From the NCBI GenBank assembly GCA_018812265.1, contig JAHJDG010000027.1:1-43231 (forward strand): a stretch of DNA of 43,231 nt, in the 5' to 3' direction. The DNA is from a bacterium (GTDB lineage: Bacteria > Electryoneota > RPQS01). Positions within the stretch are counted from its first letter, which is position 1, and each line of letters begins with the position of its first letter. Below the pieces are notes generated by a model. It saw nothing but the letters and a program-made list of their open reading frames with translations. It did no database searches and was not told the origin of the DNA. The translations under genes and the position numbers were made by a program. Of the stretch, positions 1 through 43,231 are shown piece by piece.

Positions 1-572
1 ATCCCGCCCGCCGCCTTCACTCCCACGCCCACGGGTTTCGCCAGCCGCGACAGCAACCGCACGTCCTCCACCGTCGCGCCGCCCGGTCCGAATCCGGTGG
101 ACGTCTTGACGAATTGCGCGCCCGCCTCAAAGCACAGCACGCACGCGCGCTTTTTCTCGTCATCGTCCAGCAGTGCGCATTCCATAATCACCTTCAGAAT
201 CGCTCCGCCTTCGCGACAGGTTTCGGCGACGCGGGCAATATCCTCGCGAACCCATACGTCCTGCCCGGCTTTCAGCCCACCGATCCACAGGACCATGTCA
301 ATTTCGGTCGCACCGAGGCGAATCGCCTCGCGCGCTTCCGCCACTTTGTTCGCCGTCGTCGCCGCTCCCAGCGGGAATCCCACCACCGTGCACGATTTTA
401 CGTCCGTATCTTCCAGCAAATGGCTGACGACGCTCACGTACACCGGGTTGACGCACACCGACGCGAAGCGGTATTCCATCGCCTCGCGGCATAATGCCTC
501 GATTTGCGCCGGAGTCGTTTCCGCCTTGAGCGCGGTATGATCAATCATGGCCGCCAGTTCGGAAAGCGTCAT
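1..572 (-). CDS. deoC: Deoxyribose-phosphate aldolase (partial, 3' end outside window)
   Basis: DeoC cleaves 2-deoxyribose 5-phosphate to glyceraldehyde 3-phosphate and acetaldehyde in the cytoplasm, feeding nucleoside sugars into central metabolism. About 190 codons are visible. The N-terminus (LAAMIDHTAL) and the middle (VCVNPVYV; VVGFPLGA) are typical of the family, and VKTSTGF carries the Schiff-base lysine. The start is the ATG at 570-572, which overlaps the tal stop as ATGA, so translation is probably coupled to the upstream tal. It is the last visible gene of the tkt-rpiB-tal-deoC run. The C-terminal phosphate-binding part lies beyond the edge, so integrity cannot be judged. Both deoC and tal are class I (Schiff-base) aldolases, but the motifs separate them clearly. 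Confidence 0.93.
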   Translation of the reverse strand, partial: MTLSELAAMIDHTALKAETTPAQIEALCREAMEYRFASVCVNPVYVSVVSHLLEDTDVKSCTVVGFPLGAATTANKVAEAREAIRLGATEIDMVLWIGGLKAGQDVWVREDIARVAETCREGGAILKVIMECALLDDDEKKRACVLCFEAGAQFVKTSTGFGPGGATVEDVRLLSRLAKPVGVGVKAAGG

Positions 573-1669
573 GCCAGATTCCCCGCCTGTACTCTCCCTT
601 CTATCGCCGTCAGAACGTCATCATAGGAATCGGTGAACTTTTTCACGCCATCTTCGATCAAGTCCTCCGTGATCTTCTGCAAATCCACGCCCGCATGAGT
701 AATTCGCTCGAAAGTCTCTTCGGCGGTCTTCAGATTCTCAACGAGTCTGCCGGAGGGACGTCCGTGATCCTTCCATGCATCCAGAGTAACCGGTGGCAGC
801 GTGTTGACCGTGTGTTTCGCCACCAATTCCTCGATGTACAGGACGTCGCTGTAGGCCGGGTCTTTCGTTGAAGTGCTGGCCCACAGCGGCCGCTGTACGC
901 GCGCGCCGCGCTCGGCTAGCGCCTTCCAACGCGAGGAAGCGGTCACTTCCAAGAAGTGGCGGTAGGCGATGCAGGCGTTCGCGACGGCAGCCTTGCCGAT
1001 CAGTTTACTCTGACCTTTGGCAAGAAGCTGCTTGTCGGCGGCGGTATCTACACGGCTGACGAAGAAGCTGGCCACCGACGCAACGGTGGACACGTCATCG
1101 CTACAGCCGATCCGTTCTTCCATCGCCTGCAAGTACGTCTCGAGCACGCTCCGGTACTGCCGGAGCGAGAAGATAAGCGTTACGTTGACGTTGATTCCGT
1201 CAGCCAGCAGCAAGCGGACTGCGGGCAGACCCTCTTCCGTCCCCGGAACCTTGATCATCAAATTCGGACGATCAACCTTTTTCCACAGTCGCTGCGCCTC
1301 GACAACGGTCTTCTCGGTGTTGTGGGCGAGTTTCGGAGAGACCTCGAGACTTACGAAACCGTCGGCTCCGTCGGAGGAAACATAGACCGGATGCAGAGCA
1401 TCCGCAGCTCGCTGAACGTCAGCTACCGCCAGATGCTCGAACGTCTCCTGCGGCGACCAGTTGCATTCGATACCGGCCAGTATGTCGGCGTCGTAGTCAC
1501 TGCTGCCGATGATGGCTTGTTGAAAGATCGTGGGATTGGAGGTCATGCCGCGCACGCCCTCGTCAATCATCCGCGCGAGTTCACCGGAATCGAGAAGTTT
1601 GCGGCTGATGTAATCGAGCCAGAGGGACTGTCCGTGTTCGAAGGTTGCCTTGATAATCGGATGTTTCAT
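569..1669 (-). CDS. tal: Transaldolase, long (about 366-residue) type
   Basis: Transaldolase moves a dihydroxyacetone unit between sedoheptulose 7-phosphate and glyceraldehyde 3-phosphate in the non-oxidative pentose phosphate pathway. MTSNPTIF is the conserved N-terminal strand, LMIKVPGT contains the Schiff-base lysine, and NVNVTLIFS follows; WASTSTKDP is near the C-terminal third. The length fits the long family found in Actinobacteria and Cyanobacteria rather than the short 215-residue form. The ATG at 1667-1669 (MKHPIIKATFEHG) is preferred; an in-frame TTG at 1702 would add 11 residues that do not look like the family. The gene follows rpiB by about 54 bases, and its TGA overlaps the deoC ATG, indicating one transcript. 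Confidence 0.95.
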   Translation of the reverse strand: MKHPIIKATFEHGQSLWLDYISRKLLDSGELARMIDEGVRGMTSNPTIFQQAIIGSSDYDADILAGIECNWSPQETFEHLAVADVQRAADALHPVYVSSDGADGFVSLEVSPKLAHNTEKTVVEAQRLWKKVDRPNLMIKVPGTEEGLPAVRLLLADGINVNVTLIFSLRQYRSVLETYLQAMEERIGCSDDVSTVASVASFFVSRVDTAADKQLLAKGQSKLIGKAAVANACIAYRHFLEVTASSRWKALAERGARVQRPLWASTSTKDPAYSDVLYIEELVAKHTVNTLPPVTLDAWKDHGRPSGRLVENLKTAEETFERITHAGVDLQKITEDLIEDGVKKFTDSYDDVLTAIEGRVQAGNLA

Positions 1670-1723
1670 CACGTTGCCTGTGGGTGTCGAACCAGAATCC
1701 AATGTGCAGAACTCTATCGGTCG

Positions 1724-2173
1724 CTATGATCTTTCCTTCTCGATCTCAAGAACTTTGCGCAGGCGGCGTTCATGGCGGTCGGCGTGCGAGAACTCCGCGC
1801 CGAGAAACGTCTTGACGATCTCCAGAGCGAGGGAAAGACCGATGACGCGCGCGCCCAAACAGATCACGTTCATGGCGTCGTCCTCCACTCCCTGACGAGC
1901 GGAGAACGTATCGTGACAGACGGCGGCGCGGATGCCCGTGACTTTGTTGGCGGCAATCGAGGTTCCCACCCCGCTGCCGCAGACCAAAATCCCGCGCTCG
2001 GCTTCCCCTCCCGCGACGGCATGGGCTACGGCTCGCGCGAAATCGGGATAATCCACGGGCTCGGCCGACGCTGTGCCCAAATCCATCACGTCCCGGCCCA
2101 ACTCCCGCAAGTGCGAAACCAGATATTTCTTGAGCGCATATCCGGCATGGTCGGCGCCGATGGCGATTATCAT
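1724..2173 (-). CDS. rpiB: Ribose-5-phosphate isomerase B
   Basis: RpiB interconverts ribulose 5-phosphate and ribose 5-phosphate. The Rossmann-like protein (about 149 residues) shows GADHAG at the N-terminus with the substrate-binding Asp and His, ILVCGSGVG with the catalytic-base cysteine, and [11 protein letters not shown] with the ring-opening histidine. The ATG at 2171-2173 is chosen because AGGGAAGGA lies a normal distance upstream and RpiB proteins begin at this point. A GTG at 2200 overlapping the tkt stop would give a nine-residue extension. It sits directly between tkt and tal, so the operon holds most of the non-oxidative pentose phosphate steps. LacA/B-type sugar isomerases are relatives, but the context favours RpiB. 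Confidence 0.95.
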
Positions 2174-2196
2174 TTCTCGCAATCCTTCCCTCTTAT

Positions 2197-4200
2197 TCAC
2201 CTTCCCGTAATCACGGATTTCGCGCGGGCGGCGATATTCTGCGGAGTGAGTCCGAACTTCTCAAGAAGTACGTCTCCGGGCGCGGACGCGCCGAAATGAT
2301 CCAGCCCAACCACGTCGCCATGCACACCCACATACTTCCACCACCCGCAAGTGGCTCCCGCTTCGACCGCCACTCGATGAACCACTTCCGAAGGCAGAAC
2401 CCGTTCGCGATACTCCGGTGGTTGCAGATCGAAAAGCTCTACACACGGCATGGAAATCACCCGTGTGGCGATCTCTTCCTGCTCGAGAATCGCACGCGCC
2501 TGCAATGCGAGCGCAACCTCGCTGCCAGTGGCGATGAGCAGCACGTCCGGTTTGCTGCCAGACGATTCGGCCAGAACGTAGCCACCGCATTTGACATTAT
2601 TGAAGCAACTACTCTCTGGATCCAAAACCGGAAGGTTCTGTCTCGTCAGCGCAAGAGCGCTGGGGCCGTCCGTTCGTTCGAGAGCCAGACTCCAGCAATG
2701 CGCGGTTTCGTTGGCGTCGGCGGGACGAAACACGAACAGATTCGGCGTTGCCCGCAACGACCACAGTTGCTCAACCGGCTGATGAGTGGGGCCGTCTTCG
2801 CCGAGTCCGATACTATCATGCGTGAAGATGTAGATGACGTGCAAGTGCGAGAGCGCGGCCACTCGCACGGCCGGTTTCATATAGTCCAGAAACGTGAGAA
2901 ACGTGCTGCCGAAAGGAACGAACGGCGCAGCAAGAGCGATGCCGTTCAGGATCGCTCCCATTCCGTGCTCGCGAATTCCGAAGCGCAGGTTGCGGCCGAG
3001 CCGATTCTCCTTCTGGAACTCGCCCGCGTTCTCAAGATACGTCAAATTCGATTCGGCCAGATCGGCGCTGCCGCCGATCAGATGGGGCAGGTGCGGCGCA
3101 AGCGCGTTCATTACCTTCTGCGAGGCTTTGCGCGTGGCTATCGGTTTTTCTTGCGCGGACCACGAAGGAAGCGGCACCTTCGCGGGGAAAGCGAAGGGAC
3201 GATCCCAGAACGACTCCCAGTTGCGGCGCAGATCCGGCGAATCCTGTTTCGCCACCTCCAGTTTGCGCTGCCAGGCCGCCGCCGCATCCGTTCCCCGCGC
3301 TGCCGCTTGACGGAAATGCTTCAGAACCTCATTGGGAACATGGAACGAGCGATCCTCCGGCCAGCCGAGAGCGCGCTTCGTTCGCGCGACTTCCTCTTCG
3401 CCCAAGGGAGAGCCGTGCACTTGCGGAGTATCGGCTTTGTCCGGCGACCCGTAGCCGATGGTCGTGCGACAAATGATCAGCGTGGGTCTTTCAGTCTCGG
3501 CCACACCTTCCCGCACGGCAACATCCACTTCATCCACATTCAATCCATCGGCGTGCAGGACGTGCCAACCGTAAGCCTCGAACCGCTGGCTGACGTTTTC
3601 GGTGAACGTGATGTCGGTGCGTCCGTCAATGGTAATCCGATTGTCGTCATAGAGCAGCGTAATGCAGCCCAGTCCCAAGTGTCCGGCCAGCGAACACGCC
3701 TCCGATGCAACTCCTTCCATGAGATCGCCGTCGGAACAGATGCCGAAGATGCGAAAGTCAATAAGCTCGCGCTCCGGGGAATTGAATCGCGCCGCCAGAT
3801 GTTCGCGGGCAATCGCCATCCCGACCATGTTGCCGACTCCCTGCCCCAGTGGGCCGGTGGTCGCTTCCACGCCGGGGGTCAGGTGCGATTCGGGATGACC
3901 GGGCGTGATACTCTGCCACTGACGGAAGTTCTTCAGGTCATCCAGCGACACGTCGTAGCCGCTCACATGCAGCAGCGAATAGAGGAGCGCGCAACCGTGT
4001 CCCGCCGACAAGACGAAACGGTCGCGGTTGATCCACCGGGGATCGGCGGGATTATGCCGCAGGTGGCGAGTCCAGACGGTGTAGGCCATTGCCGCCGCAC
4101 CGAGCGGCAGACCCGGATGACCCGAGTTGGCCTTCTGAATCGCATCAATGGACAGCGTGCGCAACGTGTTGACGCACAAATCGTCGAGGCGAGAGCTCAT
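2197..4200 (-). CDS. tkt: Transketolase
   Basis: Transketolase uses thiamine diphosphate to move two-carbon units between ketose and aldose phosphates. The 667-residue length is normal. The N-terminal domain has [14 protein letters not shown], the cofactor motif beginning GDGDLMEG-like at [14 protein letters not shown] with the metal-binding DDNRITIDG, and TTGPLGQG. The pyrimidine domain has FGIREHGMG with the catalytic glutamate, then [19 protein letters not shown]. The C-terminal domain includes LIATGSEV. It is the first gene of the operon; a TATACA box lies at 4235-4240 in the short leader, but no convincing -35 was seen. The transcript start must fall within about 70 bases because the terminator of the large upstream gene is at 4272-4299. 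Confidence 0.97.
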
Positions 4201-4271
4201 AGAAAACGAGGAAACTGACCGTCAGACGTGATGATGTATAACGGCAAATGTGGATTGTCGAAACAATGACA

Positions 4272-4299
4272 GAGCGACGGGCCAGCGATCCCGTCGCTC
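4272..4299 (-). terminator. Intrinsic terminator of the large Fn3 protein gene
   Basis: A perfect 10-bp stem (GAGCGACGGG / CCCGTCGCTC) with an eight-base loop is followed, on the minus strand, by the T-rich stretch TGTCATTGTTT. It lies about 40 bases past the stop of the 4341-11738 gene and before tkt, so it separates the two transcripts. Confidence 0.8.
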
Positions 4300-4340
4300 A
4301 GTCGTAGACGAAACGAATTCAAGGGTTGCGCGGCTCGCGC

Positions 4341-7300
4341 CTACTTCATCAGCAGCATCTTGCGCAACAGTACCTTCTCATCGGTGTTCATGCGCAGGAT
4401 GTACATTCCGGTCGGGCAGGCCGAGCAGTCCCAAATTATCCGGTGCCAACCGGGCTGGAAGGTTTCATGAACCAGCGTGGTCACATGACGGCCCAGAACG
4501 TCGAAAATCTCGATGCGAACCTCCGCCACTCTCGGTACTCCGAATCGCACGGTCGTAGCCGGATTGAACGGATTCGGATAGTTCTGATCGAGCACGAAGT
4601 CCTTCGGCACGGACAGGACGTTCTCCATCACCACACCGTTGGAGATGAGCACGAAGAGTTCCGATTCTATCGAATCCGCGCGCTGACCACGATGCGTCGT
4701 GGCCAGGAACCGACAATTGGGGTGGGTTACGGAATCATGGGGCACGAACACCGAGTCACGCGGATGCGGCGTGATGGTGAGCAGGTGCGTATAGTTCTGC
4801 CCACCGTCCCAGGACATGAAGAGCCGCACGCTGTCAACATTCGGACAGAAAGACATGCTGTCAATCACGTACCACGTGTTATCCACGATGGTATCGGGTG
4901 GATCAATCGTGACTTGGAGCAAGGGCAACATGTTTCCCGAAACCGGCGTGGTGAAGGCAGTGGCGCCACAGTAGCGGTTGTAGGCGGCCACGGCGTAGGT
5001 GTGATTGCGTGGATCATCCACTTCCCGATCGGTATAGAGGAAACCCGTGGTCGAGTCAATGATCACACCGTCGCGACGGATATAGTACCCGTCCACCTCG
5101 CCGGTGGATATCATCCACGAAATCTGGATCGAGTCACACACGGCGGGAGTGACAAACGCCAGACCCGTGGGAACTGTGGGCAGCGAACGACCCCGACCAC
5201 TGTCGGGAATGCTGGGTGCGCTCTGACCACAACCCGTATTGTTGCTCTTGGCAATGACGCGGTACTCATAGGTTCCGGCAAACGTGTCCGCAAAGCTCAA
5301 GGTGGCGGCCGGAACCGCTGCCCGGCGAGCGCCATTGCGTTGAATGACGAACGAATCCACGACCCCGCCACCGCTCTGCCAGGTAACAATAACGCGGTTA
5401 CACAGCGTGTCGGTAGCGATGACGCTGGTGGGAGCGAGCGGAGCGACCAGTCGGGTTCCCGTCGCGGCAGTAGAAAGCGTGCCGTTGCCGCATGAGTTCT
5501 CGGCGCGGACTGTGTACTGGTAAGTGCCGGTGTCAGGTTGGTCGGCAAAGCGCGTGGCGTTGGCTGGACGGGTTCCCACTTCGACAGCGTCGCGGAAAAT
5601 CCGGTAGAGAGTTTCCGTCGCTACGTCCGTCCAGGTCACGATGACGCTGTCGCAACGGTTGATGGTCGCCTGTACGCCGGTGACCTGAACGGGCACAGTC
5701 GCCCGATAACCATTGTCCGCCGCGCTGACCGGGCCCGGCCCACAACGATTGTAGGCTGCCACGGTGTATGCATAGGTCGTACCTGCCACTGCGGTCGTAT
5801 CATTGAACGCGAGCGAGTCGGCCGGCCGGACTCCGATCCGGTTTCCGTCCCGCCGAATCTGGAAGCTGTCCTCATCGGCTACGTTGTTCCAGGTGATTCT
5901 CACAATGGCGCACATTGTATCCGATGCGACCACTCCGGGGACTTGCGCCGGAACATCCCAGCGCCGGCCCTGCACGGAATCGGAAGCCAGTCCCGATCCG
6001 CAGTCATTGAACGCCTGCACCTTATACCAATGGAAGCCGACAGCAGGATTGTCCACGTATTGTACGCTGTTCGCGGGTAGGGTTGCGATGGTTACGTTAG
6101 CCCGCTTCACATAGTAGCCCGATTCGTTCTGAACGTCGGTCCAGTCGAGCGTAACCGTGTTGCAGTTGTCGGTTGTCGCGGTTAATCCCGTCACCTGCCC
6201 CGGCGTTGGCACAAAATAAACGCTGTCCACGTTGGACATCGGGCCGAAGCCACACTCGTTATAGCCTTGCACAGAGTAGCCGACCACCGTGCCGCCCGGA
6301 CTGGTATTCCAGAAGCAAGTGAGTTCCGGTGAAACGTCACCGAAATGAACGCCGTTCCGATACAGGTAATAACGGGTAATGTCGTCCACCGCCGTCCAGC
6401 AGAAATACACGGTATCACAGGCGCTGTCCGGCACGGTAATGAACGGCGCTCCCGTCGGCACACCCTGCCGCTCGCCAACGACCACTCCCGACAGCTCGCC
6501 GATTCCGCAATTGTTGGAAACGCGGATCGTGTAATCGTGCGTGCCGACTTCGGGCGTATCCACGTAGCTGACGACGTTCTGTCCGAGAATCACCAGCGAA
6601 ATCGCATCCCGGAACAGCTCGTAATTCAATTCATCCGCCAGATCGTTCCACGTTACGGTCACAGTCGTACAGTGGTCCATCGTTGCGGCAAGATTCTGCA
6701 CCACGGCCGGCACGTCAGCCACATAGCCGTTAGCCACCGCCGACATCGGGGCATTGCCGCAATAATTCATCGCCTCCACCGTGTAGGTGTAGGGGCCGGG
6801 AGCGAGTGGTTCGTCGCGATAGATCAGAGTATTGGCGGCCAGAGTTGCGATCAGACTTCCTCCGCGATAGACACGGAAACTGTCCTCCGTAGCCACATCC
6901 GTCCAGGTAACCGTCACGCTCGTGCAACTGTCGGTGGTCGCCGCCACGTTCTGAACTTGAGCCGGCACCGCATACCGATGACCCTGAACGGAATCGGACA
7001 GCACCCCTTCGCCGCAGACGTTAAAAGCGGATACCCGGTAGTAATGCGTACTGCCCGGTTCAATGTCACTATCCGGATAGTGTTGTTCATCGGCCGAAAC
7101 TTCCGCGATGAATCCGCCGTCCCGATAGACGTAGTAGCCGCTCTCATTAGGCAGGTCCAACCATGTGACGGAAATTCCGCCGCAATAGTTCTGGGACGCC
7201 CAAACCTGCGTAACCTGCGCCACGCCCGGAATGCGATAGCCCTGCACCGGCGTCTGATCGGGACCGAGTCCGCAGTGATTCTTCCCACGCACGACATAGG

Positions 7301-10300
7301 CATGCGTGGTGAACTGGGCGGGGGCGAGGCTGTCTCGATATGTCGTTACCGCCGAGTTGACGCTGTCAATCGGGGAACCGTTGCGATAGATGACGTATTG
7401 CGCAGCCCGCGCCACGGCGGTCCAGGTCAGATACACGGCCGCGCAACTCGTGTCGGACGCCTGCAGAGTCATGACTCCCGCCGGAACCGCATAACGTGAG
7501 CCGGTTGCCGGAGGATCGGAAAGTTCGCCTACTCCACAGATGTTGCGGGCGGCGATTGTGTAGAAATAGTCCGTGAGGACTGCGACTGTCGTGTCATAGT
7601 ACGACGGATTGGGATCGCCCGCCGCAATTGAATCGTGGAATACATCATTCCGATACACACGATAGCGGTCGGCTCCCGGCAGAGCGGTCCAGGTGATGCG
7701 GATTCCGCTGCAACTGTCGGTGGAGGCGGCCACGCCCGTCACCGCCACCAGCAGCGGCAAGCGCATGGCGGTTTGTTGATTGGATTTCCCCGTCTCGCCG
7801 CAGCCCGACGTGTACGCGGAGACCGCATACACGTAGTTCACACCGCGCTCTCCGGTGGTATCCTGATACATGGTATCGGGATCAATCACGGTGGCAATCA
7901 GGATGAAGTTCTGGGCATTCGGACCACGGTAGACGTAGTAGCCCTCGGGAATTCCGGTGGAGGTGCGCCAGACGAGGTTCACGCCTTCGCAGGTATTCGT
8001 CGCCGTCAGATTGGTCGGGATTCCCGCGTCCGCCTGACGAAGTCCGGGAGCTCCGGCCGTGGAATCCGTTTCGCCGCACACCGTATCCACGGCGGTCACC
8101 GTGTAGCGGATCGTGTCGCCGGGATCGGGAGCTTCGGCATAGCGCGTTAGCGGTGCCATCACCGTCACGGGCAATGTGCCGTCGCGGTACACCTTGTAGT
8201 AGTCGAAGGTTCCGGTGGAAGCCGTCCACGTCACCACCACGCTGTCGCAGCGGTTATCGGTCGCCGCCACGTCGGTCGGAGGAGTGGCATCGGGCAGAAC
8301 CGTTCCGGTGACCGCATTCGAGGGCGCTGCGTCGGTGCAGTTTTCCGAATAGGCAATCACGTCGTATTGGGAGTTACCGTCAGGAGCCGTCGAATCGAAG
8401 TAGGATACCGTGAGCAGCAGCGTCGTTTCCACCGTGTCCAGATTCGCGGCATCGCGGCGGACGATGTAGCCGTGCACCGAGCCGGTGGATTCCTGCCACT
8501 GCAGCATCACGCCGTCGCAGCGGTTGACGGTGGTGGTGAGGCCCGTCACCTGGCTCGGATAGGCCAGCAGATTGCCGTAGTAGGGGGGATCGGACAGTGC
8601 GCCGTTGCCGCATTGCTCGGAGTATGCGCGCACGGTATAGGCATAAGCGCCGGCCGTGTCCGGGACATGACCATATGTCGTCGTCAGCGCGCCCATTGAA
8701 TCGAGGAACGCGCCGCCGACGTAGATGAGGTATCCATCCACGTCGCCGGTGGCCGCATTCCACGTCACCAGAATGCTGTCGCAGCGCGTGCGGGTGGCCT
8801 GTACGTTCGTTACTTGTCCGGCTTCCTCGAGCCGTTCGCCCGTGGCAATCGCGCTCTGGGCCGTCACTCCGCACTGCTCACTGAATGCCGCAACCCGGTA
8901 ATTGAACACGCCGGAAGCCGTGGTGTTGTCCGTATAGGTTGTCAGGGTACCGAGGATCGTGTCAATTGCGGTTCCCTCGCGATAGATCACATAGCGATCT
9001 ACGTCCCCCGTCGAAGCCGTCCAACCGAGTTCGATCCGGTCGCAAAGGTTGGTCGTTGCCGTCAGGTTCTGCGGAACCGACGGGAAAATCAGACTTCCTC
9101 CCGAATCCGCGGGAGCGGCACCGCTTTCACCGCAATGATTCCACGACGTGACCGTGTACTGATAGCGCTGGCCGGGCGTGGCACTGAAGTCACTGTAGAA
9201 CTGCCACACGTAGGGGACGGTGCCGATATGTGTGCCGTTGCGATAGACCCAGAACGAGTCCGCCTGAGGAATGGACGTCCAGGTGATGTATACGCTGTCG
9301 CAGGCATTATCGGAAGCCCAAACGGGTACGGTCATCTGGGCGGGAATCGCCGCCGCATAGCCCGAATCCACTGCGCTGGCCGCGCCCGCTCCGCATTGAT
9401 TGTAGCCTACCACGGTGTAGCCGTAGGTCGTCCACGGCGTAGCGGTGTTGTCGGTGAAGGTAATCACATCCGCCGCGACGCCTCCGATCCGGGTGCCGTC
9501 CCGCAGAATCTGGAAGCTGTCCTCTTCGGCAATGTTGTTCCAGGTAATCCGCACAAAGCCGCAGCTATCGTCAGTAGCCACGACGCCCGTCACCGCGGCC
9601 AGCGAAGGAATCCGCTCGCCGATCACCGCCGAGGAGGTATCTCCCGAACCGCAAGTATTGGCGGCCACCACCCGATAGGTGTGAGTGCCGGGAGTAGCGG
9701 TCGTATCGCGATAGGTCAGGCTGTCGCGCGGTCGCGTCGCCAGAAATGTGCCGTTTCGCAGAACCCGGAAGCTGTCTTCAAGAGCCACGTTGTTCCAGAC
9801 GAGGTGAATGGCCCGGCAGCTCGTGTCGCTGGCGGCCAGACCCGTCACTTGCGGCGGACGCGGTTTGGTCGAACCGCTATTCGATGCCGACTCGGTGCCC
9901 GAGCCGCAGTTGTTGTAGGCGGTCACCGAGTAGTTATACAGAAGCCCCGCGATCGCCGTGGAGTCGTTGTAGGAAGTTGCGCCCGTCAACGCCACGCCGA
10001 TCCGGCTGCCGTTCCGCTTGATCTGGAAGCTGTCCACGCCCGTCATGGAAGCCCACGTGACGCGCACCCCCCAGCAGTAGATGCTGTCCGAGGCCGCCAC
10101 GGTCAGAACTTGCCCCGGTGCGGCCTTGCGGCGACCGGTCACCGACGAGCTGGCAGTACCATAGCCACAGTTATTCTTAGCCTGCACTTGGTAGCTGTAA
10201 CCGGTTCCCGGAGTGCCCGTCACGTCGTTGTAGGTGACGACATTCGCTGCAACTGAGTCAATGGCCACCGAGCTGCGAAGAATCCGGTAGCCGGTCTCAT

Positions 10301-11738
10301 TGGCAACATCCGTCCATGAAAGCGCTACATGTGTACAATATGTATCATATGAGGCGGTCGGAGTCACAACTTGTCCCGGTACTGTGTATGCGATGCCAAG
10401 ATCATACAAAGCCTCAGGACCCGTGCTGCAGGAATTCCAGCCCTGCACAGTGAAACGATAATTCGTGCTATAGGTGGGGGGGTTTGTTCGATAGCGCTGC
10501 ACACCGGGCGCAATAGGCGTCGTATTGAGAACGGTTCGGGTTCCCCCCGTATCGGTGTAGCGAATCACATAATAACCCGTGGCCAGTGCCGTGTCCGCCC
10601 ACGTGACAACAATGGAATCGCAATAGGTATCCGACGCCTGGACATTTCCCGGCCTTCCCGTTGGACCCTGCCGCGCGGTTCCCGAATCACAGGCCGCGAT
10701 TCCTTCACCGCACAGCCGATTCCAACCGACCACGCAATACCGCGCCGGCGCCGGGTTGGTGGTGAAGTGGTCCATCTGCCGTGGTCCGGCAGGGACCGTA
10801 TTATCCATCCAGCCAACGGTGGTGTCGTTGCGGGTGACGCGGAACGAATCCATGCCGGCATTGCTCGTGTAGGTCCACGATATCCTCACATAACCGCAGT
10901 TGGCATCAGTGGCCACTACACTCTGCGGAGTTTGAGGGATGGCGCGCGGCGTCCCCTGATCCTCCACCAGCGGAGAGAAGGAAGTATCGGTGGGACAGTC
11001 CCGCCGCGCCTTGATCCCGTACCAGTAGGTGGTATTGACAACTCCCGTGCTGTCAACATAGGACGTGGCCGTGTAGCGAACCCGTTTGATTTCGACCCCA
11101 GCCCGGTAGATGACCAGCGTGTCCACCGGACCGCCGGTGGTGTCCCGCGGGTAGGCATTCCACGTCATCAACACCCGGCCGCACTCATTTTCCGAAGCCT
11201 GAAAGCCCTGCACGGGCGATGGCGTCGGACAAGCCTCCTGACACGGCTCGGTGTTGCACGTCCAATCGTCAAGGTAGACAGTTTGCGGGCCGGTGGAGAC
11301 GGTGAACACCTCGGACACCCAGTGAAGCGTGGGCAAACAAATCCGGCAATAATACCTCGCCGGAGTCGGCATGCCGTAGGCGGATTGAAAGGCGGTTTCA
11401 GTATAGAAGGTGCCGTGCCCGATGCCGAGGGAGAATCCGTTCATGGCAAACTGGTTGTAGTTGTGTGTGCCGGCCGGGCCGGTGGGACAATCGGGTGGTA
11501 ATTCACACGGCTCCGCCAGCGGGTCGTCCCAGTCCGGACCATCCGAATCCACGTCCCGATAGATTTTCACGACCGTGCCATCCTGCAGTGGATTGCCACC
11601 CGTGCAGGTGTCATTGAGATACACGAAATTGTCGGATGGATCGGAGCACTGTAAGGTGGCCGTAAACCCCTGCGCGTGAGCGGTGGCAGTGATTGCAGCC
11701 AGACTGAGCACGATAAGAACAATTCGCAAGAACTTCAT
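4341..11738 (-). CDS. Giant secreted protein, 24 disulfide-type Fn3-like repeats, T9SS sorting tail
   Basis: This 2465-residue exported protein starts at the ATG at 11736-11738, with AGGAG seven bases upstream; MKFLRIVLIVLSLAAITATA-HAQ is a signal peptide. Residues 24-170 are a cysteine-rich N-terminal domain. About 175-2266 hold 24 repeats of roughly 87 residues. Each begins with a pattern like C..V.[VI].W, has [YF].[VI].R.G in the middle and ends F.N.CG.G..S, as in fibronectin-III sandwiches. Both cysteines are present in all 24 repeats. Repeats 9-13 and 24 form a subfamily with STG.V in place of the usual loop. The last about 80 residues (QNYPNPFNP, IFDVLGRHV, MYILRM, ending MLLMK) are a Por/type IX sorting domain. 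A role as a long surface fibre or adhesin is inferred; no catalytic motif is visible. Confidence 0.95.
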   Translation of the reverse strand: MKFLRIVLIVLSLAAITATAHAQGFTATLQCSDPSDNFVYLNDTCTGGNPLQDGTVVKIYRDVDSDGPDWDDPLAEPCELPPDCPTGPAGTHNYNQFAMNGFSLGIGHGTFYTETAFQSAYGMPTPARYYCRICLPTLHWVSEVFTVSTGPQTVYLDDWTCNTEPCQEACPTPSPVQGFQASENECGRVLMTWNAYPRDTTGGPVDTLVIYRAGVEIKRVRYTATSYVDSTGVVNTTYWYGIKARRDCPTDTSFSPLVEDQGTPRAIPQTPQSVVATDANCGYVRISWTYTSNAGMDSFRVTRNDTTVGWMDNTVPAGPRQMDHFTTNPAPARYCVVGWNRLCGEGIAACDSGTARQGPTGRPGNVQASDTYCDSIVVTWADTALATGYYVIRYTDTGGTRTVLNTTPIAPGVQRYRTNPPTYSTNYRFTVQGWNSCSTGPEALYDLGIAYTVPGQVVTPTASYDTYCTHVALSWTDVANETGYRILRSSVAIDSVAANVVTYNDVTGTPGTGYSYQVQAKNNCGYGTASSSVTGRRKAAPGQVLTVAASDSIYCWGVRVTWASMTGVDSFQIKRNGSRIGVALTGATSYNDSTAIAGLLYNYSVTAYNNCGSGTESASNSGSTKPRPPQVTGLAASDTSCRAIHLVWNNVALEDSFRVLRNGTFLATRPRDSLTYRDTTATPGTHTYRVVAANTCGSGDTSSAVIGERIPSLAAVTGVVATDDSCGFVRITWNNIAEEDSFQILRDGTRIGGVAADVITFTDNTATPWTTYGYTVVGYNQCGAGAASAVDSGYAAAIPAQMTVPVWASDNACDSVYITWTSIPQADSFWVYRNGTHIGTVPYVWQFYSDFSATPGQRYQYTVTSWNHCGESGAAPADSGGSLIFPSVPQNLTATTNLCDRIELGWTASTGDVDRYVIYREGTAIDTILGTLTTYTDNTTASGVFNYRVAAFSEQCGVTAQSAIATGERLEEAGQVTNVQATRTRCDSILVTWNAATGDVDGYLIYVGGAFLDSMGALTTTYGHVPDTAGAYAYTVRAYSEQCGNGALSDPPYYGNLLAYPSQVTGLTTTVNRCDGVMLQWQESTGSVHGYIVRRDAANLDTVETTLLLTVSYFDSTAPDGNSQYDVIAYSENCTDAAPSNAVTGTVLPDATPPTDVAATDNRCDSVVVTWTASTGTFDYYKVYRDGTLPVTVMAPLTRYAEAPDPGDTIRYTVTAVDTVCGETDSTAGAPGLRQADAGIPTNLTATNTCEGVNLVWRTSTGIPEGYYVYRGPNAQNFILIATVIDPDTMYQDTTGERGVNYVYAVSAYTSGCGETGKSNQQTAMRLPLLVAVTGVAASTDSCSGIRITWTALPGADRYRVYRNDVFHDSIAAGDPNPSYYDTTVAVLTDYFYTIAARNICGVGELSDPPATGSRYAVPAGVMTLQASDTSCAAVYLTWTAVARAAQYVIYRNGSPIDSVNSAVTTYRDSLAPAQFTTHAYVVRGKNHCGLGPDQTPVQGYRIPGVAQVTQVWASQNYCGGISVTWLDLPNESGYYVYRDGGFIAEVSADEQHYPDSDIEPGSTHYYRVSAFNVCGEGVLSDSVQGHRYAVPAQVQNVAATTDSCTSVTVTWTDVATEDSFRVYRGGSLIATLAANTLIYRDEPLAPGPYTYTVEAMNYCGNAPMSAVANGYVADVPAVVQNLAATMDHCTTVTVTWNDLADELNYELFRDAISLVILGQNVVSYVDTPEVGTHDYTIRVSNNCGIGELSGVVVGERQGVPTGAPFITVPDSACDTVYFCWTAVDDITRYYLYRNGVHFGDVSPELTCFWNTSPGGTVVGYSVQGYNECGFGPMSNVDSVYFVPTPGQVTGLTATTDNCNTVTLDWTDVQNESGYYVKRANVTIATLPANSVQYVDNPAVGFHWYKVQAFNDCGSGLASDSVQGRRWDVPAQVPGVVASDTMCAIVRITWNNVADEDSFQIRRDGNRIGVRPADSLAFNDTTAVAGTTYAYTVAAYNRCGPGPVSAADNGYRATVPVQVTGVQATINRCDSVIVTWTDVATETLYRIFRDAVEVGTRPANATRFADQPDTGTYQYTVRAENSCGNGTLSTAATGTRLVAPLAPTSVIATDTLCNRVIVTWQSGGGVVDSFVIQRNGARRAAVPAATLSFADTFAGTYEYRVIAKSNNTGCGQSAPSIPDSGRGRSLPTVPTGLAFVTPAVCDSIQISWMISTGEVDGYYIRRDGVIIDSTTGFLYTDREVDDPRNHTYAVAAYNRYCGATAFTTPVSGNMLPLLQVTIDPPDTIVDNTWYVIDSMSFCPNVDSVRLFMSWDGGQNYTHLLTITPHPRDSVFVPHDSVTHPNCRFLATTHRGQRADSIESELFVLISNGVVMENVLSVPKDFVLDQNYPNPFNPATTVRFGVPRVAEVRIEIFDVLGRHVTTLVHETFQPGWHRIIWDCSACPTGMYILRMNTDEKVLLRKMLLMK
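4941..11216 (-). repeat. Protein-coding tandem array of 24 Fn3-like units
   Basis: Twenty-four in-frame units of about 260 bases encode the repeats of the giant protein. Units are diverged at the DNA level and are recognisable mainly from the protein pattern, so this is an old array rather than a recent expansion. Boundaries are approximate to within about ten codons. Confidence 0.85.
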
Positions 11739-11826
11739 GGCAGGACTCCTCACATCAACGGTCGGAAAAGATGGAGCGATAATTTTCGAGGGATGGAAGC
11801 CGGCGAGCACGGAACTCAGACCCGCC

Positions 11827-11856
11827 TTATCAGGCCACGGGTCGTCCGTCCGTCAA
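11827..11856 (-). promoter_or_regulatory. Possible sigma70-type promoter for the giant Fn3 gene
   Basis: Reading the minus strand, TTGACG (11851-11856) and TGATAA (11827-11832) are separated by 18 bases and lie about 90 bases before the ATG of the 4341-11738 gene. Another TTGACG-like box lies further upstream, so this is only a candidate. Confidence 0.3.
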
Positions 11857-12116
11857 GATTCCGCCACGAAAACCTTAAACAACAAATGTTTACGGTATCA
11901 TGCGGAACGCAAATGCTGTAACAATCTCGCCAGTACGTCAAGATAATCGTTTTTGCCCCTTAAGTCAACTCGGACAGCCGTTTCCACCGATAATCTACGG
12001 CTCGATGAAGCGGAAACTTTGGGGGGGACTGAGGAAGTTAGTACATTGTCCCCGCCAGCAGACTCGCTGGTAACACAATCCAATCCTCTCCCCATTCTTC
12101 CACTTTCTCGACGCAT
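11857..12116. other. Divergent intergenic region without a gene
   Basis: About 260 bases separate the presumed promoter of the giant minus-strand gene from the plus-strand propeller gene. It holds a G7 run at about 12018-12024. No ribosome binding site was recognised ahead of the ATG at 12117, and no supported small gene was found. Confidence 0.5.
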
Positions 12117-13019
12117 ATGTCCAAATTTATCGCTATCGCCGTCGCAATTTTTCTTGCCTTTGCCGTCGTCCGGGCCGAGGGAGCCGAACCCAAGCGGATC
12201 GTGCCCGCGGGCGGATCGGTCTGGACCAATCCGGTTTCCTCTCCGGATGGTAAAGCCGTCGCCTTCACCGATGAATTCCATCGCGAGATTCGGGTCTACG
12301 TCTCCGGAGAGGATTCGTCCCGCCGCATTATTCGCGGACCCTCGCTTGGCTCTCGCTATGTGTTTGATTCCAGCCCGGATCCCCGCCTCGTGTACCGGAA
12401 CGTCATTGAATTCATGCCGCAGAAGCCGGAACGACTGTTCTCCAGCTCCATTTACATGTTCGATCCGATCAATCGTACCTCCAATTCCGAAGGCCGCATC
12501 TTCGGACCGTATTTCATCGAGGGCCAAGTATGGTACCGTTTTGCCCTCGACGCGCCGCTGCTGAACTATGACGGTCAGTTGCGGGTGGCCGGGCCGCGCT
12601 GGAACCGGGAACACGGCCGACTCTGGGTACTGAATGAGAAGGCCGACACAGTCTGGAGCAGTCCCACCGGCGCCCGGATGGCGGGAGCGGAAATCTCGCC
12701 CGATGGCCGGTGGATTGCCGCCGTGGCCGCTGAACCTCGCACCCAACTCACGATTGTCCGCATCGAGGACGGCCTGGTCACCGATGGCGACAGCGGATTT
12801 GCGCCTGCGTGGTCGGGCGATTCGCGCTGGATCGCCTACGTCTCCCGGCAGGACAACGGGCGAGTCGAACTCCGGCTGCTCGGCGTGCCGGACGGCGCTC
12901 GCCGCGTTGTGCTGAGCTCCCCGCACTTCTCGCCCGAAACCCCGACTCTGAATCATGACGGGACCCGTTGCGTATTCGTGAGTGAAGGAGCGCTCTGGGC
13001 GATGGACGTGAATCCGTAG
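12117..13019 (+). CDS. Secreted TolB/PD40-like beta-propeller protein
   Basis: A 300-residue protein with a signal peptide (MSKFIAIAVAIFLAFAVVRAEGA). Several blades of the PD40/WD40-like type are visible: NPVSSPDGKAVAFTDE, AEISPDGRWIAAVAAE, APAWSGDSRWIAYVSR and TLNHDGTRCVFVSEG. This spacing is typical of TolB-type propellers, which bind partners rather than catalyse. It carries no sorting tail, so it is probably periplasmic. The start is the only plausible ATG, although no Shine-Dalgarno is evident. It stands alone on the plus strand, divergent from the giant Fn3 gene and convergent with hisC, with a strong hairpin terminator just downstream. The partner and role are unknown. Confidence 0.85.
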   Translation: MSKFIAIAVAIFLAFAVVRAEGAEPKRIVPAGGSVWTNPVSSPDGKAVAFTDEFHREIRVYVSGEDSSRRIIRGPSLGSRYVFDSSPDPRLVYRNVIEFMPQKPERLFSSSIYMFDPINRTSNSEGRIFGPYFIEGQVWYRFALDAPLLNYDGQLRVAGPRWNREHGRLWVLNEKADTVWSSPTGARMAGAEISPDGRWIAAVAAEPRTQLTIVRIEDGLVTDGDSGFAPAWSGDSRWIAYVSRQDNGRVELRLLGVPDGARRVVLSSPHFSPETPTLNHDGTRCVFVSEGALWAMDVNP

Positions 13020-13050
13020 AACTTGAAGGGAAGATTGGCCTAAAATCGGC

Positions 13051-13077
13051 AGGCCCTCGCACGATGTGCGAGGGCCT
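13051..13077. terminator. Bidirectional hairpin terminator between convergent genes
   Basis: A perfect 12-bp stem (AGGCCCTCGCAC / GTGCGAGGGCCT) closes a three-base loop, between the ends of the plus-strand propeller gene and the minus-strand hisC-like gene. The plus side is followed by ATATTC. Confidence 0.8.
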
Positions 13078-13086
13078 ATATTCTAA

Positions 13087-13160
13087 TCGCCGAGCCGGGT
13101 TAAGTGCTCGTTATTCCGACATTCACCATACCTCAAGCCGCGCGCAACCCGGCCGGAATC
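13087..13160 (+). repeat. Dispersed 74-bp intergenic repeat, copy A
   Basis: The left flank TCGCCGAGCCGGGTTAAG and the 24-base right flank (13137-13160, containing GCGCGCAACCCGGCCGG) are identical to those of the copy at 34764-34837. The 32-base spacer is equal in length but diverged. The flanks pair through GCCGGGTT and AACCCGGC. It lies between the terminator and the hisC stop. Confidence 0.85.
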
Positions 13161-13170
13161 CTACAGGCCA

Positions 13171-14268
13171 TCACCCGGTAACGGCCGGCAGAACCTCTTT
13201 CAGCGCCTGCAGGAGTATTTCATTCTGCTCGGGCGTGCCGACCGTGATGCGTAGACCGCTCGGCAATCGGAAAGCGCGCAGCGGGCGGACGATCACACCG
13301 CGGCGGAGCAGGCCGTCATTGACTTGCAGCGCTTCTTTTTCCGATCCGAACGGCACAAAAAAGAAATTGGCGTCGGTGGGCACGACGGGAAGGCCGAGTT
13401 CGCGGAAGGCTTTCTCGAGCCGAGCCTTTCCGATGCGGTTGGTCTCGACGGTGCGCTCAAGGAATTCATTGTCGTCGAGCGCTCCAAGTCCGGCCGCCTC
13501 GGAGGCAAGCGTCGGCTCGAAAGGCAGCTTAACGCGCAAGAAATACTGAAACAGATCCTCGTGGGCGAAGCCGTAGCCGATGCGCATTCCCGCCAGTCCG
13601 TAGGCCTTGGAGAAGGTGCGGAGCGTGATGACGTTATCGAGACGATATTGAAGCGAGTCGGGGTAGTCGGGATTCTCGCCGGCGTACTCGAAATAGGCTT
13701 CGTCGAGAATCACCAAAACGCCCGATGGAACGCGCTTCATAAAACGCTCGAATTCAGTGCGGGTGAAGGTAGTGCCGGTGGGATTGTTGGGATTGGCCAG
13801 ATAAATGATCTTGGTGCGGGGCGAGATGGCATCGGCAATCGCTCCCAGATCGTAGCGATAGTCGCGGAGCGGCACTGTAACCAGTTTGACGCCGCACGAG
13901 CGGGCCAGAACGTAGAAGCCGATGAAGGTTCCCTCCGCCGTCAGGACTTCCTCATCGCTTGTGAGAAACGTCCGCATGACGTTGGCCATGATCGCTTCCG
14001 AACCCGAGCCGACGGCGACACAAGTCATTTTCACGCCGAATCGCTCGCCCACGGCGCGGCGGAGTTTCAAGCCGCCGTCGGGGTAGATGTGGGCTTCGGA
14101 TAGAACGCTGCGAACCCGTTCCAGAGCCTTGGGAGACGGACCGACGGGATTTTCGTTGGACGCCAGCTTGACGATCCGCGAAACGCCGAACTCACGCCGG
14201 ATCTCGTCGGAGGTCCGTCCGGGCTGATAGGGAACCAGACTTTCGATGTTGGGGGGAATCAAGGGCAT
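13171..14268 (-). CDS. hisC: Histidinol-phosphate aminotransferase-like PLP enzyme
   Basis: This is a fold-type I aminotransferase of the HisC family, which converts imidazole-acetol phosphate and glutamate to histidinol phosphate and 2-oxoglutarate; some members act on aromatic amino acids. Signatures are LVPYQPGR near the start, KLASNENPVGPSP, the NPNNPTGT loop, LVILDEAYFEY with the PLP-pyridine aspartate, and TFSKAYGLAGMRIGYG with the Schiff-base lysine. The C-terminal GLRITVGTPEQNE carries the substrate-carboxylate arginine. The ATG at 14266-14268 gives the usual N-terminus; an ATG at 14322 would add 18 residues and neither has a good ribosome site. It follows the regulator gene closely and is probably co-transcribed. 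No other his gene is nearby, so the substrate is uncertain. Confidence 0.88.
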   Translation of the reverse strand: MPLIPPNIESLVPYQPGRTSDEIRREFGVSRIVKLASNENPVGPSPKALERVRSVLSEAHIYPDGGLKLRRAVGERFGVKMTCVAVGSGSEAIMANVMRTFLTSDEEVLTAEGTFIGFYVLARSCGVKLVTVPLRDYRYDLGAIADAISPRTKIIYLANPNNPTGTTFTRTEFERFMKRVPSGVLVILDEAYFEYAGENPDYPDSLQYRLDNVITLRTFSKAYGLAGMRIGYGFAHEDLFQYFLRVKLPFEPTLASEAAGLGALDDNEFLERTVETNRIGKARLEKAFRELGLPVVPTDANFFFVPFGSEKEALQVNDGLLRRGVIVRPLRAFRLPSGLRITVGTPEQNEILLQALKEVLPAVTG

Positions 14269-14351
14269 GGCGGGAAACTCAAACCGGCTGGGTGGATGAG
14301 CGGGCGTTGGCACCCTGCTCATTTCCAATCTACGGCTTTCCCGTCACATAA

Positions 14352-15440
14352 TCAACCCGGAACGAGCGATGGGGCGTGCTCAACCGGCTCGACGAGTCCG
14401 TATCTTCGGATTCGACGGTAGAGAGTCTCCCGACTGATCCCCAGCCGGCGGGCCGCCTTGGCCTTGTTCCATCCCGCCCAATCCAGAACCTGGATCAGCT
14501 CCTGACGTCGCGAATCGGGCTGCGAAAAAGCGGACAGGGAACGCGAACGACGCGAGAATCTTTCGGGAAGACAATCGCATGTGATCTCACGGCCTGTGCA
14601 GGAAAAGAAACACTGTTCAAGAATCTGACCAAGCTCGCGGATGTTGCCCGGCCAATTGTGGCCCGCGAACCGCGCTAAGACGTCTTCGGCGATGCGCTCG
14701 ATCTTTCGACCGGTTTGATCGCAGAGCCGCTGCCGGAAATGTTCGACCAGCAACGGCAAGTCTTCGATTCGATTCCGCAAGGCGGGCAATTGGACGACGG
14801 CGACGCTGAACTGTTCGGCCAGCGTCTGGCCAAGCCGCCCCTCGCTCACCAGAGAATGCAGGTCGCGCCGGGTCGTAGCCACCAAGCGCGCGCGAAGATC
14901 CTTTGCCGCCGAACCATCCGGGAGCGGCCGCGACTTCTCCAGCCACTCCGACAGGCCAAGTTGTGCGGACGGCGAAAGCTCCTCGATATACTCGATGAGA
15001 ATCGTTCCGTTTCCCGCTCGCCGAACCTCTTCGCGAATTCCTTCGGCTATGCCGATCATCCCCTCGGAGTAATTCGTGAGATTGAGGGTGAGAAACGGAC
15101 GGGGGGCGCGTTGCCCCGCCAAGTGCAAGGCCCGCGCGGCTACTGTTTTACCGACGCCGGTTTCTCCGCCGATGAGTACCGAGTCATCCCGGTCGGCCAG
15201 TGCGCGGAGTCGGGAGAAGACTTCACGCATCCGAGATGACCGTCCAACCAATCCCTGAAAAGCGGGTACATCCTCGACCGCGTCCCGGCGGCTGACGTCG
15301 AGGATTCGACGAATGGATTCGACGGCTCCGGCCGCAACCTTCGGGTGCCCAATGGATTCCACAACCTGATAGCCGGCCTGAGCGAGCAAATTCCGCAGAC
15401 GGATAATATCCGATTCCTGTGTTCTGAGTAGAATCATCAT
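14352..15440 (-). CDS. NtrC-like regulator with degenerate AAA+ domain and Fis-type HTH
   Basis: A 362-residue protein with the bacterial enhancer-binding architecture. Residues 1-50 resemble only the first part of a receiver, without a phospho-acceptor site. Residues 62-290 are an AAA+ domain with an intact Walker A (GETGVGKT, 92-99). The GAFTGA loop that contacts sigma54 is missing and the segment is shortened (after LTNYSEGMIG). Walker B reads GTILIEYIEE instead of GTLFLDEI, and the arginine-finger region FR.DLYYRL is TLAEQF. Residues 312-350 are a Fis-type helix-turn-helix (AARRLGISRETLYRRIRRYG). It can probably bind DNA but is unlikely to drive sigma54 open-complex formation; a TyrR-like non-activating role is inferred. 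It lies just upstream of the hisC-like gene. The adjacent second ATG could also be the start. Confidence 0.9.
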   Translation of the reverse strand: MMILLRTQESDIIRLRNLLAQAGYQVVESIGHPKVAAGAVESIRRILDVSRRDAVEDVPAFQGLVGRSSRMREVFSRLRALADRDDSVLIGGETGVGKTVAARALHLAGQRAPRPFLTLNLTNYSEGMIGIAEGIREEVRRAGNGTILIEYIEELSPSAQLGLSEWLEKSRPLPDGSAAKDLRARLVATTRRDLHSLVSEGRLGQTLAEQFSVAVVQLPALRNRIEDLPLLVEHFRQRLCDQTGRKIERIAEDVLARFAGHNWPGNIRELGQILEQCFFSCTGREITCDCLPERFSRRSRSLSAFSQPDSRRQELIQVLDWAGWNKAKAARRLGISRETLYRRIRRYGLVEPVEHAPSLVPG

Positions 15441-15580
15441 CGGCGGGGATTACGTCTTGAGAGTTCGTTATTGGAAACAGTGTCCATAGAGAACATATCT
15501 TGACCCACTCTGACTATCGGCATCAAAAAACAATGACTTAAAAAGGCTCTCTTGTGTATATTCGGTCTCCCATGAACGCG

Positions 15581-15612
15581 ACAGGAGCGTCCCGAAATCG
15601 GGACGCTCCTGT
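15581..15612. terminator. Long hairpin after the Asp-box protein gene
   Basis: A perfect 15-bp stem (ACAGGAGCGTCCCGA / TCGGGACGCTCCTGT) with a two-base loop lies 31 bases past the stop of the 15644-17584 gene. No T-run follows on the minus strand, so it may be a transcript-end stabiliser rather than a classical terminator. Confidence 0.65.
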
Positions 15613-15643
15613 TCCAAAATGCTTACAGTGATCGCTGCCGGAG

Positions 15644-17584
15644 CTACCGCATCAGAACCATCTTGCGGGTGGCGCTGGTGCGATCCGTCTCCAACCGATA
15701 GAAATAGAGACCGGAGGGCAGGCTGGAAGCGTCGAATGAAAAGACGTGCGCTCCGGCGGAGAGCCACTGGCCCGAAAGCACGGTCGCGGCTTCGCGGCCG
15801 AGGACGTCGAACACGCGCAGACTCACTATCGTCTCGGCAGCCAAGTCGAATTGGATGTTCGTCGTGGCATTGAACGGATTCGGATAATTCTGATACAGCG
15901 CGAAGCTGGCGGGCAATGGCCGCGACCAGTCATCGGTCGCAAGCGGCGGGAAGCCGGTGGAGTCGGCGCGCAGCGGTTTCTCAGGCTCAAGAGGTGAAGT
16001 GGGAATCAGTTCCACGGGAATGGGAACGTAGTAGATGTTGTTGAGCGTGGGAACTCCCTCGGGGCCGTCGGTGCGGATGGACGATCCGGCATCCAGATCC
16101 AGCATATATTGCATATGGATCGCGCCGCCGGTCACGTACTTGGCGAGAGTGATGTCGCGTTCAGACATGCATTCTCCCGCCGGAGTACTCACCCCGCCAT
16201 CGGTGTTGCTCACGTTGGTGGCAACGGCCCACCGCCTGCCGCCATCCGTGGAAACGGTGATATAGGCGTCCCCCTGCGGGAATCCGGCGGCGCTAACCTG
16301 CACGCTGTCGAATTTGTGGAAGGAGCAATAGAGATAACCGGTCACGGTATCCACGGCCAAATTGGGCCGGTGAACCATGAGGTTGTTCATGCCCAATGCC
16401 ACGGTCGAGTGCCCGTACCACGCCTCGTGGATGAAGTTGTACTCGTTGTGCAGCTCATCCCAGTGCCAGAGGCTACTGAAGACATAGCCGTGGTTTTCCA
16501 GCTGGGTGCTGTCGGCGGAGTTCCACCAGTAGAAGCCCGAGGCCGAGAACGCGATGTGTGCCACGTCGTTGTGTTCTATGAGAACGGACAGGTCAATCCA
16601 CGGCCGCATGGTGTCGCCATTGCAGGAATCGGGATTGCCGCCGTTCAAGACGCACATCGTGTCAACCACGTGGAAATTGGTGATGTTGCGCGGTTCGTCC
16701 CACGTCAGACCTCCGTCGGGCGAAGTCCGCACCCACACGTCCGTACCGATGTGCTCACCAACCGGATCGGTGAGCCAGGCCACGGCAATCTTCTCGCTGA
16801 CCGGCGACGCCGCCACGTCTATCGTGATGAAAGTGGCCGACGGCCAGTCCAGGCATTCCGTCCACTGGATGCTGTCGCCGACGCCTTCGCTAATCCACGG
16901 GGTCGCCCGCGCGTAGTATTCGGCGCTGGCTCCACCGCTTTCCGTGAGCCCGACATGGATATTGCCGTTGATGTCGAGAGAAATGGTCGGCCAGATCGCC
17001 TGTACGTTCGACAGCCGGGTGCAGGCCTGAGACGACACAAAGGCGCCGAGACCGGCCAGAAAGTCAATGGCGACAACCCCGTGGAAATTATCCGACGAAC
17101 CCTCATGGAAAGCGGGAAAAGCGAACCCTTGGTCGTTCACGTCCACGGTGACAAATCCGGCGCGCGGGGAGGCGTCAATCTGGGTTCCGATGGGATTCTC
17201 GGGATTGGGCAGCAAGAAGGTCGAATCGAACGGGCTCCAGATATTATAGAATACGTGGCGGATCGAGGAGCCGGAATTGGCTCCCCGGGTCCACACCTGA
17301 TGGACGAAGCCATCCCGATCCACAGCCAATTGTTTTCCGGCGGTGCCGTTGTGCTGGTTGTCATACCAAGTGGTGCCCATCGCATAGATGGGACAGATCG
17401 GATCGTCCAGATGAGCCGGAGCCGGACGAGCCGGGAATTCCATTCCATCGAACGGCGTGTCTTCCATTCCGGTGAGGAACACGGGTCCCTGAACTCGATT
17501 GCGTTCGACGGGGGGTGGGGCGGCGGTGGCCAAGCCCCACACGATGGCCGCCAGGGCCACAAACCAAAGTGCGTTTCTCTGCAT
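15644..17584 (-). CDS. Secreted sialidase-fold (Asp-box) protein with T9SS sorting tail
   Basis: A 646-residue exported protein. The ATG at 17582-17584 has AGGAGG eight bases upstream, and the signal peptide is MQRNALWFVALAAIVWGLATA. Residues about 60-540 resemble a BNR/sialidase-type six-bladed propeller, with Asp-box motifs such as TSPDGGLTWDEP and VSTDGGRRWAVA and WYDNQHNGTAGKQLAVD early on. No clear sialidase arginine triad was identified, so a binding role is as likely as catalysis. The C-terminus (YQNYPNPFNATT, RVFDVLGREA, SGLYFYRL, KMVLMR) is a type IX sorting domain. A consensus promoter lies about 90 bases upstream and a hairpin follows, so it is probably monocistronic. Confidence 0.92.
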   Translation of the reverse strand: MQRNALWFVALAAIVWGLATAAPPPVERNRVQGPVFLTGMEDTPFDGMEFPARPAPAHLDDPICPIYAMGTTWYDNQHNGTAGKQLAVDRDGFVHQVWTRGANSGSSIRHVFYNIWSPFDSTFLLPNPENPIGTQIDASPRAGFVTVDVNDQGFAFPAFHEGSSDNFHGVVAIDFLAGLGAFVSSQACTRLSNVQAIWPTISLDINGNIHVGLTESGGASAEYYARATPWISEGVGDSIQWTECLDWPSATFITIDVAASPVSEKIAVAWLTDPVGEHIGTDVWVRTSPDGGLTWDEPRNITNFHVVDTMCVLNGGNPDSCNGDTMRPWIDLSVLIEHNDVAHIAFSASGFYWWNSADSTQLENHGYVFSSLWHWDELHNEYNFIHEAWYGHSTVALGMNNLMVHRPNLAVDTVTGYLYCSFHKFDSVQVSAAGFPQGDAYITVSTDGGRRWAVATNVSNTDGGVSTPAGECMSERDITLAKYVTGGAIHMQYMLDLDAGSSIRTDGPEGVPTLNNIYYVPIPVELIPTSPLEPEKPLRADSTGFPPLATDDWSRPLPASFALYQNYPNPFNATTNIQFDLAAETIVSLRVFDVLGREAATVLSGQWLSAGAHVFSFDASSLPSGLYFYRLETDRTSATRKMVLMR

Positions 17585-17672
17585 GGTGGTTGCCTCCTAA
17601 GTTGGCGATGGACACGGGTGTTGTGGTCGCCGTGATGAACGATCTCGTTCCCGGTGCCTGCCATTCCTTTAC

Positions 17673-17701
17673 AATATAGACACAGCCATGTCGTTTGTCA
17701 A
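17673..17701 (-). promoter_or_regulatory. Consensus sigma70 promoter of the Asp-box protein gene
   Basis: On the minus strand TTGACA (17696-17701) and TATATT (17673-17678) are separated by exactly 17 bases, about 90 bases ahead of the ATG at 17584. It is among the closest to consensus in the window, implying substantial basal transcription. Confidence 0.75.
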
Positions 17702-17736
17702 TAGAAATCGGAGGTTTCCCTTGTGACAAACGAAAT

Positions 17737-17769
17737 GAGACGACTCCACCCTCCTGGCGGAGCCGTCTC
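17737..17769 (-). terminator. Terminator of the marR-TonB receptor-lipoprotein-HD operon
   Basis: A 14-bp stem (GAGACGGCTCCGCC / GGTGGAGTCGTCTC on the minus strand) with a five-base loop is followed by ATTTCGTTTG. Two positions pair as G-U only in minus-strand RNA and would be A-C mismatches in the plus strand. This fits a terminator for the minus-strand operon ending at 17793. Confidence 0.82.
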
Positions 17770-17792
17770 TTTCTCTGACGGATATCGTCAAC

Positions 17793-18344
17793 CTATAAAC
17801 CCAAAGAATCCGCAACCTCCCGCATGGCTTCCACCACGTTGCCGATGTGCTCTTCCAAAGGAATCTCCAATAGCCCGGCGCCGCGGACGATGTCTTCCCA
17901 GTTCACCTTGCGGGCAAATCCAGACTCCTTCATCCGCTTGCGAACCGAAGAGGGTTTGAGATCGGCCACTTTCCGGCTGGGAAGAACGAAGGTGGCAGCG
18001 GTGATGAGGCCCGTCAGTTCATCACAGGCCACCAGTGTCTTGGCCATGAGGGTCTTGGGTTCCACTCCCGAATAGCCGGCATGAGCGAGAATCGCCTCCA
18101 ACCACGTTTCAGGCACTCCCAACGACCGCAGATGATCCACTCCCCGGAAGGGGTGATCCTGCTCGGTGGGATAGCGCTCATAATCGAAGTCATGCAGGAG
18201 TCCGACGATCCCCCACTCTTCTTCCGCTTCGCTGAACCGGCGGGCATAGTAGCGCATGGCCGCCTCGACGGCCAGGCCGTGCTTGCGAAGGCTGTCCGAT
18301 GGAGTCCACTCGCAGAGCAGTTGCCAGGCTTGTTCGCGAGTCAT
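17793..18344 (-). CDS. HD-domain protein (putative metal-dependent phosphohydrolase)
   Basis: A 183-residue cytoplasmic protein of the HD superfamily, whose members hydrolyse phosphate esters or nucleotides using a bound metal. KHGLAVEAAMRYYA supplies the first histidine, GLLHDFDYERYP the HD pair, and ACDELTGLI a further metal-ligand aspartate. ILAHAGY provides another histidine. The ATG at 18342-18344 has GAGGG a few bases upstream, in the nine-base gap after the lipoprotein gene, so it is the last cistron of the marR operon; a terminator follows. The substrate cannot be predicted. Its presence in an uptake operon may mean that a phosphorylated or nucleotide ligand is involved, but that is inference. 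Confidence 0.88.
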   Translation of the reverse strand: MTREQAWQLLCEWTPSDSLRKHGLAVEAAMRYYARRFSEAEEEWGIVGLLHDFDYERYPTEQDHPFRGVDHLRSLGVPETWLEAILAHAGYSGVEPKTLMAKTLVACDELTGLITAATFVLPSRKVADLKPSSVRKRMKESGFARKVNWEDIVRGAGLLEIPLEEHIGNVVEAMREVADSLGL

Positions 18345-18353
18345 GGTTGTCCC

Positions 18354-19226
18354 TCAGTTATCCGGATCGTTCAGATAGAAATAGGCCGTGTCCACGTCAA
18401 TCGCGCAGAACACTCCCAGCGCGCCGCGCACGTTGGTTTCGGGAGACATCTCGGCGTAGCCCGGAAACACGGTCTGGTAGTACTCGAAACAAGGTTCGTC
18501 GGAGGAGATCACGCGGACGCGATGCCGTCCTTCAAATCCCACCGTGATCCACGGAACCTCGAAGCTGTTGTTAGTAAGCATGGTCCAGATGAAGATCGAG
18601 CTATATGTGTAGGCGGTGTGACCGCTCAGCTCGCGCCAATCCGCGTACCAGTCGGATTCGATGTTCTCGATAAAGATCGTGGTACCATAACGATCCGGAT
18701 GGCCTGTCCAGTACACTTCATAGGGATGATCCGGATCATTATACCACAGCGTGTCCATGACGTCGGGATTTCGGAAGTCCGCCAGCAGCCGTCCGGCGAT
18801 GCGGCAGGAATCCAACCGAATGGGCGGCGCGGCGACCTGCGTCTCGGCGGTGATTGTCCGGCCGTTCGTTTCCACGCGGATCGCGTAATGCCGTCCGCTG
18901 CGAACCGTGTCGTCCGCTTCCGGGTCGGCCACGACGTAGGTTCCCGAAAGCGCCGTGGTGTCTTCCGTCAACGTAAAGGCCGTGCTGTCCGGTCCGCTGA
19001 TCTCCCAAATGGTAACCGCGGCTCCGGAGATACCGACGCCCGCTTCGTCGTAAAACTGGTTGATGGGCGCGGTACGAATCAGTCGTACCGACATCGGCTT
19101 GTTCACGTACAGATAGCCCTGAAGAACGAGTTCCGAAATCAGTTCCTCTTTTCCCGAATTGTCGCAGCCCGCCGTCAACCACAGGGCCGCGAACGTCAGA
19201 AAGATGATGATACTTCGTTTTGTCAT
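18354..19226 (-). CDS. DUF4249-like outer-membrane lipoprotein
   Basis: A 290-residue lipoprotein. MTKRSIIIFLTFAALWLTAGC is a type II signal with the lipobox ending at Cys21. The rest is beta-rich, with ELVLQGYLYVNKPMSVRLIR and a following GISGAAVTIWE segment, the layout of DUF4249 proteins found beside TonB-dependent receptors in Bacteroidetes. Only three bases separate the receptor stop (19230) from this ATG, so the two are translationally coupled. By analogy it should sit on the outer membrane with the receptor and help capture the ligand, but no substrate is known for the family. The family call rests on layout and context rather than on a search. Confidence 0.82.
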   Translation of the reverse strand: MTKRSIIIFLTFAALWLTAGCDNSGKEELISELVLQGYLYVNKPMSVRLIRTAPINQFYDEAGVGISGAAVTIWEISGPDSTAFTLTEDTTALSGTYVVADPEADDTVRSGRHYAIRVETNGRTITAETQVAAPPIRLDSCRIAGRLLADFRNPDVMDTLWYNDPDHPYEVYWTGHPDRYGTTIFIENIESDWYADWRELSGHTAYTYSSIFIWTMLTNNSFEVPWITVGFEGRHRVRVISSDEPCFEYYQTVFPGYAEMSPETNVRGALGVFCAIDVDTAYFYLNDPDN

Positions 19227-19229
19227 GGC

Positions 19230-21476
19230 TTAGAACTCCGCAGTGAATCCAATGGACGGCAGGAAAGGAATCTGATGGGTCTTTTCAATCGCCGGTGGAT
19301 TCTGTGTCAGGTCATAGTTGAAGGTCAGCACGTTCTTGCTGTTGTACACGTTGAAGATTTCGACGAACGGACTGAAGGTCCAGTGCTTGTATTCGTAGCG
19401 CAGGCGATAGGCCAGATCGAGCCGGTGATAGGCCGGCAGCCGGTAGCCGTTCTTGCTGCCGGGAACGAAGAAATGGGGAGGCAGGTCGAAACCGACGCTG
19501 TAGAAACCGGATGCACGGGTGACCGGTTGACCACTCCCGTAGTTGAACCGGAACTCCAGGCTTCCCCGCCTTCCGACCTTGCGGCTGACGAACAGATTGG
19601 TATTGTGGAGACGGTCGAAGCTGGTCGGGTATTCAAGTCCATTGTCCCAGAAACTGAGGGATCGCTTGGCCCGACCGATACCGTATCCCCACATGAACGA
19701 ATAGCGCTCCCACTGCCCTTGCAGCAGAATATCCCCACCGGCCGCCCAACCGTCGCCGACGATGAAGATGTCGCCCAGCCGGTCGTCTTCTTCAGGCGGA
19801 CGGTTGGCGTTCCACTCGATCACGCGCTGGAAGTCCTTGTAGTAGGCACCGAGCGTCACCTTGAACGGGCCTTCAAAGTCATTCTCATAGGTGAGCGCGT
19901 AGTGCTGCGCGCGATTGGGATCGAACGACTTGTCGAGCAGAATATAGGAATTGAAGATCGAAGCGAAATTATCACCGAACGTCACCTGTTGGAAGGGCTG
20001 CGCGTAGTTACCCCACGCCGCGCTGAGGAACGACGATTCCGACAACTCCTTTTTCAACGACAACCGCGGCAGATACTCGGTGAATCCGGACAGCGTGTTG
20101 TGCTCGACGCGAATCCCCGGCGTGATCGTCCAGGTGGAGGTCGGGCGGAAATCGTCGGAAACGTAGCCTGCATATTGCCAGCCGCTGTAATTCCCGTCGT
20201 GATAGACCGCCTCGCTGCTGATCACCGAGAATTGGCAGTCCAAATGTTTGGCCATGAAACCGAAATCCAGCGTGTGGCGGACGGTGGCGAAGTAGCTGAA
20301 ATCGGTCTTCATGGTGTAGTCGCGAATGCGGTTCTTGAATTCCGACCATTGATCCGTCGTCTCAAACCGCATGAATGAGCGGTAATAGCTCCCCGCAAAC
20401 GTATTCACCGAAAACAGCTTGGGATGCCAGATCCGCACGTAGGGAACGCTGAACGTCTGATTGCCCCAGTTCAATTGGATGCGGTCTTTCGTACTGGACG
20501 TGATATCCAAAACGTCGTTGCCCAGATAGGTGGACGGCGACAGACGGTCCCCGTTGGCGAAGTCGCGCGTAACTTTCGCGTTGAAATCGTAGAAGTAATA
20601 GGGAAAATCGTCCTCGATTACGCCCGTGTTCTTGAGAAGCTTCGTCGCCGCGTCCACGTACGTGCGGCGTCCGGCGACCAGCCATGACCCGCGCGGGAGT
20701 TTGCCTTCGAGCGTGGCATTGCTCGACAGAAAGGACAAGCCGACCTTGCCCATCGTCTTGTTGCGGTTTCCTTCGCGGTCGGCCACGTCCACCACCGCCG
20801 ACAGCCGTCCGCCGTACTTGGCCGGGAAGCCGCCCTTGATGAGCTTGACGTCCTTGACGGCATCCATATTGAAGACCGAGAACAGGCCGCCGAGGTGAGT
20901 CGGCTTGTAGACTTCGATCCCGTTCAGGAGAATCAGATTCTGATCGCTCGATCCGCCCCAGATGTTGAGTTCCGAAGAGAAATCGGAGGTGGCCAGCACT
21001 CCCGGCAGCGCCTGCAGCGAGCGGAACAGATCCGGTTCGAGAACTTGCGGAAGTTTGGCCAGTTCACGGGTCGGCAGGCTGTATTGCGCGACCTTGGGAG
21101 TGTAGCTTCGTTCCTGTTCCCGCTCGGCCACCACGTCCACCTGCATCGCCTGAATCGCCTCGGGAACGAGCTTGATGGACAAATGCTGGTCTTGCCCGCC
21201 GACCAGCGTGAGTTCGCGGCGGCTCGGCTGATAGCCGAGCGCCGAGAACCGGAGCGTGATCTGGCCCGGCTCGATACCCGAGATCGAGAAAAATCCTTCC
21301 ACGTTGGCCGCCGCACCCCGTTGGGTGCCTTCGATCATCACGGCCACACTGGGAATGGATTCGCCCGTTTCCCGGTCGAGAATTTTGCCCGAGACTGTCA
21401 CGAGAGCATAGGCGCACATCGGCAGCGCCAGCAGCAGCGCCAGTATCGTGATCGGGACAAGTCTGCGGAAAAACAT
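19230..21476 (-). CDS. TonB-dependent outer-membrane receptor with carboxypeptidase-like N-terminal domain
   Basis: A 748-residue outer-membrane transporter. The signal peptide MFFRRLVPITILALLLALPMC is followed by a CarboxypepD_reg-like domain (VSGKILDRETGESIPSVAVM, about residues 27-110). The plug domain is at about 125-235 (LPGVLATSDFSSELNIWGG, NLILLNGIEVY, IKGGFPAKYGGRLSAVVDV). The remainder is beta-barrel ending in the aromatic FTAEF expected of outer-membrane proteins. It should import a ligand using TonB energy. It sits second in the marR operon, 70 bases behind marR with a palindromic repeat in the gap, and is coupled to the downstream lipoprotein. The ligand is unknown; no heme, cobalamin or glycan marker gene is beside it. 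Confidence 0.95.
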   Translation of the reverse strand: MFFRRLVPITILALLLALPMCAYALVTVSGKILDRETGESIPSVAVMIEGTQRGAAANVEGFFSISGIEPGQITLRFSALGYQPSRRELTLVGGQDQHLSIKLVPEAIQAMQVDVVAEREQERSYTPKVAQYSLPTRELAKLPQVLEPDLFRSLQALPGVLATSDFSSELNIWGGSSDQNLILLNGIEVYKPTHLGGLFSVFNMDAVKDVKLIKGGFPAKYGGRLSAVVDVADREGNRNKTMGKVGLSFLSSNATLEGKLPRGSWLVAGRRTYVDAATKLLKNTGVIEDDFPYYFYDFNAKVTRDFANGDRLSPSTYLGNDVLDITSSTKDRIQLNWGNQTFSVPYVRIWHPKLFSVNTFAGSYYRSFMRFETTDQWSEFKNRIRDYTMKTDFSYFATVRHTLDFGFMAKHLDCQFSVISSEAVYHDGNYSGWQYAGYVSDDFRPTSTWTITPGIRVEHNTLSGFTEYLPRLSLKKELSESSFLSAAWGNYAQPFQQVTFGDNFASIFNSYILLDKSFDPNRAQHYALTYENDFEGPFKVTLGAYYKDFQRVIEWNANRPPEEDDRLGDIFIVGDGWAAGGDILLQGQWERYSFMWGYGIGRAKRSLSFWDNGLEYPTSFDRLHNTNLFVSRKVGRRGSLEFRFNYGSGQPVTRASGFYSVGFDLPPHFFVPGSKNGYRLPAYHRLDLAYRLRYEYKHWTFSPFVEIFNVYNSKNVLTFNYDLTQNPPAIEKTHQIPFLPSIGFTAEF

Positions 21477-21526
21477 GTGCTTCCTTTGAATCGGTTTATT
21501 TGAAGGATGGTAACGTGAATCGCGGC

Positions 21527-21546
21527 GGCGAATCTCCAGATTCGCC
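21527..21546. repeat. Palindromic intergenic repeat (module 3), copy in the marR-receptor gap
   Basis: GGCGAATCT and AGATTCGCC form a nine-bp stem around CC, immediately beyond the marR stop. The palindrome at 43194-43213 has the same layout and differs at two base pairs, each changed on both sides, so pairing is kept. Being inside an operon, it could set relative expression of marR and the receptor. Confidence 0.75.
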
Positions 21547-22062
21547 CTACATCTTCTCCGACGGCGGCAAGTGCGGTTCGCTGATTCCTAAAACTCCGGC
21601 GCTCTTCTCGATGAATCCTTTCAGCGAGGCGATGACCACGCGGAGATCGGCGGTGTCGTAGTCCTGCAGATAATCCGACATCACCTGAGTGTAGCGTTCC
21701 ATGACTTGATCGAGCAGCCGACGGCCTTCATCCGTAATCTCGATCAGGGACACGCGGCGGTCCGAGGGAGATGGAATTCGGCGGAGCAGACCGCGGGCTT
21801 CGAGGTCATCCACCAGCGAAGTGATGCTCGACGGACTGACCATGATGAAATTGGCCTCGCGCAGCTCGGTCATCGAGGGCGTTCCCCCATAGATCAGAAG
21901 CGTGGCCAGGATGCTGAACTTGGGAACGTTCAGACCGAACGGACCGAACACGAGCTGATCGCCGGCCCGCACGGTCAGCTCCCCCGCCAGAATGAGAAGT
22001 CGCGGCAGAGCGATTTCCATATCCTCGCGGCTGTCCAAATCAATATCTAAAAGTCTCTTCAA
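21547..22062 (-). CDS. MarR-family transcriptional regulator
   Basis: A 171-residue winged helix-turn-helix regulator. The DNA-binding core is visible as PKFSILATLLIYGG, MTELREANFIMVSPSSITSLVDDLE, and the wing ARGLLRRIPSPSDRRVSLIEITDEGRR (split across residues about 85-115); flanking helices would dimerise. The probable start is the TTG at 22060-22062, with GGAGG nine bases upstream; an ATG at 22020 is the alternative and would lose 14 residues ahead of the first helix. It heads the operon containing the TonB receptor, lipoprotein and HD protein. A perfect 8-bp inverted repeat overlaps the -35 box of its own promoter, so autorepression is the simple model. The effector is unknown. Confidence 0.93.
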   Translation of the reverse strand: MKRLLDIDLDSREDMEIALPRLLILAGELTVRAGDQLVFGPFGLNVPKFSILATLLIYGGTPSMTELREANFIMVSPSSITSLVDDLEARGLLRRIPSPSDRRVSLIEITDEGRRLLDQVMERYTQVMSDYLQDYDTADLRVVIASLKGFIEKSAGVLGISEPHLPPSEKM

Positions 22063-22110
22063 CTTCTCCCGCCTCCACTTGCCATTTCACGACCGAATGA
22101 TTGACGCCAA

Positions 22111-22139
22111 AAATATACATTGAGAAACTATTTGTCAAG
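22111..22139 (-). promoter_or_regulatory. Promoter of the marR operon
   Basis: On the minus strand TTGACA (22134-22139) and TATTTT (22111-22116) are spaced by 17 bases, placing a transcript start some 40 bases before the marR start codon. The -35 lies inside the operator palindrome. Confidence 0.75.
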
Positions 22140-22150
22140 TAGACAAATAT
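22130..22150. promoter_or_regulatory. Probable MarR operator
   Basis: TATTTGTC and GACAAATA are perfect 8-bp inverted arms around a five-base spacer, a size and symmetry typical of MarR-dimer sites. They overlap the -35 box of the marR promoter, consistent with repression by occlusion. Confidence 0.72.
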
Positions 22151-22370
22151 ACACTATTCTTTGTTAAGATGTTGTTAATATTGCGCTGCATTTTATGACA
22201 TCGTGGAAAGAGAGGCGTGATTGGCGGAAAAGCAAGAAAGAACAAGAAAGCGGAAGACGGGAGACCCTTATTGTCTAAAAGAGGTCTTGATTTTCTCCCC
22301 CCCCCCGTATCATAGGCATAAGGTGTTCTTTGGTCTGTCTGTAAGTCAATAAAGACTAACGGAGGTTACA
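22151..22370. other. Divergent intergenic region between marR and the Cys-rich protein gene, with C10 tract
   Basis: No gene was found. A run of ten C residues (22297-22306) lies between a TTGATT box (22287-22292) and a TATCAT box (22308-22313), giving a possible plus-strand promoter with a 15-base spacer. The region is A/T-rich next to marR. Confidence 0.45.
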
Positions 22371-22811
22371 ATGAAGACCGTGCTGTTTCTCTTTCTGGCT
22401 TGTGTTCTGTTGTTTGCGGCTGTGAACGTAGCCTACACTATTGGATGTGGCACCACGTGGGCCGGGGCTCCCAGCTTCACCTGGCTGGATTGCCTCACGC
22501 CGAGTATTACCGCAACCAGTGGCACAACCTATTGGATGATTGTGCAGGCTCCTTCCTGCAATCCGAATGGTGTTTTTGGAACTCGTGGAGGAGGCGCGCT
22601 CCACCGAGCTTACGATGGACAAATAGTATTTAATACGCTTTGCCCTCAAAATCTGCAAATTCCATGTTGCGAGAAACGTCAATGGACGGGTGAGGGGAGC
22701 ATCGTTTATGTACATGGATTCAATAATACTCGAGGCGGCCCGGAGGCCAAGAACTGTGGCCCGACTGGCGTGACTTTCTCCCCGAACTACTATGACTGCG
22801 ATATGGAGTGA
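22371..22811 (+). CDS. Small secreted cysteine-rich protein of unknown function
   Basis: A 146-residue protein with a clear signal peptide (MKTVLFLFLACVLLFAAVNVA). The mature part has eight cysteines (residues 26, 41, 63, 91, 99, 100, 129, 143), an even number that suggests four disulfides in a small extracellular fold. The ATG is well supported: GGAGG lies five bases upstream. No known family was recognised and no sorting tail is present. The next gene, a beta-helix protein with a type IX tail, starts 17 bases after this stop, so they are probably co-transcribed and may act together. The upstream C10 tract could make expression variable. It could be a toxin-like, inhibitor or structural protein; none of these is shown. 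Confidence 0.8.
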   Translation: MKTVLFLFLACVLLFAAVNVAYTIGCGTTWAGAPSFTWLDCLTPSITATSGTTYWMIVQAPSCNPNGVFGTRGGGALHRAYDGQIVFNTLCPQNLQIPCCEKRQWTGEGSIVYVHGFNNTRGGPEAKNCGPTGVTFSPNYYDCDME

Positions 22812-22828
22812 AAGTGCGGGAGGTAGGG

Positions 22829-24550
22829 ATGACTCGACAGGTTTGCGAATCCGTCGTGATTGGTTGTGCCGTCTGTCTCCTCTTGTGTTGCGGCATTGTC
22901 GAGGGATCTGTACGGCAGGTACCGGGCGAATACCCGACGATTCAGGCCGCGCTGGATGCGTCGGCCTCGGGCGACACGGTGCGGGTAGCGCCCGGACCCT
23001 ACTATGAGGCGGTGCGGTTCCCGGCGGCGGACGTTCGTCTGTGGGGAGAATTCGTATTCACTGGGGATTCGGCCGACCTCCAATCTACCATTATTGACGC
23101 ATCGCCTTTCGCCGGACAGGACACCGCCGCCTGCCTCACCTTCATCCATCCCAACAGCCCGGCGGCGGAGGTGGCGGGATTCGTTTTGCGTGGCGGGACG
23201 GGTGTGTCGGAAAGCGGAGTGTATGGACGCGGGGGAGGCGTATTTATGCAGAATGCTTCGCCCACCCTCCGCTCCAACATCATTACGCAGAACACCGCCT
23301 ATGCGGCGGCTATTTCCAGTGAAATTGGTGAACCTCGCGTGCTGCATTGCAGTATCTACGACAACTACTGCGTGGCCGGTGCGCTCTGTCTGTTCACCGA
23401 GTATATCGCGCCCGTGTGGCGATTTGCCTTCGACTGGAACGAGCTCGGAGACAATCCCGGTGACGGCGGACCTTTCATCGCCCTCTATCGCGTGAGCGGT
23501 ACGTTCAACCACAACCGGTTCCGGCTGCCGCAGACCCCCGTGACCCTTGTGGTACAGATTCTGGATTCTTTCCGGGACTCCATGGAATTCTGCGGCAACG
23601 TCTTCGAGGACATACACACTGATCCGAATTTCTCCGTCCCGTTCGTCGCCTTCGACGAATCGGTCCATCTCATTCAGGACAACGTCTTCCGCGACTGCAC
23701 GTTGAACTTTTTTGCTTTGGACCTTGCGCGCGCGAGATTCCGTCCGCGACAGACGATCCGCCGGAACCTCTTTCAGAACATACGATGTGAGTCGCAGCTG
23801 GGAAGCGGGATTTTCATCCAGTCCCCCAATGCCTTGATCGAAGACAACGTGTTCGAGAATTGCGCGGGCGGGGCGCAGGGCGCGCTATGGGCTACCGCAG
23901 ATGCCGATTCCGGTTTTAATCTCCTTATTCAGCACAATCGTTTCATCGGCAACCGGATTTCGTTAGTAAATTACACCGGCATTGTGCATATCTATCCCTA
24001 TTCACGCCGGCCGGATCGCCTGCCGGTTCTGGTGAACAATTGGTTTGAAGGAAATGGACCTATCGCAGTAGGTCAGGATAATCCCTCTGTTATATGGGAT
24101 GCATCCGGTAACTACTGGGGAGATTCCACTGGGCCGTATCATCCGACGGAGAATCCGAACGGCCGGGGCGATACCGCGGCTTTCAACGTGCACGTTACCC
24201 CGTGGCTCACCGAGCCGCCGCAGTCGGGGATAGATTCGGAACCGTCATGGGCCGGTATTCCCGAGAAGTGGGAACTTCTTCCCGTTCATCCTAATCCCTT
24301 CAATGCAACGCTCACCGTTCGCATCGAGGCCGCCACGACCGTACCCCTGCAAGTTACCATCTTTGATATTCAGGGACGCCGCGTGAAGGACCTCTGGCGA
24401 GGCATGATTCCAACAAACGGTGAAGTCACCCTGAAGTGGGATGGGGGGACGGAATATGGTGCGGCGGCAAGCGGTGTGTATTTCGTCATGGCGACTTCAA
24501 AAGGACGTCATCCCACAGCGCAAACCCGGAAAGCCGTTCTGCTGAGATAG
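22829..24550 (+). CDS. Secreted right-handed beta-helix protein with T9SS sorting tail
   Basis: A 573-residue exported protein. The ATG at 22829 is chosen because GGGAGG lies five bases upstream; a GTG at 22808 would overlap the previous stop. The signal peptide is unusually cysteine-rich (MTRQVCESVVIGCAVCLLLC). YPTIQAALDASASGDTVRVA is the classic start of a pectate-lyase-like parallel beta-helix, and repeated N-rich rungs (SPTLRSNIITQNTA, NALIEDNVFENCAGG, LLIQHNRFIGN) follow to about residue 450. The C-terminus has HPNPFNATL, IFDIQGRRV, SGVYFVM and KAVLLR, a type IX sorting domain. Polysaccharide binding or cleavage is possible from the fold, but catalytic residues were not identified. Confidence 0.92.
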   Translation: MTRQVCESVVIGCAVCLLLCCGIVEGSVRQVPGEYPTIQAALDASASGDTVRVAPGPYYEAVRFPAADVRLWGEFVFTGDSADLQSTIIDASPFAGQDTAACLTFIHPNSPAAEVAGFVLRGGTGVSESGVYGRGGGVFMQNASPTLRSNIITQNTAYAAAISSEIGEPRVLHCSIYDNYCVAGALCLFTEYIAPVWRFAFDWNELGDNPGDGGPFIALYRVSGTFNHNRFRLPQTPVTLVVQILDSFRDSMEFCGNVFEDIHTDPNFSVPFVAFDESVHLIQDNVFRDCTLNFFALDLARARFRPRQTIRRNLFQNIRCESQLGSGIFIQSPNALIEDNVFENCAGGAQGALWATADADSGFNLLIQHNRFIGNRISLVNYTGIVHIYPYSRRPDRLPVLVNNWFEGNGPIAVGQDNPSVIWDASGNYWGDSTGPYHPTENPNGRGDTAAFNVHVTPWLTEPPQSGIDSEPSWAGIPEKWELLPVHPNPFNATLTVRIEAATTVPLQVTIFDIQGRRVKDLWRGMIPTNGEVTLKWDGGTEYGAAASGVYFVMATSKGRHPTAQTRKAVLLR

Positions 24551-24589
24551 TGCAGTGCGGCTGACGAAGCACGGATTCATAGAAAAATG

Positions 24590-24613
24590 CGGGCGGCCAC
24601 ATCGGGCCGCCCG
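24590..24613. terminator. Bidirectional terminator between convergent genes
   Basis: CGGGCGGCC and GGCCGCCCG form a perfect nine-bp stem with a six-base loop. A-rich sequence on the left (AAAAA, giving U's on the minus strand) and TACAATTT on the right allow use by both the beta-helix gene and the M32 peptidase gene. Confidence 0.82.
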
Positions 24614-24654
24614 TACAATTTATCTGCGACGTGCAATGAATCGCGCGTCAACGC

Positions 24655-26169
24655 TCAGAGGTGATACAGTGCAGAATATTTATCCGTGAGATACCGGGCG
24701 TAGTCAGCCGTCTGGAGAGGTTTCCCGGTGGCGCGGATCAGGAGTTCATCGCGGGAGACGCCGCGGCCATGAACGTGCACTTTCTCGCGCAGCCAACCTA
24801 AAATCCCGGAGAAATCGCCCGCTTCCACTTTCGCGTCAGCATTCGGTAAGTCCCTTCGCAGCGCGTGCCAGAGCTGAGCCGCTGCGATATTTCCCAGACT
24901 GTAGGAAGGAAAGTAACCGAACAAACCGGCCGGCCAGTGGACGTCCTGCAAGACTCCTTCCTTGCCATCATTCGGCGGAATGACTCCCAGGTAGGTCTGT
25001 ATTTTCTCATTCCACACCTGCGGCAGATCAGCCACCTTGATCTTGCCCGCGAAGAGATCCCGCTCGATCTCGAAGCGAATGATGATGTGCAGATCGTAGG
25101 TCAGTTCATCCGCTTCCACCCGCACCAGCGAACGCTGCACGTGGTTCACGGCCAGCAGGAACTGATCGAGACTCACGTCGCGAAGCGGCTCGGGATAGGT
25201 GTCCTTCAGAATCGGGAGGAAATGAACCCAGAACGGTCGTCCGCGACCGATGAAATTCTCCCACAACCGGGATTGAGACTCGTGAATGCCGTAGCTCAGG
25301 GCCTCGGATAGCGGAGTTCCGCTGTGCTCGGCGGGTAGGCCCTGCTCATAGAGACCGTGACCCGTCTCGTGGATCACTCCGAACAGCGATTGCTGGGGAG
25401 CGTTCACGTTGTAGCGGGTGGTGATGCGGACGTCGCCGAGTAGTCCCGCGCAGAACGGATGAACTGCGGTATCGAGCCGGCCGGAATCCATATCGAATCC
25501 GAGCTGCCGCATGATCCGCTCGCCGAACTGCTTTTGCAGGTGGGCCGGATAATCACGGGTGAGAAACGCCCGATCCGCCTTCACGTTCGAGGCCAGTACC
25601 TTCTGCACCAGCGGAACGGTGGCAGCCTTCAGTTCATCGAACAAAACCGTGAACATCGCCGCCGTGGCGTCAGGCTCGAACTGATCAATGAGCGCGTCAA
25701 GCGGAGTATCCTTGTAGCCGAGATGTTCCGCCTGCCGGGCCATCAGCTCGACCATTTTCTCGAGGGACGGTGCGAAATCGGCGAAGCGGCCGGACTCGCG
25801 GGCTTTCACCCACACTTCATGACTGATGGACTGGTGGCGGTTAAGCTCTTCGACCAATTCCTTCGGCACCCGCGTGGCTTTTCGGTAGTCACGAGCAATT
25901 TCCCGCAGATTCACCCGCTGCGGCTCCGCCAGCTCACCCGTGGCAGCTTCCAGCTTGCCGATCAGATCACCGACCTTAGGGTCGGTAATTTTTTCGTGGG
26001 CAATGCCCGAAAGCAGCGCCGTTTCCTCGGCTCGCGCGGCACCGCCCTTGGGAGGCATGTAGGTTTGCTGATCCCATTGGAGGAGGCCAACTACAGCATT
26101 AAGTGTGCTGTATTCGCGATATTTTGCCACCAATTCCAGATAATTCGTTTCCACATCAGAGGGGATCAT
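24655..26169 (-). CDS. M32-family metallocarboxypeptidase (thermostable carboxypeptidase Taq-like)
   Basis: A 504-residue cytoplasmic zinc or cobalt carboxypeptidase that removes C-terminal residues with broad specificity. The active-site helix is GVIHETGHGLYEQG (HEXXH), followed by HSGTPLSEALSYGIHESQSRLWEN with the third metal ligand glutamate. DVRITTRYN and the late FGYFPSYSLGNIAAAQLW segment are also characteristic. The length matches the family. The ATG at 26167-26169 has AGGAG six bases upstream. It is monocistronic, divergent from the large beta-helix gene and convergent with the previous one. No signal peptide is present, so it acts on peptides inside the cell. Confidence 0.95.
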   Translation of the reverse strand: MIPSDVETNYLELVAKYREYSTLNAVVGLLQWDQQTYMPPKGGAARAEETALLSGIAHEKITDPKVGDLIGKLEAATGELAEPQRVNLREIARDYRKATRVPKELVEELNRHQSISHEVWVKARESGRFADFAPSLEKMVELMARQAEHLGYKDTPLDALIDQFEPDATAAMFTVLFDELKAATVPLVQKVLASNVKADRAFLTRDYPAHLQKQFGERIMRQLGFDMDSGRLDTAVHPFCAGLLGDVRITTRYNVNAPQQSLFGVIHETGHGLYEQGLPAEHSGTPLSEALSYGIHESQSRLWENFIGRGRPFWVHFLPILKDTYPEPLRDVSLDQFLLAVNHVQRSLVRVEADELTYDLHIIIRFEIERDLFAGKIKVADLPQVWNEKIQTYLGVIPPNDGKEGVLQDVHWPAGLFGYFPSYSLGNIAAAQLWHALRRDLPNADAKVEAGDFSGILGWLREKVHVHGRGVSRDELLIRATGKPLQTADYARYLTDKYSALYHL

Positions 26170-26409
26170 GAGGGACTCCTGATTCGCCGGAAACCTTCGT
26201 TCTATCGCATTTCAACGGAACGAAGCCGTTTAAAACAAATAACTTAGAATCAACTTCTGGATACTTCCAAGACAGTGGCAACCTGCGTAAATATGGCCGT
26301 TTCAACAGGCAAAGACAAGCTGCCGGAAGGCAGATAGTCATGCAATAAGATCAAGATAGAGCATCTGAACCCTTTACAGCGCGTGTTTGGCGCATTATCT
26401 TATAAGGCT

Positions 26410-29400
26410 ATGCTTGGATCAGCGCGAAATCATGCCTTGCCCTGCGGATGGAGTGGCAAAAAAGGCCAGCTTTGGATTGCTGCCTGCCTTGCGGTACTCT
26501 GTCTGATCCTTGCGAGCGGCATCTATGCCCAACCGCTACTCGAAGCTTTTGAGGGATCGTTCCCGCCCGACGGGTGGTACTCCTTCCGCCAAGGCCTTGG
26601 GGATCAGGGATGGCAGTTCTCGCTTTTATATGAAGGGGACGATTGGAATGCGAGCGCATTTTCACCGCCGGAAGCATCGGCACCGATCCAATCGTCCTAT
26701 CACTGGCTGCTCACGCCTCCCCTCTACCCCGCACCGGGCCAATACTCGTTTTCGTTCTACGCTCGAACCCAGTTTCCGGCTCACGCGGGAACCGACACGC
26801 TCTTCGTGCTGATCGCCGAGTCCGGAGCCGCCCCCGAAAGTTTCACCGACACGCTGCTCGCGCTGCGAACCGGACTCGCGGGCGAGATCTCGACCTCGTT
26901 CCAAAGATTCGCGCTTGATCTCAGTTCGTTTGACCGCACCACGATTTTCGTGGCTTTCGTCCACGCGGTAAGAGGACCGGATGATAATGCCGTGTATCTC
27001 GACAGTGTGAGCGGACCCGGTTTGTCGGCCCATCCCATTCCGCCGTTCGCACCGATTCCTTCCGACTCGGCAAGCGGCGTGAACGTGGATGCGGTACTTT
27101 CATGGAGCAATCCGTTCAATCCCGACGTGGTGGACGTGTATTTTTCCCGCGATCTTGCCGACGTCGAGAATCGTGATCCGTCCGCGCTCGTGGCCTTCGA
27201 TCTTACGGCGTCTCAGTTCGATCCGCCGTCCAACTTCCTGAGCAACACTACGTACTACTGGCGGGTCGTGGCGAGAAACACGGTCGGCGAAGCTCCGGGG
27301 CCGGTCTGGCGATTCACTGCCGGGACGGGGCCGCTGGCGGGCAGCTATAGAATAGGCGGAGAGGACGCGGAATTCGCATCGTTGTCCAGTGCAATTGCGG
27401 CGCTCGTGGCCACAGGCGTCGCCGGACCGACCACGTTACGCATCGCCGGCGGGATACTTGCGGGACCCATCGTGTTCCCGGCGATTCCCGGCGCGAGTCT
27501 CACTTCTCCGGTGACTTTCACGAGAGCCGACACTGCGAGCACGGTCACTGTCACGTGCAGCAGCCCGACCGACACGGCTGCGGTAGTTTTCGACAACGCG
27601 GCCTACCTGACGCTTGACGGTCTGAACGTTGTGGCGGGCGGCGGTGCGGTTCGCCACGCTGTGGTGATCCAACGGGGAAGTCATCACAATACGATCCGGG
27701 GCGGCGAGATTCGTGGACGCGGGGCGACGGTGGCCAACAGCTCGTGTGTTTGCGTGTACGGAGCGGGCACCAATGACAATATTCTCGAAGACCTTCCGGT
27801 GCGGGGCGCGATCAGCGGAATCCGGCTGGAGTGTCCGGCGGGAGAATCCGCGCACGGCAACACCGTGCGAGATTGCACCTTTGACAGCGTTCGTTATGGA
27901 GTGCGTATTGTCCGTCAGGCGAACTGTCATGTCACCGGAAACGACATTGATCCGAATGCCGGTTCTTTCGATGAGGTGGATGGAATCTGGGTCGGCACAA
28001 CGATGCCCGGCGATACGGTGCACATCCACGGGAATCAGATTGACAAAGTCACCACGGCCGGCGTCTATGCGGTCGGCATTCGCGTGAAGACCGACTCCAG
28101 CGCGGCGGTCGTCAGAATCTACAACAACTTTCTGTTCGATTTCCGTTCCACCGGCTCGGCTCAGACACGGGCGATCTTCATCTCTTCGGGGAACGTGGAC
28201 GTGGTGTCGAACAGCATTCTCATCGGCGACGTGACTTCTTCGGGCGCCACCTACGGAATCTATCTGGGAGCGCTGAACACGCAGGGCCGACTGACGCTGC
28301 TGAACAACATCTTCGCGAATTTCGAAGCCACCAATGCGGCCTACAACGTTTTCTCTTTATCCACGGCCGCGATACTCACGTCCGACTACAACATTTTCCA
28401 CGGCAGCGGCAGCGGCTATCGCGTTGGTCGCTGGGGGGCCGATCAGCTCACTCTGGCAAGCTGGCAACAGGCAACCAGCGGTGACTCTCACAGCTTAACG
28501 GGCAATCCGTTTTTCATGAGCGCGACCGATCTGCATTTGGACGGCAGCAGCGATCTGGCTCATCAAAATGGAGCCGTTGTTTTCTATGTAATGGGCGACA
28601 TTGACGGAGAGCCTCGGCTTCTCCCCCCCGATCGCGGGGCCGACGAGTATCGTTATGCCGCTCCACCGGCCGATCTGGCCGTGACCGGATTCATCGGCCT
28701 GCGAGACACGTATGCGGAGATGGCCGACCACGTGATCGAAGTGATCGTGCAAAATCGCGGGTCGGATCCGCAGGTGGGTGTGCCGGTTCGTTTGAGTTTC
28801 GACGGGGATCTGCAGGATGAAACCACCGTGAGTCTGGCAGCTCTCGCCAGCGATACGGTTTCATTGATCTGGTTCGCGAGACATTCTCCCGATACAGGAG
28901 TTCTGAAGGCTCAGTGCCATCTGGCGGGTGACGCGAAGCCCGATAACGACAGCCTGACGGCCGAAGCAATCATCGTTCCCACGCCTCTTTCCGGAGACTA
29001 CACGATCGGCGGCGCGAATCCCGATTTCGTAGACTTCGCGGCGGCTGTGAGTGCGCTGCAGCTTCGCGGAGTCTCGGGACCCGTCAACTTCCAGATCGCC
29101 GGAGGAACATACAACGGGCAGGTAACACTCCCCGCCGTTCCCGGTGCATCGAGCGTGAACCGGATCGTGTTTCGGCCGGACGGTACTTCCGGAACGGTCG
29201 AGATCGCATCCAATCAGGCTCCGGCGAGCCTGGTTTTGAGTGGAGCCCGGCACGTCGTCGCGGAAGGAATCCTGGTGCGCGCCGTGAGTCCCAACGTCGT
29301 CGGAGTGCTCGTTACTCAAGGATCGGACAGCAACGAAATCACCGGCTGCACTCTGATCGGATCGGCCCTCGAAGCAACCACCGCCTGCGGAGTGCGGATG

Positions 29401-32259
29401 ACCGGCGGCGGCAATGACGACAACCGTTTCACGGAGCTTTCCGTCAGCGGATTTTATCATGGAATCCGCGGCGAGGGCACGGCATCGGGGCCGGATGTCG
29501 GCACCGTCGTGGAGAATTGCCGCATAACCGGCTCGCGGATTGCCGTTCGCATGGCCTATCAACACCGAGCGGTTCTGCAGAGCAACGAACTCCATCCCGG
29601 TTATGCGAGCGCGAGCGGCACCTGCTACGGATTGTATCTTGGCGCGACCGGTGTCAGCGAAACGATTCTGGCCGACGGCAACGCAATCTTCGGAGGAGTT
29701 GGCGGAGCGGGCTGCGGAATCTACTCGGCCACCGCCGGAGGAACGGCGGTTCTTCGCAACAACATGATCGGCGCGTGGAACACCACCAACGCCGACCCGA
29801 CCTATGGAATTCTTATCGGCGGCGGCGCGGCGGAAGTCCAGTTCAACAGCCTTTGGATGAACGACGTGCCCGGCAGCGGATGGGTTGTCGGGATCGCCGA
29901 TACGGGAACGGCGTCGGTGAATGCGATCAACAACGTCATCCAGATCAGCGAAAGCGAGAATCCGGCGTGGTGTATCCTGCATTCCGGCGGCTCGTTCGTT
30001 TCCGACTACAATGCCTTCCACCTCTCGGCAACGCATAATATTCAACTCCGGATTGGACGCTGGTTCAACATTAATTTGCCTGCGCTCCCCGACTGGCAGG
30101 CAGCCACCGGACACGACCCGCACAGTTTGACCGGTGATCCGGGATTCGTGGACTCGTTGAACCTGCATATCCGCATGCAAGCCGGTCTGTTGGACGGACG
30201 GGGGATTGCAATTGCCGGAGCCGACCGGGACTTCGACGGTGAAACGCGAACCGATCCTCCGGATATCGGTGCTGACGAATACGAGTACCGTCTGGTGGAG
30301 TGTGACTTCGGTGTTTCTTGGGCGGGTTCACCGCCGGGGAAATATTCCGCCCATACATCTTATCCCATCCCGGTGCGCATCGTCAACAACGGAATCCTGC
30401 CCCAGAGTAGCGGACAGATTCGGTTGTCCTTCGACGGGATCACCGTCAACGAGGCGATGGTCTCTCTGTCGTCGGGCGAGGCGGATACGGTGGTATTGAA
30501 TTGGGCGACTCCCAGCGTTGCCTTACGGCAAGGTACGTTAATAGTACGCTGTTACCTCGAGGACGACGCCGTCCCCCAGAATGACAGTGTCGCCGCGAGT
30601 GTACTGGTGGTCGGTCTCCCGCTGTATGGAGGTTACGTCGTCGGAACCGATTCGCACTCCATTCATGCACAGGAATTCTCCGATCTGACCGAAGCCGTGA
30701 CTCACCTCATGCTGCGGGGAGTGGAAGGAACCGTCACGCTCGAACTGACCGGGGGAATCCATGACGGACCGCTGGTTCTGGGAGAAATTCCCGGCGCATC
30801 CTCCATCCGGCCGGTGGTTTTTCGAAGCCTTAATCCCTATACGCAACCGGCGGAGATCACGGCCGGCACCGGCGACGCTGTGGTGAGGTTGAACGGTACG
30901 GATTACGTAACCTTCGAGAATCTGCGCCTGCGGGCTGCCGCGAGCTGCACAACCGTGGTCAGCTTGGCCGACGGAGCCTGCTTCAATAAGTTTTCGGATT
31001 GCGAATTGATCGGCAGCGATTCGGCCAGCAGCGTGACAATGGGCGTGCGCATTCTGACCGATGAGAATGATTGGAACACGTTCGACGCCGTGTCGGTGCG
31101 GGGCGCGTTCTACGGAATCGCTTTCAAGGGCGGTCCAAGCGGTTCGATCGGCCAAGGGAACAGCGTGCGGAGCTGTCGGATCCAACACGCGCGCTATGGC
31201 ATCTACGTCGGCAAACAAGCGAACTGTGATATTGCCGGGAATGACATCCAGCCCGGATCGCTTTCGAACGTGGTCGCCGCCTGTTATGGGATCTACGTAA
31301 CAAACCTCGGGGACGCCGGATGCGTGACCATTCGCGAAAACACGATTCACGACTTCGCGGACGCATCCGGCTCGGTGTCCAATCGCGCCGTAGGGATTTT
31401 CGCCGCCCCCACCACCGGCTCAACCGCGCTGATCTATAATAATTTCATCTACGGATTCCAAACCGTCGGCAGCTTGCGGGTAAGTCCGCTCTATCTTTCC
31501 TCGGGCAATGTCATCGTCCTCCACAACAGCGTACTCATTGAGAACCTGCCCTTTGGCGGAGACGTAACGGCGGTATATATTTCCACCGGGACGGGCCACG
31601 TTTTGAAGAACAATATTCTGGTTTCTCAGGTACAGGGCCGACCCAGCTACGGAGTTTTCCAAGTGGGTGGAACCGGCCTATCCAGCAACGGCAATGATCT
31701 TTTCGGAACATCTTCCCAGTTCGTTGTCGGCAATATCTGCGGTACGCCCTATGCGACATTTGCCAACTGGCAGGCCGCCGGATACGACAGCAGCGGAATC
31801 TCGGCCGACCCCGGTTTTCGCGGACCACGCGACCTGCATATCCGCGAGACCGCCAGCACCGTGAACGGGCGGGGAGTCTGGACGAACTTGGTCATCCGGG
31901 ACGTGGATGGCGAGTTACGCGGGAATCCTCCCGACATCGGTGCCGATGAATACGAGTGGCAGGTTGCCGCCAGCGCCGTCCACGATCTTGCCATTCTTCA
32001 CACGGACGGGACCATCGTGCTCACGTGGAGCCGGGCGACAGGGGCTGCCCGCTATCACGTCTATTCCGGAATCCTGCCCGGATTCGCGATCAGCCAGGAA
32101 AATCGTGTAGGGACGGTAACCGACACCACGTTTATTGACACGTTCTTGCCCGGAGTTTCGCTTCTCCGCTTCTATGTGGTCACATCCGATGATGAACCGA
32201 ACGCTATTCAAACCCATCCGGGACATGGCGAAGCGAACGAACAGCATCTCCTGAAATAG
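26410..32259 (+). CDS. Large secreted protein with three beta-helix modules and CARDB-like spacers
   Basis: About 1949 residues. The ATG at 26410 is preferred; a GTG at 26383 would add nine residues and neither has a good ribosome site. After a long basic stretch, GQLWIAACLAVLCLILASG is the signal core. The order is then a choice-of-anchor/MAM-like domain (about 40-205), an Fn3-like domain (about 215-305), module 1 (LAGSYRIGG..., about 308-755), a CARDB-like domain, module 2 (LSGDYTIGG...), a second CARDB-like domain, module 3 (LYGGYVVGT...), and a last Fn3-like domain. Each module opens with an FxxLxxAVxxL helix, runs through N-rich beta-helix rungs and closes on D.DGE.R..PPD.GADEY. It ends EANEQHLLK without a type IX sorting tail. 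Adhesion or glycan binding is inferred from fold only. Confidence 0.93.
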   Translation: MLGSARNHALPCGWSGKKGQLWIAACLAVLCLILASGIYAQPLLEAFEGSFPPDGWYSFRQGLGDQGWQFSLLYEGDDWNASAFSPPEASAPIQSSYHWLLTPPLYPAPGQYSFSFYARTQFPAHAGTDTLFVLIAESGAAPESFTDTLLALRTGLAGEISTSFQRFALDLSSFDRTTIFVAFVHAVRGPDDNAVYLDSVSGPGLSAHPIPPFAPIPSDSASGVNVDAVLSWSNPFNPDVVDVYFSRDLADVENRDPSALVAFDLTASQFDPPSNFLSNTTYYWRVVARNTVGEAPGPVWRFTAGTGPLAGSYRIGGEDAEFASLSSAIAALVATGVAGPTTLRIAGGILAGPIVFPAIPGASLTSPVTFTRADTASTVTVTCSSPTDTAAVVFDNAAYLTLDGLNVVAGGGAVRHAVVIQRGSHHNTIRGGEIRGRGATVANSSCVCVYGAGTNDNILEDLPVRGAISGIRLECPAGESAHGNTVRDCTFDSVRYGVRIVRQANCHVTGNDIDPNAGSFDEVDGIWVGTTMPGDTVHIHGNQIDKVTTAGVYAVGIRVKTDSSAAVVRIYNNFLFDFRSTGSAQTRAIFISSGNVDVVSNSILIGDVTSSGATYGIYLGALNTQGRLTLLNNIFANFEATNAAYNVFSLSTAAILTSDYNIFHGSGSGYRVGRWGADQLTLASWQQATSGDSHSLTGNPFFMSATDLHLDGSSDLAHQNGAVVFYVMGDIDGEPRLLPPDRGADEYRYAAPPADLAVTGFIGLRDTYAEMADHVIEVIVQNRGSDPQVGVPVRLSFDGDLQDETTVSLAALASDTVSLIWFARHSPDTGVLKAQCHLAGDAKPDNDSLTAEAIIVPTPLSGDYTIGGANPDFVDFAAAVSALQLRGVSGPVNFQIAGGTYNGQVTLPAVPGASSVNRIVFRPDGTSGTVEIASNQAPASLVLSGARHVVAEGILVRAVSPNVVGVLVTQGSDSNEITGCTLIGSALEATTACGVRMTGGGNDDNRFTELSVSGFYHGIRGEGTASGPDVGTVVENCRITGSRIAVRMAYQHRAVLQSNELHPGYASASGTCYGLYLGATGVSETILADGNAIFGGVGGAGCGIYSATAGGTAVLRNNMIGAWNTTNADPTYGILIGGGAAEVQFNSLWMNDVPGSGWVVGIADTGTASVNAINNVIQISESENPAWCILHSGGSFVSDYNAFHLSATHNIQLRIGRWFNINLPALPDWQAATGHDPHSLTGDPGFVDSLNLHIRMQAGLLDGRGIAIAGADRDFDGETRTDPPDIGADEYEYRLVECDFGVSWAGSPPGKYSAHTSYPIPVRIVNNGILPQSSGQIRLSFDGITVNEAMVSLSSGEADTVVLNWATPSVALRQGTLIVRCYLEDDAVPQNDSVAASVLVVGLPLYGGYVVGTDSHSIHAQEFSDLTEAVTHLMLRGVEGTVTLELTGGIHDGPLVLGEIPGASSIRPVVFRSLNPYTQPAEITAGTGDAVVRLNGTDYVTFENLRLRAAASCTTVVSLADGACFNKFSDCELIGSDSASSVTMGVRILTDENDWNTFDAVSVRGAFYGIAFKGGPSGSIGQGNSVRSCRIQHARYGIYVGKQANCDIAGNDIQPGSLSNVVAACYGIYVTNLGDAGCVTIRENTIHDFADASGSVSNRAVGIFAAPTTGSTALIYNNFIYGFQTVGSLRVSPLYLSSGNVIVLHNSVLIENLPFGGDVTAVYISTGTGHVLKNNILVSQVQGRPSYGVFQVGGTGLSSNGNDLFGTSSQFVVGNICGTPYATFANWQAAGYDSSGISADPGFRGPRDLHIRETASTVNGRGVWTNLVIRDVDGELRGNPPDIGADEYEWQVAASAVHDLAILHTDGTIVLTWSRATGAARYHVYSGILPGFAISQENRVGTVTDTTFIDTFLPGVSLLRFYVVTSDDEPNAIQTHPGHGEANEQHLLK
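27331..31960 (+). repeat. Three tandem beta-helix/CARDB coding modules
   Basis: Module starts at about 27331, 28987 and 30622 give a period near 1.65 kb. The first two modules include a CARDB-like segment, while the third ends at the closing GADEY motif near 31955. Copies share protein motifs but are diverged in DNA. Confidence 0.8.
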
Positions 32260-32282
32260 CCTCCCCCCATCCATGATGACCG

Positions 32283-32312
32283 GAGAGCCACCTCGCTTGG
32301 GGTGGTTTTCTC
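32283..32312 (+). terminator. Intrinsic terminator of the tri-modular gene
   Basis: GCCACC and GGTGGT (one G-U pair) form a short stem with an eight-base loop, followed by TTTC; the flanking GAGA and TCTC can extend it. It lies about 25 bases after the stop. Confidence 0.65.
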
Positions 32313-32592
32313 GTACAGGGCTGCCATGTGAATATCTACACGACTTCTTTGCCGATGTGTGTGGTCAAATTCTTCCGGTACTTCGCATGCGATTACGCTA
32401 ATCTTTGAAACGAGCCTTGGACCCACGCAGAAACGGAAAATCTCTTGGGGGATCAGGTCGAGCAACCAATTGATTAACTTTTGTTTGCTTGAATATCTAC
32501 AGTAGATAGCCACGTCCTGTTTCATGGCGGGTGCGTTGTGCTATGCAATCACCAATCGGTCTATAGTTTGCAGTGAAATCATGTGAAACATC
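32313..32592. other. Intergenic region before the stress-protein gene
   Basis: No supported gene. It contains a 12-base direct repeat TGAATATCTACA (32329-32340 and 32490-32501), the second copy being part of a short palindrome TATCTA-CAG-TAGATA at 32494-32508. Just beyond it, TTGACATATTTGTCAG at 32594-32609 is nearly symmetrical. These could be regulator sites, but no promoter could be assigned with confidence. Confidence 0.4.
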
Positions 32593-33678
32593 TTGACATA
32601 TTTGTCAGTCCCACGCCCTACAACCTCGGGGTATTTGCCTTTGCTTCACGGAATTCGTTCAGAGTCACCCATCTCCAGCAGCCCGAACCGACAGACCGAG
32701 ACGTCGGCACAGTGCCAGAATCCGGTAGAAACGCTATTCAGCCGAATTGTCGTCCCGGTCGGATCCCGGTTTGAATGCGAACCGCTGATTCGTCCAATTC
32801 AGGATTTGGCGAAATGCTGGAAGAGTGACATTTTATTGGTTACTGCCGGCGAGTCCGTCCACGAACCACTGACCAGCCGTGCGGCGGATTTCCATTCGGA
32901 TTTCGACACCTGTGCCGAGCGACTCCGACAGGCCGGAGTATCGGTTGAGATTCTTCGATCACCGGACCGGCCAACCGTCGCCCTCGAGAACGCAGCTCGA
33001 CAGCACCATGCAACGCTGATTGTCCTCTCGCCAAAGTCATCCCCCCCTGACGCGCCCCAGTGGTTTGGGACTATCCCGCAACGGCTGATCCGCCGACCCC
33101 CAGTGCCCATCTTAGTCCTGAAATCACCTCATCCGATAAAGCTCTGTCCAATTCTGTGTGTGGTTGAAGAGACCGACCCCGCCGTGGAAGCGTTGCGATG
33201 CTCTCTGGCTCTGTCCAAGGCAATGCAATCGCGCCTGACGGTACTGGAAGTGGTTGCTCCGTCCCGTCAACCGATGGAATCGAATGCTCCCGTTTGGGGG
33301 TTAGTCGGAGGCGTCCCCCACCTGCGATCTTCCTCGCCGGATCCTCGCCGCCCGCAAGATGCACAAGTGCCGACGGAACAAACGCCCGTCGGCGTGCCGG
33401 CGATGCTCGACGGATGCGCATTTCTCGGGAGAGTCTTGGGAGAGTGTGATTTGGAAGGAGTCGAGTTCGAGGCCCGAATTACCGTCGGCACACCGGCTAC
33501 CGAGGTTCTCCTGGCGGCCCGGAAGCACGGTTGCGGATTGATCGTTGCCGGATCCTCCCCCCGCGCGGGACTGATCGCCTGCCTCGGTCGCGGAGTGGCC
33601 GAGACGGTTGTCGAGATCTCTGACCGACCGGTTCTTATCCTGCCCTCACCACAGCAAACATCCGCCTCACCTGCCTGA
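32593..33678 (+). CDS. Tandem two-domain universal stress (UspA-like) protein
   Basis: The open frame gives 361 residues; recognisable protein begins near 32740 with FSRIVVPVGSRFECEP, the first strand of a Usp domain. Domain 1 runs to about residue 180 (ATLIVLSPKSS, PVPILVL). Domain 2 starts at LCPILCVVEETDPAVEALRC and ends with GLIVAGSSPRAG, RGVAETVVE and RPVLILP, where the ATP-binding glycine pattern is only partly kept. No ATG lies in frame ahead of domain 1; TTG at 32593 or TTGs near 32635 are the only candidates, so the start is unresolved. The upstream 50 residues are low in family signal. Usp proteins bind nucleotides and aid survival under stress; the Rrf2 gene downstream suggests a redox link, which is inference. 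Confidence 0.8.
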   Translation: MTYLSVPRPTTSGYLPLLHGIRSESPISSSPNRQTETSAQCQNPVETLFSRIVVPVGSRFECEPLIRPIQDLAKCWKSDILLVTAGESVHEPLTSRAADFHSDFDTCAERLRQAGVSVEILRSPDRPTVALENAARQHHATLIVLSPKSSPPDAPQWFGTIPQRLIRRPPVPILVLKSPHPIKLCPILCVVEETDPAVEALRCSLALSKAMQSRLTVLEVVAPSRQPMESNAPVWGLVGGVPHLRSSSPDPRRPQDAQVPTEQTPVGVPAMLDGCAFLGRVLGECDLEGVEFEARITVGTPATEVLLAARKHGCGLIVAGSSPRAGLIACLGRGVAETVVEISDRPVLILPSPQQTSASPA

Positions 33679-33828
33679 CCAATAGCGATTTACTGCCCTC
33701 AAGACTGGATTTTGGGTAGCCTCCTCGCTCTCGAAACCGAGCAGAAAATTTCCCTCTCGATCCCGAACAGAAATTCTAACTTATTGTAATTAATTTATTA
33801 TAGATTTTGAAATCTGAATGGTAAACTC

Positions 33829-33857
33829 TTGACTTTGCGTAAGATTTCTCATAGATT
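33829..33857 (+). promoter_or_regulatory. Promoter of the Rrf2 regulator gene
   Basis: TTGACT (33829-33834) and TAGATT (33852-33857) are spaced by 17 bases, about 30 bases upstream of the ATG at 33888. The stretch before it is very A/T-rich, and GATTT-TGA-AATC just upstream is a small inverted repeat. Confidence 0.65.
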
Positions 33858-33887
33858 GGGGATGTAACGATCAACAAGTAGAAGATC

Positions 33888-34376
33888 ATGCTATCAGCAA
33901 CCTGGCAGTACTCTGTGCGCGCACTTGTGCACTTGGCGATGGCTCGGGGCAAGGGTCCGGTTCTCGCCAGCCATATCGCCGAAACCGAAGGCGTCCCGTT
34001 ACCCTTCCTGTCGAAAATCCTCCACCAGCTCAAGGTTGCGGGCATCGTGGCCGCCACCCGCGGACAGAAAGGTGGATACATTCTGCAGAAGGATCCGTCC
34101 AAGCTCACCCTATTGGATGTTGCTCATTTAACGGATCACGTGGATTTTGGCGAGCAATGCCTGCTGGGCTACAAGTTCTGTGAGGAAAACTGCAACTGCG
34201 TCCTCCACAAGGAGTGGGAAGGGATCAAGAGCCAGATTCAGAAGTTCCTCCGAACCAAGACCATCGCCCAGCTTGCCGATGACGGTGCGCGCGAGTCGCT
34301 GGACGTGAACGGGATGCTGCGACTACGCCAGCCGCCGCTGCGTCCACCCTACGAAGTGACGAGCGCGGAGTTCTGA
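33888..34376 (+). CDS. Rrf2-family regulator with likely Fe-S cluster
   Basis: A 162-residue winged-helix regulator. The N-terminus MLSATWQYSVRALVHLA and the helix-turn-helix region (ASHIAETEGVPLPFLSKILHQLKVAGIV, read across residues 27-54) followed by the wing TRGQKGGYIL are typical of Rrf2. Cysteines are at 91, 98, 102 and 104, with His107; Cys98, Cys104 and His107 coincide with the numbering of the IscR [2Fe-2S] ligands, and Cys91 is offset by one. It probably senses iron-sulfur status, oxygen or nitric oxide. It follows the stress-protein gene by about 210 bases with its own promoter and ends at a strong terminator. Target genes are not identifiable. Confidence 0.92.
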   Translation: MLSATWQYSVRALVHLAMARGKGPVLASHIAETEGVPLPFLSKILHQLKVAGIVAATRGQKGGYILQKDPSKLTLLDVAHLTDHVDFGEQCLLGYKFCEENCNCVLHKEWEGIKSQIQKFLRTKTIAQLADDGARESLDVNGMLRLRQPPLRPPYEVTSAEF

Positions 34377-34446
34377 TCCGCTTTCCAGAAGAGATCTTCT
34401 GCACGGCGACCGCGCGGCCGTTCTGATTCCATTCTCCGTATATTCA

Positions 34447-34490
34447 AACGGGGCTGACTCACAAGTATCGAGTCGGCCCCGTTCCGTTTT
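34447..34490 (+). terminator. Intrinsic terminator of the Rrf2 gene
   Basis: A 14-bp stem (AACGGGGCTGACTC / GAGTCGGCCCCGTT, one G-U pair) with a nine-base loop is followed by CCGTTTT, about 70 bases after the stop. Confidence 0.85.
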
Positions 34491-34620
34491 CCGGCCTCTC
34501 GTGAGGCACGGCTCGTTCCCTTGAATTCCCACCGCCCAGCATGCCACCCAAAAAATGGATTCATCCGAGAAGCGGCGGAACCTCGGTGACTTTTGCGAGT
34601 GGCGCGAAATATTCACCCCA

Positions 34621-34649
34621 TTGACGAATTTCCGTGGGGGCAATATTGG
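34621..34649 (+). promoter_or_regulatory. Promoter in front of a truncated gene
   Basis: TTGACG (34621-34626) and TATTGG (34644-34649) are spaced by 17 bases. A perfect AAGGAGG and an ATG follow at 34686-34700, so a complete expression signal precedes only seven codons of unique sequence. Confidence 0.55.
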
Positions 34650-34718
34650 GATGAATCCACGGCCGCCATGGAATCTTAATCCTTGAAGGAGGTTCGCATG
34701 AATTGCAGCAATCTTTCG

Positions 34719-34750
34719 TTAGAGCGTATCCCAAGAATATCCGAGGGGAA
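34719..34750 (+). repeat. Dispersed repeat module 1, first copy
   Basis: The 32 bases beginning TTAGAGCGTATCCCAA match 43144-43175 with three differences. They are followed here, after a short gap, by the 74-bp module 2 rather than the palindrome seen at the other copy. Confidence 0.8.
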
Positions 34751-34763
34751 AGAAAGCGAAGGC

Positions 34764-34837
34764 TCGCCGAGCCGGGTTAAGCGCTCACGGTCTTCTCCAG
34801 TGGTAAGCCACCGGCCGCGCGCAACCCGGCCGGAATC
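34764..34837 (+). repeat. Dispersed 74-bp intergenic repeat, copy B
   Basis: It shares the 18-base left flank and 24-base right flank exactly with copy A at 13087-13160, in the same orientation and with the same 32-base spacing. Here it is joined to module 1. Confidence 0.85.
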
Positions 34838-35101
34838 TTCTCACCTCTGTCTCATGCTCACCTTGATCGTGAACCGAGCCCGTTCAACGGCCTGGACTCG
34901 CATACTATTTTTGAGATAAGTTCCAGCACCTTTCCGGAAGCTCCGCAATCCCAAAACGGGTCACTTATCCCAAGTGTTGCCGGGCCGCCCGACATCACGT
35001 ACATCACCCAATCACACCTTCACACTACTGAGCCACTTGTGCCAAATATGCTGACGGGAAACAGACCGTGTCCAGCCCTCGGGGTGCAGTTCAGATACCA
35101 A
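34838..35101. other. Gene-poor stretch downstream of repeat B
   Basis: Apart from the tail of the truncated frame, no coding or structural signal was recognised between the repeat and the terminator of the next minus-strand gene. Confidence 0.4.
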
Positions 35102-35130
35102 GAAAAAGCCGATGATGAACTCACCGGCTT
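35102..35130 (-). terminator. Intrinsic terminator of the VCBS/beta-helix gene
   Basis: On the minus strand AAGCCGGTGA and TCATCGGCTT pair over 10 bp (one G-U) with a five-base loop, followed by TTTTC. It lies about 22 bases past the stop at 35152. Confidence 0.88.
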
Positions 35131-35151
35131 CTCTCTCGGTCTTGAATTCCG

Positions 35152-38100
35152 CTACCTTAGCAGCACCATTTTTTTCGTATTGACGAAATCTCCGGCCTGC
35201 ATTCTGCAGAAGTACATTCCCGAGGGCACGCTTCTCGCGTCCCAGGTGACCGAATAGGAACCGGCAGAAAGCGTCTGATTCACAAGCACGGTTACCTTTC
35301 GTCCCATCAGGTCAAACACCTCCACCGTGACCAGACCGGCAGACTCCACATCATAGCAAATGGTAGTGGACGGGTTGAACGGATTCGGGTAAGCCGGATG
35401 CAATGCAGAGACTCTCGGTACGGCGGAAGGCTCCTTCGACGTCTTATGATGAATGCCCATCAACCGGTCGAGCAGAATTGAGCGATGCCGTTGATCGGCC
35501 GCACGTTGTCGAGAATCCACTTCGCCGCTTTTCTCCGGTTGGGAGCGCAACAACTCGGAAACGCACAAGTCGTATTCGATTCTCAGTGAATCGAAACCGT
35601 TGGCGATTGCCATAATCGAATCGCGGGTTGAGTCCGCGGCATCGAAGTTGCTGTCCGCATCGAAGCTATACGAAAGGTTGAAAAGAGCATCCTTCTGCAG
35701 TTCTAAACCGACCGGGGGAAGAATCGGATCAAGATTCGCCAGTCGCTCCAACGCTGCGCTTCCCGATGCCGCCGTATCACCGGATAGAGCAACGGCCTCT
35801 GCGTAGTGACTGCGGGCGCTGTCTGGTTCATTGGCGCCGATGAACAAGTCGCCGTCGCAGAGAGCTTTGCTGCCACCGCCGGGGGGAGGGGGAGGAATCA
35901 TTTCCCCTTTGCACACACCCGGATCACTCTGGGGATCAAACAGCCAGAACTTCGGATCCGGCGGAAAGAAGTACTCGATCTTTGCTTTCGGCTCGAAGTG
36001 GTTGTTGCGAAGGTCATGCGTTTTGGGTGTGGGGGACAGCTCCTCGCAATAAGCGGCACATTCACCCAATATGAAGTTGTTCATGCCGCCGGCGAAGATC
36101 GGGGCAGCCTCCTTGATCCGGATGATGGGGTAACCGCCCACTCCCGAGAAATCATTGGCTCCCGTATTGGCGGTCTCCCAATCGTAGAACGATGGCGCCG
36201 CATCACCCAATGCAAAGACGGCACAACTATTGTTGTTCTCAAAATCGTTGCAGGCGAGAATTGGGCTTGCCGCGTAGAACGTGCAGCCGGCATAGTCTTG
36301 TTCGTTCAGACCATTGTTGCGGATCACGCAATTGTCAATTCGCCCTGCCTTGCCGCCCTCAGGGTAATCGTTCGACCATTCAATTCCGTTTCCGCTGCAA
36401 TTCTCGATGATGAGGCTATCGAGTCGCGCATTGGAAAGAGTGGAACCGATTCCGGTTTCAACATCCGAGATCGTGCTGTTGACGATGCGAACCGTCGAGG
36501 GACATTTCTCAATGTAGATCCCCGTACCCGTACGCCCTTCGGGATCGCCCTGGATTGTGACACCGTCGAGGATGAGGTTGTCACAATTGATGAGTTCGAT
36601 CGTGTTGCCGTTGGGATTGGCCGGGATCGAGCTTATGGTGGGGCTGGGAGGAGGAAAGGTGATACGCGTTGGGTCATCCGGATTCCCATGAACGTGGAAA
36701 ACGAGGGTAAAGGCTCCGGAGAACTGGTATTCTAGGACGAGATCGAATCCATAGATCTCGTAGATCAGAGTGACAGGCCGAAGGTTGTCCCGGTTGAAGA
36801 AAATCGGCCATTCATCCCCCAGAGGATGCACGGCATGAAAATACTGCGCATTGTGGCACACCGTTCCGGGTCTGAATTCAACGACGGTACCGCGGGTGAG
36901 AGTTACTCCGGCTTGCATAACCAAGGCGTCAGCGTAGATACGGCCGGACCAAGTGACCGCATTCTGAATGGTTTGGTGGTTCCAGATTTCCCATGCACAA
37001 TTGGTGTGGCGGGGATTCTGGTAGGGTTGCGTCGTCTGCATCCACTCGCGACGATAGTCAATGATCTGATCCGGAAGACCATCCGTCGGCAATTGATGCA
37101 ATTGAAATCCCTTAATGGTGATGTTGTTGTCGGCAGGGAGAATCGCCGCTATCCCCATCTTGCCCTCGTTCGTGCGAACGATGACCGGAGCCGGTGAAAA
37201 CGGATAATCGCCAATCGAAAAGGAAACGGCGTCCCCGTTGGTTGAAATGGTATCCGCCCTATTCGAATGATCGTCAGGAAGCGGATTGCGGATCTGGAAT
37301 CGCCAGGAACTCGTTGTCGCCTCATAGCCATCCATCGGATCCGGGACAATGGTCGCGTATCGGGTGTAGTGATAGGCCGTATTCTCGAAGTCATGGGATT
37401 CAATCATTCCGAGATCATGACGATCGAAAGAAATCAGAGAAGTCTGCGGCAAGTCGCGGTCATGATCCCACAGGTGACCGGGAGAAAGGTACTGATCCGG
37501 GTTATAGAATCCACCGGTACGGTTATCGCCAGTGGTTGGAAGTCCGTCAAAGGGACGCAGGCGGTTCACGAACCACGTCCGGTAGTGGGGATAGAGTCGC
37601 GTCGTGTGGTCTTGCTCTGATCCTTCATGCGCGATCCAGTTCATGCCTGCATACATGTAGCCATTCTTGGGATACATCTCCTCCCAGGGGCGAAGTTCAA
37701 ACAAAATACCGCTGGCCATCCCGAAGGATATGGTTTCGGGATTATGATCCTCGACCACATTTGCTGTCTGCGGATCATCCAAATGCGTGGAAAGAGGGCT
37801 TCCGATTTTCAGGTGCTCACGAAAGTGATAAGCCGCTTCCCCACTCCTCGGAATTGGTGGAACTTCACCCTGCGGAGTCCCGGGGCTGCGGAAACAATGG
37901 TGATAGACGTCGTAACAGAGGAAATGCATCTGAGAATTATACCGCCCATCCCCTCCGATGATTGTGCATCCATGGGATTCCCACTGCCCCAGAGCAATGC
38001 AGTTGTCCAGGGGTTCGCCATGGTCAAAGTCGTATGGCGCTCCGCAGCCTCCTAACATCGAGTTGGATTCGGCAAGTTCTCGTTGTGTCCAATAGGGAAG

Positions 38101-39138
38101 GTATACATCATCCAGATCCTCTGTTTGCAGACTACTTACCGGATGACGGACCCAATTGTCCCATCCCTCGAACCACGGTTCGTTTGAATCTCGCCACCAG
38201 TTGACCGTATCTTCATGACATATCTGTCCGGTGGCAGCATCCACATGCCTGATTTTGACCGTCTCCTTGAATTTCGGCTGCGGAGAAAACACGCAGTTTT
38301 CCCAGTCGTATTGCACCAACGGATATGCGTACATCATGCTGAAAACATACTGTCCGGCGGGACCATCTTCATGGGTGATGACTGGCATACTTCGCTCGAC
38401 GGCAGAAACGGAGTCGTTTGAATAGATACCGTTCTGCAATCCAACGACAGGGTCCGTTTCGATCACAACAGGCCCCCATAGGGTATGAAACGCGGACTCT
38501 TCGACTCCGATAGCCATTGCAGCATATGTAAGCTTCCATATCCAATACTCCTCACATTGCCATTCGTGCTGGACAAGCCTGCAAATTCCGGATAGAAATA
38601 ATTCATCATGTCCATCGCCGGTTACGTCACGAGCCACAAGAGTCGGACTGCTTAGTCCATACTCAGGGGAGGTCAGAAATCCACCCGTTGGGCCGCTCTC
38701 GCCACCGTACCACACAAGGACGTACGTGAAACCTGCTACCTCATCAGTGATCTCCAATCCTCCCCTTCTTCCGACTCGGGTAACTGCCACGTCCCAAAAG
38801 CCGTCGCCGTTGAAATCGCCACAGACGGGTGTACCCACCTCGCTCAGCCCCGGCCCCGCCGGCGGAATGGGGTAGGGTCCGCCGATGATTATCCCATCCG
38901 ATCCGCTGGCAACTAAAAGGAACGGGGAGTCGCCCGAATTCGCAACGAAGACCATCTCTTCGCCCGGAATACGCGGATACATGTCAACGACGATCGGAAT
39001 CTTGTCGTTCAGACCGATAGAATACCCATGGGTGACATTGGCAATTTGGTCCGCAGGCGCTAAACTATAGACTTCAGCATTTAATCCCGAAGCCATACAG
39101 AGGGTGATAAGCGCCGCACAAACAAGTCTCCTAAACAT
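35152..39138 (-). CDS. Secreted VCBS/FG-GAP and beta-helix hybrid protein with T9SS sorting tail
   Basis: A 1328-residue exported protein with signal peptide MFRRLVCAALITLCMASGLNA; the ATG at 39136-39138 has AAGGGG upstream. Near residues 105-190 are calcium-loop motifs of FG-GAP/VCBS propellers (CGDFNGDGFWDVAVTR, ARDVTGDGHDELFLSG). A long unassigned middle follows. Beta-helix rungs (STISDVETGIGSTLSNARL, RIDNCVIRNNGL) lie at about 870-1010. A proline/glycine linker (PPPPPGGG) precedes a predicted helical segment of about 130 residues that looks TPR-like (DSARSHYAEAVALSGD). The sorting tail (HPAYPNPFNPSTTI, VFDLMGRKV, SGMYFCRM, KKMVLLR) is type IX. It is the last of three secreted-protein genes on this strand, 210 bases after the previous one, and its terminator is clear. 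Function unknown. Confidence 0.92.
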   Translation of the reverse strand: MFRRLVCAALITLCMASGLNAEVYSLAPADQIANVTHGYSIGLNDKIPIVVDMYPRIPGEEMVFVANSGDSPFLLVASGSDGIIIGGPYPIPPAGPGLSEVGTPVCGDFNGDGFWDVAVTRVGRRGGLEITDEVAGFTYVLVWYGGESGPTGGFLTSPEYGLSSPTLVARDVTGDGHDELFLSGICRLVQHEWQCEEYWIWKLTYAAMAIGVEESAFHTLWGPVVIETDPVVGLQNGIYSNDSVSAVERSMPVITHEDGPAGQYVFSMMYAYPLVQYDWENCVFSPQPKFKETVKIRHVDAATGQICHEDTVNWWRDSNEPWFEGWDNWVRHPVSSLQTEDLDDVYLPYWTQRELAESNSMLGGCGAPYDFDHGEPLDNCIALGQWESHGCTIIGGDGRYNSQMHFLCYDVYHHCFRSPGTPQGEVPPIPRSGEAAYHFREHLKIGSPLSTHLDDPQTANVVEDHNPETISFGMASGILFELRPWEEMYPKNGYMYAGMNWIAHEGSEQDHTTRLYPHYRTWFVNRLRPFDGLPTTGDNRTGGFYNPDQYLSPGHLWDHDRDLPQTSLISFDRHDLGMIESHDFENTAYHYTRYATIVPDPMDGYEATTSSWRFQIRNPLPDDHSNRADTISTNGDAVSFSIGDYPFSPAPVIVRTNEGKMGIAAILPADNNITIKGFQLHQLPTDGLPDQIIDYRREWMQTTQPYQNPRHTNCAWEIWNHQTIQNAVTWSGRIYADALVMQAGVTLTRGTVVEFRPGTVCHNAQYFHAVHPLGDEWPIFFNRDNLRPVTLIYEIYGFDLVLEYQFSGAFTLVFHVHGNPDDPTRITFPPPSPTISSIPANPNGNTIELINCDNLILDGVTIQGDPEGRTGTGIYIEKCPSTVRIVNSTISDVETGIGSTLSNARLDSLIIENCSGNGIEWSNDYPEGGKAGRIDNCVIRNNGLNEQDYAGCTFYAASPILACNDFENNNSCAVFALGDAAPSFYDWETANTGANDFSGVGGYPIIRIKEAAPIFAGGMNNFILGECAAYCEELSPTPKTHDLRNNHFEPKAKIEYFFPPDPKFWLFDPQSDPGVCKGEMIPPPPPGGGSKALCDGDLFIGANEPDSARSHYAEAVALSGDTAASGSAALERLANLDPILPPVGLELQKDALFNLSYSFDADSNFDAADSTRDSIMAIANGFDSLRIEYDLCVSELLRSQPEKSGEVDSRQRAADQRHRSILLDRLMGIHHKTSKEPSAVPRVSALHPAYPNPFNPSTTICYDVESAGLVTVEVFDLMGRKVTVLVNQTLSAGSYSVTWDARSVPSGMYFCRMQAGDFVNTKKMVLLR

Positions 39139-39348
39139 GGCTATTTCCCCTTTCGTTTGGTGCGCGCCCCTGTTGTCAGGCAGTGCACACGGTTCTGTTT
39201 ACGGACGTGTTACGGGAAAAGATGCGGTCCGCAGAGAGAGTCTGGTAACGACGTTCGATTGTGGAAAACGAAAGCCTGTGGGGATTTTTCGGTCGCCCCA
39301 CCGGGTGATCGGATGACGTTGTGGCGCAAACCAGATGGTCTCGTGCGC

Positions 39349-40512
39349 TCACGGTTCAGGATATCTGACCAGAAAGCGTGAACCTCCGATGGTAGTGATA
39401 ACGAGGTACGGATAGACGAAGATCCGCATGCTCATTATGGAACCCCCGCTGGAACCTCCGTTTGGCCAGACGTCGTTGGTGAGGCTATCCGTGGCCACCC
39501 AGCCGGATTCCTGTGTATAAGCCCAGACGGCAATGCCCTGATGAATCACCGGCGGCACGGGCGGAGTCACCTGCCGCACGAACCAAATTGTGTCTTGGGC
39601 GGCCTCGACATCTCCGAAGTTGATAAAGGAGCTAATCAGCTCCCGCGAGATTTCCGAGAGATTATCCGGATCTAAATGAATACAATAGAGGATCTGATGA
39701 ATATCACCCACCAGGTCTCCGCTCATCACCAGCAGGGTACGTGAACCGGGAGCAAAGGAAAGAGCGAACGTGCTGAATCCGGGCAGGATGTCAAACATCA
39801 CCGGACCTTGCAGAACGCCGCCGGAAGACATGTGATACAGGTTTCGACTGTACGGACGATCCGTTACCGGACAGAGCAGATAGTAGCCGCCGGAGCCATC
39901 CGGCTCCACTTCCTCCCCCCACCACCCCGCTCTTGGGAACCTGATCGTATCGGTCCGTAGCACCCGCAAATCCAACGCACAGGTCTGTACATAGGCGCAT
40001 GTATCCTCGTAGTCCCACCATGATGTATGAAGATATCCCGGACCCCAGAGCGAAATCTCGGGGTCCCATAAGTGGCGAGGGAAGGAATCCGGGAAGGGCC
40101 GCGTTTGTTCCGACGTCATGGTTCCGTCCGCTGCATAGCGACGGAAGTAACCACTCGTTTCCGTATAGAACATGAGGGAGACACTGTTGTTTGTGTCCAG
40201 AAGCATGAAGCAAAAAGGTCTCTCGCCATTGTTGGCCCAAGTCCAATAGCGGTCAAAAAGCCGTTGTCCCGTTGGGACATCAAGGATCACGAAACGACGG
40301 TCGAGTCGCCAGCGGCGTTCTTGGTATTCCGTGGTGATCAAACGCCCGTTCCGGTTCATCATGGGTACGCTGAATGACCAACCATTCAGGCGTGGAAGAA
40401 AGCGCCACTCCGCTTGGGCGGCCGGGACCATCGCCAAGACCGAGACGACGACGGCGAAGGCGTGCCAAAGAAGCCGAGTGAGATAGAATGGAAAAGAGAA
40501 ATCTTTATTCAT
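39349..40512 (-). CDS. Secreted propeller-like protein of unknown function
   Basis: A 387-residue protein with a signal peptide (N-terminal MNKDFSFPFYLTR, core AFAVVVSVLAMVPAAQA). The body is rich in aromatic beta-strand repeats such as RLITTEYQERRW, GGYYLLCPVTDRPYSRNLY and SFAPGSRTLLVMSGD, suggesting a propeller, but no named family was recognised. Unlike its upstream partner it has no type IX tail. Its ATG overlaps the stop of the 40509-41789 gene as ATGA, so the two are translationally coupled and probably form a functional pair, for example a surface protein and a periplasmic or tail-less partner. This pairing is inference. Confidence 0.85.
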   Translation of the reverse strand: MNKDFSFPFYLTRLLWHAFAVVVSVLAMVPAAQAEWRFLPRLNGWSFSVPMMNRNGRLITTEYQERRWRLDRRFVILDVPTGQRLFDRYWTWANNGERPFCFMLLDTNNSVSLMFYTETSGYFRRYAADGTMTSEQTRPFPDSFPRHLWDPEISLWGPGYLHTSWWDYEDTCAYVQTCALDLRVLRTDTIRFPRAGWWGEEVEPDGSGGYYLLCPVTDRPYSRNLYHMSSGGVLQGPVMFDILPGFSTFALSFAPGSRTLLVMSGDLVGDIHQILYCIHLDPDNLSEISRELISSFINFGDVEAAQDTIWFVRQVTPPVPPVIHQGIAVWAYTQESGWVATDSLTNDVWPNGGSSGGSIMSMRIFVYPYLVITTIGGSRFLVRYPEP

Positions 40513-41789
40513 CGCAACATCATGATTTTAATGGTTTTGGATTCGTGATGGTTCGTCAGTTGACAGAAATATACCCCGCTGGCCAAAAGGTTACCCGACC
40601 GATTGGTGCCCGCCCAAGGCACGGTTCCTTCACCACTGTTCCGCCGGCTAAGCGGATATTCCCAGACGATCCTTCCCAACAGGTCGTACACCCTGAGGGT
40701 GGCACCGGACGGATCCGTAATCCGGTAACGGAAGACGGTTTGAGAATTAAAGGGATTCGGATAATTGGTCAGCAGCTCGAAGTGATATGGCAACTCCGTA
40801 CTGCGAACATGGCCAATCGGCAGCGCTTGGCTGCAATCGAGAACCATGAAATAGGCCGTATCACAGGCAAAAACCAGCGAATCATGGACGCAAAGGGCTT
40901 GGACACCGTAGCCCCCGTTATAGTACCCGACCTCAAGGGGATTATCCGGATCCTCCAGTGAGAAGATCCGTAAGCCGCGATCTTGATCGGCGACATAGAG
41001 GTGCGTTCCCGCAATAGCGAGCTGCTGTGACCGACCTCCGACATTGAACCGGGACACCATCGAAGGTAGTTGGGGATTACTGACATCCACAATGATGACG
41101 CCCGCCTGATCGGCGGCGACGTAGGCTCGGCTCCCGAGGACCTTCAAATCGAACGGATCATCGGGCAAGGCCAGCGAAGCAATCAAGTTAGGGGAGGTTG
41201 GATCATCCAAGCCGAACACCTTGAGGCCGAAATCAAGATCCGTGGCAAAGAGATAGTTATCTTGCCAGACGACGGCGCAGTAGGCGGTCGGCAACCATAA
41301 AGGCTCAGGACTAATATCGGACCGCCGCAGCAGGCGGACATGCGCACTATCGCAGGCTAAGATGATGTTCGCCTCCAGATTTCCGAAATAGAGGCTGTCT
41401 CCACGCTTGGCAAGCGAAATCAGATAGCCGTCGCTCCAGATTGAGTCAATCGGTTGCAGCCCATCGGCCGTCACCCGCGACATTCTTCCACAGCCCTTGA
41501 CTTCGTAGAAAAAGCCGTCGTCGTAGAGGGTCATATAGGTATAAAGTTGTCCTGAAATTTCCCACAGCATCCTGATCCATCCGGGATCGGAAACATCATA
41601 TCCTATATTACTACCGACGATCACACCAGAGTCTGTCCAAGTCACACAATAACCGTAGTAGGATTGGCCACGGGGAAGGTGTATGCTCCCGAGCAACCGA
41701 ACATTCGAGCTGTCCCCGGGTTGTGCACTTGCGGTAGCGGACAAAACCATCATGCAGATGATGAGCGCTGGCAACTTTCGTCTATTCAT
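40509..41789 (-). CDS. Secreted LVIVD-repeat propeller with T9SS sorting tail
   Basis: About 426 residues from the ATG at 41787-41789, with AGGAAGAG upstream; the signal peptide is MNRRKLPALIICMMVLSATASA. An upstream in-frame start at 41924 would add 45 residues and run through the leader hairpin, so it is rejected. LVIVD-type blades are plain: DLDFGLKVFGLDDPTSPNLI, DQAGVIIVDVSNPQLPSMVS and DQDRGLRIFSLEDPDNPLEV. These usually form eight-bladed surface propellers. The tail (LTNYPNPFNSQTVF, RVYDLLGRIV, SGVYFCQL, IKIMMLR) is a type IX sorting domain. A strong terminator-like hairpin lies in the leader, so read-through may control this gene and the coupled gene downstream. Confidence 0.92.
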   Translation of the reverse strand: MNRRKLPALIICMMVLSATASAQPGDSSNVRLLGSIHLPRGQSYYGYCVTWTDSGVIVGSNIGYDVSDPGWIRMLWEISGQLYTYMTLYDDGFFYEVKGCGRMSRVTADGLQPIDSIWSDGYLISLAKRGDSLYFGNLEANIILACDSAHVRLLRRSDISPEPLWLPTAYCAVVWQDNYLFATDLDFGLKVFGLDDPTSPNLIASLALPDDPFDLKVLGSRAYVAADQAGVIIVDVSNPQLPSMVSRFNVGGRSQQLAIAGTHLYVADQDRGLRIFSLEDPDNPLEVGYYNGGYGVQALCVHDSLVFACDTAYFMVLDCSQALPIGHVRSTELPYHFELLTNYPNPFNSQTVFRYRITDPSGATLRVYDLLGRIVWEYPLSRRNSGEGTVPWAGTNRSGNLLASGVYFCQLTNHHESKTIKIMMLR

Positions 41790-41817
41790 AACGCTGTGAC
41801 TCTTCCTTTCTGATCTC

Positions 41818-41876
41818 CCAAAAGAAGCGACGAGCCCCTGAGCTACCGAATGACTCGATAGCCCAAGGACTCGTCG
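41818..41876 (-). promoter_or_regulatory. Leader hairpin, possible attenuator, ahead of the LVIVD gene
   Basis: GACGAGTCCTTGGGCTA and TAGCTCAGGGGCTCGTC pair over 17 bp on the minus strand with G-U pairs, around a 13-base loop, and are followed by GCTTCTTTTGG. Only about 30 bases then separate it from the LVIVD start codon. It may instead be the terminator of a lost upstream gene. Confidence 0.6.
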
Positions 41877-42205
41877 TGGAAACTTGCTGAACAGAGGTTG
41901 CAGCATGATTGATCGCTGACTCACCGGAGCCTGCCCTCAGCCTGCGACCAGCTTTGACGGGAAAATAGGCACACGAAGGGCGAAAGTCAATAGGCAATCG
42001 AAGACTGGAGAATGCTCAAGAAATGCCCATACTTTCGGTCAGGCTATAGCAAACTATGACTTCCTCTCGCACCTTTCAGAATCAGCTTCATCCGACAGGC
42101 CGGATTCGTTCTCAACGAAGAGTGTCTGGGCGGCACAGACCGCGCTGTAATGTGACGGATTCCTCATGGCGCCCGCTTATGCCGTGGTCTACTCTCATTC
42201 TCGTA
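41877..42205. other. Non-coding stretch, nothing recognised
   Basis: No supported gene, repeat or RNA was recognised. The promoter for the LVIVD gene should lie in this region, but no convincing pair of boxes was seen. Confidence 0.4.
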
Positions 42206-42487
42206 TCAGTTCCGGCGTAGTACTTTTCGGGCTTTCTCTAGTTTGGGTCGTTGGGGAAACCACCAGCTCGAATCTACATAGTCACAAACCCAAATAGTAT
42301 TCGGCTCTGTGGCTGCGTCCCAGCCACTCCCGAAAGCAACTGCAATGGTCAACAAGTCACTGTTAACATTATGCTTACCGACCCAATCCTCCTCACCCTT
42401 CAAACGAACAAAGCCCTGCCGCAACCCGTGCAGCAGGGCTTGTGTTTCTGATTCGTCGTATCGTCCGCGCAAACTTCCCGTCGCCAA
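42206..42487 (-). CDS. Short hypothetical protein or gene remnant
   Basis: A 93-codon frame on the minus strand whose second half looks protein-like (TEPNTIWVCDYVDSSWWFPQ and RPKLEKARKVLRRN). The only far-upstream start is a weak TTG, and a terminator-like hairpin (AAGCCCTGC / GCAGGGCTT, 42411-42441) lies inside its first third, which argues against an intact gene of this length. It may be the 3' end of a decayed gene. No family was recognised. Confidence 0.3.
   Translation of the reverse strand: MATGSLRGRYDESETQALLHGLRQGFVRLKGEEDWVGKHNVNSDLLTIAVAFGSGWDAATEPNTIWVCDYVDSSWWFPQRPKLEKARKVLRRN
42411..42441. terminator. Possible hairpin terminator in a decayed region
   Basis: AAGCCCTGC and GCAGGGCTT form a perfect nine-bp stem with a 13-base loop. 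Neither side has a long T-run; TGTGTTTCTG follows on the plus strand. Its parent gene is not evident. Confidence 0.45.
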
Positions 42488-42904
42488 CGTCCTGACCGCT
42501 TCTTAATCATGGTGCGGCCCCTGGGTGAGAAGACACGAATTCCCTCTTTCAATTTAGCCTGCCCCATATTATCTGTCAAGAGTTCTGGACACGATTTCAA
42601 ATGTGCAACAATCAGATCACACCATCAGATTCATTTTACTTCATCGTCCAAGAAACCAATGTCAACATTCGGATGCACAATTTCTTCACATGGTGATATG
42701 GGCAAATTTTCACAAGGATTCAATGAGAAATTAGCGTTATCTGTATTCTTGACAGACTCGCGGCCTGGCCCTCGTCAAACTGACCATTCCATGCCTCTCC
42801 ATGAAAAGCGAGTCGAAGCACATCTTGTTCGGCTGAACGCCACGAGATACGCTCTGGATAAAACGACTGGGCGGTGGGCAGGACGGAGGAACGAAAGGTG
42901 CTGA

Positions 42905-43141
42905 TGTTGTGAGTGTAGCGGTGGAGATTGCGTCGTAGCAGGTACGGCCTTCGGACAATCGGGAACAAGTATCTGGATACGTCAATATGGTCAAGGTGCC
43001 GCAGCAACGAGAATCAAGCCGACACCTGATGATGGCTACATTGTCGTCGGAACAAGCGCGGGCGTAGAGATGGGAGCAGGCTTCCACGTAGTAAAAACGA
43101 GACCTGACAAAACACCGAAATCCAAATCTATCCGTGAATAG
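42905..43141 (+). pseudogene. Remnant of a DGGY-type propeller repeat protein
   Basis: The frame between stop codons at 42902 and 43139 lacks a credible start but reads GGDCVVAGTAFGQSGTSIWI, then RQYGQGAAATRIKPTPDDGY, then IVVGTSAGVEMGAGFHVVKT. This is the pattern W...YGG...A..I..T.DGGYIVAG.T seen in secreted repeat proteins of FCB bacteria. About one and a half repeats remain; no signal peptide or sorting tail is present. A dispersed repeat starts two bases after its stop. It is probably the leftover of a larger exported protein gene. Confidence 0.65.
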
Positions 43142-43143
43142 TA

Positions 43144-43175
43144 TTAGAGCGTATCCCAAAAACATCAGAGGGGAA
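43144..43175 (+). repeat. Dispersed repeat module 1, second copy
   Basis: TTAGAGCGTATCCCAA and the following 16 bases match 34719-34750 with three differences. Here the module is followed by the palindromic module 3 rather than the 74-bp module. Confidence 0.8.
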
Positions 43176-43193
43176 TGCGTGATTTCTCCCGGT

Positions 43194-43213
43194 GGTGACT
43201 CTCCAGAGTCACC
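43194..43213. repeat. Palindromic intergenic repeat (module 3), second copy
   Basis: GGTGACTCT and AGAGTCACC form a nine-bp stem around CC. Compared with 21527-21546 two base pairs are exchanged with pairing preserved. The surrounding GGTGG and CCACC may extend the pairing. Confidence 0.75.
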
Positions 43214-43231
43214 CCTCCACCACCTTGCTGA

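Follow-up and report, generated by a model that had tools for sequence, protein, structure and literature searches.

The elements described here belong to two kinds that are each already known: IS5-family MITEs and REP or REPIN hairpins. IS5-family MITEs are short and lack open reading frames; their imperfect inverted ends match an IS5-family element, TA lies at their junctions and their copies are near-identical. By the published definition (PMC6006769), a REP hairpin has a GT[AG]G guide at its foot, and REPs are associated with genes for RAYTs, the REP-associated tyrosine transposases or TnpA-REP (PMC2817692, PMC6006769). In REPINs (PMC3116915), near-invariant inverted arms enclose a variable spacer; the units form hairpins, lie scattered through the genome and are found near RAYTs. 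IS elements and REPs have been linked before, in that several IS families, IS5 among them, are known to target REPs (PMC1525189). TIMEs, miniature elements derived from Tn3, are likewise non-autonomous and produce mosaic structures; they are described as having Tn3-family ends (PMC4133298), unlike the IS5 ends found here.

Here we report a case in which two unrelated transposition systems meet in elements of about 200 bp. It differs from IS5-family MITEs in two respects: the interior is a REP or REPIN hairpin rather than a deleted transposase gene, and several alternative interiors occur within one end pair. A search of open-licence papers found no MITE shell with alternative REP cargoes and no earlier account of either system in this uncultured order.

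The window, the whole stretch of 43,231 nucleotides that was analysed, is the entire contig 27 of a draft genome of 3.5 Mb (235 contigs, 97.5% complete). A first-pass annotation had described a family of intergenic repeats in it, built from three modules that occur as 2 alone, 3 alone, 1+2 and 1+3. All four places carry the modules named, and differing combinations recur genome-wide. The two module-1 copies (34719-34750 and 43144-43175) are 91% identical. Nor are the copies few: searching for each module separately, as the annotation had proposed, gave 11, 36 and 82 genome-wide matches, and our copy counts are taken from these searches. The 11 are matches to a module-1 pattern, against 0 with the reversed control pattern; the 36 and 82 come from covariance models built here for whole module 2 (R1) and module 3 (R2). 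The module-2 left arm alone gave 33 genome-wide matches against 11 with a control pattern. The modules occur well beyond the level of chance. What had been taken for three equal modules are in fact parts of two mechanistically unrelated element kinds, and the family is a mosaic of IS5 MITE ends and RAYT-associated REP/REPIN hairpins.

What, then, is module 1? Rather than a free module, it is the end of a MITE that has terminal repeats and belongs to the IS5 family. The 1+2 copy is a full-length MITE of 206 bp (34720..34925, plus strand; class B), bounded by the inverted terminal repeats TAGAGCGTATCCCAAGAAT and TGGAACTTATCTCAAAAAT and holding one module-2 REPIN-like unit (34765..34835, plus strand; R1, 82.2 bits). 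Homologues of 205-213 bp occur in the related genomes G011, G012 and G004. Its left terminal repeat (34720..34738, plus strand) is the core of module 1, which aligns over about 32 bp with the 3' end of autonomous IS5 elements. The annotation saw no obvious terminal repeat and ended the copy 88 bp short; a search for paired ends located the right repeat at 34907..34925 (minus strand), so that imperfect 19-bp repeats close the element on both sides. A full copy on contig 213, 158 bp in total, starts with TAGAGCGCATCCCAAAAAC and closes with its imperfect inverse. Paired inverted 19-bp ends lying about 156-210 bp apart, with no transposase ORF between them, were found in this genome (G000), its sister G001, G004, G011 and G012.

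Ends of the identical type also bound elements of 871-874 bp in G002, G004 and G011, and two of these genomes, G004 and G011, each hold both the MITE and the autonomous element. The 874-bp element of G011 has two overlapping ORFs matching DUF4096, DDE_Tnp_1 and the NCBIfam IS5 model; the ORFs of locus L183 match Pfam DUF4096 and DDE_Tnp_1 and NCBIfam transpos_IS5_3 (NF033580). TA is present at both junctions of the copies on contigs 213, 206 and 48 and of most copies in relatives, with the consensus YTAR. The right border of the window MITE is CA instead, a decayed TA duplication. We dropped IS630/Tc1-mariner as the source of the TA duplications once an IS5 transposase with matching ends had appeared. 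At E <= 1e-20, neither this genome nor G001 yielded a match to an IS5 transposase of this type; for this genome, an assembly gap is a possible reason. In G004 (L184, contig 297, 162-1580), a 1,419-bp stretch between IS5-type ends holds an ORF of 330 aa for an IS110-like transposase; it adjoins an 874-bp IS5 copy and is possibly an IS within an IS.

The 1+3 copy is the left half of a class A MITE (43145..43231, plus strand), incomplete only because it runs past the end of the contig. It contains a module-3 hairpin with the head GTGG (43190..43217, plus strand; R2, 43.3 bits) and, over 81-86 bp, shares 97.5-98.8% identity with six further class A copies, five of which likewise stop at contig ends. 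With the diverged contig 48 copy set aside, identity among the seven class A left ends (81-86 bp) is 97.5-100%; among the right ends it is 98-100%, or 95-96% for the contig 48 copy. Six of the left and five of the right ends are no more than about 150 bp away from a contig end, which is most simply explained if these near-identical copies broke the assembly, the window end at 43231 included.

Module 2 (70 bp) is REPIN-like by anatomy. In an alignment of 21 copies (A2), the arms CGCCGAGCCGGGTTAAGCGCTC and CCGCGCGCAACCCGGCCGGAA (22 and 21 bp) are conserved around a spacer of about 28 bp; they pair in 97% of cells, which reflects sequence conservation and not covariation. Two conserved inverted arms, a variable spacer and dispersal through the genome are what a REPIN calls for. 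Module 2 fails the canonical head test, its head slot being GAGC and not GTAG or GTGG; it also differs from described REPINs in that its arms form no clear individual hairpins and its loop sometimes houses another REP. An attC-like identity was rejected because the arms carry the wrong core motifs, the 5' arm having GTT and the 3' arm AAC. The solitary copy in the window (13088..13158, plus strand; R1, 75.3 bits) lies between the 3' ends of a convergent TolB-like gene and hisC. On contig 111 (L028), a short tandem array of TTTTCCCGGTGGTGACTCTCCCGCAACACCCTCCGA directly follows module 2 and ends in a module-3 hairpin. Among 41 genomes searched, 14 have module 2, with a maximum of 107 copies; G007 yielded neither module 2 nor a Y1 transposase match. 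A search of the GTDB collection for the exact 20-mer of the left arm, from which records of this genome itself were possibly left out, matched just five metagenome-assembled 'bacterium' genomes.

Module 3 fits the published REP definition (PMC6006769) because it has GTGG at the foot of its hairpin. Across the 39 copies examined in this genome, an 8-bp stem carries a 4-nt loop that is mostly TCCA, and the foot reads GTGG in 36 and GCGG in 3. Its covariation is strong, but the alignment rows were picked for perfect stems, and it is not independent evidence. The solitary copy in the window (21523..21550, plus strand; R2, 41.6 bits) has the GCGG variant as its head and directly adjoins a MarR-like gene at the stop codon. 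At 21547, the CTAC next to the hairpin holds the other-strand TAG stop of that gene.

Both hairpins are tied to RAYTs in relatives, which bears out the annotation's suggestion that a TnpA-REP enzyme be sought. In G008 (L144), a RAYT lies between inverted module-2 copies, two on one side and three on the other; in G009 (L150), one inverted module-2 copy flanks a RAYT on each side; and in the sister species G001 (L137), a RAYT is bracketed by inverted module 3, with module 2 farther out. The 5, 2 and 7 copies observed compare with Poisson expectations of 0.01, 0.02 and 0.11, figures that serve as guides only, since copies are not independent and 25 RAYT loci were examined. The five RAYTs from loci bearing module 2 or 3 all match REP_Tyr_transpos (NF047646), four of them above the cut-off and that of L144 at 79.9 against 80 bits. 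Most RAYTs that carry HFVTTVT or HFITTVT close to their start have hairpins of their own, with CGCCGAG and CCGGAA flanks or variants of these; hairpins beside related RAYTs have GAGC, GAGG or GCGG as head. As to whether the RAYTs flanked by module 2 are one clade, the tree is poorly resolved. At L127 (G006) and L129 (G009), Y1_Tnp lies in open frames of 660 and 782 aa, far beyond the normal RAYT length.

Described REP systems differ from this one in that the host genome here, from an uncultured order, has no detected matching RAYT; inverted pairs flanking a RAYT are found in relatives and not in this genome. Its single RAYT (L050, 1390-1878) is set among a different hairpin (CTAGCCGACACGCTCC...), and we rejected it as the mover of modules 2 and 3 since its flanks bear another REP. 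That REP family (the CTAG-GCAACACGCTCCCGCGTGTTGC type) also adjoins module-2 copies in L014 and L036. With no IS5 transposase detected and the RAYT among other REPs, both families here may be relics, or their enzymes may lie in assembly gaps.

How do the two kinds of element come together? Similar IS5 ends enclose at least four interiors. Class A, in this genome, has two opposed module-3 hairpins; class B, found in four genera, has module 2 in constant orientation and nearly constant position; class C (G001) has another inverted repeat; and class D has a REP doublet whose hairpin also occurs alone elsewhere in G001. A REP or REPIN lies between the two terminal repeats in classes A, B and D, and this genome has two of the three or more alternative REP/REPIN cargoes that the shells carry. 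The loci examined contained no class C cargo outside MITEs, and the searches yielded no MITE whose cargo site was empty. The shared flanks of the class B composite suggest one inherited or transferred element. Nesting also runs the other way: module-2 loops hold module 3 (L014, L017, L022) or other hairpins, a MITE half follows the module-2 left arm at L196 and L201, and all three modules occur together at L021. Two copies in G004 consist of a module-2 left arm, then a MITE left half, then a complete module 2; here a MITE probably inserted into the loop, after which the inner and outer right arms would have recombined and so removed the remainder.

We establish anatomy, family assignments, copy numbers and orthologous presence or absence, and infer mobilisation by the two enzymes and the swapping of cargo. 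We consider it highly probable (roughly 0.85) that the family consists of nested IS5 MITEs and RAYT-driven REPs and REPINs, reshuffled by insertion and by recombination at shared arms. The shell would be a MITE of 156-210 bp derived from both ends of an IS5-family insertion sequence, and a DDE transposase acting in trans would move it into YTAR targets, leaving TA at each junction. RAYT HUH enzymes would move the hairpins, modules 2 and 3, as single strands. Hairpins that lodge in a MITE shell could then multiply with it, and recombination at scattered shared arms could delete or swap halves to give 2, 3, 1+2, 1+3, 2+3 and 1+2+3. The annotation's view of the pieces as non-autonomous mobile elements holds for IS5 MITEs and REP/REPIN hairpins alike. 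Its proposal that they are assembled or exchanged as units keeps the mosaic, which is real, and is better replaced by the nesting of REPs and REPINs in MITEs together with presumed recombination at shared arms.

Could the shells and the REPs instead be unrelated, joined only because IS5 elements prefer REP targets? The published target preference and the two MITE left halves within module-2 loops in G004 would fit such an account. We nevertheless think it improbable, because three classes carry their REP or REPIN between the terminal repeats, and target choice does not explain the orientation and near-constant position of module 2 in class B across four genera.

A somewhat smaller chance still goes to the idea that modules 2 and 3 are selected RNA or terminator hairpins at transcript ends and do not move. 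They frequently lie right after stop codons or between convergent genes, and module 3 and one module-2 copy fold better as single strands than their shuffles do. Copy number, however, ranges from 0 to 107 among relatives within one family, both orientations occur, the modules lie beside RAYTs and within MITEs, the module-2 arms are conserved by sequence without covariation, and an Rfam scan of the window matched no family. The hairpins are also missing at orthologous sites. The module-2 site beside hisC has no repeat in G002, a different hairpin in G009 and module 2 in G004; the module-3 site at 21523 has a hairpin in G001 and none in G002 and G009; and the MITE is missing downstream of the orthologous Rrf2-type gene in G001 and G009, the far neighbour differing in G001. 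The annotation had called for empty sites, and these data answer in part, as presence or absence between genera and not as base-exact empty sites. Filled and unfilled sites suggest movement of the repeats.

Least probable by our estimate is the alternative that the annotation itself had named, one ancestral all-module repeat truncated at random and decayed to partial copies: single MITE halves or shortened MITEs do occur (L021, L198, L267), but modules 2 and 3 are sharply and repeatedly bounded and separately distributed, they occur alone far more often than the MITE (36 and 82 copies, compared with about 11 left ends), they flank RAYT genes as the MITE does not, the same pair of ends encloses unrelated interiors in different MITE classes, and G006 holds modules 2 and 3 with no MITE ends detected.

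The presence of class B in four genera, together with filled and empty orthologous sites, makes REPIN insertions datable. Class B also permits asking whether REPINs gain copies via MITEs, which bears on the persistence of REP populations. Beyond the nesting of IS5 MITEs and RAYT-driven hairpins, we offer tentatively, and as rather unlikely, a hybrid element class: a conserved IS5 end pair might act as a cassette shell that takes up and exchanges REPIN cargoes again and again, so that the same DNA could spread through both double-strand DDE transposition of the shell and single-strand HUH transposition of the cargo, and further hairpins may land in extruded REPIN loops.

Elsewhere in the window, the minus strand at 4341-11810 holds a 2,489-aa ORF with many FnIII-like repeats. 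It ends in a C-terminal NPFNP sorting-type motif shared with other ORFs of the window.
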